Assembly (NCBI GenBank): GCA_018662005.1
Contig: JABJHA010000022.1
Location: 1 to 64,000, forward strand
Reading direction: 5' to 3'
Source of the DNA: Rhodospirillaceae bacterium
GTDB lineage: Bacteria > Pseudomonadota > Alphaproteobacteria > Rhodospirillales > JABHCV01
Length of the DNA stretch: 64,000 bases
The translations under genes were made by a program, and so were the position numbers. Below the pieces are notes generated by a model, which saw only the letters and a program-made list of their open reading frames with translations, was not told the origin of the DNA and made no database searches. Shown in pieces: positions 1 through 64,000 of this stretch (the first letter of the stretch is position 1; each line of letters starts with the position of its first letter).

Positions 1-41
1 CTTGCTTCATCCCCGCCCTCCGCAAAAGCAGAAAGCTTACC

Positions 42-111
42 ACTGGCGGATTATTACTCCGGCCAACAACCAGGCAATCTGGCCGCTTCAGTGGTGGATT
101 ATTGCTCCGGC
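42..111. repeat. Imperfect 22-bp direct repeat, 48-bp period
   Basis: Positions 42-63 and 90-111 match at 19 of 22 bases (shared core GGATTATT, then CTCCGGC). The 48-bp period is 16 codons, so the repeat is in frame with the small minus-strand ORF above and encodes the AG(A/V)II unit twice. Confidence 0.6.
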
Positions 112-216
112 GGTCTCATCCGTGTTAGCGTTTAATTTACTCAAATCCTCATACAGGGCTTTAAAAGAAGTAGCAGCGGATTCTGCGAATTTAACTTTGT
201 TTGGATCAATCGCCAT
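88..216 (-). CDS. Small hypothetical peptide, possibly interrupted by an in-frame TGA
   Basis: A 42-residue ORF starts at ATG 216 behind a very strong GAGGAGG Shine-Dalgarno, nearly the same leader as that of the BMP-family gene ending at 4501. The peptide begins MAIDPNKVKF, has a charged amphipathic middle (KALYEDLSKLNA) and ends AGAIIHH. The frame continues past its TGA for 16 sense codons to a TAA at 37-39, and the continuation contains AGVIIRQW, a second version of the AGAIIHH unit. If the TGA were TGG the product would be 59 residues. I recognise no family. The RBS argues for a real gene; the repeat and stop suggest a truncated or recently mutated one. Confidence 0.4.
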   Translation of the reverse strand: MAIDPNKVKFAESAATSFKALYEDLSKLNANTDETAGAIIHH

Positions 217-475
217 AACGTGACCTCCTCTTGGGTGAGATAATCAATTACACACTATCAAGCTTGTCCTTTGCTGCACTTTCTAGATCAATCTGACATT
301 CATGGCATAGGGTGTTGTTTGCTTTAAGGCTTTACATAGGTAAAACCACAACAGGATTTCGTTAGTTATATAATAACACGAACACCCGCGAGGAGACGAA
401 TTTTCAATATGTGACCAAATCCTGAACGTTGCACGTGTTTGCAATGTAAAAATCGTGAACTCGAAACCCCAAAAT

Positions 476-492
476 TAGGTATATTTTACCTA
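476..492. promoter_or_regulatory. Candidate operator overlapping a start codon
   Basis: A perfect inverted repeat TAGGTA-TATTT-TACCTA ends on the A of the ATG of the winged-helix gene at 492. A dyad on the start of a DNA-binding protein gene suggests autoregulation. That is inference; the dyad itself is seen. Confidence 0.4.
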
Positions 493-848
493 TGCCAACC
501 ATACAGAATGTCACAAAGGAATTGATAGATACGATACTTGAGGATGGTTTTAAGCCATCAGAAATCAAGCTCGCTCTTTTGATATTTCGACTGACAATTG
601 CCGAGGGCAGATCGGAATGGACTGACGTTATTTCTGTTGAGGAATTAGCCGCAAAGCTTAACAACATGGGAATGTCTACGGTTTCAACGGCAATTAAAGA
701 ATTAAGAAGAATCGGTTTATTAGAGACCACCCGCGACGGTGGAGGTCCCAACAGCTACCGCTTAGTTCTTCAAAATGTAGAGAATGTTACAGCGACAGAG
801 CATCGCCAGCGAAGAAGAGGGTCAAGGCGTGATGTTCGCATGTCCTGA
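492..848 (+). CDS. Small winged-helix DNA-binding protein
   Basis: A 118-residue protein with no signal peptide. Residues about 5-30 form an amphipathic helix pair. Residues about 45-80 read as a winged helix-turn-helix: EELAAKLNNMG, then STVSTAIKELRRIGLL as the recognition helix, then the wing with RDGGGPNSYRL. This resembles the DNA-binding N-terminus of replication-initiator and phage-type regulators. The C-terminal tail is basic (RQRRRGSRRD). It stands alone in an AT-rich stretch, and a perfect dyad overlaps its ATG. Role is unknown; a plasmid or phage-derived regulator is the most natural reading, with no partner gene visible. Confidence 0.65.
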   Translation: MPTIQNVTKELIDTILEDGFKPSEIKLALLIFRLTIAEGRSEWTDVISVEELAAKLNNMGMSTVSTAIKELRRIGLLETTRDGGGPNSYRLVLQNVENVTATEHRQRRRGSRRDVRMS

Positions 849-996
849 ATATAGATGCTCAGATTTCTGAGGGTCCGCTGTCATGGAAATATCGATACTC
901 AGAAAGCTGATCATCAAAGCCGTCGGATGCATATAACGCGCATGCGAGGGAGTTAAATTTATTTGATACCCATAATATTGGATATCTGTACTATCT

Positions 997-1016
997 GCGT
1001 GGGGGTACCCCCACGC
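997..1016. repeat. Perfect 20-bp palindrome
   Basis: GCGTGGGG, GTAC, CCCCACGC: a perfect two-fold symmetric site, or an 8-bp stem with a GTAC loop, in a GC-rich patch inside AT-rich DNA. No T-run follows on either side, so it is not a canonical terminator. Function is unknown. Confidence 0.6.
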
Positions 1017-1874
1017 GCGGGCGCGTATGAGGGCTTCGGGAAAAAATAAATTTGGAATTACCCCGGCTACTACGGCACGTATAGCTGAAGTAGCTAGAGC
1101 AGTCGGTTAGACCTCCCGCCTCTTAGTGAGGTTGTTTTTGACGCCCGCCCGCATCATTGAAGTTCGATATACGCATTCCGTTGCAAATCGTGTGCAAGAT
1201 AATTTTTGTTCAAGTTTGTGCAGGATGTGGAAATAATGCTAATGACGGTTTGCGGAAACTTCATTACCTTGATAAGGGGATTAATGAGATTTGACACATC
1301 GCCATTGTTAACGCCCCCATGTAAGCCTAGATACACCCTGCTCTCGGCATTAGGATGTTCGCCAACCCCTGAATAGTGGGGTTTCCCGCGTCGTAGAAGC
1401 GCGTTAAGAACCTGTCTTAGGGGAAGGGTACCGGAAAATGAATACGAGGTCTTTTTTGTACTTTTAAATGCCCCCCCCAATAAAACAACTATAGAATTTC
1501 CATAAGTATTGAAGGCGGTACACCAAACTGGTACACTTGGCTTAAGGTTGAAGCTAGAAACAGCGCAGAAATCAGCCGTTTTTTGATGGACGTAGGCTTA
1601 TCCCACCCCATCCGCCATTTTCCTATTCATAGACGAACTTTACCATTCATAAATATATTACAAACTCGTTGTTATTGTTGTGGTGGTGCGCAGATCATAC
1701 TGTTCGCAACTCACCGCTGGCGTTCGCCTAAAGTATCACAAACGACTAACGGGTCCCTTTCGGGACACCTCCCCTGCTCGAAAGGCAGGACGGGTCTGTT
1801 ACGGGTACCGGGTTCCTATCGTTTTCCTCCACGGTTAAGCTCAAAGCATAATGCTGATAATAAACCAATTTAAT

Positions 1875-1900
1875 GTCCGCTTTACACCCTAGCAGCGGAC
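1875..1900. repeat. GTCCGCT...AGCGGAC inverted repeat, copy 1
   Basis: Arms 1875-1881 and 1894-1900 are perfect 7-bp complements around a 12-nt loop. Two related copies lie at 2088 and 3041, all in non-coding DNA of the left edge. Confidence 0.55.
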
Positions 1901-2087
1901 GTTTGCGATAGACGTTGAAATAGTCTGTTATTAGCGTGCCGGCGGGATAAGTCGTTCAAGGCATTATAACTAGCCTTTCAAAGGCCTACCTATTTCACCC
2001 TGTATGTGATTTTCGTTAATGTAGATAACAAAAAATTATGTCAAGATTATCTCCTGAAAAATGACGTTTGTTAATGGGGGTTATACA

Positions 2088-2111
2088 GTCCGTGTGTAGC
2101 CAACAGCGGAC
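2088..2111. repeat. GTCCG...CGGAC inverted repeat, copy 2 (degenerate)
   Basis: Arms GTCCG 2088-2092 and CGGAC 2107-2111. The flanking AG before CGGAC is conserved, but the left CT is changed. It lies 90 bp before the start of the solute-binding protein gene. Confidence 0.45.
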
Positions 2112-2200
2112 AATTCTCAATTGATCACGATCTACATAAAGGCGTAGTTGTGTTATTATTTTTGAAAACGTTGATCCGATCGAGGTGCAAAAAAAGCAAA

Positions 2201-2971
2201 ATGAAACTCAAGAATACACACACCTTAATAATTCTTTGTGCTGCCTTTATGATTTTTGTCGGAGGCAGTATCCCATCTGCAGCGCAAGTCGAGCGAAAGG
2301 TTGACAAGATAACGCTTCTCGCTGCTGAGATCCCCGGCGGTTTGGTGAAAATTGAAGGCACCAGAGGTGTTGGTGTGTATCCTGATCTTTTTTATGAAGC
2401 TGCCGCCATTTCCAATACAAGCATCACATTTCGATTTGTTCCGTGGGGTAGAGCTTTTCGTGAAGTGGAACAGTCAGAACACCTCTTAACGTTCCCGCTA
2501 ACGCGGTTACCGGAGCGTGAAGCTCGTTATAAATGGTTAGTGCCATTAGACACCGATGAGATTGTATTCTTGTCCCGTGACACACCAATTAATTCCTTAT
2601 CTCAGGCCAAAAAGCTAAAACGGATATTGGTTTGGGAAGGCTCTAGCATGGAAATATTTTTACGTAGCAAAGGATTTTCGAATCTATTGGCGGTCGGCAA
2701 AACAGAATCATTAATCCGAATGTTAGCTCACGGACGTGCCGACGCGTGGTTTACGGTACGTCCGGAAAAAATGGAATCCTTTTCAGCCAACGGCAGCATA
2801 GTGAAGATAGTTTCTGGAGATGTTATAAACAGCGAGTCCGTTTGGCTGGTGGGTGGAAAATCCTTCATTCATTCCGAAGAGTCTAGGCGTTTTTCTCAAG
2901 TTGTCCGAAATTTAGTGAACAAGGGCAGATTGAAAGAACTCAAGCAGAAGTATAAAATTCTACCGAAGTAA
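2201..2971 (+). CDS. Periplasmic solute-binding protein, SBP family 3-like
   Basis: A 256-residue protein from the ATG at 2201; a GTG at 2150 is possible but would bury the signal peptide. Residues 1-29 form a clear Sec signal (MKLKN, hydrophobic core, then SAAQ). The mature part has the two-lobe amino-acid-binding look: GVYPDLFYEAA near the start, FPLTRLPEREARYKWLVPLD, and a C-terminal LVNKGRLKELKQKYKIL helix typical of extracellular solute-binding proteins of family 3. No permease or ATPase gene is adjacent, so it is either an orphan receptor, a sensor partner, or feeds a transporter elsewhere. Ligand unknown. AT-rich codon use differs from the purine genes downstream. Confidence 0.75.
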   Translation: MKLKNTHTLIILCAAFMIFVGGSIPSAAQVERKVDKITLLAAEIPGGLVKIEGTRGVGVYPDLFYEAAAISNTSITFRFVPWGRAFREVEQSEHLLTFPLTRLPEREARYKWLVPLDTDEIVFLSRDTPINSLSQAKKLKRILVWEGSSMEIFLRSKGFSNLLAVGKTESLIRMLAHGRADAWFTVRPEKMESFSANGSIVKIVSGDVINSESVWLVGGKSFIHSEESRRFSQVVRNLVNKGRLKELKQKYKILPK

Positions 2972-3040
2972 TTCAAAGACTCTGATTTTGAATATGTCCG
3001 GTTTGGGTCAAAAGCAAAGGTAAACGGTACGCAAAATGAT

Positions 3041-3065
3041 GTCCGCTTACTGCCGAATAGCGGAC
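3041..3065. repeat. GTCCGCT...AGCGGAC inverted repeat, copy 3
   Basis: Perfect 7-bp arms 3041-3047 and 3059-3065 with an 11-nt loop, between the convergent ends of the binding-protein gene and guaD. It could serve as a bidirectional transcript end, but no T-run follows. Confidence 0.5.
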
Positions 3066-3085
3066 AACCCCATTCGCCATTTTTC

Positions 3086-4414
3086 TTATTTATCGCGCTC
3101 GTAAATTAAGGCGCCGCCTGAATAGACGCAGCGAACCGCGCGGTCGTCGGCCATGATCATCTGTGCGAACAGTACGTCCCAAATATCGCGGGCGTGGCTC
3201 ATGCGTTCGCTGATAAGGGGGCGGGATTTCAGGTCTATGATCTGGATATCCGCCTCGTAGCCCGCTGCCAGATTTCCTATCACACCGTCCAGTTGCAACA
3301 ATTTTGCACTGCCCATGGTGGCCAGGTAAAAGGCTTTTGCCGGGTGCAGGCTGTAGCCTTGCAGTTGGGCGATTTCATAGGCCGACTTCATGGTATCGAA
3401 CATTGAAAAAGACGTACCACCGCCGATATCCGTGGCCAGCCCGACCGCAATCGGTTGCGGGTTATCACGTAAATCGGCCATCTTGAACAAACCCGAACCA
3501 ATAAAAGTATTAGATGTGGGACAGTGAGAAATGCCGGCCCCCGATTGCCTGAAACTGTCAATTTCGCGCTCGGTTAAATGCAGGGCGTGGCCGAAGTTTG
3601 CGCCGCTTTTGACCAGGCCAAACGTTTCATAAACATCCAGATAGTCGCGGGCTCCCGGGAACAACTCTTTTACCCAGGCAATTTCATCATGATTTTCGCT
3701 GATGTGTGTCTGCATCAGGGTATCCGGATACTTCGCCCACAAGGCACCCGCTGCTTCCAGCTGTTGCGGGCTTGAGGTCGGGGCAAATCGCGGTGTAATG
3801 GCGTAGCTGCAACGCCCGGTGCCATGCCACTGCCTGATCAGGTCTTCTGATTGATCATAGGCGAGCTGGGGCGTGTCAAGCAGATGATCAGGGGCGTTGC
3901 GATCCATCATCACCTTGCCGGCAACGACCCGCATACCCAGCTTTGTCGCCTTTTCAAACAGGGAGGTCACCGATTGCGGATGCACCGTACAGTAAACCGA
4001 AGATGTGGTGATGCCGTTACGCAAGCATTCTTCAAGGAAAAATGTCGCCGCCGCGTCGGCATAGGCCTTGTCGTCAAAGCGGGATTCCACCGGGAAGGTG
4101 TAATTGTTCAACCATTCAAGCAACTGCTCGCCATAAGCGGCAATAATTTCGGTTTGCGGGTAATGCACGTGGGCGTCGATGAAGCCCGCCATGATCAGGC
4201 AATCGGGATAGTGGTCAACGCTCGCCTGTGGATGACGTTTGAGGATGTCGCCAGCCGCACCGACATCAACAATAACGCCGCCCTCTATCACCACCGCGCC
4301 ATCTGCTTCATACGAGATGCTTTCATTCGGTTGAACCTGGAAGGGGTCGCCGACAAAGGTCAGCGTCTGCCCCCTGATGGCCTTCTTCTTATGGCTTGCT
4401 GATGCTGAATTCAT
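3086..4414 (-). CDS. guaD: Guanine deaminase
   Basis: A 442-residue cytosolic amidohydrolase that converts guanine to xanthine and ammonia. Zinc-site motifs are complete: FIDAHVHYPQ (H82, H84), HISENHDE (H237, E240), GHALHL (H276) and TDIGGG (D329). HVHYPQ and GTSFSMFDTM are characteristic of the guanine-deaminase branch, and length is normal. It is the last gene of the xdh-BMP transporter operon, separated from the binding-protein gene by a strong hairpin. Its product, xanthine, is the substrate of the XdhAB enzyme encoded at the head of the same operon, so the operon handles imported guanine or guanosine-derived base. Confidence 0.93.
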   Translation of the reverse strand: MNSASASHKKKAIRGQTLTFVGDPFQVQPNESISYEADGAVVIEGGVIVDVGAAGDILKRHPQASVDHYPDCLIMAGFIDAHVHYPQTEIIAAYGEQLLEWLNNYTFPVESRFDDKAYADAAATFFLEECLRNGITTSSVYCTVHPQSVTSLFEKATKLGMRVVAGKVMMDRNAPDHLLDTPQLAYDQSEDLIRQWHGTGRCSYAITPRFAPTSSPQQLEAAGALWAKYPDTLMQTHISENHDEIAWVKELFPGARDYLDVYETFGLVKSGANFGHALHLTEREIDSFRQSGAGISHCPTSNTFIGSGLFKMADLRDNPQPIAVGLATDIGGGTSFSMFDTMKSAYEIAQLQGYSLHPAKAFYLATMGSAKLLQLDGVIGNLAAGYEADIQIIDLKSRPLISERMSHARDIWDVLFAQMIMADDRAVRCVYSGGALIYERDK

Positions 4415-4437
4415 AGGTACAGGTTTTCAAAATAATG

Positions 4438-4475
4438 CCCCCAATGGATGACGGTCGAGGCGTGTCCATTGGGGG
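4438..4475 (-). terminator. Stem-loop between bmp and guaD
   Basis: Arms CCCCCAATGGA (4438-4448) and TCCATTGGGGG (4465-4475) pair perfectly over 11 bp with a 16-nt loop. On the minus strand it is followed by a weak T-tract (TTATTTTG). It probably protects the binding-protein mRNA or lowers read-through into guaD. Confidence 0.65.
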
Positions 4476-4500
4476 TCATTTAAGGCTTTTCGTGTTTTAT

Positions 4501-5580
4501 CTAGGGTAACTTTCCGGTGACGCCTTCGACATAGAAGTTCATACCCGAAAGCGCACCATCATCAATAACTTCCCCGGCTTTCAGGAAGGCTGTGCCATCC
4601 TGTTTGTTAAGCGGGCCGGTGAATGGATGAAAGCTACCGGCAATGATTTCATCCCTGACCTTGTTTGCCTGGGCGACAACATCGGCGGGAACTGCCTTAT
4701 TCCAGTCAGCCAGCAGAAGCATACCCGATCCGAAACCGCCCCAGACGTCACCGGATTTCCAGGTGCCGTCCATCACTTCCTTGATACGCTTGACATAATA
4801 CGGCGCCCAATTATTGACAATGGCTGTGAGCTGGGCTTTCGGACCAAAGGTGTGCATGTCGGAAGCCTGACCAACGGCGAAGACGCCTTCTTGCTCAGCT
4901 ATTTTCATGGCTGCCGGGGAATCCGTATGCTGGAAAAGAATGTCGGCGCCCTGATCGCGCAGGGCTTTGGCGGCATCGGCTTCCTTGCCGGGATCAAACC
5001 AGGTGCTGACCCAGACAACCTTCATTTTTACATTCGGATTGACAGACTTTGCACCCAGATAGGTGGCGTTGATACCCATTACCACCTCGGGGATCGGGAA
5101 CGAGGCGATGTAGCCAATGGTGTTGGATTTGGTCATTTTACCGGCGACGAGACCGGCCACATAGCGGCCTTCATAGAAACGGGCGTTGTAGGTGGCGACA
5201 TTAGCCGAACGTTTGAAGCCGGTGGAATGTTCAAACTTCACCTTTGGGAAAGCCTTGGCCACTTTAAGGGTCGGGTTCATGTAACCGAACGACGTGGTGA
5301 AAATGATTTGATTGCCATTCTGAGCCAGTTGACGGATCACACGTTCAGCGTCTGGACCTTCGGAGACACTTTCAACATATGTTGTCTCGATCTTGTCGCC
5401 GAATGCCTTCTCAACGGCTTTCAGGCCCTCATGATGCTGGTACGACCAGCCATGATCGCCAATGGGGCCCACATAAACAAATGCGGCTTTCGTCTTTTCC
5501 GCGGCCTGAACGGACATGCCCAGCACCACGCTGGCGCATACGGCAAGTCCTGCCAGGGTTAGAATTTTCTTAAACGTCAT
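4501..5580 (-). CDS. BMP-family ABC transporter substrate-binding protein (purine/nucleoside)
   Basis: A 359-residue periplasmic receptor. Residues 1-26 are a Sec signal ending VQA-AEK; there is no lipobox cysteine at the cleavage point. The mature start KAAFVYVGPIGDHGWSYQHHEG is the hallmark of the Bmp/PnrA family of nucleoside and nucleobase receptors, and FIPEVVMGIN-like and WVSTWFDP segments are also typical. The ATG sits behind a strong GAGGAGG site, suggesting higher translation than its neighbours. It follows the two permease genes and precedes guaD, so a purine ligand (nucleoside, xanthine, guanine or urate-related) is likely by context. The exact ligand is not readable. Confidence 0.88.
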   Translation of the reverse strand: MTFKKILTLAGLAVCASVVLGMSVQAAEKTKAAFVYVGPIGDHGWSYQHHEGLKAVEKAFGDKIETTYVESVSEGPDAERVIRQLAQNGNQIIFTTSFGYMNPTLKVAKAFPKVKFEHSTGFKRSANVATYNARFYEGRYVAGLVAGKMTKSNTIGYIASFPIPEVVMGINATYLGAKSVNPNVKMKVVWVSTWFDPGKEADAAKALRDQGADILFQHTDSPAAMKIAEQEGVFAVGQASDMHTFGPKAQLTAIVNNWAPYYVKRIKEVMDGTWKSGDVWGGFGSGMLLLADWNKAVPADVVAQANKVRDEIIAGSFHPFTGPLNKQDGTAFLKAGEVIDDGALSGMNFYVEGVTGKLP

Positions 5581-5609
5581 AACGTACCTCCTCTGTTTTT
5601 TTATTGAAA

Positions 5610-6530
5610 TTAACTGGCTGCATAGAACGGCACCCCAAGTTGTGCCGGGGCGTTCATCTTTCCCTTGCCCTGGTTTCGCGAGATAGCGACGAGAACGGCG
5701 ATCGTCGCAAGGTAGGGCAACATGGACAGGATTTGCGGATCAATGGCAATACCCATTCCCTGTGAATGAAGTTGCAAAATGGTGATGCCGCCAAACAAAT
5801 AGGCTCCCATCATGGCGCGAGCCGGATGCCACGTGCCAAAAACGACCAACGCCAGGGCAATCCAGCCCCGACCGGCCGTCATGTTTTCAACCCAAAGCGG
5901 GGTTTGAGCGAGCGACAGATAGGCGCCACCGACGCCTGCGCAAGCGCCGCCAAACATCAGTGTCATGTAACGAAAAGCGACAACGTTGTAGCCTATTGAA
6001 TGGGCCGCGTCATGGTTATCGCCAATGGCCTTGATAATCAGGCCGGTGCGGGTTTTTGCAAAGAACCATGTCGTCACCGCAACCAGAACCATCGAGCCGT
6101 AGACCAGAATATCAAACTGAAAGAACATCGCCCCGATAACCGGAATATCGGACAGTAGCGGAATATCTAGACCCGGCAGGTTTGGTACCGACTGGCCGGA
6201 GAACCCCTGCCCCAGCAAGGCGCTCAAGCCTAGACCAAACAAGGTCAGGGCCAAACCGGTGGCCACCTGATTGGCCATCAGGGACTGGGTCATAAAGGCA
6301 AACAGCAATGCCATCAAGGCGCCGCCGATCATGGCTGCCAGTATCCCCAGGGTGAAGCTCCCGGTTTGCAGGGTGACGGCGAAACCTGACAGCGCGCCAA
6401 TAACCATCATGCCTTCGACACCAAGATTAAGAACGCCGGATTTTTCGACCACGACTTCGCCAATGGCGGCAAAGATCAGGGGTGTAGCGGCGACGATCAC
6501 GCCAACGAAGATATTGATGAATAAATCCAT
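5610..6530 (-). CDS. ABC transporter permease, BMP/nucleoside type (second permease)
   Basis: A 306-residue membrane protein with about eight to nine hydrophobic segments, of the BPD_transp_2 family (YufQ/NupQ-like). LVEKSGVLNLGVEGMMVIGA near residue 30 is the family signature of the shorter permease. It starts 2 bp after the stop of the first permease gene, and a 29-bp gap then leads to the binding-protein gene. It forms the inner-membrane channel with the product of the preceding gene. No residue that would set substrate identity is recognisable. Confidence 0.88.
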   Translation of the reverse strand: MDLFINIFVGVIVAATPLIFAAIGEVVVEKSGVLNLGVEGMMVIGALSGFAVTLQTGSFTLGILAAMIGGALMALLFAFMTQSLMANQVATGLALTLFGLGLSALLGQGFSGQSVPNLPGLDIPLLSDIPVIGAMFFQFDILVYGSMVLVAVTTWFFAKTRTGLIIKAIGDNHDAAHSIGYNVVAFRYMTLMFGGACAGVGGAYLSLAQTPLWVENMTAGRGWIALALVVFGTWHPARAMMGAYLFGGITILQLHSQGMGIAIDPQILSMLPYLATIAVLVAISRNQGKGKMNAPAQLGVPFYAAS

Positions 6531-6532
6531 AG

Positions 6533-7618
6533 CTATTTCACCCCCGCTGAAACCGGTTCATTCAGCAACTTGACCCGGTAGTTAATCAGGATATCAACCG
6601 CCAGCAGGAAGAACAACAACATGCCCTGAAAGACGCTGGTTGTCGCTTTGGGCAGGCTCATGGAAATTTGCGCCGACTCACCGCCGATATAGGTCAACGC
6701 CAGAAGCAAGCCGCCAAGCAGGATGCCAACCGGGTTCAGGCGTCCAAGAAAGGCGACAATGATGGCGGTGAACCCGTAGCCGACGGGAAGCGCCGGAACC
6801 AGTTGGCCAACAGGACCGGCAGCTTCAAACAAACCGGCAAGACCAGCAAGGCCGCCCGAAATCATGAAGGTCACCCAGACCAGCCGTTTTTTGGTAAAGC
6901 CGGCATAACCAGCGGCTTCTTCGGCTTCCCCTGCGACCCTGATTTGAAAACCCAGAATATGACGCGCCTGAAGCACCCATGCAGCAGCCACAATAACCAG
7001 AGCGACAAGAAACCCGGCGTGGGCGCGACCTTGCTCCATAATCAGCGGCAGCACCGCCGAGTCACTGAAAAGGCGGCTCTCGGGAAAATTGAAGCCATCG
7101 GGATCACGCATGGGACCATGCACCAGCACATTCAAAACCAGCGTCGCGACATAAACCAGCATCAGGCTGACGAGGATTTCATTGGTGTTGAAGCGGGTTT
7201 TAAGGAACGCCGGGATAGCGGCCCACGCCATCCCCCCCAGCATTCCGGCCAAGGCCATCAAAGGCATTACGTAAAACCCGTCCACTTCATAAAAATACAG
7301 GGCGACGGCGCTACCGGCGACGGCCCCCATGGTAAACTGACCTTCGGCGCCAATATTCCAGACACCGGCCTTGAACCCCATGGACAGGCCAATGGCAATC
7401 AAAATAAGCGGCGTCGCTTTAACAAGAAGCTCTGAAATGCTGTAAATGGTCGTTAGTGGTTCGATGAAAATCAGGGTTATGGCCTGTACCGGGTTTTTAC
7501 CCATGAAGGAAAACAGGAAAAACCCGGCAATAATGGTCAAAACAACAGCCAGAAACGGCGTCGCATAAACCATGGTTTGCGAGGGTTCGTTGCGCTTTTC
7601 AATTCTAAAGGTCAGCAT
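6533..7618 (-). CDS. ABC transporter permease, BMP/nucleoside type (first permease)
   Basis: A 361-residue permease (YufP/NupP-like) with about nine to ten membrane segments. GFKAGVWNIGAEGQFTMGAV is the paired signature to the one in the second permease, and RVAGEAEEAAGYAGF is the cytoplasmic coupling loop that meets the ATPase. I chose the ATG at 7618, preceded by GAGGG at good spacing, over a GTG at 7651 with no ribosome site. The gene still overlaps the end of the ATPase gene by 14 bp, which implies translational coupling. Confidence 0.87.
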   Translation of the reverse strand: MLTFRIEKRNEPSQTMVYATPFLAVVLTIIAGFFLFSFMGKNPVQAITLIFIEPLTTIYSISELLVKATPLILIAIGLSMGFKAGVWNIGAEGQFTMGAVAGSAVALYFYEVDGFYVMPLMALAGMLGGMAWAAIPAFLKTRFNTNEILVSLMLVYVATLVLNVLVHGPMRDPDGFNFPESRLFSDSAVLPLIMEQGRAHAGFLVALVIVAAAWVLQARHILGFQIRVAGEAEEAAGYAGFTKKRLVWVTFMISGGLAGLAGLFEAAGPVGQLVPALPVGYGFTAIIVAFLGRLNPVGILLGGLLLALTYIGGESAQISMSLPKATTSVFQGMLLFFLLAVDILINYRVKLLNEPVSAGVK

Positions 7619-9146
7619 CTGCACCCTCGCTTGCGACTTCAGACTGGCCACCCATTTCCCGGCCGATCTGTTCCGTTGTCAGGTCTTCCACAACAGTCGG
7701 TTTCGACAGGCGGCCATCGGCGATCACGGCAATGCTGTCTGCGATGGCAAACAGTTCATCCAGGTCCTGGGAAATCATCAGCACGGCGGTACCGTTTTTG
7801 GCCAGCTGAATGATCGCTTCGTGAATTTCCGAAGCCGCCCCGGCATCAACGCCCCAGGTCGGCTGGGAGGCAATGAAGACATCCGGGGTTTGCATGATTT
7901 CACGGCCCATGATGAATTTTTGTAAATTACCGCCGGACAAACTCCGCGCTACATGCTCGGTGCCGGCGGTCTTCACCTTGAAGGTCTCGACCACATCTTC
8001 AGCCATCTTCCGTGCCGCCGGAATGTTAAGGAACCCTCTTTCACACAGGTTCATGCGGACCCGCGCACTGAGGATGGTGTTTTCAACCAGCGTCATATCG
8101 GGAACGGCAGCGTGGCCCAACCGTTCTTCGGGCACGCAACAAAGGCCAATGGCTCGCCGCTCGTCGGGGTCAAGCAATCCGCACGGCGTCTCGTCGATAA
8201 TGACGGCCTCCGCTCTGTTGCATTTTTTATCACCGATCAGGGCTGACATCAGGCGACGTTGGCCATTACCGGCAACCCCTGCGACCCCGACGATTTCACC
8301 CGAACGAACGCTAAAGCTGATATCTTTAAGGGTGATGCTGTGATCGCCAACGCCTACGGACTCGGTGGTCAGATTGCTGACTTTCAAGCGGACCGGGCCA
8401 TAGTCCTTATCCAGGCGCTTGGGCGGGGTCAGGGTTTCACCGATCATCATTTCAGCAAGGCTTTTTGCGGATTCTTCGCTGGGCGTGCACGTGCCGATGA
8501 CTTTGCCGCCGCGCAAAATGGTGGCGTGGTGACACAGGTCGCGAATTTCTTCCAGTTTGTGCGATATATAAAGGATCGAACAACCTTCATCGGTCAGTCT
8601 GCGCAACACCTTGAACAGGGTTTGCACTTCACCGGGCGTCAACACCGATGTCGGCTCATCCATAATAATCAGTTTCGGGTTTTGCAGCAGACAGCGGACG
8701 ATTTCGACGCGCTGGCGAATTCCCACGGAAAGATCGCCAATGGTCCGTTTGGGGTCAAGCTCAAGGCCGTAATATTTGGAAATTTCAATAATCCGTTCCG
8801 GTAGATCGCCCTTCGCCAATTCCGGCGATATGCCAAGGGCGATATTGTCAGCGACACTGAGAGCTTCAAACAGCGAGAAATGCTGGAACACCATACCGAC
8901 ACCGTGGGCGCGGGCTTCGGCCGGTTTTGACGGGTTGTAATGTTCCCCGTGCATATGCATGACGCCAGAGTCAGATTTCAAAACGCCATAGATCATTTTC
9001 ACCAGCGTTGACTTGCCAGCGCCATTCTCTCCCAGGAGTGCATGAATTTCCCCGTGGCCAATTTTAAACGACACATCATCGTTGGCGATGACGCCGGGAA
9101 AGGCCTTGGTAATACCTTCCAGTTCCAGCAGAATTTCTGAACTCAT
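7605..9146 (-). CDS. ABC transporter ATP-binding protein, duplicated ATPase (BMP/nucleoside type)
   Basis: A 513-residue double ATPase. Domain 1 has Walker A GENGAGKST (39-47), signature LSVGIRQRVEIVR and Walker B LIIMDEPTSVLTP. Domain 2 has the degenerate Walker A GVAGNGQRR, signature LSGGNLQKFIMGRE and a Walker B-like segment with ASQPTWGVD in place of the acidic DEPT. One competent and one degenerate site is normal for the sugar/nucleoside (NupO/YufO) class. It overlaps the xdhC stop by 4 bp (ATGA), tying purine oxidation and uptake into one transcript. Confidence 0.9.
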   Translation of the reverse strand: MSSEILLELEGITKAFPGVIANDDVSFKIGHGEIHALLGENGAGKSTLVKMIYGVLKSDSGVMHMHGEHYNPSKPAEARAHGVGMVFQHFSLFEALSVADNIALGISPELAKGDLPERIIEISKYYGLELDPKRTIGDLSVGIRQRVEIVRCLLQNPKLIIMDEPTSVLTPGEVQTLFKVLRRLTDEGCSILYISHKLEEIRDLCHHATILRGGKVIGTCTPSEESAKSLAEMMIGETLTPPKRLDKDYGPVRLKVSNLTTESVGVGDHSITLKDISFSVRSGEIVGVAGVAGNGQRRLMSALIGDKKCNRAEAVIIDETPCGLLDPDERRAIGLCCVPEERLGHAAVPDMTLVENTILSARVRMNLCERGFLNIPAARKMAEDVVETFKVKTAGTEHVARSLSGGNLQKFIMGREIMQTPDVFIASQPTWGVDAGAASEIHEAIIQLAKNGTAVLMISQDLDELFAIADSIAVIADGRLSKPTVVEDLTTEQIGREMGGQSEVASEGADADL

Positions 9147-10201
9147 TCGTTCCCCCCCACTGCGCGTATCTGCTTGAGATTTCGGGGATTCAATTCAGCC
9201 AGCCCCGCCTCATAGACATCAACCAATTGCGCTGCAACCGAAATAGCAATCACCGACGGCAGCTTGCTCGACCAGTCGCCCAGACCGACAGGGCAGTGAA
9301 ACACGTTTAGGGCGGAGTCGGGAACACCATCTTTGCGCAAACGGTTTAAAAATTTTGTTTTTTTGGTTTCAGAACCTATCAGGCCAAGGAAACGGGCATC
9401 TTCCCTTTCCAGTACGGTTCGGCAAATATCCAGATCAATTTCGTGAGAATGGGTCATCACAACATGAAAGGCTCCGGCCGGAACGGCGTTTACGTGGTCT
9501 GCGGGATTGGGTGAAATGATTTTTTTCACGTCACCCCTGACAACCGTGGGGAAGCGATCCGTATTGATATCAACCCAGGAAATATTAAACGGCGTTCCTT
9601 CAAGAACCCTGATCACAGCGCGACCTACATGACCTGCGCCATAAATCACCAGTTCTGCCGCTGGCCGTGCTGCCGGCTCAACAAACCAGACCGCCCGACC
9701 ATGCTCGTCCTTCAACATCGTCGCCTGTGTCGGCACGGCTTTAATGGCATCAGCCAACAGGGGTGTTTTTCTAATGATATCAAGATGTTGTGTTGTATCG
9801 AGAAGAGGTGTTGAGGCATTGATGTCGTGGATCAGCAGGGTGTCCGCCTGCATGTGCAGCCGTTGTTGTTGCAAGGCTTGGCTATGGCTCGCATCAAAAT
9901 ATTCAAGCAGCAACCAAACGACGCCGCCACAGCATTGCCGTAGTTCGGTTCCAAGGACAAAATTTTCCGTTTGCCGGGGCCACAGCCCTTCGTCCCCTGC
10001 CCCGTTTTGCATCCACGTGCGGGCTTTTTCCAAAACCAGATATTCCAGCTTGCCACCACCAATACTGCCCGTGAAATCATCAGCGGAAACGATCATGTCG
10101 GCGCCGGCCTCACGAGGGGTCGAACCGAGACCGTGGGTGACCGTCACCCGGACGACCTCGTCCCAACGTGCGGTGGTTTCAAGAATATCGTCAAGAACCA
10201 T
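9143..10201 (-). CDS. xdhC: XdhC-family molybdenum cofactor insertion protein
   Basis: A 352-residue protein of the XdhC/CoxI family, which binds molybdopterin cofactor, supports its sulfuration and delivers it to xanthine dehydrogenase. Seen: N-terminal VTHGLGSTPREAGADM, TGSIGGGKLEYL and a central Rossmann-type ELVIYGAGHVGRAV, followed by VMTHSHEIDLDI and GLIGSETKKTKFL. It lies 4 bp after xdhB and overlaps the ATPase gene, the usual place for an xdh-dedicated chaperone. A second XdhC homologue is encoded at 61300-62280, so the two probably serve different molybdoenzymes. Confidence 0.9.
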   Translation of the reverse strand: MVLDDILETTARWDEVVRVTVTHGLGSTPREAGADMIVSADDFTGSIGGGKLEYLVLEKARTWMQNGAGDEGLWPRQTENFVLGTELRQCCGGVVWLLLEYFDASHSQALQQQRLHMQADTLLIHDINASTPLLDTTQHLDIIRKTPLLADAIKAVPTQATMLKDEHGRAVWFVEPAARPAAELVIYGAGHVGRAVIRVLEGTPFNISWVDINTDRFPTVVRGDVKKIISPNPADHVNAVPAGAFHVVMTHSHEIDLDICRTVLEREDARFLGLIGSETKKTKFLNRLRKDGVPDSALNVFHCPVGLGDWSSKLPSVIAISVAAQLVDVYEAGLAELNPRNLKQIRAVGGNE

Positions 10202-10205
10202 TCCC

Positions 10206-12533
10206 TTAAGCCTCCCCGCGCAAACGGTCTATGGCCAGAAGCAAGCGTTCAGGCGTCGCCGGAGCGTCAAGATCTGCCAACTTGCCTTCATTTCCAGTGG
10301 AACCCACGGCGTCGTTCAATGCCATAAGGACGGAAATACCATGCATCAGCGGCGGCTCGCCGACAGCCTTTGACTTGTAGATGGTGTCTTCAACGTTTTC
10401 GCCGCGCTCGAACAGGTTGACCCGAAAATCGACGGGGCGGTCGGAGCAAGCGGGGATTTTATAGGTTGACGGGGCGTGGGTTGTCAGTTTGCCGCTTTCG
10501 TCCCAGACCAGTTCTTCCATGGTCAGCCAACCTGCCCCCTGGACAAACCCGCCTTCGACCTGGCCAATGTCGAGCACCGGATTTAATGATTTACCGGCGT
10601 CGTGCAGAATGTCGGCACGCAAGATACGGTTCTCGCCGGTTAATGTATCGACGATGACTTCCGACACACTGGCCCCGTAGGCGAAATAGTAGAAGGGGCG
10701 GCCCTGCGCCTTATCCGCATCCCAACTGATTTTCGGCGTTGTATAAAACCCGGTCGCCGAAAGTTGGACACGCGCGAAGTAAGCCTGCATGACGACATCA
10801 TCAAAGGCCATTTCCTCCTCACCAATGCGAACACGCCCGGGAAGAAACTGAACGTTTTCAGGTGCCGTTTGATAGCGTTCGGCAAGGAACCCGGTCAAAC
10901 GATCTTTGATTTTTCTGGCGGCGTTTTGTGCCGCCATCCCATTGATATCAGCACCGGAGGAGGCAGCTGTGGCCGATGTATTTGGAACCTTCGATGTGTT
11001 GGTGGCGGTGATCTTAACCCGCTCCACATCGACCTGGAATTCTTCGGCGACGACCTGGGCAATCTTGGTGAACAGCCCCTGCCCCATTTCCGTGCCGCCG
11101 TGGTTAAGATGGATCGACCCGTCCGTATAGATATGGACCAGCGCACCGGCCTGATTGAGGAAGGTTTTGGTAAACGAGATGCCAAACTTCACCGGCGTCA
11201 GGGCAATACCGCGCTTTAAGACGGGACTATCCCGGTTCCATTTTTCAATTTCATCGCGACGAGCGGTGTAATCTGAACTGGCTTCAAGTTCTTCAACGAT
11301 ATCCTGAATGACACAGTCTTCCACTTTCATACCGTAGGGGGTCAGTTGGCGCTTGCCCGTGCTCTCACTGACATGATCATAAAAATTGTTTTTGCGGACA
11401 TTCAAGGCGTCCATGCCAAGTGAGCTGGCGATGTCTTCAATGACACGCTCAATAGCGGCCATGCCCTGAGGCCCGCCAAACCCGCGAAACGCCGTATTTG
11501 ATTGAGTATTTGTCTTGCAACGGTATGAGGTGATGGTGGCGTTCTTTAAAAAATAGCAATTATCGGCATGGAACATCGCCCGGTCACAGATTGGCTGCGA
11601 CAGGTCCCATGACATGCCGCAACGGACGGCATGATCAAACTCAATACCTGAAATAACCCCATGCTCATCAAAACCAACCCGGTAATCAATTCGGAAATCA
11701 TGGCGCTTGCCGGTGATTGTCATGTCGTCGTCACGATCATAAATCACCTTGGCTGCCTGACCGGTTTTGCTGGCGACCAGGGCTGCCGTCGCGGCAAGAA
11801 GATTACCCTGGCTTTCCTTACCGCCGAATGCCCCGCCCATACGGCGAACCTCTACCGTAACGGCGTTCTGGGGAATGCCAAGAACATGGGCGATTTTGTG
11901 CTGGATTTCGCTTGGGTGCTGTGAGGACGCGTGGACGGTAACGTCCTGATCTTCACCCGGCACGGCGAAAGCGGCCTGACATTCAAGATAAAAATGCTCC
12001 TGCCCGCCCAGATTGATACGCCCTTCAAGGCGGTTTTTTGCCCCAGCCAAAGCCTTGGCCGCATCACCGCATTGCATAACGTAAGGGTCCATAAGCAGGT
12101 TTTTGGCTTGCATTGCCTGATCGATGGTCAGGATAGCGGGCTTGTCCTGATAGTCGATGATTGCCAGATCGGCGGCGGCGCGTGCCTCACTCCAGGAAGA
12201 GGCGGCAACAGCGAACAGGGACTGGCCGTAATATTCAACCAGACCATCGGCGAACATCGGATCATCACCGGCAACGGGGCTGACATCATTGTGTCCCGGA
12301 ATGTCTTCAGCGCTGAGCACACAGGCAACGCCGGGGGCACTGCGAACGGCGCTTAAATCCATTGCGGTGACAACGGCGTGGGCGTGGGTCGAGGTTGCGA
12401 TGTAAACTTGCAAGGTGCCCGGTGGTTCGGCTATATCGGCAATATAGAGCGCCTCGCCAGTAACATGCTTGTGGCCGCTATCGTGACGCAACGAGCGATG
12501 AACACCGCCAATGATTTCATTCTGCTTGGTCAT
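10206..12533 (-). CDS. xdhB: Xanthine dehydrogenase, molybdopterin-binding subunit
   Basis: A 775-residue catalytic subunit that hydroxylates hypoxanthine and xanthine to urate. Family motifs are seen in order: HVTGEALYIADI at the start, RRMGGAFGGKES (molybdopterin contact), NTAFRGFGGPQG with the substrate-binding arginine, GGTEMGQGLFTKI, and KAVGEPPLMHGISV near the C-terminus carrying the catalytic glutamate. The length fits the bacterial XdhB type. It overlaps the end of xdhA by 4 bp. The motif set separates it from carbon monoxide and aldehyde oxidases (no CSFR-type loop). Confidence 0.94.
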   Translation of the reverse strand: MTKQNEIIGGVHRSLRHDSGHKHVTGEALYIADIAEPPGTLQVYIATSTHAHAVVTAMDLSAVRSAPGVACVLSAEDIPGHNDVSPVAGDDPMFADGLVEYYGQSLFAVAASSWSEARAAADLAIIDYQDKPAILTIDQAMQAKNLLMDPYVMQCGDAAKALAGAKNRLEGRINLGGQEHFYLECQAAFAVPGEDQDVTVHASSQHPSEIQHKIAHVLGIPQNAVTVEVRRMGGAFGGKESQGNLLAATAALVASKTGQAAKVIYDRDDDMTITGKRHDFRIDYRVGFDEHGVISGIEFDHAVRCGMSWDLSQPICDRAMFHADNCYFLKNATITSYRCKTNTQSNTAFRGFGGPQGMAAIERVIEDIASSLGMDALNVRKNNFYDHVSESTGKRQLTPYGMKVEDCVIQDIVEELEASSDYTARRDEIEKWNRDSPVLKRGIALTPVKFGISFTKTFLNQAGALVHIYTDGSIHLNHGGTEMGQGLFTKIAQVVAEEFQVDVERVKITATNTSKVPNTSATAASSGADINGMAAQNAARKIKDRLTGFLAERYQTAPENVQFLPGRVRIGEEEMAFDDVVMQAYFARVQLSATGFYTTPKISWDADKAQGRPFYYFAYGASVSEVIVDTLTGENRILRADILHDAGKSLNPVLDIGQVEGGFVQGAGWLTMEELVWDESGKLTTHAPSTYKIPACSDRPVDFRVNLFERGENVEDTIYKSKAVGEPPLMHGISVLMALNDAVGSTGNEGKLADLDAPATPERLLLAIDRLRGEA

Positions 12534-13996
12534 ACGGAGCCGACCATCCGCGTTTGCACCTGCGGTTGTTCAGTTTCGATGAAGTAACGGCGAAGAAGGT
12601 TCCCTGCGACCCGCATACGATAATTTGCCGATGCCCGCATATCTGTAAGGGGTGTGAAGTCCGTCTCGAACCCGGCCACGGCGTGATTGATCGTTTCCTC
12701 TGTCCAGGGCTGACCTTCGAGCGCCTTCTCCACAGCACGGGCGTGTAAAGGTGTCGCCGCCATACCGCCAAAAGCGATGCTGATGGATTTCACGACATTG
12801 TCTTCAATACGCGAATTGAAACAGCCGCAAAGAGCGGAGATATCCTGATCGAAGCGTTTTGATATTTTGTAGAAACGGGCCGATTGCGGGTCTTGGGGTA
12901 TTTGCACCTCGACACTTTCAACGAACTCGCCCGGTTGCCGGTCCTGCTTGCCATAGGAGATGAAGAAGTCATCCAGGTCTATCTGGCGGCGCGCATCACC
13001 TTTGCGTAAGTTCAGACGCGCACCCAAAACCATCAACGCCGGCGGCGTGTCACCAATCGGCGAGCCATTGGCGATATTGCCAACGAGTGTGCCCGTGTTT
13101 CGCACCTGGATCGCACCAAGACGGCGCAGTAACTCACCAAAATCAGGAATATGTTGAGCCAGGACCGGCAAGGCTTCGCTATGAGTGACACCGGCACCGA
13201 TAACGATGTTCCCGTCATCTTCGCTGATCTGTCGCAAATCTTCGACCCGCCCAAGATGGATAACAACTGGAAGCGTGCGATGAAGTTTTGTCACCCACAA
13301 GCCGACATCCGTTGCACCCGCAACCACGGTGGCATCCGGGTTTTGTTCGTACAAACTGGCCAGATCATCAACAGTCGCCGGGCTGTAAAAGATCTTGTCA
13401 GGCGTTTCCAAAGCGACGGTTTTGCCATCTTGCAGGGATTTGAGCAATTCAAGATCACGGTTGGTTCTGGCGATATCATCGCTGGTCGGCTTTTGATCTT
13501 TCATTTTTTCAGCGGCATTGACGATTGAGCCATAGCCCGTACAACGGCATAAGTTTCCGGCGAACAGATCATTCGCGGCCTCACCGTCCGGGGCCTCGCC
13601 ATTCAGGTATGCAGCGAACAGCGACATCACGAAGCCCGGCGTGCAAAATCCGCACTGGGTGGCGTGGGTTTTGACGAAGGCTTCCTGAACAGGATGCAGG
13701 TCCGTCCCCGTACCCTTCACACCTTCGACCGTCCATACCGCCTTTCCGTGCAGCATGGCGACAAACTGAATGCAGGCATTGATGGCGCTATAGTGCATGC
13801 CATCACTTTCCAGAGCGCCGACAACAACCGTACAGGCGCCGCAATCCCCTTCCCCGCAACCTTCTTTTGATCCGGTGAGCAGCTTGTTATTTCGCAAATA
13901 TTGCAGAAGGGTCGTCGTGGGATCGATATCAGAAACCGTGCACGCATCCCCGTTCAGGACGAAGGTAATCTGTGAAATGATTTGCAGTTTTGGCAT
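12530..13996 (-). CDS. xdhA: Xanthine dehydrogenase, iron-sulfur and FAD subunit
   Basis: A 488-residue electron-transfer subunit. A plant-type [2Fe-2S] domain has GCGEGDCGACTVV (Cys 47, 52, 55 and 75). A second helical cluster has CGFCTPG and NLCRCTGYG (Cys 115, 118, 150 and 152). The FAD domain follows (ATVVAGATDVGLWVTK, then IGAGVTHSEAL, then NTGTLVGNIANGSPIGD). I place the start at ATG 13996, behind GGGGGA; upstream ATGs at 14032-14035 have no ribosome site and add 13 unusual residues. It heads the eight-gene operon ending at guaD and is divergent from a deaminase gene. Confidence 0.93.
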   Translation of the reverse strand: MPKLQIISQITFVLNGDACTVSDIDPTTTLLQYLRNNKLLTGSKEGCGEGDCGACTVVVGALESDGMHYSAINACIQFVAMLHGKAVWTVEGVKGTGTDLHPVQEAFVKTHATQCGFCTPGFVMSLFAAYLNGEAPDGEAANDLFAGNLCRCTGYGSIVNAAEKMKDQKPTSDDIARTNRDLELLKSLQDGKTVALETPDKIFYSPATVDDLASLYEQNPDATVVAGATDVGLWVTKLHRTLPVVIHLGRVEDLRQISEDDGNIVIGAGVTHSEALPVLAQHIPDFGELLRRLGAIQVRNTGTLVGNIANGSPIGDTPPALMVLGARLNLRKGDARRQIDLDDFFISYGKQDRQPGEFVESVEVQIPQDPQSARFYKISKRFDQDISALCGCFNSRIEDNVVKSISIAFGGMAATPLHARAVEKALEGQPWTEETINHAVAGFETDFTPLTDMRASANYRMRVAGNLLRRYFIETEQPQVQTRMVGSV

Positions 13997-14090
13997 TTGC
14001 GCGTTTCCCCCGACGTGCTTAACTATACACATCATTAAAGATGGTCATTACCACTGATTTTTTTGAGTCAGTTTCAATTTGGAATCGAAA
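13997..14090. promoter_or_regulatory. Divergent promoter region of xdhA and the deaminase gene
   Basis: Ninety-four bp between two divergent starts must hold both promoters. It contains ACTGA (14053-14057) and TCAGT (14068-14072) as a short inverted repeat around the 11-mer GATTTTTTTGA, which recurs exactly at 19859-19869 in the puuD/LysR intergenic region. Confidence 0.4.
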
Positions 14091-14690
14091 ATGGATGTGC
14101 AACAACGCAAAATAACGACCCGAATGCTCGATGTAATGGAGCACGACATTGCCACCAAAACCCGTACCGGAGTCAGCGTTGGCAACAAGGTTTTCGGGGC
14201 AGCTATTTTGCTTAAAAGTGACCTTTCGCTGGTTATTGCAGGAACCAACGCAGAAACCAGCAACCCGCTTTTGCATGGTGAAATTTCAACTTTGCAGGCT
14301 TTTTATGAAATTCCCGACCAAGATCGCCCTGATACAAAAGATTGCCTGTTCCTGGCCACTCACGAGCCCTGCTCGTTATGCCTGTCGGCGATCACCTGGT
14401 CCGGTTTCGATAATTTCTATTATTTCTTTGGATATGAAGACACCCGCGACACCTTCAATATTCCCCATGACCTGAAAATCCTGAAAGAAGTCTTCAAGGT
14501 CGAAAACGGTGACTATGCGCGCCAAAACAGTTTTTGGCAGTGCCATGAACTGATCCACATGGTCGGACAGTGCAGCGGTGATGAAGGGGCGCGGTTGCGT
14601 GACCAGGTGGATCGTATCAAAAGCATCTATGATGACCTGTCGGCGACTTATCAGGTGCAGAAGGACGAAAGCGCGATACCTTTAAGTTAA
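14091..14690 (+). CDS. Cytidine/nucleobase deaminase-fold protein, substrate unknown
   Basis: A 199-residue zinc deaminase. The zinc and proton-shuttle motifs are LHGEIS (H62, E64) and THEPCSLCLSA (C94, C97), the standard HxE...PCxxC set. The C-terminal half (about residues 110-199) is longer than in cytosine deaminases or TadA and has WQCHELIHMVGQC. ATG 14091 is preferred to an upstream TTG at 14079. It is divergent from xdhA, so a purine or purine-derived substrate is likely (adenine, guanine or a ring-opened intermediate). GuaD already covers guanine, so this enzyme may supply adenine-to-hypoxanthine deamination; that is inference. Confidence 0.75.
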   Translation: MDVQQRKITTRMLDVMEHDIATKTRTGVSVGNKVFGAAILLKSDLSLVIAGTNAETSNPLLHGEISTLQAFYEIPDQDRPDTKDCLFLATHEPCSLCLSAITWSGFDNFYYFFGYEDTRDTFNIPHDLKILKEVFKVENGDYARQNSFWQCHELIHMVGQCSGDEGARLRDQVDRIKSIYDDLSATYQVQKDESAIPLS

Positions 14691-14763
14691 ATGTTCGCAA
14701 AGTACGGGAAGGTGGTCATGATTGAAGTGTTTTCACACCTCGGTTTGAGCCAGGAATGACCTA

Positions 14764-15621
14764 ATGAGCGCAAAGAAAACCGGTGTCAAAGAGATCAAGA
14801 ACGGTGATCCTGCTATCGAAATCCTTATCGATGGCCTGCACAAATCGTTCGACGGCAAGCATGTCTTGAGAGGCATCGACCTCGACATTCGCCGCAACTC
14901 AATCGTCGCTATTGTCGGTGGCTCGGGATGCGGCAAGACAGTCCTGCTTAATCATATCCTGGGACTTCTGGAGCCCGACCAAGGGCGCGTCCAGGTCAGC
15001 GATCACGATCAGGATGGGGAACCCCTGGTTGACTTGGCCGATCTGGACGAAAACCAGATGGCTAACATCCATATGCACTGGGGGGTGGTGTTCCAGAACA
15101 ATGCCCTGTTTTCGGGCAGCGTCTACGACAACATCGCGCTCTGGCTGAGCGAGACCAGAAACATGGAAATCGAGGAGATTGAGCCAATCGCCCGCAAGGT
15201 GCTGGACGCCGTATCCCTGTCATCGGATAAAGATTTCCTCAACCTCGACGTCCATGACCTGTCCGGTGGCATGGCCAAGCGATTGGCGCTGGCGAGGGCG
15301 CTGGCGATGAACCCGCAAGTCATCTTCTATGACGAACCGACCACCGGACTGGACCCGACCAGCGCGGCCCAGGTCCACGACCTGATCGTCACAACCCATG
15401 AACAGTTCATGGATAATGGACACAACCGAACGACGTTGATCATCACCCATGACAAGGATCTTCTCAACCGTATGCGCCCGCGAACGGTGATGATGCACGA
15501 GGGTGAAATCTTCTTCGATGGTCCATTGGAAGAATTCGAGAAATCCAAATCTCCCTACATCCGCCCTTACTTCGATATCATGCCAATCCTTCATGGGGGC
15601 AGGAAACCGCTGGCGGATTAA
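14764..15621 (+). CDS. MlaF/Ttg2A-type ABC ATPase without a permease gene
   Basis: A 285-residue single ATPase with Walker A GGSGCGKT (52-59), signature LSGGMAKRLALARALA, Walker B VIFYDEPTTGLDP and switch ITHD. LSGGMAKR and EPTTGLDP with the MlaF-like layout point to the lipid (phospholipid or toluene-tolerance) ABC class rather than an amino-acid importer. MlaF partners (MlaE permease, MlaD) are normally adjacent but absent here. It lies 73 bp after the deaminase gene on the same strand and converges with allA. It may work with a permease encoded elsewhere or have another role in this purine cluster. Confidence 0.8.
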   Translation: MSAKKTGVKEIKNGDPAIEILIDGLHKSFDGKHVLRGIDLDIRRNSIVAIVGGSGCGKTVLLNHILGLLEPDQGRVQVSDHDQDGEPLVDLADLDENQMANIHMHWGVVFQNNALFSGSVYDNIALWLSETRNMEIEEIEPIARKVLDAVSLSSDKDFLNLDVHDLSGGMAKRLALARALAMNPQVIFYDEPTTGLDPTSAAQVHDLIVTTHEQFMDNGHNRTTLIITHDKDLLNRMRPRTVMMHEGEIFFDGPLEEFEKSKSPYIRPYFDIMPILHGGRKPLAD

Positions 15622-15626
15622 AGGTA

Positions 15627-16127
15627 TCAAGCGTTGACGGTTTTCCAATCGGCTTCGGCAAAGTGATGCTCAACGCAGTCCTCGCCCTCCCCGCCCCGGT
15701 CAATAACCAGAAAGTCAGTATTATCGGCAAGAGCTACAAGCGGGTGGTGCCAGACACGGCGGTGAAAATTGACGCCTTGCGCCCCGTCACTGACAAAAGC
15801 CCGCATGGTCGCAGGATCCAGCGGATCACCGGGCAAGGCGACAATAATCAGAAACCGCGTGTCGCCCAGCGGCATGAAAAGCTGGCTCGACAAAGCATGA
15901 TATTCCAGCCGCTTGACCTGCAAAGGCATCGGCCACATGCGGGTGCGAAAAATATTGATCAAAGGGCGTCCGCCTTGACCCGCAACATCGATTTTGGCGA
16001 GGTCATGAAAACGCCTACACAGATCATCATTGATCAGATAATTGTCAGCACCGTCCGTCTGGATGACATCCCCGTACGGAGCAAAGGATTGACGCGTCAG
16101 TTCCCTGAGTTCAAGTTCCATAGTCAC
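15627..16127 (-). CDS. allA: Ureidoglycolate lyase
   Basis: A 166-residue protein of the AllA cupin-like family, which splits ureidoglycolate into glyoxylate and urea. Seen: LELRELTRQSFAPYGDVIQ at the start, INIFRTRMWPMPLQVKRLEYH in the centre, SQLFMPLGDTRFLIIVALP, and GVNFHRRVWHHPLVAL with the histidine pair of the active site. Length and motif order are normal. It overlaps allE by 4 bp, so the two last steps of allantoin breakdown are coupled. Confidence 0.92.
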   Translation of the reverse strand: MTMELELRELTRQSFAPYGDVIQTDGADNYLINDDLCRRFHDLAKIDVAGQGGRPLINIFRTRMWPMPLQVKRLEYHALSSQLFMPLGDTRFLIIVALPGDPLDPATMRAFVSDGAQGVNFHRRVWHHPLVALADNTDFLVIDRGGEGEDCVEHHFAEADWKTVNA

Positions 16128-16954
16128 TTGTTTATCCCTAGAGGCATGTGGCGATTAACGTTCTTATAGAGCAAATACCTGAACTTGCCCGGCCCCCCGG
16201 CATAACAAGCCTGCGGGCAAAAGGCCCGAAGCCACATATAGTCCCCAGCTTCCACCTCAAGCCAATCCTGGTTCAATCGATAAACGGCTTTTCCCTCCAG
16301 CACATAAAGTCCATGTTCCATGACATGGGTCTCTGTGAAAGGAATAACAGCTCCCGGCTCAAGAGTGACAATATTGACGTTCATGTCATGACGGAGATCG
16401 TCTGTATCGACAAAACGGGTCGTCGCCCATTTCCCATCAGTGTCCGGCATGGCGGTTGGCGCAATATCCTTTTCATTGGTTACAAATGATTGAGGGGCAT
16501 CGATGCCATCAACGTGTTCATAAATTTTACGGACCCAATGGAATACCACCGGCGATGATGAATTGTTCAAAACGGACCAATCGCTACCCGGGGCAATATA
16601 GGCATACCCGCCAGGTTCGAGGTTGTGAGTATTCCCATCAAGTGTGAGGGACAATGTCCCTTTGATAACAAAGAGAACAGCCTGCGCCTGTGCTTCGGCT
16701 TCTGGTCGTTCACTGCCGCCACCGGGCATAACCTCACATATGTATTGAGAGAACGTTTCGGCAAAACCTGACAGCGGTCGCGATATCACCCAGAAACGGG
16801 AATCGGACCAGAAAGGCAACTTACTCGTTACGATATCGGTCATCACGTCTCCGGGGATCACCACGTAGGCGGTCGTGAAGGCCGCACGGCCCGACAACAG
16901 TTGCGTTTGTGGCGGCAGTCCACCAACCGGGGCGTGATAACTGGGGTTTGTCAT
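16124..16954 (-). CDS. allE: (S)-ureidoglycine aminohydrolase, bicupin
   Basis: A 276-residue double-cupin enzyme that removes ammonia from ureidoglycine to give (S)-ureidoglycolate. The N-terminal cupin has LPPQTQLLSGRAAFTTAYVV. The C-terminal cupin carries the manganese ligands in FTETHVMEHGLYVLEGKAVY and YMWLRAFCPQACYAGG, both strongly family-specific. I chose ATG 16954 behind AAGGAG instead of an ATG at 17029 that lies inside the preceding gene's end and adds 25 odd residues. It is followed by allA and preceded, after 55 bp, by the PuuE fusion gene. Confidence 0.9.
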   Translation of the reverse strand: MTNPSYHAPVGGLPPQTQLLSGRAAFTTAYVVIPGDVMTDIVTSKLPFWSDSRFWVISRPLSGFAETFSQYICEVMPGGGSERPEAEAQAQAVLFVIKGTLSLTLDGNTHNLEPGGYAYIAPGSDWSVLNNSSSPVVFHWVRKIYEHVDGIDAPQSFVTNEKDIAPTAMPDTDGKWATTRFVDTDDLRHDMNVNIVTLEPGAVIPFTETHVMEHGLYVLEGKAVYRLNQDWLEVEAGDYMWLRAFCPQACYAGGPGKFRYLLYKNVNRHMPLGINK

Positions 16955-17009
16955 GATAACTGCTCCTTCGGAAGAAAGTGGCGGCTCGTGAAATTCAGAA
17001 TCAAAACGT

Positions 17010-18425
17010 TTATGGCAAACGATCTGCAAGACGAAGGCTGGCTATTTTTTTGATTTGTTCAATCGCCATTTTATATTCGGCTTTCTGATCGTTTTGCAGG
17101 CGGCTTTCAAAGGCCGCGAGAATGTCATCCTTGTGCGCCCCCTTGATCGCCATGATGAAAGGGAAATTGAATCGCGCCTTGTAGGCGTCGTTAAGCTCGG
17201 TAAACCGGGCAACTTCCTTATCACTTAAATGGTCAAGACCTGCCGATGCCTGTTCATTGGTAGAATCCGGAGTTAAGGCTTTGGCCATTGCCAACTTGCC
17301 GGCCAGATCGGGGTGGGCGTTAATCAGGGCCAGTTTTTCATCTTCACTGGCGCTGTCCAGAACGGCGCTGAAAGCATCCATAATGCCGCCCGCTGTGTTG
17401 GCGCTTGCGCTCAATCCGGTGGCGTAGGCGCGCTGGGAGATCCACGGCGAATGCTCAAATATATCGGCAAAACATTGCACGAACTGAACTTCTGACATGC
17501 TCTCAGGCGTCAGGTTCTTTGGGGCGTGATTTACGAGCCAATGACGGGCAATGTCGCAGCGGCGGGCCAGCCAGACTTTTTCATGGCTCTCTACATAGTC
17601 AAGGAAGCGGGCCAGTGCGGCTGCCCGTCCGGGCCTTCCGGCAAGACGGCAATGCAGGCCAATGGACATCATTTTGGGCTGCCCGGCTTCACCTTCATCG
17701 TAAAGTACGTCGAAGGTATCCTTCAGATAGTTAAAGAACTGATCGCCTGAATTAAAACCCTGCGGTGTGGCGAAGCGCATATCATTGGCGTCCAGGGTAT
17801 AGGGAACGATCAGATGCGGACCCTTTGGACCATCTACCCAGTAAGGCAAATCGTCGGCATAGGAATCCGCCGAATACAACAGGCCACCCTGCTCCATCAC
17901 CAAATCAAGCGTGTTTTCTGAACTGCGGCCCGTATACCAACCAAATGGTTGAGCGCCGGTAAGGTTTTCATGGATGCGCAGGGCGTCAACCATGTGACTG
18001 CGCTCATCTTCTTTATCAAAATCCTTGTAGTCGATCCATTTCAGGCCATGGCTGGCAATTTCCCAACCGGACGTTTGCATGGCGGTGACGACATCAGCGT
18101 TCTTTTCAAGGGCGCTGGCAACCGCAAACACGGTTACCGGAATGGAACGCTCATTAAACATCCTTGCCAGGCGCCAGAATCCGGCACGACTGCCGTATTC
18201 GTAAATGCTTTCCATATTCATATGGCGTTGTCCCGGCCACGATGATGCGCCGACGATTTCCGACAGGAAAGCCTCTGAACCCTGGTCACCGTGCAGGATA
18301 TTATTTTCCCCGCCTTCTTCGTAGTTAATGACAAACTGCACGGCGATACGGGCGTCACCGGGCCATGCGGCAACCGGCGGCGTGGAACCATAGCCGATCA
18401 TGTCACGGGGATAATTATCGCTCAT
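17010..18425 (-). CDS. puuE: Fused allantoinase (PuuE type) and OHCU decarboxylase
   Basis: A 471-residue two-domain enzyme. Residues 1-300 are the metal-independent polysaccharide-deacetylase-fold allantoinase PuuE (YPRDMIGYGSTPPVAAWPG, then WEIASHGLKWIDY, then GWYTGRSSENT). Residues about 305-471 are 2-oxo-4-hydroxy-4-carboxy-5-ureidoimidazoline decarboxylase, with INAHPDLAGK carrying catalytic H371, then TNEQASAGLDHL and FPFIMAIKG. The fusion makes two consecutive ring steps, OHCU to allantoin to allantoate, in one chain. It is divergent from uraH, whose product is OHCU. The fusion is known in several proteobacteria. Confidence 0.94.
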   Translation of the reverse strand: MSDNYPRDMIGYGSTPPVAAWPGDARIAVQFVINYEEGGENNILHGDQGSEAFLSEIVGASSWPGQRHMNMESIYEYGSRAGFWRLARMFNERSIPVTVFAVASALEKNADVVTAMQTSGWEIASHGLKWIDYKDFDKEDERSHMVDALRIHENLTGAQPFGWYTGRSSENTLDLVMEQGGLLYSADSYADDLPYWVDGPKGPHLIVPYTLDANDMRFATPQGFNSGDQFFNYLKDTFDVLYDEGEAGQPKMMSIGLHCRLAGRPGRAAALARFLDYVESHEKVWLARRCDIARHWLVNHAPKNLTPESMSEVQFVQCFADIFEHSPWISQRAYATGLSASANTAGGIMDAFSAVLDSASEDEKLALINAHPDLAGKLAMAKALTPDSTNEQASAGLDHLSDKEVARFTELNDAYKARFNFPFIMAIKGAHKDDILAAFESRLQNDQKAEYKMAIEQIKKIASLRLADRLP

Positions 18426-18540
18426 TTATTTGCCTTGAATGCCTTACCTTAGAAACGCTAACAAGAAGTAGACATAAAATCCGGCTTCTCCATAGCCTTT
18501 GTTTTTTTGAAAGTGTTTTTATCATTTTGGAGCGTGCACC

Positions 18541-18915
18541 ATGAACGATGCCAAGTCCGCCGATGGTTTCCTGACGACACATGTCCTGGACACCATGTCC
18601 GGTCAACCGGCCCAGGGTGTACGAATTACCTTGCGCAGCACTGAACAGTTAAATGCTCCCCTTCTTGCCGATACAGTGACAAACACCGATGGACGCTGCG
18701 ACGCCCCGTTGCTTGAAGGCGAGGCTTTTCGTGCCGGCGGCTACCAGCTTGAATTTCACGCTGGCGACTATTTTCGGGCCAACAATGTTGATCTTGGCGA
18801 ACCGGCATTCCTGGATGTGGTGCCCTTGCGCTTCGGAATTTCCGATCCAACCTCACATTATCACGTGCCGCTGTTGATTTCCCCTTACGCCTTTTCGACT
18901 TACCGGGGCAGTTGA
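18541..18915 (+). CDS. uraH: 5-hydroxyisourate hydrolase
   Basis: A 124-residue transthyretin-fold enzyme that hydrolyses 5-hydroxyisourate to OHCU. Seen: LTTHVLDTMSGQPAQGVRI with the N-terminal catalytic histidine H14, and the C-terminal HYHVPLLISPYAFSTYRGS, whose YRGS ending is the family signature. No signal peptide, so it is cytosolic like the downstream enzymes. It reads away from the PuuE fusion gene across a 115-bp promoter region. Its 3' end overlaps the 3' end of the opposing LysR gene by 16 bp. Confidence 0.95.
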   Translation: MNDAKSADGFLTTHVLDTMSGQPAQGVRITLRSTEQLNAPLLADTVTNTDGRCDAPLLEGEAFRAGGYQLEFHAGDYFRANNVDLGEPAFLDVVPLRFGISDPTSHYHVPLLISPYAFSTYRGS

Positions 18916-19823
18916 TCAAGAGTGAGGCCGCCAAGGGCGTCGAGAATTCCGGTCTTGCATTCCTCAATCATGAATTCCGAGAACACCTTTACCTTCGAGG
19001 CCAGTAACCGGCGATGGGGGTACAGGACGGCCAGGTCCACAGGTTCGGGCGGAGTATCCAGCAACAATGGAACAAGAGCGCCGGAACGCAGGTGCTCTGC
19101 CACTTCAAACAGTGGCTTCAAAACAATGCCCATGCCGTCAAGCGCCCAGGCAGTCAACAGGTCACCATCGTCGGCATCGAATGATCCACTGACCGGCAAT
19201 TTGGATTTACCAAGAACCCACTTGGATTGATATTCACCGGAAAATCTTAACAGCAGGCATTCATGATCGAGCAAATCTTCAGGCTTGGATGGTTTGCCCT
19301 TTTTTTCCAGATATTCAGGCGATGCGCAGACAAGACGCTGGCAGTTGAGAATTTTACGCATGGTCAGGCTTGAATCCCGCATCCCTGAAAGCCGGATGGC
19401 GACATCGACGCCTTCCTTCATCAGGTCAAGTCGATGATCAGAAAGCCTGAGCCAGATCGTAATTTCAGGAAAAGCATCGTGAAATCTGGGAATCGATTTG
19501 GACAAAATACGCCTGCCTAGCCCAAGCGGCGCTGTAACCCTGAGCGACCCTCTTGGCCTGGCGCCTGCTTCGACGACGCTTGCCTCGGCCTCTTCAAGGG
19601 CGCGCAGAACACCCTGACAGCCTTCGTAATACAAGGTTCCGTGCTCTGTTGGCTGCAACCTTCGGGTCGTGCGGTTAAAAAGCCTGACCCCTAGATGCTT
19701 TTCCAGCTCCTTGATGCGGTGGCTCGCGACGGCCGCGGAAATGCGCAAATCCCTACCCGCAGCCGATAAACTGCCCAGTTCAATAACACGAACAAATACA
19801 TTGATTTTTTTCAGCAAAGACAT
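18900..19823 (-). CDS. LysR-family transcriptional regulator of the purine cluster
   Basis: A 307-residue regulator from ATG 19823; upstream ATG 19976 would run 51 residues of non-family sequence through the puuD promoter. The N-terminal winged HTH reads FVRVIELGSLSAAGRDLRIS, AVASHRIKELEKHLGVRLFNRT, RRLQPTEHG. The C-terminal two-lobe sensor follows (GSLRVTAPLGLG, then SGMRDSSLTMRKILNCQRLVCASPEYL). It is transcribed divergently from puuD with 139 bp between them, the classical LysR arrangement. The inferred targets are puuD and perhaps uraH and the xdh promoter; the inducer may be urate or an ureide. Confidence 0.9.
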   Translation of the reverse strand: MSLLKKINVFVRVIELGSLSAAGRDLRISAAVASHRIKELEKHLGVRLFNRTTRRLQPTEHGTLYYEGCQGVLRALEEAEASVVEAGARPRGSLRVTAPLGLGRRILSKSIPRFHDAFPEITIWLRLSDHRLDLMKEGVDVAIRLSGMRDSSLTMRKILNCQRLVCASPEYLEKKGKPSKPEDLLDHECLLLRFSGEYQSKWVLGKSKLPVSGSFDADDGDLLTAWALDGMGIVLKPLFEVAEHLRSGALVPLLLDTPPEPVDLAVLYPHRRLLASKVKVFSEFMIEECKTGILDALGGLTLDQLPR

Positions 19824-19962
19824 CTGTAATAGCCCGAATAAACAAAATTGATCTTTCGGATTTTTTTGAAGGTAATACGAAAAGAGCAGTAGTTCATTGA
19901 AAATCTTTTCCCGGCTAATATGCTGAAATATACAAATCTGAAAAACTTGGGAGTTTAAGTGA

Positions 19963-21141
19963 ATGGACGTGATCATCTGGGACTGGTTGAGCTACGCCGT
20001 TCGCTTTGTCCACGTCATCACCGGAATTGCCTGGATTGGCTCGTCATTCTATTTCATTGCCATGGATTTGGGCCTTCGCAAACGAGATGGAATGGTCGAA
20101 GGCGTCGGCGGTGAAGCCTGGCAAGTTCATGGCGGCGGCTTTTACTTTATTCAAAAATACATGACCGCCCCTGACTCCATGCCCGCAGACCTGACCTGGT
20201 TCAAATGGGAATCCTACATGACCTGGCTTTCAGGTTTTTTCCTGCTTTTCATGGTCTATTACGTCGGGGCGGAGCTGTTTTTAATCGATTCATCTGTTTT
20301 GGATATTTCAGTCCTTCAGGCCAGCGTCATCGGCCTGGCCGGGCTCGCCGGTGGCTGGCTGGTTTACGATCTGTTGTGCCGGTCAGCCCTTGGCCAAAAA
20401 GACATGCTGTTGCTGGCCGTGCTGTTTGTCTTTGTCGTCGCCGCCGGATGGGCATTTACACAAGCCTTTTCAGGGCGTGGCGCCTTCGTCCACATTGGCG
20501 CCCTGATTGCGTCAATCATGACCGGCAACGTGTTTTTCATCATTATTCCCAATCAGAAAAAAGTCGTCGCCGATTTACTGGCTGGCAAGACCCCGGACCC
20601 AAATCTGGGAAAACAGGCCAAGCAGCGTTCAACCCATAACAATTATCTGACCTTGCCGGTGTTGTTCATGATGCTGTCGAGCCACAACCCGCTTGCTTTC
20701 GCAAGTCAGTGGAACTGGGTCATCGTTGCTTTTGTTTTGGCTGCGGGGGCCTTGATCAGGCATTTCTTTAACACAATGCACGCCCATAAGGATCGCCCGT
20801 GGTGGAGCCTGATTGTGGCGGCTGTCTGTTTTGTCGTGATTATCTGGCTTTCGTCGTTTTCACCGGCCGATGAAATTGAGCAAAGCAACAGTGACAGTGA
20901 AGCCGTCTATGAACTGGTTATGGAGCGCTGCGCCATGTGCCACGCGGCTGAACCCGGATGGGACGGCATGGCGGGACCACCAAATGGTATCGTTCTGGAA
21001 ACACCAGAAGATATCGAGCGTCAGGCGCAGTTGATCTATCTACAGGCAGGCCGCTCCACGGCCATGCCCCCGGGAAGCGTCATCGAGCTTGAAGCCGAAG
21101 AACGCGCCCAGATTGTCGCGTGGTATGAAGCCAGGCCCTGA
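19963..21141 (+). CDS. puuD: Urate hydroxylase PuuD with C-terminal cytochrome c domain
   Basis: A 392-residue inner-membrane enzyme oxidising urate to 5-hydroxyisourate. About eight membrane segments span residues 1-300, with the signature WLSYAVRFVHVITGIAWIGSSFY and QVHGGGFYFIQKY near the N-terminus. Residues about 313-392 are a periplasmic class I cytochrome c with CAMCH (C323, C326, H327) and a methionine ligand in STAMPPGS. The haem passes electrons to the respiratory chain instead of producing peroxide, unlike uricase. The start at ATG 19963 is well supported by the family N-terminus. It converges with the phosphoribosyltransferase gene. Confidence 0.94.
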   Translation: MDVIIWDWLSYAVRFVHVITGIAWIGSSFYFIAMDLGLRKRDGMVEGVGGEAWQVHGGGFYFIQKYMTAPDSMPADLTWFKWESYMTWLSGFFLLFMVYYVGAELFLIDSSVLDISVLQASVIGLAGLAGGWLVYDLLCRSALGQKDMLLLAVLFVFVVAAGWAFTQAFSGRGAFVHIGALIASIMTGNVFFIIIPNQKKVVADLLAGKTPDPNLGKQAKQRSTHNNYLTLPVLFMMLSSHNPLAFASQWNWVIVAFVLAAGALIRHFFNTMHAHKDRPWWSLIVAAVCFVVIIWLSSFSPADEIEQSNSDSEAVYELVMERCAMCHAAEPGWDGMAGPPNGIVLETPEDIERQAQLIYLQAGRSTAMPPGSVIELEAEERAQIVAWYEARP

Positions 21142-21144
21142 GTT

Positions 21145-21699
21145 TCAGCTGGATCCGTCTTTAAGGGCCACCGGTTTGCTGGCGGCCACTTCCGCTTCAG
21201 TCAGGCCCTGCAGTTCGTGCGGGAAAACGAGCCACTCTTCTGTTTCGTGAATGAAGTAATCGGGAACGCAGTCGACGACCCGCTTGCCCGGTTTGTAATA
21301 GACTGTAGCGGTACGGATCGTTTGCGGGGCGTTACGTCTTGAATCTACAGCAATCCTGTCCATCACTGCCTGGATACTACGACCGGAATCAAAGACATCA
21401 TCAACGATCAGCAGTGAGTCCTCGGCGTTGACGTTCTCGATAATATAGTGAAGGCCATGGACGCGAACCTCATCGCGCTGATCTTCGATCCCGTCGTAGG
21501 AGGAAGTACGGATGGAAATATGATCCGATGGAAAGCCCTTGTATTTGAGCAACTCCTGTACGGCTATGCCGACCGGGGTGCCGCCGCGCCAAATACCAAT
21601 GATATAGTTTGGATGAAATCCTGACTCGATAATCCTGTGGCCGAGCAAGAAAGAATCATCCAGCAATTGCTGAGCCGTAATAAATATTTTCTCGCCCAT
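21145..21699 (-). CDS. Purine phosphoribosyltransferase (Gpt/Hpt type)
   Basis: A 184-residue type I phosphoribosyltransferase. The PRPP loop is LLIVDDVFDSGRS (97-109), and GIWRGGTPVG (35-44) is the PPi loop typical of xanthine/hypoxanthine-guanine enzymes. It would salvage xanthine, hypoxanthine or guanine to nucleotides, competing with catabolism by XdhAB. It ends 3 bp from the puuD stop on the opposite strand. The base preference cannot be read with confidence; context favours xanthine or hypoxanthine. Confidence 0.85.
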   Translation of the reverse strand: MGEKIFITAQQLLDDSFLLGHRIIESGFHPNYIIGIWRGGTPVGIAVQELLKYKGFPSDHISIRTSSYDGIEDQRDEVRVHGLHYIIENVNAEDSLLIVDDVFDSGRSIQAVMDRIAVDSRRNAPQTIRTATVYYKPGKRVVDCVPDYFIHETEEWLVFPHELQGLTEAEVAASKPVALKDGSS

Positions 21700-21838
21700 C
21701 TGTCATCCCCTGAACATGTATAGCCAACGCTAACATCGTTGATAGCGGATAAACAAGATATCAGCTTTCAATATTAAATCGTCAGCGTATATGATAATAG
21801 TTCTCAACTTCTTTTAATGGGGCGGAAACAGTTTTTTT

Positions 21839-23065
21839 ATGAATACCCCTGAAACAGAACCGGTTTACCGATGGGTGATTGTTTTTGCCTCGGCCATTAT
21901 GTTGGCTGTCAGCATGGGTATGATGGTCAACGGTTTTTCGGCATTCCTGATCCCCTTAAATGATGAATTCGGCTGGCAACGCGGTTCGGTTTCGTTGATT
22001 AACCTGGCTGGCCTGATGGGATTGGCGCTGGGCGGTATTGTCATGGGCCGGATTGCTGATCGCACATCAACACGCCGTGTTTGTCTGCTTGGCGCAGTCG
22101 TTATGGGGCTGTCTGTCGTTGCCGCCTCGCAAGCACAGGAGTTGTGGCAATTTTATCTGCTGTTTTTCCTTGCCGGCTTCCTGGGTGCGGGTTCTCTATT
22201 CACGCCACTGATCGCCAATACCGGAAACTGGTTTAAAACCGGCGCAGGGTTGGCCATCGGCATTGCCTCAGCCGGTCAGGCTTTGGGACAAGGCGCTGTC
22301 CCCTTTGGTATCGCCATCCTGATTAGCAACATGGGATGGCGGGATGCCTTGATGACCATGGGGATGATCACGCTGGCTGTGCTCATTCCTTTGGCCATAC
22401 TGATCAGGCAGCCACCCAAAACTCCACAACAGATAAACCCAGGCGCTGACACAACCGACGATCAGTCACCTGTTCCCTTACCTGCCAACGCGGTTGTTGC
22501 ATGGCTCGGTCTGGCGGTGCTGTTTTGCTGTATCTGCATGTCGGTGCCATTGATGCACTTGTTGCCGCTGATCCATGATCGCGGATTTTCACTGGAAGAA
22601 GCAGGCAGTGTAGTCTTTGTGATGATGGTGGTGGCAATCCTGGGCCGGGTGGCCTTTGGCAAACTGGCCGACATGATCGGGGCAATCAGGGCTTATTGGA
22701 TTGCCTCGTGCTGGCAAACCGTCATGGTCTTTGGCTTCATCCAGATTGAATCCCTCGACAGCTTTTACATTTACGCTGTTATTTACGGCTTTGGATACGC
22801 TGGCGTTATGACCGGAGTTCTGATTTGTGTGCGTGTTTTGACACCGCTTGCGCGCCGCGCTTCGGCCCTTGGCATTGTCACCCTGTTTGGCTGGCTTGGT
22901 CACGCCATAGGCGGCTATCAAGGTGGTTACTTCTTCGATATAAGCGGCGATTACACACTGACTTATGCCAACGCGGCTTTTGCCGGTGTTATCAACCTGA
23001 TTATCGTGACATCCCTATACGTTACGATCACGCGCAGACGCGCCGCGCTTGCATTCGTCGAATAA
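21839..23065 (+). CDS. MFS transporter, monocarboxylate/OFA-like
   Basis: A 408-residue major facilitator with 12 predicted membrane segments. Loop 2-3 carries GRIADRTSTRR, the A motif, and loop 8-9 has GKLADMIGAIRAYW, its repeat in the second half. FGWQRGSVSLIN after helix 1 is typical of the oxalate/formate and monocarboxylate group. It starts 139 bp from the divergent phosphoribosyltransferase gene and is followed by an EthD-family gene. Substrate is unknown; an organic acid fits the family. Confidence 0.82.
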   Translation: MNTPETEPVYRWVIVFASAIMLAVSMGMMVNGFSAFLIPLNDEFGWQRGSVSLINLAGLMGLALGGIVMGRIADRTSTRRVCLLGAVVMGLSVVAASQAQELWQFYLLFFLAGFLGAGSLFTPLIANTGNWFKTGAGLAIGIASAGQALGQGAVPFGIAILISNMGWRDALMTMGMITLAVLIPLAILIRQPPKTPQQINPGADTTDDQSPVPLPANAVVAWLGLAVLFCCICMSVPLMHLLPLIHDRGFSLEEAGSVVFVMMVVAILGRVAFGKLADMIGAIRAYWIASCWQTVMVFGFIQIESLDSFYIYAVIYGFGYAGVMTGVLICVRVLTPLARRASALGIVTLFGWLGHAIGGYQGGYFFDISGDYTLTYANAAFAGVINLIIVTSLYVTITRRRAALAFVE

Positions 23066-23120
23066 AATAATGATGTGTCATAAAAGCATCAATATAACTT
23101 TCAACAGAGAGGATGAGTAA

Positions 23121-23435
23121 ATGGCTATTACCGTAACAGTTTCATACCCCAATACGCCCGGTTCCCGCTTTGATATGGATTACTATCTGGGTGCCCACTT
23201 CGATTTGGTCGGTAAATTGTGGGGCCATAAATTATTAAGCGCCCGCGCCATCAAGGGAATAGGCACACCCGACCCCGATACACCGGCCCCAAATCAGGTG
23301 GTCGCGATCCTTGAACTTGAAAGTGTTGAAGACTTACAAGCCCTTATCGCTGAGCATGGCGATGAAGTTCTTGGTGATATCCCAAACTTTACAGACGTCA
23401 GCCCGGCCATTCAAATTAGCGAAAACCTGGGTTAA
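23121..23435 (+). CDS. EthD-family small protein
   Basis: A 104-residue ferredoxin-like dimeric alpha-beta barrel protein. VSYPNTPGSRFDMDYYLGAHFDLVGKLWG contains the EthD pattern of a tyrosine-rich YxxxH motif after an N-terminal strand. The C-terminal IPNFTDVSPAIQIS is also typical. EthD proteins are found near oxidation operons, but their chemistry is mostly undefined. It has a good GAGAGG ribosome site and lies 55 bp after the MFS gene, with a short terminator after it. Confidence 0.85.
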   Translation: MAITVTVSYPNTPGSRFDMDYYLGAHFDLVGKLWGHKLLSARAIKGIGTPDPDTPAPNQVVAILELESVEDLQALIAEHGDEVLGDIPNFTDVSPAIQISENLG

Positions 23436-23436
23436 A

Positions 23437-23457
23437 AGCTCCCATTCGGAGTTTTTT
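23437..23457 (+). terminator. Weak intrinsic terminator after the EthD gene
   Basis: A short stem AGCTCC/GGAGTT (one G-U pair) with loop CATTC and a following run of six T (23452-23457), directly after the EthD stop codon. Confidence 0.45.
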
Positions 23458-23536
23458 GCTGCGTCATGGAACTTTTTCCTTATCCCCTGCGTCTATACCC
23501 CTAAGCCCATGGAAGTTAGATGCAAAAAAAGGATAA

Positions 23537-23641
23537 ATGAACGTGACATACGCAACCACACACCCCAGACCAGGAATGCTGGCCGTCGCTATCGCCATGC
23601 TGATTGTTTGTGCGCGCCAGTTGACCGGTTCGAGCCGGTAA
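23537..23641 (+). CDS. Possible 34-residue hydrophobic peptide
   Basis: ATG 23537 follows AAAAGGA at good spacing. The product starts MNVTYATTH and has one hydrophobic stretch (GMLAVAIAMLIVCA), then a short basic end. It ends 6 bp before the stop of the opposing deacetylase gene. It may be a small membrane peptide, the stub of a decayed transporter gene, or chance. No family recognised. Confidence 0.25.
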   Translation: MNVTYATTHPRPGMLAVAIAMLIVCARQLTGSSR

Positions 23642-23647
23642 GGTGCT

Positions 23648-24688
23648 TTAGCTGTTTACAACTTTGTGGGCATCAAGAAACCCGCCAAGGAAACTTTTTA
23701 GATTTTCGCCAAGTTCCGGACAAAGATAACCACCCTCCTGAACAATAATGGTTGGCAGGCCAAGCCCGGCACATGCCGTAGCGATTTGCGAAAAACCGGG
23801 CGTGGTCACAGCCAGGCCGCCAAAGGGATCACCCTCAAAGGCATCAAGGCCAAGCGCCACAACCAGCACATCCGCCCCGAAATCACAAACCCGTTGAAGG
23901 CCAACTGAAAGCGCCTTCTGAAAAACATCGTCACCAGAGCCACGCGGAATTGGCACATTAAGATTGCTGCCCTGCCCGTCCCCGGCTCCGCGTTCCTGGG
24001 CATGTCCCCAAAAGAACGGATAGTAGCGTTCCGGGTCGGCGTGCACAGAAACGGTCAAGACATCACTGCGGTTATAGAAAACGCCCTGGGTGCCGTTTCC
24101 ATGGTGCAGATCAACATCGACAATCGCCGGACGCAGACCTGTGCTCAAGCAACGCTGGGCGGCGATGGCCGTATTGTTCAAAAAGCAAAATCCCCCCGCC
24201 ATGTCAGGAAAGGCATGGTGGCCCGGCGGACGGCACAACGCATAGGCAGATGTATCGCCCTTGATAATCTGATCGGCCGCCGTCACCGCGCTCTGGGCGG
24301 CCCAGTAGGCGGAGTGCCAGGTTTGATCGGAAATCGGACAGGACGTATCGGTCATGTGATAGCCCGCCTGACCAACGGCAGATTTAGGATAACCGGCGTT
24401 GCGACGATCCGGGTGAATATTGGGAATAACTTCTTCAGAACCGCCCTCGATACGCTGCCAGCGCACATAAATATTTTTCAGGAACGTCAGGTATTCACTT
24501 GAGTGAATGGCTGCAATAGGTGCCATTTTGTTATCGACAGGCGAGAGGACCTCAAGCCCCAATTCAGCCCCGCCGGCAAGCAAGGCGTCAATGCGCCCGG
24601 GGACTTCAGGATTTGCCCGCAGCGCGCCGCTTGAAAGAAAATGCTTCGGGTCGTGGAGGCGCTGGTCTTCGTGAAAGATAATTTTCAT
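23648..24688 (-). CDS. Histone-deacetylase-family amidohydrolase (acetylpolyamine amidohydrolase-like)
   Basis: A 346-residue zinc deacetylase of the AphA/HDAC class II group. Catalytic dyad PPGHHAF (H157, H158); zinc ligands in DVDLHHGNG (D193, H195) and GLDAFEGDP (D282); transition-state tyrosine in EGGYL (Y321). Length and spacing match bacterial acetylpolyamine amidohydrolase, which removes acetyl from N-acetylated diamines and acetylated omega-amino compounds. It overlaps the GNAT gene by 4 bp and ends a five-gene operon. In this context 4-acetamidobutyrate, its CoA ester or an N-acetyl diamine is a likely substrate. Pairing an acetylase and a deacetylase in one operon implies a protect-then-release logic. 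Confidence 0.88.
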   Translation of the reverse strand: MKIIFHEDQRLHDPKHFLSSGALRANPEVPGRIDALLAGGAELGLEVLSPVDNKMAPIAAIHSSEYLTFLKNIYVRWQRIEGGSEEVIPNIHPDRRNAGYPKSAVGQAGYHMTDTSCPISDQTWHSAYWAAQSAVTAADQIIKGDTSAYALCRPPGHHAFPDMAGGFCFLNNTAIAAQRCLSTGLRPAIVDVDLHHGNGTQGVFYNRSDVLTVSVHADPERYYPFFWGHAQERGAGDGQGSNLNVPIPRGSGDDVFQKALSVGLQRVCDFGADVLVVALGLDAFEGDPFGGLAVTTPGFSQIATACAGLGLPTIIVQEGGYLCPELGENLKSFLGGFLDAHKVVNS

Positions 24689-25170
24689 ACCTGATCCCTT
24701 AATTTCGTAAATGCAGCACCTTCTAATGCCACAGGACGTTCCCTGTCGTCACCCTCGAAACCCAAGCGTCGATAAAATTCTGTGGCTGTCGAATTATCGG
24801 CATAGACGGTCAGTTTCAAAAATTCGGCTTGCCACTCATGAGCCGCGTGCTTAATCGCCGCAACCAAAAGATTGACACCGAGCCCCTGCCCGCGAGCCTG
24901 ACCCGCGACCCATAGATCCTGAACATAAACACCGGATTTTCCACGGGTTGTTGAGAAGATCGGGAAAAACAAGGCCAACCCCACATTCTGTCCAGCAGAT
25001 TCGGCAATCAGACTTTGCAAAATTGGTTTATCGCCAAAGCCATGACGCCGGATCGCCTCGACGTCACACGAGAATGCATCACTGTCCCCGATCTCGTCCG
25101 CCAGTTGTTTGAGCATTGTCGTTATGGCCGCAGCATCTTCGCTTCGTGCGAGCCTGATTTTTATATCCAT
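24685..25170 (-). CDS. GNAT N-acetyltransferase, diamine-acetyltransferase-like
   Basis: A 161-residue GCN5-related acetyltransferase. Motif A is ARGQGLGVNLL (acetyl-CoA pyrophosphate loop), preceded by TTRGKSGVYVQDLWV, which resembles the WxGKxxYLED strand of spermidine/diamine acetyltransferases. The C-terminal ADNSTATEFYRRLGF is the usual motif B end. It starts 5 bp after the BKACE stop and overlaps the deacetylase start by 4 bp. The predicted acceptor is a terminal amino group of a small diamine or diamino acid; the resemblance is from reading, not alignment. Confidence 0.82.
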   Translation of the reverse strand: MDIKIRLARSEDAAAITTMLKQLADEIGDSDAFSCDVEAIRRHGFGDKPILQSLIAESAGQNVGLALFFPIFSTTRGKSGVYVQDLWVAGQARGQGLGVNLLVAAIKHAAHEWQAEFLKLTVYADNSTATEFYRRLGFEGDDRERPVALEGAAFTKLRDQV

Positions 25171-25175
25171 AGCCT

Positions 25176-26102
25176 TTAGAAAGCCGTCCTGTCGGAGCCC
25201 TTCAGACCCAACATGGACCTTGCTTCTGCAGGGTTCGCAACTTCGCGTCCCAGGCGTTCAACAATTTCACGAATGCGGGTGACCTGATCGGCGTTTGATT
25301 TGGCCAGTTCTCCCTTGCCAATGTAGATGCTGTCCTCAAGGCCGACTCGGACATGACCGCCCATGGCGGCGGCCATGGTTGTGAATGGTATTTGATGACG
25401 CCCGGCAGCCAGTACCGACCACTGAAAATCATCACCGAACAACTTTTCAGCGATACGTTTCATATGGGTCAGGTTTTCTGGATCGGCACCCATGCCGCCT
25501 AGGACTCCAAAGACAAACTGAATAAAGTATGGCGGCTTGACCAGACCGCGGTCGGCGAAATGCCGCAGCATGTAAAGATGGCTTAAATCATAACATTCAA
25601 ATTCAAACCGGGCCCCGCGCTTTTCCCCCATTTCGGTGACAACATAGGCAATGTCACGCGGGGTGTTCTTGAACACCAGATCTTCGGAACCTTCAAGAAA
25701 CGGCTTTTCCCAATCGTATTTCCAATCTGAAATTTTCTGAGCGGCGGGATACAGGGCAAAGTTCATGGAACCCATGTTCAGTGAACACATTTCAGGTTCG
25801 GCAACCATCGGCGCGGCCAGGCGATCATCAAGGGTCATCGTCGCACTGCCGCCGGTGGTGATATTGACCACCGCATCACTGGCTTGCTTGATGCGCGGCA
25901 GGAAGGCCATGAAATGTTCAGCCAGCGCCGTTGGTCGACCATTGATGGGGTCGCGGGCATGGAGATGAAGGACAGAAGCCCCGGCTTGCGCTGCGGCTAC
26001 CGCTTCATCGGTTATTTCCTCAGCAGTGATCGGCAAGTGCGGTGTCATGGACGGGGTGTGAATGGAACCCGTTACGGCACAGGTAATGATAATTTTGCTC
26101 AT
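25176..26102 (-). CDS. Beta-keto acid cleavage enzyme (BKACE, DUF849)
   Basis: A 308-residue TIM-barrel enzyme. BKACE enzymes condense a beta-keto acid with acetyl-CoA and release acetoacetate plus the shortened acyl-CoA. Seen: IITCAVTGSIHTPSMTPHLP with the family IT(C)A(V)TG start, SVLHLHARDP (zinc histidines H46 and H48), NITTGG, and VRVGLEDSIYIGKG with the zinc-site glutamate. The founding member acts on 3-keto-5-aminohexanoate. It overlaps the aminotransferase gene by 4 bp, so its beta-keto substrate is presumably made by that enzyme. Side-chain specificity is not readable. Confidence 0.9.
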   Translation of the reverse strand: MSKIIITCAVTGSIHTPSMTPHLPITAEEITDEAVAAAQAGASVLHLHARDPINGRPTALAEHFMAFLPRIKQASDAVVNITTGGSATMTLDDRLAAPMVAEPEMCSLNMGSMNFALYPAAQKISDWKYDWEKPFLEGSEDLVFKNTPRDIAYVVTEMGEKRGARFEFECYDLSHLYMLRHFADRGLVKPPYFIQFVFGVLGGMGADPENLTHMKRIAEKLFGDDFQWSVLAAGRHQIPFTTMAAAMGGHVRVGLEDSIYIGKGELAKSNADQVTRIREIVERLGREVANPAEARSMLGLKGSDRTAF

Positions 26103-27448
26103 GCGGCCCTCGATACTGGAAGTTTGTTTTCTGCGGCAAATTGATCAAGTGATGTGACCAGCCCGCTGATGATTTCTTCAATATGCTCGTCTGTAACGAT
26201 CATCGGCGGACAGACCAGGAAGTGGTCACCATCATAACCACCACGGGTGCGCCGCGAATAGATAATGAGACCCTTTTCATAGGCGATATCGACCAGCCGT
26301 TCATGGGCGTTCAGATCGCGTGGTAATGGCGTCATGGTGTGCCTGTCCGAAACAAGTTCAAAAGCCAGGAACAGTCCCAGCCCCCTGACGTCACCAATAA
26401 ACGGATAACGATCCATCAGACCCGTCAGACGGTCTTTTAAAATGGCTCCCATGTCGGCGGCGTTGCCAATCATGTTCTGGGATTCAATCTCGTTTATGAC
26501 AGCCAGACCGGCTGAACAGGCAAGCGGATTACCGGCGTAGGTGAAGCCGTGGGCGAAGCCACCCGCCTCCAGCACGGCCTCGACAATACGCTGATGGGCA
26601 ATGGTCGCACCGAGGGGCACATATCCACCACCGAAGCCTTTTGATATGGCGATGATATCGGGCGCACCGTTCCAGTGTTCACTACCAAAAAACCGACCGC
26701 TTCGTCCGCCACCGCTCATCACCTCATCATGGATCAGAAGCACGCCGTAGGTGTCACAGATTTCGCGAATACGTTCCATGTATCCGGCCGGTGGAACCAG
26801 TGCCCCTGTTGAAGCCCCGCCAATGGGTTCAACGATGAACGCCAGAACCGTTTCTGGTCCTTCGGCAAGAATTCTGTCCTCCAGCATATTGGCGTAGTGA
26901 AGGCCGGTTGCCGGGTCGTCCAAATCCAGGCCGTCGAGATAAGCCCGTGGCGCCGGTATTTTTGGCATCGGGCGCATCATCGCATCGAAGGGTGCTGTCA
27001 ACGGGGCGTAGCTGGTCAAGGCCAGGGCCCCCAGTGTGCAGCCATGATAACTGGGATGGCGCGAAATCACTTTCCAGCGCTGCGCCTGACCGATTGCCAA
27101 TGCGTACTGGCGCGCCAGCTTGAAGGCGCTTTCCACAGCCTCTGACCCGCCAGAGACAAAAAATACCCGGTCCAGTCCCGGCGGAGTCAGGGAAGCGGTT
27201 TTTTCGGCCAGATGTTCAGCCGGTTCTGTTTCAAAATGCAGCCGGTAGCCAAATGTGGATTTTTCCATTTGCTTGCGCATGGCCTCCAGAACATTGGCAT
27301 TTGAATGGCCAATATTACAAACCATCGCCCCGGACGAGCCATCAAGATAGCGCTTGCCCGTCGTATCCCACATATAAACACCTTCGGCCCGCTCCAGGAC
27401 CGGCCGTCGCAAACGCGACTGATAGAATAATTTACTTTCGTTCATCAT
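26099..27448 (-). CDS. Class III PLP aminotransferase
   Basis: A 449-residue omega/beta-amino acid aminotransferase. The PLP lysine is K270 in IAISKGFGGGYVPLG, the cofactor-ring aspartate is D241 in LLIHDEVMSGGGRSG, and the phosphate site is FVSGGSEAVESAFKLAR. Start ATG 27448 overlaps the stop of the FAD-enzyme gene (ATGA). Members of this class transaminate terminal or beta amino groups. With a BKACE directly downstream, a beta-amino acid that becomes a beta-keto acid is the simplest substrate. Alternatives are polyamine:pyruvate or taurine:pyruvate aminotransferases, which it resembles in general motifs. Confidence 0.88.
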   Translation of the reverse strand: MMNESKLFYQSRLRRPVLERAEGVYMWDTTGKRYLDGSSGAMVCNIGHSNANVLEAMRKQMEKSTFGYRLHFETEPAEHLAEKTASLTPPGLDRVFFVSGGSEAVESAFKLARQYALAIGQAQRWKVISRHPSYHGCTLGALALTSYAPLTAPFDAMMRPMPKIPAPRAYLDGLDLDDPATGLHYANMLEDRILAEGPETVLAFIVEPIGGASTGALVPPAGYMERIREICDTYGVLLIHDEVMSGGGRSGRFFGSEHWNGAPDIIAISKGFGGGYVPLGATIAHQRIVEAVLEAGGFAHGFTYAGNPLACSAGLAVINEIESQNMIGNAADMGAILKDRLTGLMDRYPFIGDVRGLGLFLAFELVSDRHTMTPLPRDLNAHERLVDIAYEKGLIIYSRRTRGGYDGDHFLVCPPMIVTDEHIEEIISGLVTSLDQFAAENKLPVSRAA

Positions 27449-28581
27449 GGTGCTCCCGATTGCTTTCGTCGCGGCGCCAAATCGGCCTCCTGCAATCCCG
27501 TTTCAAGAATGTCACCCGGCAATACACCGTCAATAACAAGTGATGCCGTCACCCGCCCTGCTGCTGGCGAAGACTGAATGCCGTATCCACCCTGGGCTGC
27601 CAACCAGAAGAAGCCCTCCACTTCGTCATCCATTCCGATGACCGGGGTCTTGTCGGCAACGAAGCTGCGCAAACCCGCCCACTTGCTGGCAATCGTTTGC
27701 ACCCGCAGGTTTGTCACGGTTTGCAAGCGATCAATGGCAATGGCCACGTCAATTTCCTCGGGTTGGGCATCGCATGGAGCGGAAGGAGTTTCATCAGCCG
27801 GCGAACAGAGAATTTTTCCGGCGTCCGGTTTGAAATAAAACGTCTCATCAAGATCAATGGTCAGCGGCCAGGATGAAATATCGAGCTCCGGCGGCGGATC
27901 GAAAGTAAAAACCGTGCGCCTTTTTGGTTGCAGCCCAATGGGGCGAACACCGGCCAGTTCGGCAATGACATCACACCAAGCACCCGCCGCGTTGATAACG
28001 ACATCCGCCGAATAATTTCCAGCGCCACTTTCAACAATCCATTTATCACCTACGCGGCTGGTTGTCGTAACGTCTGCATTGGTCACAATTGTGCCACCAC
28101 GTTTGCGCAATCCTTTCAGGAACCCGCCATGCAGGGCGTGCACATCAATATCGCTGGCCTCTGGCTCAAAAATAGCGCCGCCGACAAATTCAGGATTGAG
28201 TGCAGGATTGATCCGAATTGTTTCGGCGGCATCAATACGGCGGATCGTTGGAACAAGGGACTGGGTACCCGCGAAGGCGGCATCAAGAACGTCCAGCTGA
28301 TCCTCACGGGCGACAAACAAAGCGCCCCGGGGCGTTAAAAGCGGTTGGTCAGCGAATTCCGGCTGTGCCTCGGTAAAGAACCGGTAACTTGCCCTTGTCA
28401 GTGCACGGATTGCGGGGCTGCCATAGTTTTTGGTGTAAATCGCGGCCGAGCGTCCGGTTGTGTGATACCCCGGCTGACTTTCGCGCTCCAGAACAACGAC
28501 CTGGCGAGATTGCGACAATTCATATGCCGCGGAAACGCCCGCTATTCCGGCACCTATAATGAGGACATCACAATGGTCCAT
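27445..28581 (-). CDS. FAD-dependent D-amino-acid dehydrogenase, DauA-like
   Basis: A 378-residue flavoprotein with VLIIGAGIAGVSAAYEL (FAD motif) and PGYHTTGRSAA, as in D-arginine dehydrogenase DauA of Pseudomonas. GVRPIGLQPKRRTVF, DETFYFKPDAGKILCSP and KWAGLRSFVADKTPV also follow DauA closely, by memory of that sequence. The arginines that hold the substrate carboxylate appear kept. However, DauA H48 is I48 here, and E87, which binds the cationic side chain, is A87, so D-Arg/D-Lys preference is doubtful. It heads the five-gene operon and is divergent from the Liv/D-glutamate operon. It oxidises a D-amino acid or related secondary amine to an imine and passes electrons to the respiratory chain. 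Confidence 0.82.
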   Translation of the reverse strand: MDHCDVLIIGAGIAGVSAAYELSQSRQVVVLERESQPGYHTTGRSAAIYTKNYGSPAIRALTRASYRFFTEAQPEFADQPLLTPRGALFVAREDQLDVLDAAFAGTQSLVPTIRRIDAAETIRINPALNPEFVGGAIFEPEASDIDVHALHGGFLKGLRKRGGTIVTNADVTTTSRVGDKWIVESGAGNYSADVVINAAGAWCDVIAELAGVRPIGLQPKRRTVFTFDPPPELDISSWPLTIDLDETFYFKPDAGKILCSPADETPSAPCDAQPEEIDVAIAIDRLQTVTNLRVQTIASKWAGLRSFVADKTPVIGMDDEVEGFFWLAAQGGYGIQSSPAAGRVTASLVIDGVLPGDILETGLQEADLAPRRKQSGAP

Positions 28582-28972
28582 TTTTCATCCACAAAGTTTT
28601 TCGTTATCCAAGAAATCTGGAATTTTCATATCACTTAAAAATCAAGATGGGGAATGATAATTAACAAGCGTAACTATTCTTGAATTGTTCTAACTTTACT
28701 TACTTGTAAAATAACGAATAAAAACAACCGTGTAGAAAGATATATAAATAATGTGATGTTTTAATAATGCCAATTCGGGGCGTTAATCTTCAATTTATTT
28801 GAAAGTAAAAAGTTTTTACCGTTTAAGAAAATTTTTCATCGTGATACTGGTATTAAACTTAAGTGTATTGCTAAGCTTACAAGCTTGGAAATAGTCTGAT
28901 GAACGTAAACATACGCACGGACGACAATAATCAATAAGACGCAACAAACTGCGAAACCAGGGAGATCTACAA
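28582..28972. promoter_or_regulatory. Divergent AT-rich regulatory region
   Basis: A 391-bp non-coding region between two oppositely transcribed operons, the longest in the catabolic part of the window. It holds a palindrome GTAAAAA-G-TTTTTAC (28805-28819) and a tandem pair AAGCTT-AC-AAGCTT (28873-28886), either of which could bind a regulator. The livK ribosome site is the GGGAG just before ATG 28973. No regulator gene is adjacent and no riboswitch fold was recognised. Confidence 0.5.
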
Positions 28973-30211
28973 ATGAAGAAAATCGTTTCGGTAGTGGGCA
29001 TTGCTGCCGCTATCACACTTTCACTTTCGGCAACTTCGGCTAACGCCGCTAGTTGTCCTATTAAAATTGGCGGCCTAGCCCCGCTTTCCGCACCCGGCGC
29101 TGTTGGCGGCGGTGAAGCCATGCGTGACGCAATGATCTTCGCCGAACGCGACATCAACGCTGCTGGCGGTGTACTGGGTTGCAAAATCAAAGTCGTCATC
29201 GCCGATACCGAAGGGCTGCCCGAAAAGGCTGCCGGTATTATGGAAAAGCTGATTACCCAGGACGGTGTCGTTGCCGTTGGCGGTGGTTATCATAGCTCGG
29301 TTGGCGTTGCCTCCAAGGATATCGCCAACGCTCGCAAAATTCCGGTGGTTTTCGCCGAAACATGGAATGACACCATTACCGGTGACAAGCAGAAATACAT
29401 TTTCCGTATTGCGCCCTTAAGTTCTTGGGCATCTGCGACGCTTTGGAAAGCCGCCTTGAAAGTTCCAGGCATCAAGAAAGTCGCCATTATCACCGAGAAT
29501 ACGGATTATGGCATTCCGGCTGCTGAAGAAACCACCAAGGGGCTGGAAAGTGGCGGCGTCAAAGCCGTGACCTTCGGCGTCGATATCGGCACCCAGGATT
29601 TCTCTGGCATTATTGAACGTGTCAAAGCCGAAAAACCTGGCTACATCATCGTCTTGAACACCGGTGAAGCTGGCTACAACTTTGCCCAGCAAGCCGCAGA
29701 CGCCGGCATCGGCCCGCAGGACATTCCTTTCCAGGCTGGTCAGGTTGCTCTTGAAAGCAAAGCCTGGTGGGAAAATGTTCCCGACGGCAACATGGCTTTC
29801 GTACAGCGCATTGGCACCCCGGTTTCCACATGGAACGCCAAGGCCATCAAGCTGAACGAAGACTACAAGGCCCAGACAGGTAAAGGCGCTATCGAAAGCT
29901 ACGCGCTTGAAGCCTATGACTCCATCGCCATCATCGCCCAGGCTATCAACGAAGCCAAATCGACAGATGGTGACGCGGTCGTTGCCGCCCTTGAAGGCAT
30001 CGATCATGATGGCACACTTGGCCGGATCTACTTCCCCTATGGCACCAAGAAAGACCCGATCTCTGACGGCAAGGGTAACGAATGGTGGCATCAGTGGCCC
30101 GATCCCGCGATGACCATGATCCAATACCAAAAAGAAGGCCAGGATTCGACGGACTCACCGATCGTTTGGCCCGACGCTTACAAAAGTGGCGACGCGATCT
30201 ACGTCAAATAA
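28973..30211 (+). CDS. LivK-type ABC substrate-binding protein
   Basis: A 412-residue periplasmic binding protein of the branched-chain amino-acid family (Peripla_BP_6). The signal peptide ends SANA-ASC at about residue 26. Mature sequence: IKIGGLAPLSAPGAVGGGEA, AERDINAAGGVLGCKI, then VVAVGGGYHSSVG and the hinge YGIPAAEETTKGLE. C28 and C70 may form a disulfide. Together with the downstream permeases and ATPases it makes a full Liv-type importer. The downstream genes handle D-glutamate, so the ligand may be a D-amino acid or amide rather than leucine. A strong hairpin follows the gene. Confidence 0.88.
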   Translation: MKKIVSVVGIAAAITLSLSATSANAASCPIKIGGLAPLSAPGAVGGGEAMRDAMIFAERDINAAGGVLGCKIKVVIADTEGLPEKAAGIMEKLITQDGVVAVGGGYHSSVGVASKDIANARKIPVVFAETWNDTITGDKQKYIFRIAPLSSWASATLWKAALKVPGIKKVAIITENTDYGIPAAEETTKGLESGGVKAVTFGVDIGTQDFSGIIERVKAEKPGYIIVLNTGEAGYNFAQQAADAGIGPQDIPFQAGQVALESKAWWENVPDGNMAFVQRIGTPVSTWNAKAIKLNEDYKAQTGKGAIESYALEAYDSIAIIAQAINEAKSTDGDAVVAALEGIDHDGTLGRIYFPYGTKKDPISDGKGNEWWHQWPDPAMTMIQYQKEGQDSTDSPIVWPDAYKSGDAIYVK

Positions 30212-30241
30212 CAGGTAATTAACGCCTGAATATAGAGGGAT

Positions 30242-30274
30242 GCCGACGGCAATTTTATATTGATTGCCGTCGGC
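30242..30274 (+). terminator. Strong stem-loop between livK and livH
   Basis: A perfect 12-bp stem GCCGACGGCAAT/ATTGCCGTCGGC with a 9-nt loop. The T-run (30290-30298) is displaced by about 14 nt, so it is more likely an mRNA-stabilising or partial-termination element that favours livK over the membrane genes. Confidence 0.7.
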
Positions 30275-30326
30275 TGAACTCAAGTTGTGTTTTTTTTGCT
30301 AATTTGACGAAAGCGGGATCGTTGAA

Positions 30327-31595
30327 ATGGAATTTTCTAACTTCTTTTGGGGTGCGATTGGCTGGATGATCTTCTGGGGTGTTACCGGAAGCATCGTTAG
30401 TCGCCGCGTTTACCTTCAAAGGGATCTCGATACATCCAACACCGGGCTTGTCGGCTCTATGCTGGGCGCCGCCACCGGGCCCGTCGGCTTGGCCTTCTTG
30501 TGGATGAAAACCCCGGAAATCACCACCCGCCTGATGCTGGTGCCCTCGCTTGCTACGGTCGGGGTTTTCATGTTGGTCTTTTCCCTCGCTGACCCTGGAA
30601 ATCTTTGCGTTACCAATGGCTCATTTGTCGCTTCACAAATTTCCAACGGCATTATCATCGGTATTATATACGGCTTTATGGCCCTTGGCCTGACTTTGAT
30701 TTTTTCCATTTTAGGTGTCGTCAGTTTCGCCCACGGCGAATTTTACATGATTGGCGGTATGATTACTTATTTTGTAACGACCGTGTGGTTCCCCAGCATA
30801 AATCCGATTGTCGGCATCGCGGCGGCCTGCCTGAGCACATTTGTTCTTGGCGCTGTTTTTGAAAGAATTTTTCTCACCCCCATGTACACCGGAAAGGTTG
30901 ATCGCCCGGTTGAATACGGCATCCTGATCACCTTCGGATTGGCCTTCACCCTGCAATATTTCGTTCAGGCCACCGTTGGCGCCAACCCTGTCAAAGCGAA
31001 GCGGTTCATTGATTTTCCCAAGCTTCGCCTACCTTCAGCTGAAGACCCCTGGCTGATCAAAACCAGCCGCGGCAACATGGAACTGTTTGACACCATTTCC
31101 ATTTCCAACCCGCGTTTTACTGCTGCGGTGATGTGCATCCTGGTGTTTTTCGCCCTGATGTATTTCCTGCGAAAAACCTGGACAGGCAAGGCGCTACGCG
31201 CCGTCAGCCTTGATCGGGACGCAGCGGCCATCGCCGGCATCAACCCTAACAAGATGAACATGCTGGCCTTTGCATTGGGAAGCATGATCGCCGCCCTGGC
31301 CGGAGCGATGCTGGTTCAGGCGTTTTCGTGGTTGCCACAGGTCGGCGCCATACCGGCGATGAGATCATTCGTTATTGTTGTTCTTGGTGGACTGGGCTCT
31401 ATCCCCGGGGCATTTCTTGGCGGTGTCATTGTTGGCCTTGTTGAAGCCGCTGGCACCGGTTGTATTCCCGATGCCCAAAAAGCGGCGTCATATATCCCCG
31501 CCTACGGCATGATCGTGTTGACAATGACCCTACTGCTGCGACCAACAGGCCTGCTTGGCCGTAAGTTCGCAAGTGGCACGCACGGGAAAATGTAA
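30327..31595 (+). CDS. LivH-type ABC permease with extra N-terminal membrane region
   Basis: A 422-residue permease. The conserved LivH core starts near residue 100 (ISNGIIIGIIYGFMALGLTLIFSILGVVSFAHGEFYMIGG) and continues to the coupling loop LRAVSLDRDAAAIAGINPNKM. Residues 1-95 add two or three hydrophobic segments and C94 in GNLCVTN, not present in standard LivH of about 300 residues. The stop overlaps the livM start by one base (TAATG). Confidence 0.87.
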   Translation: MEFSNFFWGAIGWMIFWGVTGSIVSRRVYLQRDLDTSNTGLVGSMLGAATGPVGLAFLWMKTPEITTRLMLVPSLATVGVFMLVFSLADPGNLCVTNGSFVASQISNGIIIGIIYGFMALGLTLIFSILGVVSFAHGEFYMIGGMITYFVTTVWFPSINPIVGIAAACLSTFVLGAVFERIFLTPMYTGKVDRPVEYGILITFGLAFTLQYFVQATVGANPVKAKRFIDFPKLRLPSAEDPWLIKTSRGNMELFDTISISNPRFTAAVMCILVFFALMYFLRKTWTGKALRAVSLDRDAAAIAGINPNKMNMLAFALGSMIAALAGAMLVQAFSWLPQVGAIPAMRSFVIVVLGGLGSIPGAFLGGVIVGLVEAAGTGCIPDAQKAASYIPAYGMIVLTMTLLLRPTGLLGRKFASGTHGKM

Positions 31596-32821
31596 TGAAT
31601 AAAACCCATGCACCACACTTTGCTGGCGTCCTCCTGATCGCCTTCTTCATGGCCTTCCCGTTCGTCTACACGGCCAACGACTACCCCTACATCATGCACA
31701 TCCTGATTACTGGGTTTTTCTATGCCATCCTGGCATCAAGCTGGACCATGCTGGCTGGTTACGCCGGGCAGTTCTCGTTTGGTCATATGGGCTTCATGGC
31801 GGTAGGCGCCTATACCACGGCCTTGTTCAGTCACTACATCTATCTGACGCCGGAACCGACGAACTTTTGCACCGAATTCGTCTTTGGCGACGGGTACCTG
31901 ATTATTCTTGATCCCATCGGCGTGACCTCTTCCACCCTGAAGCAGGATTGCCTGCGTCAAGCTATGGATGTGTGGGGCGACGGGGTTCAGGTCACGCCCA
32001 TGCCTGTTTGGCTGGGCATTACCCTGGGGACGCTCATGGGCGGCATTTTCGGGTTTTTGATCGGAACGCTCGTGCTGCCTTTACGGGCCGCCTATCTGGC
32101 CTTGTTCACACTCGGATTTTCTGAAATCCTTCGCGCCGCAATTAGCGCTGAAATCGCCGTAACCCGTGGCCAGGCTGGCATCGAACTGCCCGCCCTGTTT
32201 CAGGATGGCGTCACCATATTTGGACATCATTACGACAAGACTGACAAGTTGCCTCCTTACTTTGTCATGTTCTTCCTGTTGCTCATCTGCCTTGGATTAT
32301 TGGGCTTGCTGGCCAAATCAAAGTTCGGTTTGTTTGTCCGGGCGCTCAGGGAAGATCAGGACGCGGCCGCCGCCCTTGGCGTTAATACCACCCGCTACAA
32401 GGTGATGGTTTTTGTCATCACTTCAATGATTGCGGCGTGCGGGGGAGCGACCATGGCTCACTACGTGACTATTATTTCACCGAATAATCTGGTGATTTTG
32501 CAAATGAGCCTGATTGTCGCCATGGCGGTTATTGGCGGCGTCGAAAACATTGTCGCCGCAGCGGTCGGGGCCATCCTGCTTGAGTTTCTTTTGGAAATGC
32601 TACGTAACAGTTTCCAGATCGGGCCTGTTGAAGTTGATATGACGGTCTGGCGGCTTGTCATCTTCGGCATCCTGTTGATGCTGACGTTGCGGTTCTCGCC
32701 CAAAGGTTTGCTTGTGCCCTTCATAGATTACTTCACGCGGGGTCATATCGCCAAAGAGACGGTGGCCAAAAGAGAGCAACAAAAACCAGATGATGAACCC
32801 GGTTCGGAGACAGTAAATTGA
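31595..32821 (+). CDS. LivM-type ABC permease with an extracytoplasmic insertion
   Basis: A 408-residue permease with the LivM signature LAGYAGQFSFGHMGFMAVGAY and the coupling loop RALREDQDAAAALGVNTTRYK. Between the second and third core segments (residues about 86-135) there is an insertion with two cysteines (C92 and C119) that probably faces the periplasm. The C-terminal cytoplasmic tail is charged (KETVAKREQQKPDDEPGSE). It overlaps livG by 4 bp. Confidence 0.87.
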   Translation: MNKTHAPHFAGVLLIAFFMAFPFVYTANDYPYIMHILITGFFYAILASSWTMLAGYAGQFSFGHMGFMAVGAYTTALFSHYIYLTPEPTNFCTEFVFGDGYLIILDPIGVTSSTLKQDCLRQAMDVWGDGVQVTPMPVWLGITLGTLMGGIFGFLIGTLVLPLRAAYLALFTLGFSEILRAAISAEIAVTRGQAGIELPALFQDGVTIFGHHYDKTDKLPPYFVMFFLLLICLGLLGLLAKSKFGLFVRALREDQDAAAALGVNTTRYKVMVFVITSMIAACGGATMAHYVTIISPNNLVILQMSLIVAMAVIGGVENIVAAAVGAILLEFLLEMLRNSFQIGPVEVDMTVWRLVIFGILLMLTLRFSPKGLLVPFIDYFTRGHIAKETVAKREQQKPDDEPGSETVN

Positions 32822-33552
32822 CAGAACTTATCGTCAAAAAACTGAACAAACGCTTTGGGGGTTTGCATGTCCTCAAGGATGTTTCCTTTGAAATCAAGGG
32901 TGCCGAACTGGTTGGACTGATCGGCCCCAATGGCGCTGGCAAGACGACAATGACCAATGTCCTTGATGGCGCCATTAAACCCAACAGTGGAACCGTCTAT
33001 CTGAACCATCACCGCATTGATCAAATGCAACCCTTTGAAGTCGCCAAGGTCGGCCTGGGCCGCACCTTTCAGGTCACCAGATCCTTCAGGCGTATGACGG
33101 TTCTTGAAAATCTTTATGTGCCCGCACAGGCTTTGGGGACTGATCTTACCAAGGCCGAAATCCATGAAAAGTCCATGGAGGTTCTTGAATTTCTGACCAT
33201 GGATCATCTGCGCAACGAGTATGCCCAGGCCCTGTCAGGTGGACAGCAAAAACTGCTCGAACTTGGCCGCTTGCTGATGCTCAACCCGGAAGTGATCATT
33301 CTGGATGAGCCTTTTGCCGGTGTTCATCCCAAGCTGATGAAAATCATCTACAAGTATATCGAAAGGGTTAACCAGTCCGGTTCGGCGATCATCCTGATCA
33401 GTCATCAGATGGATTCTATTTTCTCGCTGTGTAAACGTCTGTTGGTCTTAAACTACGGCGACCTGATCGCCGATGGGATACCGGATGACGTTAAAAACGA
33501 CCCGGCCGTGATCGAGGCCTATCTGGGAATCGATGAAGAGGAGGCAGATTAA
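32818..33552 (+). CDS. LivG-type ABC ATPase
   Basis: A 244-residue ATPase starting at a TTG that overlaps the livM stop. Walker A GPNGAGKTT, Q-loop GRTFQVTRSFRRMTVLENL (typical of LivG), signature LSGGQQKLLELGRLLM, Walker B VIILDEPFAGVHP, switch ISHQ. Paired with LivF it energises the two-permease channel. A TTG start may keep ATPase output below that of the permeases. Confidence 0.92.
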   Translation: MTELIVKKLNKRFGGLHVLKDVSFEIKGAELVGLIGPNGAGKTTMTNVLDGAIKPNSGTVYLNHHRIDQMQPFEVAKVGLGRTFQVTRSFRRMTVLENLYVPAQALGTDLTKAEIHEKSMEVLEFLTMDHLRNEYAQALSGGQQKLLELGRLLMLNPEVIILDEPFAGVHPKLMKIIYKYIERVNQSGSAIILISHQMDSIFSLCKRLLVLNYGDLIADGIPDDVKNDPAVIEAYLGIDEEEAD

Positions 33553-34283
33553 TGTCTGAAATTACTGACGCCCCCGCGGTTCTCGAAACCATCGGCCTCG
33601 ACGTTGGCTATTATAAAGACCTGAATATCTTGCAGGAACTGAACATCAAGGCCCGAAAAAACCAGATAACGGCCATCCTTGGCGCTAACGGCGTCGGCAA
33701 GTCGACGGCCTTGAAAGCCATCTTCGGTTTTCTCAGGCCCAACGCCGGAACCATATTACTCGACGGCGAGGACATTATGGATGTGCCCACCCACCACAGA
33801 ATTCTAAAGGGTTTGGCCTATATCCCCCAGCAACCGGGTGTTTTTAAGGACATGACCGTCGAGGAAAACCTTGAGCTTGGCGGTTGGACATTCCGCAGTG
33901 ACAAGCAACAGGTCCGTCAAAAAATCGAAGCCAATTACGAGCGCTTTCCTGTGCTGCGCGACAAACGCAAACAAGTAACCGGTGAATTATCCGGCGGCCA
34001 GCAACGGATGGTCGAAATCGGTCGCACCTTGATGGCCGAGCCGAAAATGTTGCTGATTGATGAACCCACCGCCGGCCTGTCAAAAATGCTGGCCGCAGAA
34101 GTATACGAGATGCTTACGGCTTTAACGTCAAACCATGACCTGACCATCCTGATTGTTGATCAGGAAATTCGCCAGGCCCTGAAAATTGCCGATTACGTAT
34201 ACGTTTTGGAACTTGGCCGCAATAAACTGGAAGGGCCAACTTCTGAATTCGAAGATCTTGAAAAAGCCTTCTGGGTTGGTTGA
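33552..34283 (+). CDS. LivF-type ABC ATPase
   Basis: A 243-residue ATPase with Walker A GANGVGKST, the LivF-type YIPQQPGVFKDMTVEENLELGG Q-loop region read in two parts (YIPQQPG; FKDMTVEENLELG), signature LSGGQQRMVEIGRTLM and Walker B MLLIDEPTAGLS. It overlaps livG by 1 bp (TAATG) and is followed after 3 bp by the aminotransferase gene, which places transport and metabolism in one operon. Confidence 0.92.
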   Translation: MSEITDAPAVLETIGLDVGYYKDLNILQELNIKARKNQITAILGANGVGKSTALKAIFGFLRPNAGTILLDGEDIMDVPTHHRILKGLAYIPQQPGVFKDMTVEENLELGGWTFRSDKQQVRQKIEANYERFPVLRDKRKQVTGELSGGQQRMVEIGRTLMAEPKMLLIDEPTAGLSKMLAAEVYEMLTALTSNHDLTILIVDQEIRQALKIADYVYVLELGRNKLEGPTSEFEDLEKAFWVG

Positions 34284-34286
34284 TCA

Positions 34287-35213
34287 ATGAGCGAATTCGC
34301 CAATGAGCGGATTGTTTATTTTAACGGTGAGTACATCCCCGAAAGCCAGGCGCTTGTCCCTTACCGGGAGCGCAGTTTTATTTTTGGTGATGGCGCCTTC
34401 GACCTGACGCGGACGTTTAATCACACCATTTTCAAACTCGATGAACACATTGAGCGCCTGTATTATTCAATGAAGGCGCTGCGCCTTGACGCCGGAATTT
34501 CGGCCGAGGAAATAACCGAAATAACCCACATCGTCGTCGAAAAGAATATGCACCTGCTTGATGCTGACGAAGACTACTGGGTTGGGCAGCGGGTGACACG
34601 CGGCGTTAATAAGGTTGATGGTGACAACTGGAATCATTACGGGCCTACGGTGATCGTTGAGTGTGTGCCTATGCCCATCAAGGAGCGCGCCCATTATTAT
34701 CGCGACGGCGTACCGGTGGTCATTCCTTCGGTACGACGAACCCCGCCTGACGCACTAACCCCGCGTGCCAAGACCCACAATTATCTGAACATGATCGTCG
34801 CCGAACTTGAAGTGAAGGCCCATGACCCTAACAACTGGGCCGTGCTGCTCGACCACAACGGCAATCTGTGTGAAGGCATGGGCAGTAATATCTTTATTGT
34901 TCGCGATGGCGTTCTGCTAACACCAAGGGAACAATTTGTCCTGCCAGGCATCAGCCGCCAGACAGTTATCGATTTAGCCGGTGAACTGGGAATTCCCTGC
35001 AAACAAACAGACATCGATCTGTTTGACGGCTATAACGCCGATGAAGCCTTTATAACCTCCACCAGCCTGTGCATTTGTCCGGTAACCAGCATTAACGGTG
35101 CGATGGTTGGGGATGGCGCTGCTTACGGTCCTGTTACCCAACGCCTGATTGACGCCTATGTTGAGATGGTCGACTGTGATTTTATTCAACAGTATCTAGA
35201 TGCACTGAAATAA
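34287..35213 (+). CDS. Class IV PLP aminotransferase (D-amino-acid / branched-chain type)
   Basis: A 308-residue fold-type IV enzyme. The PLP lysine is K162 in RAKTHNYLNM; LCEGMGSNIFIV and the phosphate-site TSLCICPVTSI are family signatures. RSFIFGDGAFDLTRTFNH at the N-terminus is common to D-amino-acid transaminases and branched-chain enzymes. Following genes are the D-glutamate pair DgcN and DgcA, so I favour a D-amino-acid:2-oxoglutarate transaminase that makes D-glutamate from imported D-amino acids. A branched-chain aminotransferase role is the main alternative and is the usual automatic label. Confidence 0.85.
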   Translation: MSEFANERIVYFNGEYIPESQALVPYRERSFIFGDGAFDLTRTFNHTIFKLDEHIERLYYSMKALRLDAGISAEEITEITHIVVEKNMHLLDADEDYWVGQRVTRGVNKVDGDNWNHYGPTVIVECVPMPIKERAHYYRDGVPVVIPSVRRTPPDALTPRAKTHNYLNMIVAELEVKAHDPNNWAVLLDHNGNLCEGMGSNIFIVRDGVLLTPREQFVLPGISRQTVIDLAGELGIPCKQTDIDLFDGYNADEAFITSTSLCICPVTSINGAMVGDGAAYGPVTQRLIDAYVEMVDCDFIQQYLDALK

Positions 35214-35265
35214 ACCAAGATGGCCCAAAGGCCACGAACTCCCATACCATCCCAGGACACAGCCG

Positions 35266-36288
35266 ATGACGAAACTGACCACAATACGAAAGCCCTATCT
35301 GCTTTTTCTGGGAGACGCCCAAAAGGCAACGGACGCCAAGACAGCAGCCGGCATTGCCTACTGGCGACCTGATGATTGCCTTGGCCAGTTTCGGATCGAT
35401 GAGAACACCGTCAACCTCAACATTGCTGATATGAGCGTCAAGGAAGCCGCCGAGGCGGGCTGTGGAACTTTCATTGTTGGCCTGGCCCCGGTTGGCGGCG
35501 GGTTTCCGGGTAGCTGGGTGTCCATTTGTGTCGAGGTCCTGGAAGCTGGAATGGATATCGCCAGCGGCCTGCACACCCGGATCGGTGAAATTCCGGATAT
35601 TGCAGCGGCGGCAGAACGCACCGGGGGCCGTGTTGTTGATGTTCGCACACCGCCTGAAGGACTGCCTTGCGGCACCGGCCAAAAGCGTACCGGCAAGCGG
35701 TTGCTTAGCGTTGGCACGGATTGCTGCGTCGGCAAGATGTATTCAACCCTGGCCATTGACGCCGAAATGCGGAGGCGCGGCATGAATTCAACGTTCCGCG
35801 CAACAGGCCAAACCGGCATCCTCATTCAAGGGGGCGGCATTGCCGTTGACGCCGTGGTCTCTGATTTTCTCTCTGGGGCCACCGAAGTTCTGGCACCTGA
35901 AAACAGCGATGATCATTGGGATGTGATTGAGGGCCAGGGTTCGCTTTTCCATCCGGCCTATGCCGGTGTCAGCCTTGGGCTCTTGCACGGTGCGCAAGCC
36001 GATGTGCTTGTCCTGTGCCATGAATTGGGACGCATGAGCGTCGATGGAGATTACGCAGACTTCCCGATCCCGCCACTCGATGAAGCTATTACCGTGAACT
36101 TGAGCTTAGCTAAGCGCACCAACAAGGATGTCAAACTGGTCGGCCTGTCGGTTAATTCCTCCAACCTGGGTGAAGAGGAGGCATTGAAAACCATGGCCGA
36201 ACTTGAAGACATTCATCAAGTTCCCGTCGTCGATCCTGTTCGTACCGGCGTTGCAAGACTTGTTGATTTTCTGGAGCAAAATACATGA
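35266..36288 (+). CDS. dgcN: D-glutamate N-acetyltransferase DgcN (DUF1611)
   Basis: A 340-residue DUF1611 protein. In the described DgcN-DgcA route, DgcN acetylates D-glutamate. Seen: YLLFLGDAQKATDAKTA at the start, GLAPVGGGFP, a P-loop-like GTDCCVGKMYST (150-161), ATGQTGILIQGGG, and VIEGQGSLFHPAYAGVSLGLLHG read as two blocks. All are typical of the family. It overlaps dgcA by 4 bp, the diagnostic pairing. The identification rests on family motif plus the neighbour. Confidence 0.87.
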   Translation: MTKLTTIRKPYLLFLGDAQKATDAKTAAGIAYWRPDDCLGQFRIDENTVNLNIADMSVKEAAEAGCGTFIVGLAPVGGGFPGSWVSICVEVLEAGMDIASGLHTRIGEIPDIAAAAERTGGRVVDVRTPPEGLPCGTGQKRTGKRLLSVGTDCCVGKMYSTLAIDAEMRRRGMNSTFRATGQTGILIQGGGIAVDAVVSDFLSGATEVLAPENSDDHWDVIEGQGSLFHPAYAGVSLGLLHGAQADVLVLCHELGRMSVDGDYADFPIPPLDEAITVNLSLAKRTNKDVKLVGLSVNSSNLGEEEALKTMAELEDIHQVPVVDPVRTGVARLVDFLEQNT

Positions 36289-37268
36289 GACGTTTAACGG
36301 TCACATCTGAACAATGGCCCCTTCATGAACCCTTTGTCATTTCGCGCCTGACCCAGCTGCACGGCGAAGTCGTTGTTGTTGAAATTGAACAGGACGGTAA
36401 AATTGGTCGCGGCGAAGGAGAACGCGCCGATTCATTCTTTAAGGGACGGGCCGCCGTTGTCGATGAAATCGAGTCAATCCGGGACAAGATTGAAGCGGGC
36501 CTGGATCGTGATGAACTTCAAAACGTCCTGGCCGCAGGACCCGGTCGCAGCGCCATCGATTGCGCTTTATGGGATCTTGAAGCAAAAATGACAGGCACAC
36601 CGGTTTCCGAACTGGTCGGCCTTGATGGCCCTATGAAACCGGTGACGACAGTCTTTACGATTTCCCTCGATACACCTGAGAAAATGGGCGCTGACGCCAA
36701 AGCCAACATCCACCGCCCGGTCCTGAAACTGAAAATTGGTCGTGATGGTGATCCTGAAAGGGTTGCCGCAGTTCGTGAAGCGTCCCCCGATGCCCGCATT
36801 TCAGTTGATGCCAATACCGGATGGAGTGAAGCGCAACTGATCGACTACATGCCAAAACTTGCCGCCCTTGGTGTTGAGCTTGTCGAACAACCTTTCCTGC
36901 CGGGGGAGGATGCCATGCTGGAAAATTATGAAAGCCCGATCCCGCTGGCGGCTGACGAATCCTGCCTTGATCGGGATTCTCTTGAATGGCTTGTCGGTAA
37001 ATATGAATTCGTTAACATCAAACTCGACAAGACCGGTGGCCTGACCGAGGCGCTGGCCCTTGCGGGTCATGCAAAATCCCTGGGCTTTGGAATTATGATC
37101 GGCTGCAATGTCGGTACTTCACTTGCCATGGCGCCGGGCATGATTATCGCCCAGTTGGCAAGCTTCGTTGACCTTGATGGTCCGTTGTTGCTGTCCGAAG
37201 ATCGCAAGCCCGGTTTGACATATAATGGAAGCCAGATATTGCCACCCCTGCCCGCTCTTTGGGGCTAA
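36285..37268 (+). CDS. dgcA: N-acetyl-D-glutamate racemase DgcA, enolase superfamily
   Basis: A 327-residue enolase-superfamily protein of the dipeptide-epimerase group. Acid-base lysines: LKLKIG (K148, K150) and NIKLDKTGG (K246). Metal ligands: SVDANTGW (D175), LVEQPF (E201) and AADES (D224). In the DgcN-DgcA pathway it converts N-acetyl-D-glutamate to N-acetyl-L-glutamate, which a deacetylase then frees. If dgcN were not adjacent I would call it an L-Ala-D/L-Glu epimerase; the dgcN overlap tips the call. Confidence 0.87.
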   Translation: MRRLTVTSEQWPLHEPFVISRLTQLHGEVVVVEIEQDGKIGRGEGERADSFFKGRAAVVDEIESIRDKIEAGLDRDELQNVLAAGPGRSAIDCALWDLEAKMTGTPVSELVGLDGPMKPVTTVFTISLDTPEKMGADAKANIHRPVLKLKIGRDGDPERVAAVREASPDARISVDANTGWSEAQLIDYMPKLAALGVELVEQPFLPGEDAMLENYESPIPLAADESCLDRDSLEWLVGKYEFVNIKLDKTGGLTEALALAGHAKSLGFGIMIGCNVGTSLAMAPGMIIAQLASFVDLDGPLLLSEDRKPGLTYNGSQILPPLPALWG

Positions 37269-37289
37269 TTTTTACAGGAACAAAACATC

Positions 37290-37637
37290 ATGACCATTCA
37301 ACGATTTGAAACCGGCCCGCGCATGAGTCAGGCCGTCGTCCACAACGATACAATCTATCTGGCCGGTCAGGTTGGAATTCCCGGTGAAAGTGTCGCCGAA
37401 CAAACAACAACCATTCTGACGAAAATTGATAAATTGCTTGCCGATACCGGCAGCCACAAATCAAAAATCCTGCAGGCAACCATCTGGATGGCATCAATGG
37501 ATGATTTTGCCGAGATGAATGCCGTCTGGGATGCCTGGGTTGAACCCGGAGAAGCCCCGACCCGCGCCGCCGGTGAGTCAAAACTAGCAACCCCGGATTA
37601 TCTGGTCGAAGTGATCATCGTCGCCGCAAAAGATTAA
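37290..37637 (+). CDS. RidA-family protein
   Basis: A 115-residue YjgF/YER057c/UK114 protein. MSQAVVHNDTIYLAGQVG and QATIWMASMDDFAEMNAVWDAWV are family motifs; the substrate-binding arginine that ends the usual GxxPxRxxxE segment is seen in APTRAAGESKLA. RidA proteins hydrolyse reactive imines and enamines left by PLP enzymes and D-amino-acid oxidases. It is the last gene of the Liv-dgc operon, as fits imine detoxification there, and overlaps the opposing glutamine-amidotransferase gene by 4 bp. Confidence 0.9.
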   Translation: MTIQRFETGPRMSQAVVHNDTIYLAGQVGIPGESVAEQTTTILTKIDKLLADTGSHKSKILQATIWMASMDDFAEMNAVWDAWVEPGEAPTRAAGESKLATPDYLVEVIIVAAKD

Positions 37638-38497
37638 CCGCGACGGGCCTTTGTCGGTAGAACCAGTTGTTCGATCCAGTTATAGACTTCGCGTAAACGC
37701 AAGTCGTCGTTGATAACGTCCTCGTCGATGCCCAGAAGCCAGGAAATGTCCTTTCGCAAAGGGTCCTGGAACAAGGCCTCAAGTTGATCGACAAAGACCT
37801 GGGCGTCATCGACGTTCAGGAAAAAACCCTTTTCAGTAAGTTTTTGCTTTCGGCAATAGCATAGTCTTGAAAGCTCATGCAGGTCGTATTCGGGGTGATA
37901 TTGCAGGCTCCAGAAGGCGCCACCGTTATGGGTGACGGCGACAGACTGAACAGCGGTAAAGGTGTTTGAAGATAACACCACGCCACCGGGTGGCAAGTGG
38001 GTGATCTCGTCATCATGGCTGATGAAAGCGTCAAAGACGGAACGCTTGCCGATATACATGGGGTGGGCGCGTCCCGCAGCCGTTAGTTCGATCTTGCGAG
38101 CGATACCCATTTCGCGGCCCTTGGGGTTTTCGGCGCACAACCCGCCAGCGGCAACAACGGCGATTTGGGCAGCCCAGCAAGTGCCGAAGCTGGGAACACC
38201 GGCGTCGAAGGCGGCACGGGCGAATTCTATTTGTGGCGTCACTTTTGGATCCGGCTTGTGAATGGTCAGGCTGGAACCAGTCCAGGCGATGCCGTCATAT
38301 TGTTCAATGGCGGCACCCTTGGGAAGGCTTGCGTCCGGATCGCCCGGATAAAGAATATCGACCGCGCAACCCGGGTGGCAGCGTTTCAACATCCGCTCGT
38401 AAAGGGAACCCGCCGTTGAGGCCCCGCCAGCCTGCAAATCCTCGCGGCCCTCTTTTGAATATCCGTCGAGGACCAGAAACCGAACCTTGTTACTCAT
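37634..38497 (-). CDS. Class I glutamine amidotransferase-like protein
   Basis: A 287-residue protein with a complete triad: FGTCWAAQ (C107), LQYHPEYD (H201 and E203). N-terminal VLDGYSKEGREDLQAGGAS and the C-terminal helical part (about residues 225-287) are not part of the minimal domain. The amidase may act alone on a gamma-glutamyl compound, or donate ammonia to an unlinked partner. It overlaps the HAD gene by 8 bp, and the operon upstream handles methylated glycines, so a gamma-glutamyl amide of a small amine is possible. Substrate unknown. Confidence 0.8.
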   Translation of the reverse strand: MSNKVRFLVLDGYSKEGREDLQAGGASTAGSLYERMLKRCHPGCAVDILYPGDPDASLPKGAAIEQYDGIAWTGSSLTIHKPDPKVTPQIEFARAAFDAGVPSFGTCWAAQIAVVAAGGLCAENPKGREMGIARKIELTAAGRAHPMYIGKRSVFDAFISHDDEITHLPPGGVVLSSNTFTAVQSVAVTHNGGAFWSLQYHPEYDLHELSRLCYCRKQKLTEKGFFLNVDDAQVFVDQLEALFQDPLRKDISWLLGIDEDVINDDLRLREVYNWIEQLVLPTKARRG

Positions 38498-39263
38498 TAA
38501 TCAATGACTCCTTGGCTGCCAGTTCGTCGATAATCCCCGGCAGATCGCGTGGGTGATCACAAATCGCGTCGGCTGTTGTGATATCGCGGTCATCTGCCCG
38601 TGTCGCCGTGAACAGGACCGCCTTGGCGCCAATGGCGTGGGGGCCTTTGATATCATTGTGATCGCGATCACCAATGTGGACGATTTCCGTCACATCGACG
38701 TCAAGTTGCTTGGCTGCGCTATCGAACATCGAGCGGTGCGGTTTGGAATGGCCAACTTCATCAGAAAACGCAAAGCCTGAGAAATGGTCGATAAGACCAT
38801 GATTTTCCAGAATTTTTCTAAGCCCCGTCCCCGGTGTGACGATAGAGTCTGAAACTATGCTCAGTTTATAGCGGGTCGCCAGTTCGGCTAATGCCTGACC
38901 AATACCATCAATGGCATTTGGCGGCATATCGACTTCCATACGACCGGTATCATCAATCAGTTTAGCCATCACATCATCGGGCAGGGTTCGACCCAGGCCG
39001 GTGGCGATAACCCGCATACGCTGATCAACGCTCCAGTTGATGTGGTTTTCCTTCCAAACAACATTGAACGCCGCGTCCGCTACATCGTAAGCCTGAACGA
39101 CCATTTCCAGGTCGATTTCCTGAACCCCGTTCAAAGCCTGCCACATCAGATGACGACGTTCATCGCGTTTTGAGCGCATACCCTTGGCGCTGCGGTGCGC
39201 TTCATCTGAATCATCATCGACAATGGTGTCCCAAAGATCGAATGTTACGGCCCGAATTGTCAT
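38490..39263 (-). CDS. HAD-superfamily hydrolase with FDLWDT motif
   Basis: A 257-residue cap C1 HAD protein. Motif I is FDLWDTIVD (nucleophile D9), motif II SIVSDSI, motif III lysine in HSKPHRSMF, and motif IV HIGDRDHNDIKG. The residue two after the nucleophile is tryptophan, not the aspartate used as acid/base by phosphatases. This pattern occurs in haloacid-dehalogenase-like and some atypical phosphatases. It lies 62 bp after the second dehydrogenase gene. Substrate unknown. Confidence 0.82.
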   Translation of the reverse strand: MTIRAVTFDLWDTIVDDDSDEAHRSAKGMRSKRDERRHLMWQALNGVQEIDLEMVVQAYDVADAAFNVVWKENHINWSVDQRMRVIATGLGRTLPDDVMAKLIDDTGRMEVDMPPNAIDGIGQALAELATRYKLSIVSDSIVTPGTGLRKILENHGLIDHFSGFAFSDEVGHSKPHRSMFDSAAKQLDVDVTEIVHIGDRDHNDIKGPHAIGAKAVLFTATRADDRDITTADAICDHPRDLPGIIDELAAKESLINE

Positions 39264-39325
39264 CAGTGTTGTTCCTTATTGTTTGTTCACAAATGTTCAA
39301 TACAGTCCGCGCAATGATTTGTAAA

Positions 39326-41749
39326 TCAGGCTTTCAGACGCTTCATGTCAGGATCATATAAACAGGTACTGTGGCGCTTAGCCGGGTAACGTTTACCAAA
39401 TGCCTCAATTTCAAAATCTTCGTGATCTGCATCATCGCCGGACAGGTATCCAAAGGCGATGGACTTGCCAACACTGTGACCAAAATTACCGCTGGTCGTC
39501 AGGCTGACATAGTCACCGTCCCGGTAAATGGTTTCCCCGCCATACAATGACACGGCCTCGTCAATGGTGAACGTACAGAGTTTCTGGGCAAGGCCATCCT
39601 TCTTGATTTTCTCAAGTGCCTTGCGACCAATAAAATCACCCTTGCTTTGCAAGTGGACACGAAACCCGAGACCGGCTTCATAAGGGCTGTAGTCAGGTGT
39701 GACATCGGCACTCCAGTAAACATAACCCTTTTCCATCCTTAAGGAATCGATAGCCCGGTAACCGGCGTCGACGATAGCGAATTCCTCTCCCGCCTGCCAA
39801 AGTAACTCATAGACATGAGGCGCGAATTCACAAGGGATGTGAAGCTCCCATCCCAACTCGCCCACATAGCCGATACGCTGAGCTAAAACCCGAGCCGCTC
39901 CAAGCTCAATATACTGACAGGTGGAAAACGCGAAGGCCTCACTGGATAAATCCGCATCGCAGACTTTTGCCAGAACCTCGCGGGACCTGGGGCCGCAAAT
40001 GTTGATAACGGCGTAAGCTGATGTCACTTCCTGCATGGTGAGCGATCCATCGTCTGGTAAATGACGCTCAATCCAGTTGAAGTCGTGAACGCCAAAGCCA
40101 CTACCTGTAACAACGTAGAACCTGTCCTCGGCAATACGGGAAATCGTCAGATCACACTCCACACCGCCACCTTCATTACAAAGTTGGGTGTAAATGACGC
40201 TGCCGACTGGTTTGTCCATATTGGAAACCGCAAGTTTTTGTAACGTGGCAAGCACGCCGGGTCCGGACAGTTCCATTTTGGCGAACGAGCTTTGATCGAT
40301 CAGCGCCACCCGTTCGCGAACAGCCTTGTGTTCTTCGCTGGCGGGGGCGAACCAGTTACATTCAGAGCGCTCGAACGACAACTCATCAACCGGCTCGACA
40401 CCTTCGGGGGCAAACCAGTTTGGCCTCTCCCAACCGGCACGAGCACCAAAGACGGCCCCTTTTTGCTTTAAGGGATAATAAAGCGGGCTTCTACGGATGC
40501 CCCGGACTGCCTGCGTTTCATTGCCTGGAAAATGAAGTTTGTAGTGATGGCCATAGTGATCGATGGCGCGTCCGTACATGAAATACTTGGTGTTGTGATG
40601 GGGCATGAAGCGGCGCACATCAAGCGGCCACAGATCAAGGCTGGGCTGGCCATCCAATATCCATTCCGCCATCATCCGTCCGGCCCCGCCGCCAGCTGCG
40701 ATGCCGTACAGGAAACCGCTGGCAACAAAATAGTTATCCATCTCGGGGACCTTGCCCATGACGAAATCCCCGTCCGCCGAGTAGGGGATCGGTCCGTTGA
40801 TGACTTCTCGAATGCCGACCTCATTGACGAACGGCGTAATTTCCGCCGCCAGCTGCGCCAACTGCTCGAAACGATCAAAGTTTTCGGCCAAAAGTTCACG
40901 ACCAAAATCATGGGGAATGCCGTTGTTACCAAAGGGCACCGTGTTGGGTTCATACCCGCCGATGACCATGCCGCTGACTTCCGGCTTGTAATAAACCAGC
41001 CGGTCAGGATCACGCATACTGGGCATGTCTTTTGGCATATCAGGGATCGTTTCGGTGATGATGTATTGGTGCTCAAGGGCGCAGGCCGGAATGCGCACGT
41101 TTGAAAGACGACCCAGTTCGCGTGACCACATGCCCGATGCATTGATCAGGGTCTCACAAGTCCAGCTATCATCTTCGGTCATAACCTCGGTCACCCGCCG
41201 CCCTTTGGATATGATGTCGATGACCCGCTGGGCCCGGACAATCCTGGCGCCACGGTCGCGCGCCCCCTTTGCCAGTGCCTGAGTAACGCTGCTGGGATCG
41301 ATTTGGCCATCACTGGGCAAGTAAGCGGCGGCGAGGACGCCTTTTGTCGTCATTAAGGGAAAAAGTTTTTGCGCTTCGCTTGCTGAAATGATTTCCATCT
41401 CAAGACCAAAACTTTTCGCCGTCGTCGCCAATTGCTCAACCTCGCGAACCCGCTCAGGAGAACTGGCGAGACGAAGTGAGCCTGATTTTTTCCAATCTAC
41501 GGCCTGACCGGTTTCCTCCTCAAGCTTGTCATAAAGCTCGACTGACATTTTCAACATGCGGGTGGTGTTGCGCGAAGAGCGTAATTGCCCGACCAAACCT
41601 GCGGCGTGCCATGTGGCGCCGTGGGTCAGGTCGGCCTTTTCCAAAATCACCACATCCTTGGCCCCCATAGCCGTCAGGTGATAGGCAATCGAGCAGCCAA
41701 TAATACCCCCGCCGATAATAAGATGCTGGGCATGGTTGGGTTCAGACAT
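39326..41749 (-). CDS. FAD/GcvT-type dehydrogenase (sarcosine/dimethylglycine dehydrogenase-like), paralogue 2
   Basis: An 807-residue enzyme of two halves. Residues 1-430: DAO-fold FAD domain with LIIGGGIIGCSIAYHL and THGATWHAAGL, where H48 is the position that binds FAD covalently in dimethylglycine and sarcosine dehydrogenases. Residues about 440-807: folate-binding GcvT domain (CDLTISRIAEDRFYVVTGSG; GELGWELHIPCEF). Such enzymes remove an N-methyl group and load it on tetrahydrofolate. It starts 6 bp after paralogue 1, with which it shares layout and motif order. Which methylated amine each prefers is unclear. Confidence 0.88.
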   Translation of the reverse strand: MSEPNHAQHLIIGGGIIGCSIAYHLTAMGAKDVVILEKADLTHGATWHAAGLVGQLRSSRNTTRMLKMSVELYDKLEEETGQAVDWKKSGSLRLASSPERVREVEQLATTAKSFGLEMEIISASEAQKLFPLMTTKGVLAAAYLPSDGQIDPSSVTQALAKGARDRGARIVRAQRVIDIISKGRRVTEVMTEDDSWTCETLINASGMWSRELGRLSNVRIPACALEHQYIITETIPDMPKDMPSMRDPDRLVYYKPEVSGMVIGGYEPNTVPFGNNGIPHDFGRELLAENFDRFEQLAQLAAEITPFVNEVGIREVINGPIPYSADGDFVMGKVPEMDNYFVASGFLYGIAAGGGAGRMMAEWILDGQPSLDLWPLDVRRFMPHHNTKYFMYGRAIDHYGHHYKLHFPGNETQAVRGIRRSPLYYPLKQKGAVFGARAGWERPNWFAPEGVEPVDELSFERSECNWFAPASEEHKAVRERVALIDQSSFAKMELSGPGVLATLQKLAVSNMDKPVGSVIYTQLCNEGGGVECDLTISRIAEDRFYVVTGSGFGVHDFNWIERHLPDDGSLTMQEVTSAYAVINICGPRSREVLAKVCDADLSSEAFAFSTCQYIELGAARVLAQRIGYVGELGWELHIPCEFAPHVYELLWQAGEEFAIVDAGYRAIDSLRMEKGYVYWSADVTPDYSPYEAGLGFRVHLQSKGDFIGRKALEKIKKDGLAQKLCTFTIDEAVSLYGGETIYRDGDYVSLTTSGNFGHSVGKSIAFGYLSGDDADHEDFEIEAFGKRYPAKRHSTCLYDPDMKRLKA

Positions 41750-41755
41750 GGCGCA

Positions 41756-44200
41756 TCAACATTTTATTTTCTCCATTTTGGCATCGACCAGCGCCCCGAA
41801 CTGAATGCGGCAGGGCACACGACTGGTGGCGATGTCGAGCTCGTAGGATCCTGATTTCAGATAATCCATGGAAACACCATCCGGGTTGCGCACATAACCG
41901 TAGCCGATATTTTCGCCAACCGTGTATCCCCAGCCGCCACTACTTAACCAACCAACGCGCTCGCCATTTCTGTAGATGGTTTCCCGGCCCAGCAGGACGA
42001 TGGAAGGATCATCAACAACGAAACAGGCGAGACGCTTGCTTAATCCCCGCTCTTGTTGTTCGGCAATCGCTTCGCGGCCCATAAACGGCATGTTGGATTT
42101 CATTTTAACCGCCCAGCCCATGCCCGCTTCAAGGGGGGAATAATCCGGGCCAATATCACTGGCCCAGGCGCGGTAGCCTTTTTCCAGGCGCAGGGATTCA
42201 ATGGCCCGGTATCCGGCGTTACCAATGCCGAACGACTCACCAGCCTTCATCAGGGCATCGTAAAGTGTCAAAGCGTGCTCGATGGGAAAATGTAGTTCCC
42301 ACCCCAACTCCCCAACATAGGTCACCCTGAGCGCCTTGACGGTGGCTCCCGCGATGATCACTTCCTGACATGTCCCGAAAGCAAAGGCATCGTTGGAAAC
42401 ATCACTGTCTGTGACCTGGGCCAGCACGTCACGTGCTTTGGGGCCCATCAGTGACAGTGTGCAGTGATGATCGGTGATATCCTCCAACGTGACATCCATA
42501 TCGTCTTTGATGTTACGCTTGATCCAGTCAAAATCATGGGTCCGGTAGCCGGTGCCGGTGACAATATAGAATTGATCTTCGGCCAACCGGGCAACGGTCA
42601 GATCGCACTCGATACCGCCACGACTGTTGAGCATTTGCGTGTAGGTCAAAGCGCCGGGAGCCTTGCTGACGTCGTTGGCGCAGATCCAGTTCAACGCAGC
42701 TTCTGCATCAGGACCGCTGACCATGAATTTGGCGAAGGAGCTTTGATCGAACACGGTGACCCGTTCGCGGGTTGCCTGATGCTCGGCACCAACATGGTCA
42801 AACCAGTTCTGCCGCCCGAATGAATAAACATCCTCCGCCCGAGCACCTTCAGGGGCGAACCAGTTTGGTCGCTCCCATCCCATTTTCTCACCGAAACAAC
42901 CGCCACTTTCCTTCAACCGTTCATACAGGGCCGAGGTGCGGACCGGGCGGGCGCTTTTGTGTTCCTCGAACGGCCAGCCGATTGTGTAGTGCTTGCCGTA
43001 AAGCTCTAAAGTACGGGTGCGGACCCAGTCCGCATCCCGGTGGTGAACACCAAAACGCCTGATATCAACAGGCCAAAGGTCAAGACTTGGCTCACCACCA
43101 TCAATCCATTCCGCAAGCGCCTTGCCAGCGCCCCCACCTGCGGCAATACCAAAGGCGTTGAATCCGGCACCAACAAAGAAGTTGGCGACTTCGGGGGCCT
43201 CACCCAAAATAAAATTACCGTCCGGTGTAAAGGATTCCGGACCATTGGTTAAGGAGCGCACTCCGGCGTGCTCAAGGGCAGGCACCCGGAACAAGGCATG
43301 TTCCATCAATTGCTCAAAGTGATCCCAGTCGGAGTCAAGCAAGGAAAAATTAAAGCCTTCGGGAATGCCGTCCTCGGCCCAGGGGATCGGGTTGGGCTCG
43401 TATCCGCCCATCACCAATCCACCAACTTCTTCCTTGAAATAAGTCAGTCGGTCCGGGTCGCGCAAGGTTGGCAGGTTTTTTGGCACACCTTCAAAGGGTT
43501 CTGTAATCATGTACTGATGTTCGACCGAACACAGCGGCACATTGACTCCGGCCATCTGGCCAAGTTCGCGGGCCCACTGGCCACCGCAATTTACGACAAC
43601 GTCGCAAGCAATATCACCCAGATTTGTTGTGACACCACCGACCCGGCCATCGTTGACGTTTATAGCCGTGACGGTGCAATCCTCGATAAATTTTACATCA
43701 TTCATTCTGGCCCCTTTTGACAGGGCCTGGGTAATGTCCGACGGATTGGCCTGACCGTCAGTCGGCAGGAACGCCGCACCCATGACATCGGACACATCCA
43801 TTAGCGGCCACAAGTCCTGGGCTTGCTTGGCAGAGAGCATTTGCATCTCAAGGCCAAAACTTTGCGCCGTTGTCGCCTGACGCTCGATTTCGATCATCCG
43901 CTCCTTGTTACAGGCCAGCCGCAAACCACCATTCATCTTCCACCCTGTCGCAAGACCGGTTTCTTCTTCCAGCGTGTCATAAAGTTCAACACTGTATTTT
44001 AGCAACTGGGTGATGTTGGCGTTCGAGCGCAACTGCCCGACAAGACCGGCAGCGTGGAAGGTCGAGCCGCTGGTCAGTTTATGTTTTTCAAGAACGACCA
44101 CATCCTTCCAGCCCAGTTTGCCAAGATGATAAGCGGTAGAACAACCGACGATACCGCCACCGATAATTACCGCGCGGGCATGGGAAGGAAGTGAGGTCAT
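41756..44200 (-). CDS. FAD/GcvT-type dehydrogenase (dimethylglycine/sarcosine dehydrogenase-like), paralogue 1
   Basis: An 814-residue tandem paralogue of the preceding entry with the same FAD and GcvT halves. FAD motif VIIGGGIVGCSTAYHL, covalent-FAD histidine in SGSTFHAAGL (H49), FAPEGARAEDVYSFGR linker and GcvT motifs CDLTVARLAEDQFYIVTGTG and GELGWELHFPIEH. It overlaps the kinase-like gene by 4 bp. Two such enzymes in a row could take dimethylglycine to sarcosine to glycine, one step each; that division is inferred. Confidence 0.88.
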   Translation of the reverse strand: MTSLPSHARAVIIGGGIVGCSTAYHLGKLGWKDVVVLEKHKLTSGSTFHAAGLVGQLRSNANITQLLKYSVELYDTLEEETGLATGWKMNGGLRLACNKERMIEIERQATTAQSFGLEMQMLSAKQAQDLWPLMDVSDVMGAAFLPTDGQANPSDITQALSKGARMNDVKFIEDCTVTAINVNDGRVGGVTTNLGDIACDVVVNCGGQWARELGQMAGVNVPLCSVEHQYMITEPFEGVPKNLPTLRDPDRLTYFKEEVGGLVMGGYEPNPIPWAEDGIPEGFNFSLLDSDWDHFEQLMEHALFRVPALEHAGVRSLTNGPESFTPDGNFILGEAPEVANFFVGAGFNAFGIAAGGGAGKALAEWIDGGEPSLDLWPVDIRRFGVHHRDADWVRTRTLELYGKHYTIGWPFEEHKSARPVRTSALYERLKESGGCFGEKMGWERPNWFAPEGARAEDVYSFGRQNWFDHVGAEHQATRERVTVFDQSSFAKFMVSGPDAEAALNWICANDVSKAPGALTYTQMLNSRGGIECDLTVARLAEDQFYIVTGTGYRTHDFDWIKRNIKDDMDVTLEDITDHHCTLSLMGPKARDVLAQVTDSDVSNDAFAFGTCQEVIIAGATVKALRVTYVGELGWELHFPIEHALTLYDALMKAGESFGIGNAGYRAIESLRLEKGYRAWASDIGPDYSPLEAGMGWAVKMKSNMPFMGREAIAEQQERGLSKRLACFVVDDPSIVLLGRETIYRNGERVGWLSSGGWGYTVGENIGYGYVRNPDGVSMDYLKSGSYELDIATSRVPCRIQFGALVDAKMEKIKC

Positions 44201-45084
44201 TTTGAAGTATCGCTCCTGAAGGTTTCTAAAGCTTGCTCGAAACGTTGCATGTAGTCGCTTGTATAGCTGACATAATCGAAATCAAGCTCTGAATGAATTT
44301 CCGAGACCATGCTCCACATCGTTTCGCGCAGCAAGGAAGCGCATTTCATCGCCCGGTAAGAGTGCCACAATGTCCCATCGGCTGGTGAACCGAAATAACT
44401 TTCCAGCATCCCGCGCTCAAGATCCTCATCAAATTCATTGTTCGAGGCCAGATTGGCCAGATCGAACAAGGGGGAGTTAAAACCCGCATAATCCCAATCA
44501 ATGATCCACAGGCGCGATCCGTCATCAAGGAAGTTGGCCGATAACAAATCATTATGGCCAAATACCATTTCAACCGGCCCTACCGCCTTTTCCAATTCGT
44601 CGGCAATTTCCAGTAGCCGCGGCAAAGTTGCAACCATACGACTGCCGTCACTTTGCAGAACGCGCGCGTAATTGCGAAACACCTGAAACACCCAAAATAC
44701 AAGACTGGCCCCTTCAAGATGCCGGGGGATGTCGTGATGAACTTTTTTAACAAGAGCGATAATCCGCCCGAGCATTTCCGGATTGCGAATGTCAGCCGCC
44801 TCAAGAGTTTTACTTTCGATGTACTGGAGAACCAGAACCCCCTGCTCCCAGTGGATGACTTTCGGTGATAATCCGGCCTGATGGGCGGCATTGCTGGCGG
44901 CCCGTTCGTTGAAACGCATGATGCCATGGACAGGAATATCCTCGCCGATCCTGACCACATATTTTTGGCCCGCGTCCTCGATAATAAAATTGGTATTGGT
45001 GATGCCGCCGCTTAAGGGGCTGGGCTTGACCGGCCCCGACCAACAACTTAAATTCGCCGCCCTCAAAGCTGCCTGATCTGACAT
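44197..45084 (-). CDS. Choline/ethanolamine kinase-like phosphotransferase
   Basis: A 295-residue protein with the aminoglycoside/choline kinase fold. An N-terminal GGITNTNFII nucleotide loop, a catalytic FGHNDLLSANFL (D179, N184) and metal site WIIDWDYAG (D196, D198). The catalytic loop is exactly the HxDxxxxN pattern of choline kinases, with asparagine replacing the middle residue. It heads the minus-strand operon with the two dehydrogenases and is divergent from a Na/Pi cotransporter. Likely phosphorylates choline, ethanolamine or a related methylated amine; an aminoglycoside target is unlikely by context. Confidence 0.82.
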   Translation of the reverse strand: MSDQAALRAANLSCWSGPVKPSPLSGGITNTNFIIEDAGQKYVVRIGEDIPVHGIMRFNERAASNAAHQAGLSPKVIHWEQGVLVLQYIESKTLEAADIRNPEMLGRIIALVKKVHHDIPRHLEGASLVFWVFQVFRNYARVLQSDGSRMVATLPRLLEIADELEKAVGPVEMVFGHNDLLSANFLDDGSRLWIIDWDYAGFNSPLFDLANLASNNEFDEDLERGMLESYFGSPADGTLWHSYRAMKCASLLRETMWSMVSEIHSELDFDYVSYTSDYMQRFEQALETFRSDTSK

Positions 45085-45169
45085 AGCTTAAAACCCTGTC
45101 CCAACCCGCGATATTCCATATTTACCACATCAATATCGTTTATCATCAGTTTGTTTTTGCGTAGCTGAC

Positions 45170-46897
45170 TTGCCATATCCGGTTTGGTTGTCATACCCTA
45201 CGGCCAAATCAAGAAAGGCAAATCCCATTTCCGCAACACAATTACTGATTAACCTGATCGGTGCCGTGGCACTGTTATTATGGGGTATGCGTATGGTGCG
45301 CACGGGCGTGACGCGCGCCTTTGGCTCGAGCTTGCGTCATGCTATCGGGCTTAGCGTCTCCAATCGCTTTAAGGCCTTTTTCATTGGCATTGGCGTCACC
45401 GGCATCCTGCAAAGCAGCACCGCTACGGGCCTGATTATCGCATCCTTCGCCGGGCGTGGATTGATGGAAACCGCACCGGCACTGGCCGTCATGCTCGGTG
45501 CTGATGTTGGCACGACCCTAGTCGCCCAGATATTGTCGTTTGATATTAGCTGGCTCGCCCCGACAGTTATCCTGATCGGCGTCGTCGCCCATTTTGGTTC
45601 CAACAAGACCTTAAACAAGCAACTGGGCCGTACCGGCATCGGCCTTGGCATTATGTTATTGGCCTTAGGGTTGATTGTTCAAACCTCAACACCGATGCGC
45701 GATTCCAGCGTCTTGCAGGAAGTCTTCGCATCATTAGGCGATGAGCGCATGTTGGCGGTGCTTCTCATTGCCTTACTGACATGGATGGCCCATTCCAGCC
45801 TTGCTGTGGTGTTGTTGGTGATGTCATTGACCGCAGGCGGCGTTGTCTCGCTGTCATTGGGATTTGTTCTTGTCGTCGGCGCTAATTTGGGTGGGGCCAT
45901 GCCACCGGTAATGGCGAACTGGGCAAAAGGACCTGATGCCCGCCGGGTGCCCTTGGGAAATGCCTTCTTCAAGGCCATGGGGTGCCTGATCCTGCTTCCC
46001 TTGATTGATATCATCGCCCCCTATATGGCGATGATCGAACAAGATAGCGCCCGTCAGATTGTAAACTTCCACACCCTGTTCAATCTTTCCATTGCCGTCA
46101 TCTTCATTTTCACCACCGACATAGTCGCCAAAGTTGCCGACGAGGCGCTTCCCGCCGCCCCGTTATCGGAAGACCCGGGAACGCCAAGGTATCTTGACCG
46201 GGCATACATTGACCAACCATCGGTGGCCCTGGCCAGTGCGGCGCGCGAGACCGTCCGCATGGGCGATATTGTCGAGAGCATGCTGCGTGACAGCATGAAA
46301 GCGTTACAAAATGATGATCAACAACTGACCAAATCTGTCATCAAGATGGATAACGCCGTCGACAAGTTGCACGAAGCGATCAAATTATATGTCACAGAGG
46401 CCAGCCGTGAACTTCTTGATGATGAAGACAGCAGGCGTGCGACAAACATCCTGACCTTCACCACCGATCTGGAGCATATCGGCGACATCGTTGAAAACCT
46501 GATGGAAATTACGGCCAAGAAAATCAAAAAGAATATGCAGTTTTCACCAGACGGCTTCGCTGAAATTCTGGCCATTCATCTGAAAGTTGCCGACAACCTG
46601 AAACTGGCCCTGGGAGCCTTCATTTCCGACGACGTCAAGTTGGCCCATCAACTTCTTGCTGAAAAAGGCGTGGTCAAGGCAATGGAACGGGCTGGTGCCG
46701 AAAAACACATGGACAGACTGCGAGAGGGTCGTCTGGAAAGTATTGAAACCAGCGCCCTTCATATGGATATCCTGCGCGATCTGAAACGCATTCATTCCCA
46801 CATCGTCGCCATTTCATACCCGGTGCTTGAAAACGCCGGGGAATTGGACAATGCTTCCAATGTTGAAATTACCGATGAATATGGTGACGGCGAATAG
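45170..46897 (+). CDS. Na+/phosphate cotransporter family protein with PhoU-like tail
   Basis: A 575-residue protein. Residues about 25-330 are the membrane Na/Pi domain with the inverted QSSTA repeats, GILQSSTATGLI and MAHSSLAVVLLV. Residues about 360-560 are cytoplasmic PhoU-like helices (MGDIVESMLRDSMKAL; LTFTTDLEHIGDIVENLM). No ATG fits: TTG 45170 gives the longest frame but lacks a ribosome site. An ATT near 45227 follows AGAAAGG, so the true start may be later by about 19 codons. It may import phosphate released by the adjacent phosphonate and phosphatase genes. Confidence 0.85.
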   Translation: MPYPVWLSYPTAKSRKANPISATQLLINLIGAVALLLWGMRMVRTGVTRAFGSSLRHAIGLSVSNRFKAFFIGIGVTGILQSSTATGLIIASFAGRGLMETAPALAVMLGADVGTTLVAQILSFDISWLAPTVILIGVVAHFGSNKTLNKQLGRTGIGLGIMLLALGLIVQTSTPMRDSSVLQEVFASLGDERMLAVLLIALLTWMAHSSLAVVLLVMSLTAGGVVSLSLGFVLVVGANLGGAMPPVMANWAKGPDARRVPLGNAFFKAMGCLILLPLIDIIAPYMAMIEQDSARQIVNFHTLFNLSIAVIFIFTTDIVAKVADEALPAAPLSEDPGTPRYLDRAYIDQPSVALASAARETVRMGDIVESMLRDSMKALQNDDQQLTKSVIKMDNAVDKLHEAIKLYVTEASRELLDDEDSRRATNILTFTTDLEHIGDIVENLMEITAKKIKKNMQFSPDGFAEILAIHLKVADNLKLALGAFISDDVKLAHQLLAEKGVVKAMERAGAEKHMDRLREGRLESIETSALHMDILRDLKRIHSHIVAISYPVLENAGELDNASNVEITDEYGDGE

Positions 46898-46899
46898 CC

Positions 46900-47670
46900 C
46901 TATCCTGCATTTTTCCCGGCAACATGAACTTTACGGAACAGTTTTTTTATGGCCTTGGACGTATTTTGTCCCGGCTTTAAATCTGTAACCAGATTATCCA
47001 GTTGTTCAAAACCGGTCATATTGACCGGGGCCTGGCGCTCGAACTTTGTATGATCAGCGAGCAGGATACTGACCCGGGCATGGTTGAGCATCTGACCTCG
47101 CAGTTCAGCCGCTTCGCGTGAATAGTCGGTCAGGCCCCGTTCGGGCGAAAATGCACTGATTCCAACGACGGCAAAACCGGCATGATAATTTTCAAGCATC
47201 TGGCTTGCGTCAGGTCCAAAAATGGCACCATCCGTCCCCTGAACTTCACCGCCAAGGATCAAAATCCGGTTTTCATTCAGTCCTGCCAGTTTGGCGGCGA
47301 TTTGCAGATCATTGGTGTAAATTGTCAGCCCCCGTCGCTCCATCAGGTAATCTGCCATGCAAAGTGTTGTTGTCCCGCTATCTAGGATCACAGATACGCC
47401 ATCCGGTATCAATTCGGCCGCAAGACGTCCAATTGCCCTTTTGCCTTCAATGTTCTGGCTCATACGTTCGGTAAATGCCGGTTCCAGGGAGCTACTTGAA
47501 AGTGCGCCGCCATGGATTTTTGTCAACCTGCCTTCTTCAGCTAATCTGGTGATGTCGCGACGCAGGGTTTCGCGCGAAACGTCAAGCCGCTGATGCAGTT
47601 CGGTGATCGAGACCGAGCCCTTACGGTTGGTAATTTCAAGAATTAATGTGCGTCGCTGTTCGGCAAGCAT
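46900..47670 (-). CDS. DeoR/GlpR-family regulator, probably of the aminophosphonate genes
   Basis: A 256-residue repressor-type protein. The N-terminal winged HTH reads VSITELHQRLDVSRETLRRDITRL (two blocks: VSITELHQRLDVS, RETLRRDITRL) then IHGGALS. The C-terminal sensor has VILDSGTTTLCMADYL and LGGEVQGTDGAIFGPDA, the sugar-phosphate-type effector pocket. It is divergent from aepX, and a candidate operator 45 bp from its start recurs before phnW. The effector may be 2-aminoethylphosphonate, phosphonoacetaldehyde or a phosphorylated intermediate. Aminophosphonate operons are more often controlled by LysR or GntR regulators. Confidence 0.88.
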   Translation of the reverse strand: MLAEQRRTLILEITNRKGSVSITELHQRLDVSRETLRRDITRLAEEGRLTKIHGGALSSSSLEPAFTERMSQNIEGKRAIGRLAAELIPDGVSVILDSGTTTLCMADYLMERRGLTIYTNDLQIAAKLAGLNENRILILGGEVQGTDGAIFGPDASQMLENYHAGFAVVGISAFSPERGLTDYSREAAELRGQMLNHARVSILLADHTKFERQAPVNMTGFEQLDNLVTDLKPGQNTSKAIKKLFRKVHVAGKNAG

Positions 47671-47714
47671 AATGGCTACTGAATTCCTGTGTTATTGGAC
47701 TGAATCTCAAAATA

Positions 47715-47736
47715 GGTCAAAAACGGTCAAAATACC
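47715..47736. promoter_or_regulatory. Candidate DeoR-type operator, site 1
   Basis: Two GGTCAAAA half-sites, starts 10 bp apart, followed by TACC. The 22-bp element matches the reverse complement of 51839-51860 at 20 positions. It lies between the regulator gene and aepX, so it could control both. Confidence 0.6.
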
Positions 47737-47842
47737 ACTATTTCAAAAACACGTTGGCAAATCCCGTTTGTCTGTGAAAGAATAAAGCCAAGAAACAATA
47801 AGAATAACGGCTAATTCACAAAGTGCTGAAACAACAGGGAGA

Positions 47843-47858
47843 TGGAATCTCAATTCCA
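47843..47858 (+). promoter_or_regulatory. Start-codon hairpin of aepX
   Basis: TGGAAT-CTCA-ATTCCA forms a perfect 6-bp stem between the AGGGAGA ribosome site (47836-47842) and the ATG, using the A of the ATG. Linear spacing of about 16 nt is long, but folding would bring the site close to the start. Confidence 0.4.
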
Positions 47859-48901
47859 TGTTTATAAAGATGAAGTCATTTAAAATTTCAAAACTGATTG
47901 CGACAACGGCTGCCCTCGCTTTCGTAGCAAGTGTCGGATTCAAGGCCCATGCGGAAACCCTGACCGTCTACACGGCGGTTGAGGCTGAGGATCTGAAAAA
48001 ATACGCCAAACGCTTTAATGAAGAGCACCCCAGCATCGAGATCAAATGGGTCCGTGATTCCACCGGTATCGTGACAGCCAAGTTGCTTGCCGAAAAGAAT
48101 AACCCAAAAGCTGACATCGTTTGGGGCCTTGCCGCGACCAGCCTGATGCTACTCGGTAACGAAGGAATGCTGGAGCCTTATTCTCCAAAAGGCGTTGAAA
48201 AACTTGATCCCAAATTCCGCGATTCAGCCAATCCGACAAGCTGGACCGGCATGGATGCCTGGGTTGCCTCAATTTGCGTTAATACGGTTGAAGCCGCCAA
48301 GTACAGCCTGCCAACACCGACTAAATGGCGTGATCTGCTGAACCCGGTCTACAAAGGCCATGTCATTATGCCGAACCCGAATTCATCTGGTACCGGCTTC
48401 CTTGACGTTTCATCATGGCTGCAATTGTTTGGTGAAGGCGGCGGCTGGACCTTTATGGACGGCCTACATGCAAACATCGCCCGTTATACTCATTCCGGTT
48501 CCAAGCCTTGCAAACTGGCGGCGGCTGGTGAAATTCCCATTGGTATTTCATTCGCCTTCCGTGGCGCAAAGTCGAAAGCCAAAGGCGCTCCGCTGGATAT
48601 CGTTATTCCCGAAGAAGGAATTGGTTGGGATATGGAAGCAACCGCCATCATCAAGGGCACCAAAAAGATGAGTGCTGCCAAGACTTTGGCCGACTGGTCC
48701 ATTTCCAGAAAAGCCAATGAAATGTACAACGAAGGCTACGCTGTTGTTGGTATGCCTGGTGTCGCCAAAGCGGTCGAATTCTTCCCACCTGAAGTCGCCA
48801 CCAAGATGATCGACAACGACTTCGCATGGGCTGCCAAGAACCGCAAGCGCATCCTGGCCGAATGGCAGGGTCGCTACGATTCAAAATCTGATCCCAAGTA
48901 A
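47858..48901 (+). CDS. aepX: 2-aminoethylphosphonate ABC transporter substrate-binding protein
   Basis: A 347-residue periplasmic binding protein of the iron/polyamine-like class. The signal peptide ends KAHA-ETL near residue 32. LTVYTAVEAEDLKKYAKRFNEEHP and IKWVRDSTGIVTAKLLAEKNNP contain the PhnS2/AepX patterns (given here as blocks). Ferric-binding proteins share the fold, but the tyrosine pair of the iron site is not evident, and the phnWX neighbours settle the ligand class as 2-aminoethylphosphonate. It is followed by a terminator-like hairpin before the ATPase gene. Confidence 0.87.
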   Translation: MFIKMKSFKISKLIATTAALAFVASVGFKAHAETLTVYTAVEAEDLKKYAKRFNEEHPSIEIKWVRDSTGIVTAKLLAEKNNPKADIVWGLAATSLMLLGNEGMLEPYSPKGVEKLDPKFRDSANPTSWTGMDAWVASICVNTVEAAKYSLPTPTKWRDLLNPVYKGHVIMPNPNSSGTGFLDVSSWLQLFGEGGGWTFMDGLHANIARYTHSGSKPCKLAAAGEIPIGISFAFRGAKSKAKGAPLDIVIPEEGIGWDMEATAIIKGTKKMSAAKTLADWSISRKANEMYNEGYAVVGMPGVAKAVEFFPPEVATKMIDNDFAWAAKNRKRILAEWQGRYDSKSDPK

Positions 48902-48929
48902 AGTCTTACTTGCGAGCAGAAACAAATAT

Positions 48930-48966
48930 GAAGGACCGGGTGTATCCCCGGTCCTTCTTTTGTTTT
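48930..48966 (+). terminator. Intrinsic terminator or attenuator between aepX and aepV
   Basis: GAAGGACCGGG and CCCGGTCCTTC form a perfect 11-bp stem with a 6-nt loop, followed by TTTTGTTTT. It is canonical in form; the ATPase and permease genes downstream probably depend on read-through, giving excess binding protein. Confidence 0.82.
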
Positions 48967-49003
48967 AGGGTAGGTCAATAAAAATCAGCGTAAGGGGGAT
49001 GTC

Positions 49004-50104
49004 TTGTCTGAGTCTACCGAGCCATATTTACAAATTCGTGACGTCACCAAGATGTTCGGGGAATTTACCGCCCTTAAGAATGTCTCACTGGAAATTTTTG
49101 AGGGCGAATTTGTTTGCTTTCTGGGGCCTTCGGGTTGTGGCAAAACGACCCTTCTGCGCGCCATAGCAGGTCTTGATATTCAGACATCGGGTTCGGTTGA
49201 GCAAGGCGGAAAGGACATTTCCAATCTGCCACCTTCGGAGCGGGATTTCGGTATTGTCTTCCAGTCTTACGCGCTTTTCCCCAATCTCAGCATTAGCCGC
49301 AATGTTGGGTACGGGCTTGAAAACCGAAAGGCCCCGAAAGCTGAAATCAGCGCGCGTGTCAGCGAACTTCTGGAACTGGTCGGTATGCCTGAACAGGGCC
49401 AAAAATACCCGGCCCAGCTTTCAGGTGGTCAGCAACAGCGCGTCGCCCTGGCCCGGGCCCTGGCAACCAAACCCGGACTGTTACTCCTTGATGAACCTTT
49501 AAGCGCCCTGGACGCCAAGGTCCGCGTTCATCTGCGCCACGAAATTAAACAGCTTCAGCATAAACTTGGGGTGACGACGATTATGGTTACCCATGATCAG
49601 GAAGAAGCCCTGACCATGGCCGACCGCATCGTCGTAATGAATGAAGGCTCCATTGATCAGGTAGGAAGCCCGCTGGAAATTTATCGTCGCCCGACAAGTC
49701 CTTTCGTTGCTGATTTTGTCGGCACCATGAATTTCCTTAAAGCCAGCGTCAAGGCAATCGACAAAATCCGGATCGGCGACGTTGATGTTCGTCTGGGAAC
49801 CCCGATGGAAGATCCGCCAATCGGTTCATCTGTCACAGTCAGCATCCGCCCCGAGGACGTCATCACCCGTGACATCGAAAGCGGGGCCGATAACATTATC
49901 GAAACCATTGTTGTTGACCTGGAGTTTTTAGGCTCCTTTTACCGGGCGATGCTGAAGCTCAATGATGAGGAAGGCTCCATATTGCTGGCCGATTTCTCGA
50001 TCAACCTGGTCCGCGATATTGGCATTGAAGAAGGCAAAGCGATACAGGTTCGCCTGCCCGCCAGCCGACTGAGGGTGTTTACTGACAGCGAGGCCGCGCA
50101 ATGA
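49004..50104 (+). CDS. aepV: 2-aminoethylphosphonate ABC transporter ATPase
   Basis: A 366-residue ATPase starting at TTG 49004 behind AAGGGGGA. Walker A GPSGCGKTT (41-49), signature LSGGQQQRVALARALA, Walker B LLLLDEPLSALDAK, switch VTHDQEEAL. Residues about 240-366 form the TOBE-type regulatory domain (VSIRPEDVI). The layout is that of the polyamine/iron/phosphonate (PotA-like) ATPases and matches the PhnT2 group. It overlaps the fused permease gene by 4 bp. Confidence 0.9.
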   Translation: MSESTEPYLQIRDVTKMFGEFTALKNVSLEIFEGEFVCFLGPSGCGKTTLLRAIAGLDIQTSGSVEQGGKDISNLPPSERDFGIVFQSYALFPNLSISRNVGYGLENRKAPKAEISARVSELLELVGMPEQGQKYPAQLSGGQQQRVALARALATKPGLLLLDEPLSALDAKVRVHLRHEIKQLQHKLGVTTIMVTHDQEEALTMADRIVVMNEGSIDQVGSPLEIYRRPTSPFVADFVGTMNFLKASVKAIDKIRIGDVDVRLGTPMEDPPIGSSVTVSIRPEDVITRDIESGADNIIETIVVDLEFLGSFYRAMLKLNDEEGSILLADFSINLVRDIGIEEGKAIQVRLPASRLRVFTDSEAAQ

Positions 50105-51801
50105 GTGACGTGGCGCTAGCAAGCATTGCCGCCATCAAACCCAAGCTGAGCCGTGACGACAGGATCATGCGTGGCTTTATCGTCATGGTCGGGGTGTGGA
50201 TGGTGGTCGCCGTGCTTTTGCCACTGTATTTCATGCTGTCGAAAAGCACCGAAAACCATGATGGTGATTTTATCGGCCTCGCCAATTTCCAGGAATATTT
50301 TTCGACCCCGGCATTATTCTATTCCATCGAAAACAGTTTCTTTATCGCCATCGTTTCAACGCTCATTACCATTACTCTTGCCTTCCAGTTCGCTTATGCC
50401 CTGACCCGCAGCACGATGTGGGGTAAAGGTTTTTTTAAAACCATCGCCTTGATTCCTATTCTGGCCCCTTCACTGCTGCCGGCGATTTCATTCGTCTATT
50501 TTTTCGGTCAGCAAGGTGTGATCAAGGGGTTACTGTTCGGCAACGAAATCTACGGTCCCATCGGCATTATCATGGGCGAGGTTTTTTACACCTTCCCGCA
50601 CGCCCTGATGATATTGATTACCGCCCTTTCCACCGCTGACGGGCGCCTGTATGAAGCAGCGCTTTCCTTGCGCGCCAGCCGTATGAAGATTTTCTTCACC
50701 GTTACCCTGCCCGGTATCAAATACGGCCTGATCAGTGCCATCTTCGTTGTCTTCACTCTGGTTATTACCGACTTCGGTATTCCCAAGGTCATCGGCGGCC
50801 AATTCAATGTTCTGGCCACCGATATCTATAAGCAGGTTATCGGCCAACAAAACTTTGAAATGGGCGCTGTCGTCAGCGTTGTCCTGTTGATCCCGGCCAT
50901 CCTTGCCTTCATCGTCGATCGTATCGTGCAACGCAAACAAGTCGCCCTGTTGACCGCCCGCGCCGTTCCTTACGAAGCCAAACCGGCACGTGCTTTCGAC
51001 ACGTTCATGTTCGTTTATTGCGCCTTCATTGGCTTCCTTATTGTGTCCATCCTGGGCATGGCGATCTATGCCTCGTTCGTCACCTTCTGGCCCTACAACA
51101 TGGCCTTTTCGCTGACCAATTATGATTTTGATGTGATGGATGGCGGGGGCTGGGATTCGTTCTCCAACTCGATCACCATGGCTCTTTATACGGCCGTTAT
51201 CGGCACCACCATTATCTTTACCGGTGCCTATATGGTTGAAAAGGCCAAGGGGTTTGGGGCGGTGCGTGGTTCTATCCAGTTTCTGTGCATTCTGCCCATG
51301 GCGGTTCCGGGCATGGTTTTGGGGTTGGCTTATATTTTCTTCTTTAACCACCCGGACAATCCGTTGAACTTCATCTACGGGACCATGGCGATCCTGGTGA
51401 TCTGTACCATTTCCCACTTTTATACGGTCTCGCACATGACCGCGATGACGGCCCTTAAACAAATGGACCCGGAATTTGAAGCCGTGTCTGCATCCCTGAA
51501 GGTGCCGTTCTTCAAGACTTTTATCCAGGTCACGGTGCCGGTTTGCCTGCCGGCCATTCTGGATATCTCGATCTACCTGTTCGTCAACGCCATGACGACG
51601 GTCTCGGCGGTGATTTTCCTATATTCCACAGAGACCAATCTGGCATCCGTTGCCGCGCTGAACATGGATGATGCCGGTGATGTCGCCCCTGCGGCTGCCA
51701 TGTGTGTAATGATCGTCTTTGTTTCAGCAACGGTGCGTATCTTCCACGCTATTTTCACCCGTGGCATGGCGCGTCGATCACAGCTTTGGCGACAACGTTA
51801 A
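50101..51801 (+). CDS. aepW: 2-aminoethylphosphonate ABC transporter permease, fused two-domain
   Basis: A 566-residue permease with about 12 membrane segments, containing two copies of the binding-protein-dependent transport fold. The first EAA-type loop is YEAALSLRASRMKIFFTVTLPG; the second is FEAVSASLKVPFFKTFIQVTVP (each a single coupling loop). The single fused chain replaces separate PhnU and PhnV subunits, as in AepW. The N-terminus is cytoplasmic and charged. It completes the importer. A 92-bp gap with the second operator-like element separates it from phnW. Confidence 0.88.
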   Translation: MSDVALASIAAIKPKLSRDDRIMRGFIVMVGVWMVVAVLLPLYFMLSKSTENHDGDFIGLANFQEYFSTPALFYSIENSFFIAIVSTLITITLAFQFAYALTRSTMWGKGFFKTIALIPILAPSLLPAISFVYFFGQQGVIKGLLFGNEIYGPIGIIMGEVFYTFPHALMILITALSTADGRLYEAALSLRASRMKIFFTVTLPGIKYGLISAIFVVFTLVITDFGIPKVIGGQFNVLATDIYKQVIGQQNFEMGAVVSVVLLIPAILAFIVDRIVQRKQVALLTARAVPYEAKPARAFDTFMFVYCAFIGFLIVSILGMAIYASFVTFWPYNMAFSLTNYDFDVMDGGGWDSFSNSITMALYTAVIGTTIIFTGAYMVEKAKGFGAVRGSIQFLCILPMAVPGMVLGLAYIFFFNHPDNPLNFIYGTMAILVICTISHFYTVSHMTAMTALKQMDPEFEAVSASLKVPFFKTFIQVTVPVCLPAILDISIYLFVNAMTTVSAVIFLYSTETNLASVAALNMDDAGDVAPAAAMCVMIVFVSATVRIFHAIFTRGMARRSQLWRQR

Positions 51802-51838
51802 GGCTACAAAAAAACATCCGGCATATGAATTTAATTGT

Positions 51839-51860
51839 GGTCTTTTGACCGTTTCTGACC
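51839..51860. promoter_or_regulatory. Candidate DeoR-type operator, site 2
   Basis: Inverted copy of the element at 47715-47736 (20 of 22 bases). It begins with the 12-bp palindrome GGTCTTTTGACC, then GTTTCTGACC, and ends 33 bp before the phnW start, a position suited to repression. Confidence 0.6.
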
Positions 51861-51893
51861 GATACTGCGGCGACTCATAACAGGAGCTTCCGT

Positions 51894-53018
51894 ATGCCCA
51901 GTCCAACAGGTGATCCGTTCCTGCTCACCCCAGGCCCCCTGACAACCGCACCAGAAACCAAGCAAGCCATGTTGCACGACTGGGGATCTCGTGATGCCGG
52001 TTTTATTGAAACCAATGCACGGGTACTCAGTCGCATCGTCGCTATTGCCAATGCCGCGGACAGCCATGTTTGCGTACCGGTGCAAGGCAGTGGCACTTTT
52101 GCCGTCGAGGCGACCCTTGGAACCCTGATCCCCAAGCAGGGTAAATCCCTGTTGCTGGTCAATGGAGCATACGGTCATCGCATGGCCAAGATTCTTGATA
52201 TCACCGGGCGCGACTATCAAATCCTTGAAACGCCGGAAGACACGCCGCCCAATGCAGATGATGTGGATGTCATTCTTGCTGGAAACAGCGACATCGGCCA
52301 CGTCATCATGGTTCACTGTGAAACCACATCGGGCATCCTAAACCCGGTCGAGGAAATAGCCGCTGTCGTCGCCAACCGTGGCCGCGCCCTGATTATCGAC
52401 GCCATGAGCGCCTTTGGCGCCATTGAACTTGATGTTAAGAAAATCCCCTTCGAGGCCGCCATGGCATCGTCCAACAAATGCCTGGAAGGTGTGCCGGGCA
52501 TGGGTTTTGCCATCATTTCCAGGCAGGCGCTGGAAAAGGCCAAAGGCAATGCCCATTCCCTGAGCTTGGACCTTTACGATCAATGGCAAGCCATGGAAAA
52601 AACCAGCCAGTGGCGTTTCACCCCGCCGACACATGTCATTTGCGCTTTTGACAAAGCCCTCGACCTCTATGAAGCCGAAGGTGGACTTGCCGGACGCGGC
52701 GGACGCTACCGGGACAACTGCTGCATTCTTATCGATGGGATGGCCGAAATGGGCTTCAAGACCCTTTTATCAGGCAATCTGCAAGCCCCGATCATCGTTA
52801 CCTTCCACATGCCTGCCGATCCGAAATTCGACTTCCAGACATTCTACAACAAACTAAAAGACAAGGATTACGTTATCTATCCCGGCAAATTGACCGTTGC
52901 TGACAGTTTCCGAATGGGCTGCATCGGCCAACTTGGCGAAACAGAAATGAAAGGCGCACTGGAAGCCGTGCGCGAGACCCTAACCGAAATGGGCGTCACA
53001 ACCGGCGCCCCTGCTTAA
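51894..53018 (+). CDS. phnW: 2-aminoethylphosphonate:pyruvate aminotransferase
   Basis: A 374-residue class V PLP enzyme that moves the amino group of 2-aminoethylphosphonate to pyruvate, giving phosphonoacetaldehyde and alanine. LLTPGPLTTAPETKQAMLHDWGSRD is the family start (as LLTPGPLTT and HDWGSRD), IIDAMSAFG has the cofactor aspartate D169, and SSNKCLEGVPG has the PLP lysine K195. Strong AGGAG ribosome site. It is followed after 19 bp by phnX. A perfect match to the usual length and motif order. Confidence 0.95.
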   Translation: MPSPTGDPFLLTPGPLTTAPETKQAMLHDWGSRDAGFIETNARVLSRIVAIANAADSHVCVPVQGSGTFAVEATLGTLIPKQGKSLLLVNGAYGHRMAKILDITGRDYQILETPEDTPPNADDVDVILAGNSDIGHVIMVHCETTSGILNPVEEIAAVVANRGRALIIDAMSAFGAIELDVKKIPFEAAMASSNKCLEGVPGMGFAIISRQALEKAKGNAHSLSLDLYDQWQAMEKTSQWRFTPPTHVICAFDKALDLYEAEGGLAGRGGRYRDNCCILIDGMAEMGFKTLLSGNLQAPIIVTFHMPADPKFDFQTFYNKLKDKDYVIYPGKLTVADSFRMGCIGQLGETEMKGALEAVRETLTEMGVTTGAPA

Positions 53019-53037
53019 ACCAACAGGAGTTTTACCA

Positions 53038-53886
53038 ATGTCTTACGATCCAAATTACGTTTACCAGCGCGGTTACCGAGGCAAGGTCAAGGGTGTCGTC
53101 CTTGACTGGAGCGGCACCATTGCCGATGCCTATGTTCTGGCCCCCGCCGTCGTCTTCGTCGAAGCCTTTAAAAATCAGGGTGTTGATGTTTCCATGCTCG
53201 AAGCACGCGGCCCCATGGGTCTGCGCAAGGACCTGCACATCAAGGCGATGAGCCAGGACCCGGTGATTAGCGAACGCTGGAAGAAAATTCACGGCAAAGC
53301 ACCAAACCAGAAGGACGTTGACCGCATGTTCGCCGATTTCGTGCCCATGCAGCTTAAAGTCCTGAAGAAGTACACCACCCTGCTTCCCGGTGCGGCCAAG
53401 TGCTCCAAGGAGCTAAAAAAACGCGGCATCATGATTGGCAGCTCGACCGGCTTCCTTAGGGCCATGGTCGAAATCCTCGCCAAGGACGCCAGAAAACAAG
53501 GCTTTGTTATCGATGCCACCGTCGCCGGTGACGATGTTGAACACGGCGCCAGGCCAAAACCGTTTATGGTCTTTAAAAACATGGACCTGATGGACGTCCA
53601 CCCGGTGCAGTCCATCGTCAAGGTTGATGACACCACGTCAGGCGTCGGTGAAGCGCTTGAAGCCGGTTGCTGGGGCGTCGGCGTGTCGCTTTACAGTAAC
53701 TACATGAACATCAACTCACTGGCCGAAGCCAAGAAGATGCCGAAAAAGGAAATTGCCCGTCGCAATAACCTGACCAAGGAAATTCTGCAACAAGCTGGCG
53801 CTCACTACGTCGTCGACAGCATTGCCGAATTGCCGAAAGTCATTGACGACATCAACAAGCGTCTGGCCCGGGGCGAACGACCTTAG
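53038..53886 (+). CDS. phnX: Phosphonoacetaldehyde hydrolase (phosphonatase)
   Basis: A 282-residue HAD enzyme that cleaves the carbon-phosphorus bond of phosphonoacetaldehyde to acetaldehyde and phosphate. Motif I is LDWSGTIAD (nucleophile D23; usual form DWAGT). The Schiff-base lysine unique to phosphonatase is K64 in GPMGLRKDLH. Motif IV reads VKVDDTTSGVGEALEAG. The C-terminus is normal. It completes the PhnWX route; the acetaldehyde must be removed, perhaps by a dehydrogenase elsewhere. Confidence 0.94.
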   Translation: MSYDPNYVYQRGYRGKVKGVVLDWSGTIADAYVLAPAVVFVEAFKNQGVDVSMLEARGPMGLRKDLHIKAMSQDPVISERWKKIHGKAPNQKDVDRMFADFVPMQLKVLKKYTTLLPGAAKCSKELKKRGIMIGSSTGFLRAMVEILAKDARKQGFVIDATVAGDDVEHGARPKPFMVFKNMDLMDVHPVQSIVKVDDTTSGVGEALEAGCWGVGVSLYSNYMNINSLAEAKKMPKKEIARRNNLTKEILQQAGAHYVVDSIAELPKVIDDINKRLARGERP

Positions 53887-53911
53887 GCGTCGTCAAACCT
53901 TCTGACCCGAT

Positions 53912-53946
53912 AAGGGCGGTTCTATCCAGAGCCGCCCTTTTCATTT
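53912..53946 (+). terminator. Intrinsic terminator after phnX
   Basis: AAGGGCGGTTC (53912-53922) pairs with GAGCCGCCCTT (53929-53939) through one G-U pair, loop 6 nt, followed by TTCATTT. It closes the phnWX unit. Confidence 0.75.
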
Positions 53947-54013
53947 ATGGCCTTAGCCTTGAAATTCTGCGACAAAGCTAGCTGCATCCGTTCAAAGTTA
54001 AGGTGGAAATGCA

Positions 54014-55099
54014 ATGCAGACAAAAAAAATGTGCGGCGTTCTGTTGAACGGCCACGGCGGCTTTGAACAACTTGAATATCGTGAAGACATCAGCATTCCC
54101 GTAGCAGGACCGGGCGAGGTGCTTGTCGCGGTTGGCGCAGCCGCCGTCAATAACACCGACATCAATACCCGCATTGGCTGGTATTCAAAATCTGTAAGCG
54201 TTGAGACGGCAGCCAGCGATGGCACAGGAGACGTTGAACAGGACGCCACCTGGGGCGGTGACCCGCTCACCTTCCCGCGCATTCAGGGCATTGATGTGTG
54301 CGGACGTATTACCGCCGTCGGGCAAGGTGTCGTCCCCGCAAGAATCGGCGAGCGAGTCCTCATCGAACCCTGTTTACGCGATGTGGATCAGGACGGGGCC
54401 TACACGGCCCGCTTTTTTGGTTCAGAATGCGATGGCGGGTTTTCACAATTCACCACGGCTCCTGCGGTCCATGCTCATAGGATTGACAGCCCACTAGGTG
54501 ACGTCGAGTTGGCAAGCTTTCCATGTTCCTATTCAACCGCTGAAAACATGCTAACCCGCCTGTCACTTAAAGAAGGCGAGACGGTTTTGATAACCGGCGC
54601 TTCAGGCGGTGTCGGTTCGGCGGCTGTTCAACTGGCAAAAAGGCGCGGCGCACGGATCATCGCCGTTTCCGGCCCCGCCAAGGCGGGTGAGGTCAGGGCG
54701 CTGGGGGCCGATATGATCATTCCCAGGGGCGACGATCTTACCAAAGCCCTTGGCACCGATCAGGTTGACGCAGTCGTCGACATTGTTGCCGGGCCAGACT
54801 GGTCACAGTTGCTGGAGATTATGAAACCCGGTGGCAGATACGCGGTTTCCGGCGCCATCGCAGGGCCAATGGTGGAGCTTGATGTGCGCACCCTTTACCT
54901 GAAGGACCTCAGCTTTTTTGGCTGCACCATCCTGGAACCGGGCGTCTTCGCTAATCTTATCGGTTATATCGAACGTGGAGAAATCAAGCCAGTTGTTGCG
55001 AAAACCTATCTCCTGCGGGATATCGTCACGGCCCAAAAGGATTTTCTGGACAAAGCACACACCGGCAAGCTTGTTCTTGACGTGCCGCCTTACAATTAA
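54014..55099 (+). CDS. Zinc-type alcohol dehydrogenase/quinone reductase (MDR superfamily)
   Basis: A 361-residue medium-chain dehydrogenase. N-terminal catalytic domain: AAVNNTDINTRIGWY, IQGIDVCGRITAVG. The nucleotide domain has VLITGASGGVGSAAVQLAKRRG and ALGADMIIPRG. The catalytic zinc cysteine of classical alcohol dehydrogenases is not clear, since NNTDIN replaces the CxxD motif, so it is closer to quinone reductases. The 127-bp gap with a terminator suggests its own promoter. It may act on a phosphonate-linked aldehyde or be unrelated. It converges with the AEC gene with a 4-bp overlap. Confidence 0.82.
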   Translation: MQTKKMCGVLLNGHGGFEQLEYREDISIPVAGPGEVLVAVGAAAVNNTDINTRIGWYSKSVSVETAASDGTGDVEQDATWGGDPLTFPRIQGIDVCGRITAVGQGVVPARIGERVLIEPCLRDVDQDGAYTARFFGSECDGGFSQFTTAPAVHAHRIDSPLGDVELASFPCSYSTAENMLTRLSLKEGETVLITGASGGVGSAAVQLAKRRGARIIAVSGPAKAGEVRALGADMIIPRGDDLTKALGTDQVDAVVDIVAGPDWSQLLEIMKPGGRYAVSGAIAGPMVELDVRTLYLKDLSFFGCTILEPGVFANLIGYIERGEIKPVVAKTYLLRDIVTAQKDFLDKAHTGKLVLDVPPYN

Positions 55100-56038
55100 A
55101 GAGGTGAAAACTGGCTGGCCAGATACAACAGCAATGGAATGCTTAAGAATGAAAGCGCCGTCTGCACGGTGACGGTAGCCGCGTAGAGTTCCGCGTCGCC
55201 ACCCATCTGGCGGGCCAGCAAAAATCCATTCATCGCCGTCGGCACCGCAGCGCAGACGATAACGGTCTGAAACGCCATCCCGGTGACGCCGAAAACCACC
55301 GCCCAGATGGTGACAAAAACAGGCATGGCGAAAAGTTTCATGACCACACCCAAAAGCACATCGCGGGAAGGTTTCAGGGCATGACGAACCCTGAGCCCCG
55401 CCCCAACGCACAACAACCCGGCCCCCAGTGCAGCCCATCCCAGCAGGTCGAGCAGGGTCATGATCGGCTCCCACACAGGAATTCCCAGCACGTTGATCAA
55501 CAGGCCGCTAACACACCCCCAGATCAGCGGATTAAACAAAACCAGCCTGGCGACCCTCTTCAAGGGTGGGCGCTCTGACGAGGCAAAAGTGGCAAGAACC
55601 AGAACATTTTCAAAATTAATAATAGGCACCATCACCGCAAGGGCGACGGCGACAATGGCGACGCCCGTACCACCGAACAGCTTCAGGATAATCGCCAGCG
55701 CAATAAACCCGTTCCAACGGGTGCTGACCTGAAAGATGGACGTGTACGCAGGCCCCTGCATGTTCCAAAACCGGTAGAGCACAGGTTTGAGGACAAGCAT
55801 CACCATCAGCATGGTCAGGACGGCAAGCAACATGGTCGCCACGACACCTGAAAGCGGGACACTGCTTAAGTCCGCCTTGATCAGGGTTTCTGCCATAATT
55901 GCCGGAAAAAAAAAGCCAGAAACAAACCTGTTCAATACCTGGCCACTTATCCTGCGGAACGATATCGCGCTTGCGCAACAACAAGCCCAGGCCCACGAGT
56001 GCAAAAACCGGCAAAAGAATCTCGAAGACAATGCCCAT
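55096..56038 (-). pseudogene. AEC-family transporter, frameshifted in a homopolymer
   Basis: The start frame from ATG 56038 encodes the normal auxin-efflux-carrier N-terminus (MGIVFEILLPVFALVGLG, then QDKWPGIEQVCFWLFF). The family continuation (PAIMAETLIKADLS, later NFENVLVLATF and TAMNGFLLARQMGG) is in another frame. The switch is at nine A on the plus strand (T9 on the coding strand), 55906-55914. Eight T would restore one frame of about 313 residues. The product would be a ten-segment carrier for a small carboxylate. It is a real mutation, a phase-variable tract or a sequencing error. It is the last gene of the GMC-HAD-DMT-PbfA operon. Confidence 0.85.
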
Positions 56039-56048
56039 TGGCTTGCTC

Positions 56049-57413
56049 TTATGCCTCTTCGGCGATGCAAGCTTCGAGAATATCCAGCGCCTGGTCCATT
56101 TCCTGGGTGGTTATGATCAACGGTGGCGTCAGGGTCAGGACGCTGCCCATGGTGGTTTTAAAGTTCAGGCCCTTTTTCAGAGCGCGATAGAGGATGCGGT
56201 CGGCGGCGGCCATGGCTGGGGCCTTGGCTTCAACGTCTTCAACCAGATCAAGCCCCATCACCAATCCTATACCGCGCACATCGCCGATGACGGGATGGCG
56301 ATTTTTCATGTCGTTCAGACGCTCCAATGCATGAGCGCCAACCCTGGCCGCATTTTCGACAAGGCCCTCGTCTTCAATAATGTCAATGGTCGTTAGCGCC
56401 GCCCGGCAGGTCACAGGGTTTTTCTCGTGGGTGTAGTGACCAAGGGCGCGATCTTCAAGGACATCCAGTTCAGGCCGGGTGATCATCGCCGCAATGGGCA
56501 GAATGCCGCCACCGAGCGATTTGCCAAGGGTCAGAATATCGGGAACAGCATCAAAATGATCAGAGGAAAACATCCGCCCGGTTTTACCAAGGCCATTTGG
56601 TATATCGTCAAAAATCAACAATGCGCCATGGTCATTGCAAGCCTCGCGAACGGACTTCCAAAATCCCGGCGGAGGCAGGTAGGGTACAGAGCGTACAGGT
56701 TCGGCGATAACGGCTGCAACATCGCCTTCCTTCTCCAGAACGTAACGAACCATTTCGGCGCAGGTCATCTTGCAGACCGACAGATCGGGCCCTGCGTAGC
56801 CATAAGGGCAGCGGTAACAGGAAAACGGCGCGACATGCTCTGTCCCTGAAAGCAGAGGTCCGGCGGGACCTGAACGGAACAAGGACTCGCCGCCAACACT
56901 GGCTCCCCCAAAACCGGCCCCGTGAAAAGCATCCCAGAACGAAATGGTCTTGTGGCGACCGGTTGCGGCGCGGGCTAGTTTCAGGGCCATTTCATTAGCG
57001 TCCGACCCACCTGTCGAGAACAACACCTTGCTTAATCCCTTTGGCGCAATGCTTGTCAATTTGGCGGCAAGGTCGACTGCCGTCTGATTGGTAAAACGCC
57101 GGGGAGCAAAGGATAGGTCGTCCATCTGATCTTTAAGGGCCGCGATCAGGCGTTTGTTTCCATAACCAATGTGGTGGACATTATTGCCATGAAAATCCAT
57201 GTAGCGGTTACCATCGGCGTCCTCAAGCCAAATGCCATCGGCCTTGGTGATGGCGGCCAGACAGGGAGTCGAGAGGGATTGACGCAGGAAATGATCGGCA
57301 TCTTCAGCAAGCAGCTTTGCCGATTTTCCATCAGCTACGCTACGCGACCATTCTGCCCGTCCGGGACTTAAATTGCTGTCCCCTTCGCTGGGATGAAGAA
57401 TATCTTTACCCAT
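56049..57413 (-). CDS. Class III PLP enzyme, probable (R)-1-hydroxy-2-aminoethylphosphonate ammonia-lyase
   Basis: A 454-residue class III aminotransferase-fold protein. The PLP lysine is K298 in LTLGKSLGGG, the cofactor aspartate lies in LLIFDDIPNGLGKTG, and the phosphate site is FSTGGSDANEMALKLARAA. MDFHGNNVHHIGYG and the FDDIPNGLGKTG segment differ from ordinary omega-aminotransferases (DEVQTGFGRTG) and recall PbfA, the lyase that turns 1-hydroxy-2-aminoethylphosphonate into phosphonoacetaldehyde for phnX. Its location beside the phnWX cluster supports this, but a true aminotransferase is not excluded. It lies 9 bp after the DMT gene. Confidence 0.72.
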   Translation of the reverse strand: MGKDILHPSEGDSNLSPGRAEWSRSVADGKSAKLLAEDADHFLRQSLSTPCLAAITKADGIWLEDADGNRYMDFHGNNVHHIGYGNKRLIAALKDQMDDLSFAPRRFTNQTAVDLAAKLTSIAPKGLSKVLFSTGGSDANEMALKLARAATGRHKTISFWDAFHGAGFGGASVGGESLFRSGPAGPLLSGTEHVAPFSCYRCPYGYAGPDLSVCKMTCAEMVRYVLEKEGDVAAVIAEPVRSVPYLPPPGFWKSVREACNDHGALLIFDDIPNGLGKTGRMFSSDHFDAVPDILTLGKSLGGGILPIAAMITRPELDVLEDRALGHYTHEKNPVTCRAALTTIDIIEDEGLVENAARVGAHALERLNDMKNRHPVIGDVRGIGLVMGLDLVEDVEAKAPAMAAADRILYRALKKGLNFKTTMGSVLTLTPPLIITTQEMDQALDILEACIAEEA

Positions 57414-57422
57414 AGGCTAACC

Positions 57423-58286
57423 CTACCCCATGACGACGATGACGACGATACCAAAAGCAAGCAGGCAGGAAGCCACAAAGCGTCGGATCATGCTTCCTTC
57501 CCGAAACATCAGGCCACCTAAAATGACGCTGATGGGGATAGAGGCCTGGCGGATTGACGTCACCGCCGCCACATCGCCGCCCATGCCGTAGGCCGTTAAG
57601 ATCAAAATATAGGAAAGGTAGCAAATACAGCCGATACCGATAAACTGGACAGGGTTTCTTGCCCACTGAAACAGTTCGCTATAACCGGTTCCCGGCGTGT
57701 TGAATAATCGAAACAGGATCAGGTAGCAAGGCAGGCTAAAAACCTCGATCCAGAAAAACAACACCGGCGCTTCAACACTTTGCATGGCCCGTGAATCGAC
57801 AATTGAATAAATACCGGTTCCAATCATCGCCAAAACCGCAAACATCAAGGTTCTGGGATCATCCAGCAAATGTGAACCACGCCGGTATTGCAGAGCGAAT
57901 GCGCCAATGAGCACACACGCGATCCCGGCCAGCAAGGTCCAGGAATAACTTTGGTCAAGAAACAAGACGCCGATGGTGACAATAACCAACGGCGAGGAAC
58001 GGACAATCGGGTAATAACTGGATAGGTCGCCACGGCGAAGGGTGATGGTCAACGACGAACCATATAAAAGTTGCCCCATCACCGATATAGCGATCAACGG
58101 CCACACCTTGGCGGCACTTGTCAGGTCATACCCCTGCACCATGGCATGAAGGAACGACAAGGTCATCAACATGAAAACCAGGCCAATGTAGGCACCGTCG
58201 GCCCGTTGTTGGCGTTTGATCAGCGCATTCCATAACGGATGCAGGGCAGCCGAAACAAGCACCATCATCGTAATCGTCAGATCCAC
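57423..58286 (-). CDS. DMT-superfamily permease (EamA type)
   Basis: A 287-residue membrane protein of about ten helices in two EamA halves. The N-terminus MDLTITMMVLVSAALHPLWNALIKRQ and SLTITLRRGDLSSYYPIVRSSPLVIV are typical of metabolite exporters. The start is GTG 58286, overlapping the HAD stop by one base (TAGTG). It may move a substrate or waste product of the phosphonate operon. Direction unknown. Confidence 0.82.
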   Translation of the reverse strand: MDLTITMMVLVSAALHPLWNALIKRQQRADGAYIGLVFMLMTLSFLHAMVQGYDLTSAAKVWPLIAISVMGQLLYGSSLTITLRRGDLSSYYPIVRSSPLVIVTIGVLFLDQSYSWTLLAGIACVLIGAFALQYRRGSHLLDDPRTLMFAVLAMIGTGIYSIVDSRAMQSVEAPVLFFWIEVFSLPCYLILFRLFNTPGTGYSELFQWARNPVQFIGIGCICYLSYILILTAYGMGGDVAAVTSIRQASIPISVILGGLMFREGSMIRRFVASCLLAFGIVVIVVMG

Positions 58287-59014
58287 TAATCAAAATCCAG
58301 AAGTGAAAACTCTTCAATGCCGCTAATGATGACGTCGGCAAAGGGTGCCAGTTCGTCGTGGGTGCCATTGCCGCTTAGCACACCGACCACGAAACCCGCA
58401 TCGGCGGCGCGGCCCATTTCAAGATCGCAGTGATTGTCACCAACCACCATAACCGACCCCGGCTCCAGATCATGGGCGTCACAAAACGCCAGGATCATAC
58501 CCGGCGCAGGCTTGCCGCCATGGCCACTGTCGTAACCGGCGACAAACGAGAAAAAGGGATCGATGTTGGCGGTTTTCAGGAATTCCTTTGCGCTGCCTTC
58601 ACCGTCATTGGTGCCAAGACCCAGGACGATGTCTTTTTCTGAAAGCTCAAAAATCAATTCATACAAACCCGGAAATGGTGCGGAGGAGATGGCGGTTTGT
58701 TCAGCAAAAATCCCGTCAAGCAACGACGTCAACTGGGCAGCTGAATGATCAGCGCCAAGCGCAATCCATGCTTCGGCAATCTGGTCGGTTGTCGCCGACG
58801 CCAGCAAGGAGCCATGGGCAAAATCATCTGTTTGCTCATCCAGGCCGGTCGACACCATCATGTGCCGGGCCTTGGCTTCGTCACCACCGGCGGCGAACAG
58901 TGCGCCGGCCTGATAGGCAGGAAGCCAGGTCGGGGTGAAATCAAGCAACGTTCCGTCCTTGTCGAACAGAATACCACGCACCGGCTGGCGGGCTTTAACG
59001 TTGTGATGATTCAT
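58286..59014 (-). CDS. HAD-superfamily phosphatase (phosphoglycolate phosphatase-like)
   Basis: A 242-residue HAD protein with an intact motif I FDKDGTLLDF (D18, D20), motif II LGLGTNDGEG, motif III lysine in HGGKPAPGM, and motif IV VVGDNHCDLEMGRAA. Unlike the HAD at 38490 it has the DxD acid/base pair of true phosphatases. It overlaps the GMC gene end by 20 bp and the DMT start by 1 bp. Substrate unknown; a phosphate ester from phosphonate or glycolate metabolism fits. Confidence 0.85.
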   Translation of the reverse strand: MNHHNVKARQPVRGILFDKDGTLLDFTPTWLPAYQAGALFAAGGDEAKARHMMVSTGLDEQTDDFAHGSLLASATTDQIAEAWIALGADHSAAQLTSLLDGIFAEQTAISSAPFPGLYELIFELSEKDIVLGLGTNDGEGSAKEFLKTANIDPFFSFVAGYDSGHGGKPAPGMILAFCDAHDLEPGSVMVVGDNHCDLEMGRAADAGFVVGVLSGNGTHDELAPFADVIISGIEEFSLLDFD

Positions 59015-60665
59015 AATTGTCAGCCTTGAAGAACGGGGCCTTTGATTTAGCCAATGCAGGATGCTCCAGAATCATATCGGCGGCTTTTTCGGCGATCATG
59101 ATGGTTGGCGCATTGAGATTACCGGTGGTGATTGTCGGCATAATTGATGAGTCAACCACACGCAAGCCTTCAACGCCGTGAACTTTTGTTTGCGGATCAA
59201 CGACAGCGTCTGTGCCAACACCCATACGGCATGTGCCGCAAGGATGGTAGGCGCTCTGCACCGTCTCGCGAACAAAGGCGTCGATTTGATCATCACTTTG
59301 AACATCGTCCCCCGGGGCAAGTTCCTTGCCTCTGTAGGGATCGAAGGACTTTTGCGTAAAAATCTCTCTGGTCAGACGCACACTTTGCCGCATTTCCTGC
59401 CAATCTTCTTCTTGGGACATGTAATTGAAAAGAATCTTCGGATCATCGTACACCTCAGACGACGTCAACCACACACGGCCACGACTTTTCGATCGCATCG
59501 GCCCAACGTGGGCCTGGAAGCCGTGCCCCTCGGCGACCGAATTACCATCATATGACATGGCGGCTGGCAGGAAGTGATATTGAATATCAGGCCAGGCAAT
59601 CCCCTCCCTGCTGCGAATAAAAGCACCGGATTCAAAATGGTTTGTGGCGCCCAGGCCGCCACGGGTCAAAATCCAGCGAATGCCGATCATCGCCTTGGCC
59701 ATGGGATTGAGTGAACTATAAAGACTGATCGGCTGTGTGCATTCTTGTTGCACGTATAGTTCCAGATGATCTTGCAAGTTTTTGCCGACACCGGGAAGAT
59801 GGTGAACAACGTCAATGCCGATATCCGACAGTTCCTTTTGATCCCCAACGCCTGAAAGCATCAACAGTTGCGGCGAGGCAATTGGCCCACCCGACAAGAT
59901 CACGTCACGGCGCACATTGACCCGGTATACGTTGCTGCCTTGCTTGTACTCAACACCGACTGCGCGGCCGTCTTCAAACAGGATACGTGACACGATGGTG
60001 CCAGCGCTGACATGAAGGTTATGCCTGGAAATCGCCGGTTTCAGATATGCGTTGGAGGTACTGCTGCGCACCCCTTTACGTACCGTCATATCCATCGGGC
60101 CGAAGCCTTCTTGCTGGAAACCATTAGGATCTTCGGTGCGGCTGTAACCTGCCTCCACCCCGGCGTCCACGAACGCCTGATAGAGTGGGTTTTTCAGGTG
60201 ACCCGTCGTCGTGTGAAGCGGCCCTGAATTTCCCCGGTAAGCATTTTCACCACGATTGCTGGTTTCAGATTTTTGAAAGTAAGGCAACACATCGGCATAG
60301 GACCATCCGTCAGCGCCATCTGCTGCCCAACCGTCATAATCCAGGGCATTGCCCCTGACATAGACCATGCCATTTATTGAGGATGATCCTCCCAAAACCT
60401 TGCCGCGCGGACAATGCAATCGTCGTCCGCCCAGATGAGGCTCCGGCTCGCTATGGAATCCCCAGTTATATTTTTCCGTATTCATGGGGATCGAAAGGGC
60501 CGTCGGCATCTGGATGAAGATGGAACGGTCGCCACCGCCGGCTTCCAGCAAAAGCACTCTGTTTTCAGGTTCTTTACTTAACCGATTAGCAAGGACGCAA
60601 CCGGCGGAACCGGCACCAACGATGACGAAATCAAATGTTTCTGAAGTCTTTTTCCATTCCGTCAT
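58995..60665 (-). CDS. GMC oxidoreductase, choline dehydrogenase-like
   Basis: A 556-residue FAD enzyme of the glucose-methanol-choline family. FVIVGAGSAGCVLANRLS (dinucleotide motif), HCPRGKVLGGSSSINGMVYVRG (GMC signature 1, given as HCPRGKVLGGSSS), LSGGPIASPQLLMLSGVG (signature 2), and the C-terminal SAYHPCGTCRMG with H474 paired with N516 in TTGNLNAPT. Choline dehydrogenase is the nearest general label, but the family is broad; an alcohol in a phosphonate or methylated-amine route is plausible. It heads the five-gene minus-strand operon. Confidence 0.85.
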   Translation of the reverse strand: MTEWKKTSETFDFVIVGAGSAGCVLANRLSKEPENRVLLLEAGGGDRSIFIQMPTALSIPMNTEKYNWGFHSEPEPHLGGRRLHCPRGKVLGGSSSINGMVYVRGNALDYDGWAADGADGWSYADVLPYFQKSETSNRGENAYRGNSGPLHTTTGHLKNPLYQAFVDAGVEAGYSRTEDPNGFQQEGFGPMDMTVRKGVRSSTSNAYLKPAISRHNLHVSAGTIVSRILFEDGRAVGVEYKQGSNVYRVNVRRDVILSGGPIASPQLLMLSGVGDQKELSDIGIDVVHHLPGVGKNLQDHLELYVQQECTQPISLYSSLNPMAKAMIGIRWILTRGGLGATNHFESGAFIRSREGIAWPDIQYHFLPAAMSYDGNSVAEGHGFQAHVGPMRSKSRGRVWLTSSEVYDDPKILFNYMSQEEDWQEMRQSVRLTREIFTQKSFDPYRGKELAPGDDVQSDDQIDAFVRETVQSAYHPCGTCRMGVGTDAVVDPQTKVHGVEGLRVVDSSIMPTITTGNLNAPTIMIAEKAADMILEHPALAKSKAPFFKADNYESSQR

Positions 60666-60681
60666 CTTGTCATCCTAAATA

Positions 60682-60721
60682 ACCGTCAATCTTCTAGATG
60701 CTTTTCAACCGTATTGACGGT
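60682..60721 (-). terminator. Probable hairpin after mocA
   Basis: ACCGTCAAT and ATTGACGGT are perfect 9-bp complements with a 22-nt loop, in the 60-bp gap after the mocA stop and before the GMC start. On the minus strand it is followed by TATTT. A terminator or an operator for the GMC operon; the T-tract is weak. Confidence 0.5.
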
Positions 60722-60725
60722 CCAA

Positions 60726-61307
60726 TCAAGTTATATCGTCAGGGCTATCAAAATCCCTCAGAACACCTTCATCTGTGCAGCTGACTTCGTACACCTGATC
60801 TTTAAATGTTGTCATCAAATCCCTGGCGCCCCTGTCCCCGGATAATTGCAGAATATCGGAAAAACAAGAGCGCGGCCAGAGTACCGGATTGCCCCTGCGC
60901 CCCTGACAAACCGGCACGCAAATCATGCGGCCCCGAGCGTCCACAAAGGCATCAATCAGGGCGTTAAGGGTATCAGCATGGAGCATCGGCATATCGGCAA
61001 GTAAAATGGCCGCACCGGCTGTCTGTTCATCAAGTGCTGTGATGCCCGCTACGAGAGATGTCGATAATCCATCTTCAAAATACCGATTGTGAACGATTTT
61101 GACATCGATCCCCTCAAGGGCATTTGAAATGGCGTCGTTATCATAACCTGTTACAACAATTGTTCGCCCTGCCCTGCTCGCAACTGCTGTCTGGGCAACG
61201 TGGCAAATCACTGGTTGACCACGCCACTCCATAAGCAGTTTATTAACCGCCCCCATCCTGCGTGAGGTGCCACCCGCCAGAATAATGGCGGTGACAGGGC
61301 TACTCAT
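60726..61307 (-). CDS. mocA: Molybdenum cofactor cytidylyltransferase-like protein
   Basis: A 193-residue nucleotidyltransferase from ATG 61307; an upstream ATG at 61412 is inside the xdhC frame. AIILAGGTSRRMGAVNKLLMEW carries the NTP-binding LAGGxSxRMGxxK motif (as LAGGTSRRMG), VVTGYDND and LLADMPMLHADTLNALID the metal site. MocA adds CMP to molybdopterin for xanthine-dehydrogenase-family enzymes. It overlaps the xdhC gene by 8 bp, the usual pairing. Confidence 0.87.
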   Translation of the reverse strand: MSSPVTAIILAGGTSRRMGAVNKLLMEWRGQPVICHVAQTAVASRAGRTIVVTGYDNDAISNALEGIDVKIVHNRYFEDGLSTSLVAGITALDEQTAGAAILLADMPMLHADTLNALIDAFVDARGRMICVPVCQGRRGNPVLWPRSCFSDILQLSGDRGARDLMTTFKDQVYEVSCTDEGVLRDFDSPDDIT

Positions 61308-62280
61308 GTTTACCGTTACCGACGGCGATGATTTCAGCCAGGATCGAAACGGCAATTTCTCCGGGTGACTTTCCACCAATATCCAGCCCGACAGGACCGT
61401 GCAGACGTTCAAAATCTACCTCGGCAAACCCTTGCGAGCGCAATCTTTGCAGTCTTGCCGCGTGGGTTTTCCTGCTGCCAAGGCAGCCAATGTAGTAAGC
61501 GTCTGACTTCAATGCCGCCACCAACACCGGATCATCAAGCAAGGGATCGTGAGCCAGGGCGACGACGGCTGCCCAGTTATCAAGGGCGATGTGATCAACA
61601 GCCATTGCCGGGCGGTCGGTGATGATGGTGACGCCGGGCAGACGTTCCGGTGTCGCGAATTTAGGCCGTGGATCAATAACCGAAACATGAAAGCCGATAG
61701 CTGCGGCCATGGGGGCCAGGGTCTGTGCTATATGAACGGCCCCGACGATGACAAGGTTTCGGGGTCGTGCGTAAACTTTCACAAACTTGCTGCCAATCGA
61801 ACCACTGGTTCCGTGCTTAAGAAGAAGACGGGCATCTGAAAGTTTTTGATCGTCAAGATCACCCTCAAGGTTATCGTGATCAAGCAGTGCCGTCTTCCCG
61901 CTTTGTGTATCGACAACGCGGGCAATGGGTTGGCTGTCTCGTAGTTTTTCCAGCATTGCCCGCTCCGGGCAGCGCTCGACAAAAACTTTTATGTCGCCAC
62001 CGCAAGCAAGTCGCACTTCACGCGCCATCTCATCGCTGACACCGTACTCAAGATTAAGCACACCGCCATCGGCAATGATGTCAATGGCTTCGGAAACAAC
62101 GAAACTTTCGATACAACCGCCTGAAACAGAACCGGCAAAATCGCCTTTGTCATTGATGATTAACTGCGCGCCAACCGGGCGCGGTGATGATCCCCAGGTA
62201 CTGACGACTGTTGCCATGGCAAGGGTATGCCCCTGCTCTAACCAGTCGAGGGCTTGCTGAAGAATTTCGGAATTCATCAA
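61300..62280 (-). CDS. Second XdhC-family molybdenum cofactor insertion protein
   Basis: A 326-residue XdhC/CoxI protein. STWGSSPRPVGAQLIIND and FAGSVSGGCIESFVVSEA form the CoxI-type N-terminus, with a GGC cysteine absent from the other copy. LVIVGAVHIAQTLAPMAA is the Rossmann segment, with VGAVHI rather than the usual GxGxxG. PDxx-like VIDPRPKFATPERLP and YIGCLGSRKTHAARL follow. It differs from XdhC at 9143, so probably serves a second molybdoenzyme not in this window. Starts 6 bp after the ggt stop. Confidence 0.88.
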   Translation of the reverse strand: MMNSEILQQALDWLEQGHTLAMATVVSTWGSSPRPVGAQLIINDKGDFAGSVSGGCIESFVVSEAIDIIADGGVLNLEYGVSDEMAREVRLACGGDIKVFVERCPERAMLEKLRDSQPIARVVDTQSGKTALLDHDNLEGDLDDQKLSDARLLLKHGTSGSIGSKFVKVYARPRNLVIVGAVHIAQTLAPMAAAIGFHVSVIDPRPKFATPERLPGVTIITDRPAMAVDHIALDNWAAVVALAHDPLLDDPVLVAALKSDAYYIGCLGSRKTHAARLQRLRSQGFAEVDFERLHGPVGLDIGGKSPGEIAVSILAEIIAVGNGKHE

Positions 62281-62286
62281 GGTGTC

Positions 62287-63861
62287 TTACCTTCCAATAG
62301 CGAAACCGTCTTTGCGGGGGTCCGAAGCGCCGATCAGGACACCGCGCTTGCGGTCAATCCAGACCACCTGCCCACCACCGAAGGGGCTTGGCGGGCGGAT
62401 CACCTGATGCCCCCTGGCGGTCATTTCGACAACCATGGCTTCATCGTATCCGGCCTCAAGACCCAACGGCCCACCGTATGCGAAACTGCGGGGCTGATCG
62501 AGTGCTTCCTGAAGATCCATGCCCCTGTCCAAAACCCGGCTAATAAAATTGGCATGGCCGGTCGCCTGGTATTGCCCCCCCATAACGCCAAAGGGGGCGA
62601 CCACTTTATCGTCTTTCATAACCATGCCGGGGATGATCGTGTGAAGGGGCCTTTTTCCGGGCATCAGTTCGTTGAAGTGCCCTTCTTCAAGACTGAAACC
62701 GGTCCCCCGGCTGTGCAGCAATGCGCCACTTCCTTTAGCAAACAGGGTGGAACCAAAGAAATTGAATAATGAGTTGATAAAAGAGATCGCATTGCCGTCC
62801 TTATCAACAACGCAAAGATAGATCGTGTCCTTGTGTTCAACTTCCTTATACGGCGTATGGGGTTGGGATTGGTTCATGTCAATGTCGACGGCAATCTGGC
62901 GGGCCGTACCTTGCGATAAAAGCATATCGATGGGGACAGCTGCCTTGGCCGGGTCGGCCAGATAAAAATCCCTGTGTCCGTAAGCTAATTTGGTCGCCTC
63001 CGCCAACAGATGAACGTGATCGGCTTCCGAGTAGTCTCCATTAAATTGCTCAAGGATGTTGAGGATCATAAGAGCGATGATGCCTTGCCCATTGGGGGGG
63101 CATTCAAAAATTTCGTGGGATTTGTAGGTTGTGCTGATGGGATCGACATAGTCGCTGGTTTGGTTTGCGAAATCATCAAGGGTGTGGGTTCCGCCAAGGT
63201 TGTTTAGCAAACCGACAATTTCCTCGGCCACTTCGCCTTCATAAAAAGCGCTGCGGCCTTCCTTGGCGATACGTCCCAAAGTTTTGCCAAGGGCCGGATT
63301 GGCAAAACGATCACCAGCCTTGAAAGGTTCGCCATCATTCAGGAAGACACCACGGGCCGAGGCGCTGTCCGACAACTTCTCATGGCAGCTTTGCCAGTCA
63401 TAAGCAACACGGGGCGTGATGATGCTACCATTTTCGGCCAAAGTGATCGCCGGGGCCAGCAATTGTTCAAGCGGTAACGTTCCGTAATCCCCGTGCAAAC
63501 GACACCAGGCGTCAACGGCTCCCGGAACGGTCATGGCGTGGGCATTCGTATCAGCAATTTCACTGACGCCCTGATCGCGTAGAGATGCCGCACTGGCGCC
63601 TTGCGCAGAACGCCCCGAACCATTTAGGGCCACCACACCACCGCCCGCAGGGGCATAAAGTACGAAACAGTCACCACCAATACCGGTCATGTGGGGTTCG
63701 GCCACGCACAGGACGGTGTTGGCGGCCAGTGCCGCATCGACGGCGTTGCCACCGGCTTCCAGAATTGAATAGGCCGCCGCCGAAGCCGCCGGGTGGGAGG
63801 TAGCCGCCATGTGGGTGTCACCGTAGACGGCGGAACGACCTGGGTTTTGAAAGGCTGTCAT
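62287..63861 (-). CDS. ggt: Gamma-glutamyltransferase family protein
   Basis: A 524-residue Ntn hydrolase that would self-cleave before the nucleophile T346 in HKDTIYLCVVDKDGN. GGNAVDAALAANTVLCVAEPHMTGIGG (given as GGNAVDAAL and EPHMTGIGGD) and NEL...RPLHTI are further family motifs. There is no signal peptide, so it appears cytosolic, unlike the periplasmic Ggt of enterobacteria. Substrates may be gamma-glutamyl peptides or amides; some members are cephalosporin acylase-like. The start overlaps the stop of an upstream gene (ATGA). Confidence 0.88.
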   Translation of the reverse strand: MTAFQNPGRSAVYGDTHMAATSHPAASAAAYSILEAGGNAVDAALAANTVLCVAEPHMTGIGGDCFVLYAPAGGGVVALNGSGRSAQGASAASLRDQGVSEIADTNAHAMTVPGAVDAWCRLHGDYGTLPLEQLLAPAITLAENGSIITPRVAYDWQSCHEKLSDSASARGVFLNDGEPFKAGDRFANPALGKTLGRIAKEGRSAFYEGEVAEEIVGLLNNLGGTHTLDDFANQTSDYVDPISTTYKSHEIFECPPNGQGIIALMILNILEQFNGDYSEADHVHLLAEATKLAYGHRDFYLADPAKAAVPIDMLLSQGTARQIAVDIDMNQSQPHTPYKEVEHKDTIYLCVVDKDGNAISFINSLFNFFGSTLFAKGSGALLHSRGTGFSLEEGHFNELMPGKRPLHTIIPGMVMKDDKVVAPFGVMGGQYQATGHANFISRVLDRGMDLQEALDQPRSFAYGGPLGLEAGYDEAMVVEMTARGHQVIRPPSPFGGGQVVWIDRKRGVLIGASDPRKDGFAIGR

Positions 63862-64000
63862 TTATCAAGGTATCCCGGATTGCTGATCAGAACGTTCTGT
63901 CGCGCCTGATCACATAATAGCTGATAGACGGAATCGTAGCGTGTTGAATTTAAGCCAACGTTTCCGGCGCGAATATCCCGGGCCAAGCCGCGGGTTTCCT
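63858..64000 (-). CDS. C-terminal end of an unrecognised protein (partial)
   Basis: The last 46 residues of a protein whose start lies beyond the window. Readable pieces are ETRGLARDIRAGNVG, LNSTRYDSVYQLLCDQ and a final QNVLISNPGYLDK. Its TGA overlaps the ATG of ggt, so both are co-transcribed. I recognise no family in so short a tail. Confidence 0.75.
   Translation of the reverse strand, partial: ETRGLARDIRAGNVGLNSTRYDSVYQLLCDQARQNVLISNPGYLDK

Follow-up and report, generated by a model that had tools for sequence, protein, structure and literature searches.

Is the run of nine A residues (T9 in the coding sense) at which an auxin efflux carrier (AEC) gene of this Rhodospirillales genome changes reading frame a switch, an early step of gene loss, or an error in the consensus? 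The window analysed here, a stretch of 64,000 nucleotides with a GC content of 53%, comes from contig C22 of a draft assembly of 3.5 Mb in 53 contigs (G000), and the run lies in an aminophosphonate-degradation locus with the following features, given in window coordinates:

47858..51801, plus strand: phnS2, phnT2 and phnU2, 2-aminoethylphosphonate ABC importer genes (profile match)
51894..53018, plus strand: phnW, 2-aminoethylphosphonate--pyruvate transaminase (profile match)
53038..53886, plus strand: phnX, phosphonoacetaldehyde hydrolase (profile match)
54014..55099, plus strand: zinc-type alcohol dehydrogenase gene, convergent with the AEC gene, with no such ORF at the corresponding locus of the relative G001 (profile match)
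55096..55905, minus strand: AEC carrier gene, 3' part; lies in the next frame, which stays open as far as the TAA at 55096-55098 (ORF listing; PF03547, 57.2 bits)
55616..55618, minus strand: stop codon met by the original frame past the run, giving a 140-aa truncated product (ORF listing)
55906..55914, minus strand: A9 (coding sense T9), where the AEC gene shifts from one reading frame to the next; T8 in the sister (L039/L010)
55915..56038, minus strand: 5' part of the AEC carrier gene, from the ATG at 56036-56038, residues 1 to 41 as far as the run (140-aa ORF at 55616-56038; 96% to query residues 1-46; sister alignment)
56049..57413, minus strand: pbfA (NF049939, 660.7 bits, cut-off 525)

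The AEC gene extends on the minus strand from the ATG at 56036-56038 to the TAA at 55096-55098. The frame opened by that ATG shifts at the A9 run and ends at the stop at 55616-55618 as a 140-aa ORF, and a second frame is open from 5' of the run down to the TAA; joined with eight T, the two parts encode 313 aa free of stops, the same length over which the T8 gene of the sister is open. The original prediction, which had placed nine A exactly at the frame change and held that removal of one base restores a complete carrier, is confirmed on both counts. The 3' frame scores 57.2 bits with PF03547 (Mem_trans; cut-off 25.7), the sister protein and that of Aestuariispira score 88.4 and 73.8 bits, which places the protein in the AEC family, and the first frame alone gave no Pfam match at E 0.001. 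Among NCBIfam models, TIGR00946 (2a69; auxin efflux carrier) is the best for the three proteins scanned (window, sister and Aestuariispira), with scores of 49.8, 75.8 and 76.0 bits that all lie under its cut-off of 246.05. Restart of translation downstream of the shift was considered and set aside: an ATG at residue 48 of the joined frame follows soon after the run, but no Shine-Dalgarno-like sequence was seen ahead of it by eye, and the product would presumably, given the topology that we assume, lose the first membrane segment.

The run taken alone is no surprise: A9/T9 occurs once in the window, against an average of 2.22 over 100 dinucleotide shuffles (at least one in 84 of them), and it is not over-represented; what goes beyond chance is the exact match of its position with the frame change. 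An AEC search in 100 genomes, our own included, gave some match in 86, with a close homologue only in G003, the sister (82%; same genus, 67% complete), and a next best match of 39% outside the window genome and G003. The sister gene, on contig JADHSW010000162.1 of a Rhodospirillales MAG (L039; identical to G003:C7), reads GGC-TTTTTTTT-CC at the homologous site, i.e. T8, and the T run is the sole indel in the alignment of the two genes. The AEC gene of Aestuariispira insulae (55%; L040) has CTG TTC TTC CCG at the site, the run being absent, and among the 77 of 79 relative loci that cover the segment, T8 occurs only in L010 and L039, which are the same sister record, the other 75 having T runs of 1 to 7. 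For the codons CTT TTT TTT the joint chance from codon usage is about 0.06, and the T8 of the sister, found despite near-saturated synonymous change, is too weak an argument for selection on the tract.

The rest of the gene is without other decay, as had been predicted. Apart from the single indel, the joined frame is free of stops, and dN/dS between window and sister is 0.071 overall, 0.076 before the run and 0.069 after it, with synonymous sites near saturation; for the same pair, PbfA (269 codons) gives 0.041 and PhnW 0.114. Amino-acid changes placed with Aestuariispira as outgroup are balanced between the two branches (15 window-only, 12 sister-only and 31 unresolved; two-sided p 0.70). 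Given the low dN/dS and the balance of 15 versus 12 changes, the AEC gene was under constraint until very recently, or is so still. An intact orthologue in a relative is thus paired with a disabling indel here, as in a recent pseudogene, and a long-dead pseudogene is ruled out by the constraint and by the lack of further stops, other indels being likewise zero. The dichotomy put forward at the outset, that the change is either recent or not real, was right.

The nearest relative at the locus is G001 (same genus, 99% complete), whose PbfA is 91.4% identical to that of the window (82% for G003) and which shares with the window the order phnW, phnX, pbfA, EamA carrier and HAD hydrolase; an ABC permease and a partial GMC oxidoreductase flank its locus. 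New here is the observation that G001 holds only a short AEC relic beside pbfA. The gap between its phnX and pbfA is 182 bases (L160 3630-3811; G001:C152:6500-14335) and contains, in the right place and direction, a match to AEC residues 247-313 at 43% identity (tblastn E 3.7e-7 in a two-locus search), the DNA alignment of which has large deletions, including an internal one of 90 bases. The 301 bases around the run, from the 5' part of the AEC gene, had no DNA match in G001, no AEC closer than 35% identity was found in that genome, and no alcohol-dehydrogenase-like ORF was found between its phnX and pbfA. Because G001 keeps only this relic, the AEC carrier is dispensable in this group. The T9 of the window is not simply the shared start of the loss in G001, since a gene dead since the split of the two (pairwise dS 0.47-1.0 over five genes) would be expected to have gathered 6 to 14 new stops and none is seen; by stops alone, up to 22-47% of the branch since that split could have passed without function.

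The reading that we prefer, at a probability of slightly above one half, is a recent one-base slippage from T8 to T9 in the gene of an AEC carrier that this lineage can do without. Observed on its side are the run at the frame change, the T8 and intact gene of the sister, the constraint elsewhere in the gene and the near-deletion in G001. On this reading some or all of the population would truly carry T9, which would most likely have arisen by replication slippage from T8; the carrier would be cut short, with 44 native residues followed by 96 shifted ones, and its gene would have begun a loss that in G001 is almost finished. Should T9 be real, the gene stands at or near the outset of its loss, and one genus contains both the intact gene (G003) and its almost finished loss (G001). 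A sequencing or assembly error would leave the same trace, a gene perfect but for one frameshift, and that at one of the longest runs; the locus shows either a base-calling error or the very recent loss of a carrier that is dispensable. It is ordinary in kind, as a single indel in an environmental genome is.

An error of sequencing, PCR or assembly consensus at the nine-base run, the real gene being T8 and intact, is possible, though we lean against it. It fits the lack of decay elsewhere in the gene, the T8 of the sister and the draft state of the genome, and singleton frameshifts are often errors or indels; in the accessible text of PMC3711429, singleton frameshifted genes are attributed to a likely indel mutation or sequencing error, and one singleton class is expected to consist of sequencing errors. 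However, a real loss is plausible because the gene is already nearly lost in G001, and other runs of the same assembly speak against a general failure at such sites. A/T runs of at least nine bases occur at 12 places in G000 (13 overlapping matches), eight of which read as intergenic or 5'-leader (L002, L003, L004, L008, L145, L146, L147 and L148). The four that read as intragenic are the AEC run and three others, all in frame: the run of L006, midway along a long ORF, tests the assembly strongly, and those of L001, about 15 codons past the likely start, and L005, a few codons from the stop, are weak tests near gene ends. Exact A8/T8 runs number 145, of which the first 30 listed, from contigs C1 to C4 and not a random sample, were scored; ten lie within an ORF whose score exceeds 5 to either side of the run in one frame, and by reading none of the 30 has a gene interrupted at its run, a test in which short segments can be missed. 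Evidence within the assembly leans to a real T9, without proving it.

Two broader surveys accompany these counts. The 48 window genes were drawn from a list of open ORFs and are open by construction, which is not evidence of intact genes; they tile 55,838 of the 64,000 bases, and nine gaps longer than 250 bases remain, one of them the AEC gene. Three others contain open genes with Pfam matches (14079-14690, 15627-16127 and 60726-61412), the first 2149 bases of the window hold only ORFs of 118 aa or less, and the remaining four gaps are 18426-18899, 23066-23647, 28582-28972 and 37269-37633, where a small broken gene would be missed. A codon-score frameshift scan over the window and 68 other G000 loci (202,183 bases) was weak, recovering 14 of 39 planted insertions without locating the AEC shift at the run; it gave three hits, at window 9191 (46 bases before a stop, beside a G7), window 55165 (near the AEC 3' end) and L106:469. 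Those at L106:469 (G000:C4) and window 9191 flag possible same-strand frame changes, which may be ordinary gene overlaps.

Runs of C/G of at least eight bases occur at 26 places in G000, 19 of which were only scored; no broken gene was seen at the seven that were read (L129, L121, L122, L139, L127, L130 and L135), which lie at gene boundaries or ends. In L129, a ten-base G run at about 1501-1510 (G000:C15, about 165596) encodes the C-terminal glycines of a protein ending in VAGGG, which we take to be MoaD-like and which adjoins a gene that we take to be MoaE-like; a one-base slip in this run would alter the end of the protein.

It is unlikely, in our estimate, that T9 is real and the protein partly rescued by RNA polymerase slippage on U9, making the gene a 'pseudo pseudogene'. 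Such slippage on a nine-base A/T run could restore some carrier (PMC1088944, PMC3017870), and the lack of decay in the AEC gene would agree with it. According to the accessible text of PMC1088944, nine A/T is the length at which selection against runs shows in many bacterial genomes, and 'pseudo pseudogenes' with 9A/9T slippage have been described (Baranov 2005). The AEC gene shares with these a nine-base run at the frame change, but its run length is not conserved in the relative. Frameshifted genes of Blochmannia, perhaps rescued by transcriptional slippage, are likewise affected by a single indel in a poly-A/T run and not unusually accelerated, as far as the accessible text of PMC3017870 goes; these genomes, however, belong to AT-rich endosymbionts and have 114 to 153 intragenic polyA tracts of at least nine bases (PMC3017870), whereas here the window GC is 53% and four intragenic runs of at least nine bases were read in the genome. 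Programmed frameshifting is rejected, since neither run length nor frame change is conserved: the sister has T8 in frame, and Aestuariispira is without the run.

That the tract is a contingency locus, at which advantageous changes between T8 and T9 would switch the carrier on and off, we regard as very improbable, and the slipped-strand phase variation for which the original prediction had called the run a classic site is rejected as the best reading. Both genus members in which the gene persists have the run, though surrounding synonymous sites differ (the joint chance of about 0.06 given above), and known phase-variable genes, which likewise carry a mononucleotide run at the switch point, include transporters in the accessible text of PMC3711429. 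Yet these are only two sequences; a run of at least eight bases occurs in no other relative examined, and a tract kept at the switch point across homologues was not found among the 77 relative loci. A functional switch is unsupported because the tract is not maintained outside the pair, is not over-represented in the window and sits in a gene nearly deleted in G001. Genes of MutS type (PF00488, 991-aa open frame) and MutL type (PF08676, 653 aa, open) are also present in the genome. A pattern scan of viral contigs for the site with variable run length and a literature search for phase variation by mononucleotide or poly-A frameshift in Alphaproteobacteria both returned no match. Also very improbable is a real, polymorphic T8/T9 on/off switch of a carrier in the aminophosphonate-degradation locus of an environmental Rhodospirillales relative, in which slippage of RNA polymerase on U9 would supply 'off' cells with a little full carrier.

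The AEC gene lies 3' of pbfA, in one locus with phnS2, phnT2, phnU2, phnW and phnX, and it adjoins pbfA on the sister contig too (L039, 1845-5745), where phnW is 75% identical to that of the window. Among the 79 AEC loci, for many of which the flank examined was only 1.5 kb, L010/L039 (the sister) was the sole one with a pbfA-like match near the AEC gene; L077 had a weak class-III match at 30%. According to the accessible text of PMC8154272, R-HAEP is degraded by PbfA, which is found repeatedly in clusters of this kind; that text and that of a second PbfA paper, as far as available, speak of transporter genes without using the words 'auxin', 'permease' or 'carrier', and a search of the literature accessible to us for an auxin efflux carrier together with aminoethylphosphonate matched only Paenibacillus genome papers. 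The carrier beside pbfA may belong to aminophosphonate use, and yet is dispensable. The stretch between the convergent blocks (window 53887-56048) is labile in the genus, G001 being without the alcohol dehydrogenase and holding AEC only as a relic. On the sister contig, the ORFs past AEC and pbfA, beside phnW, are presumably phnY- and phnA-like, going by names that we assign from their sequence, and the hydrolytic branch seems to vary within the genus.
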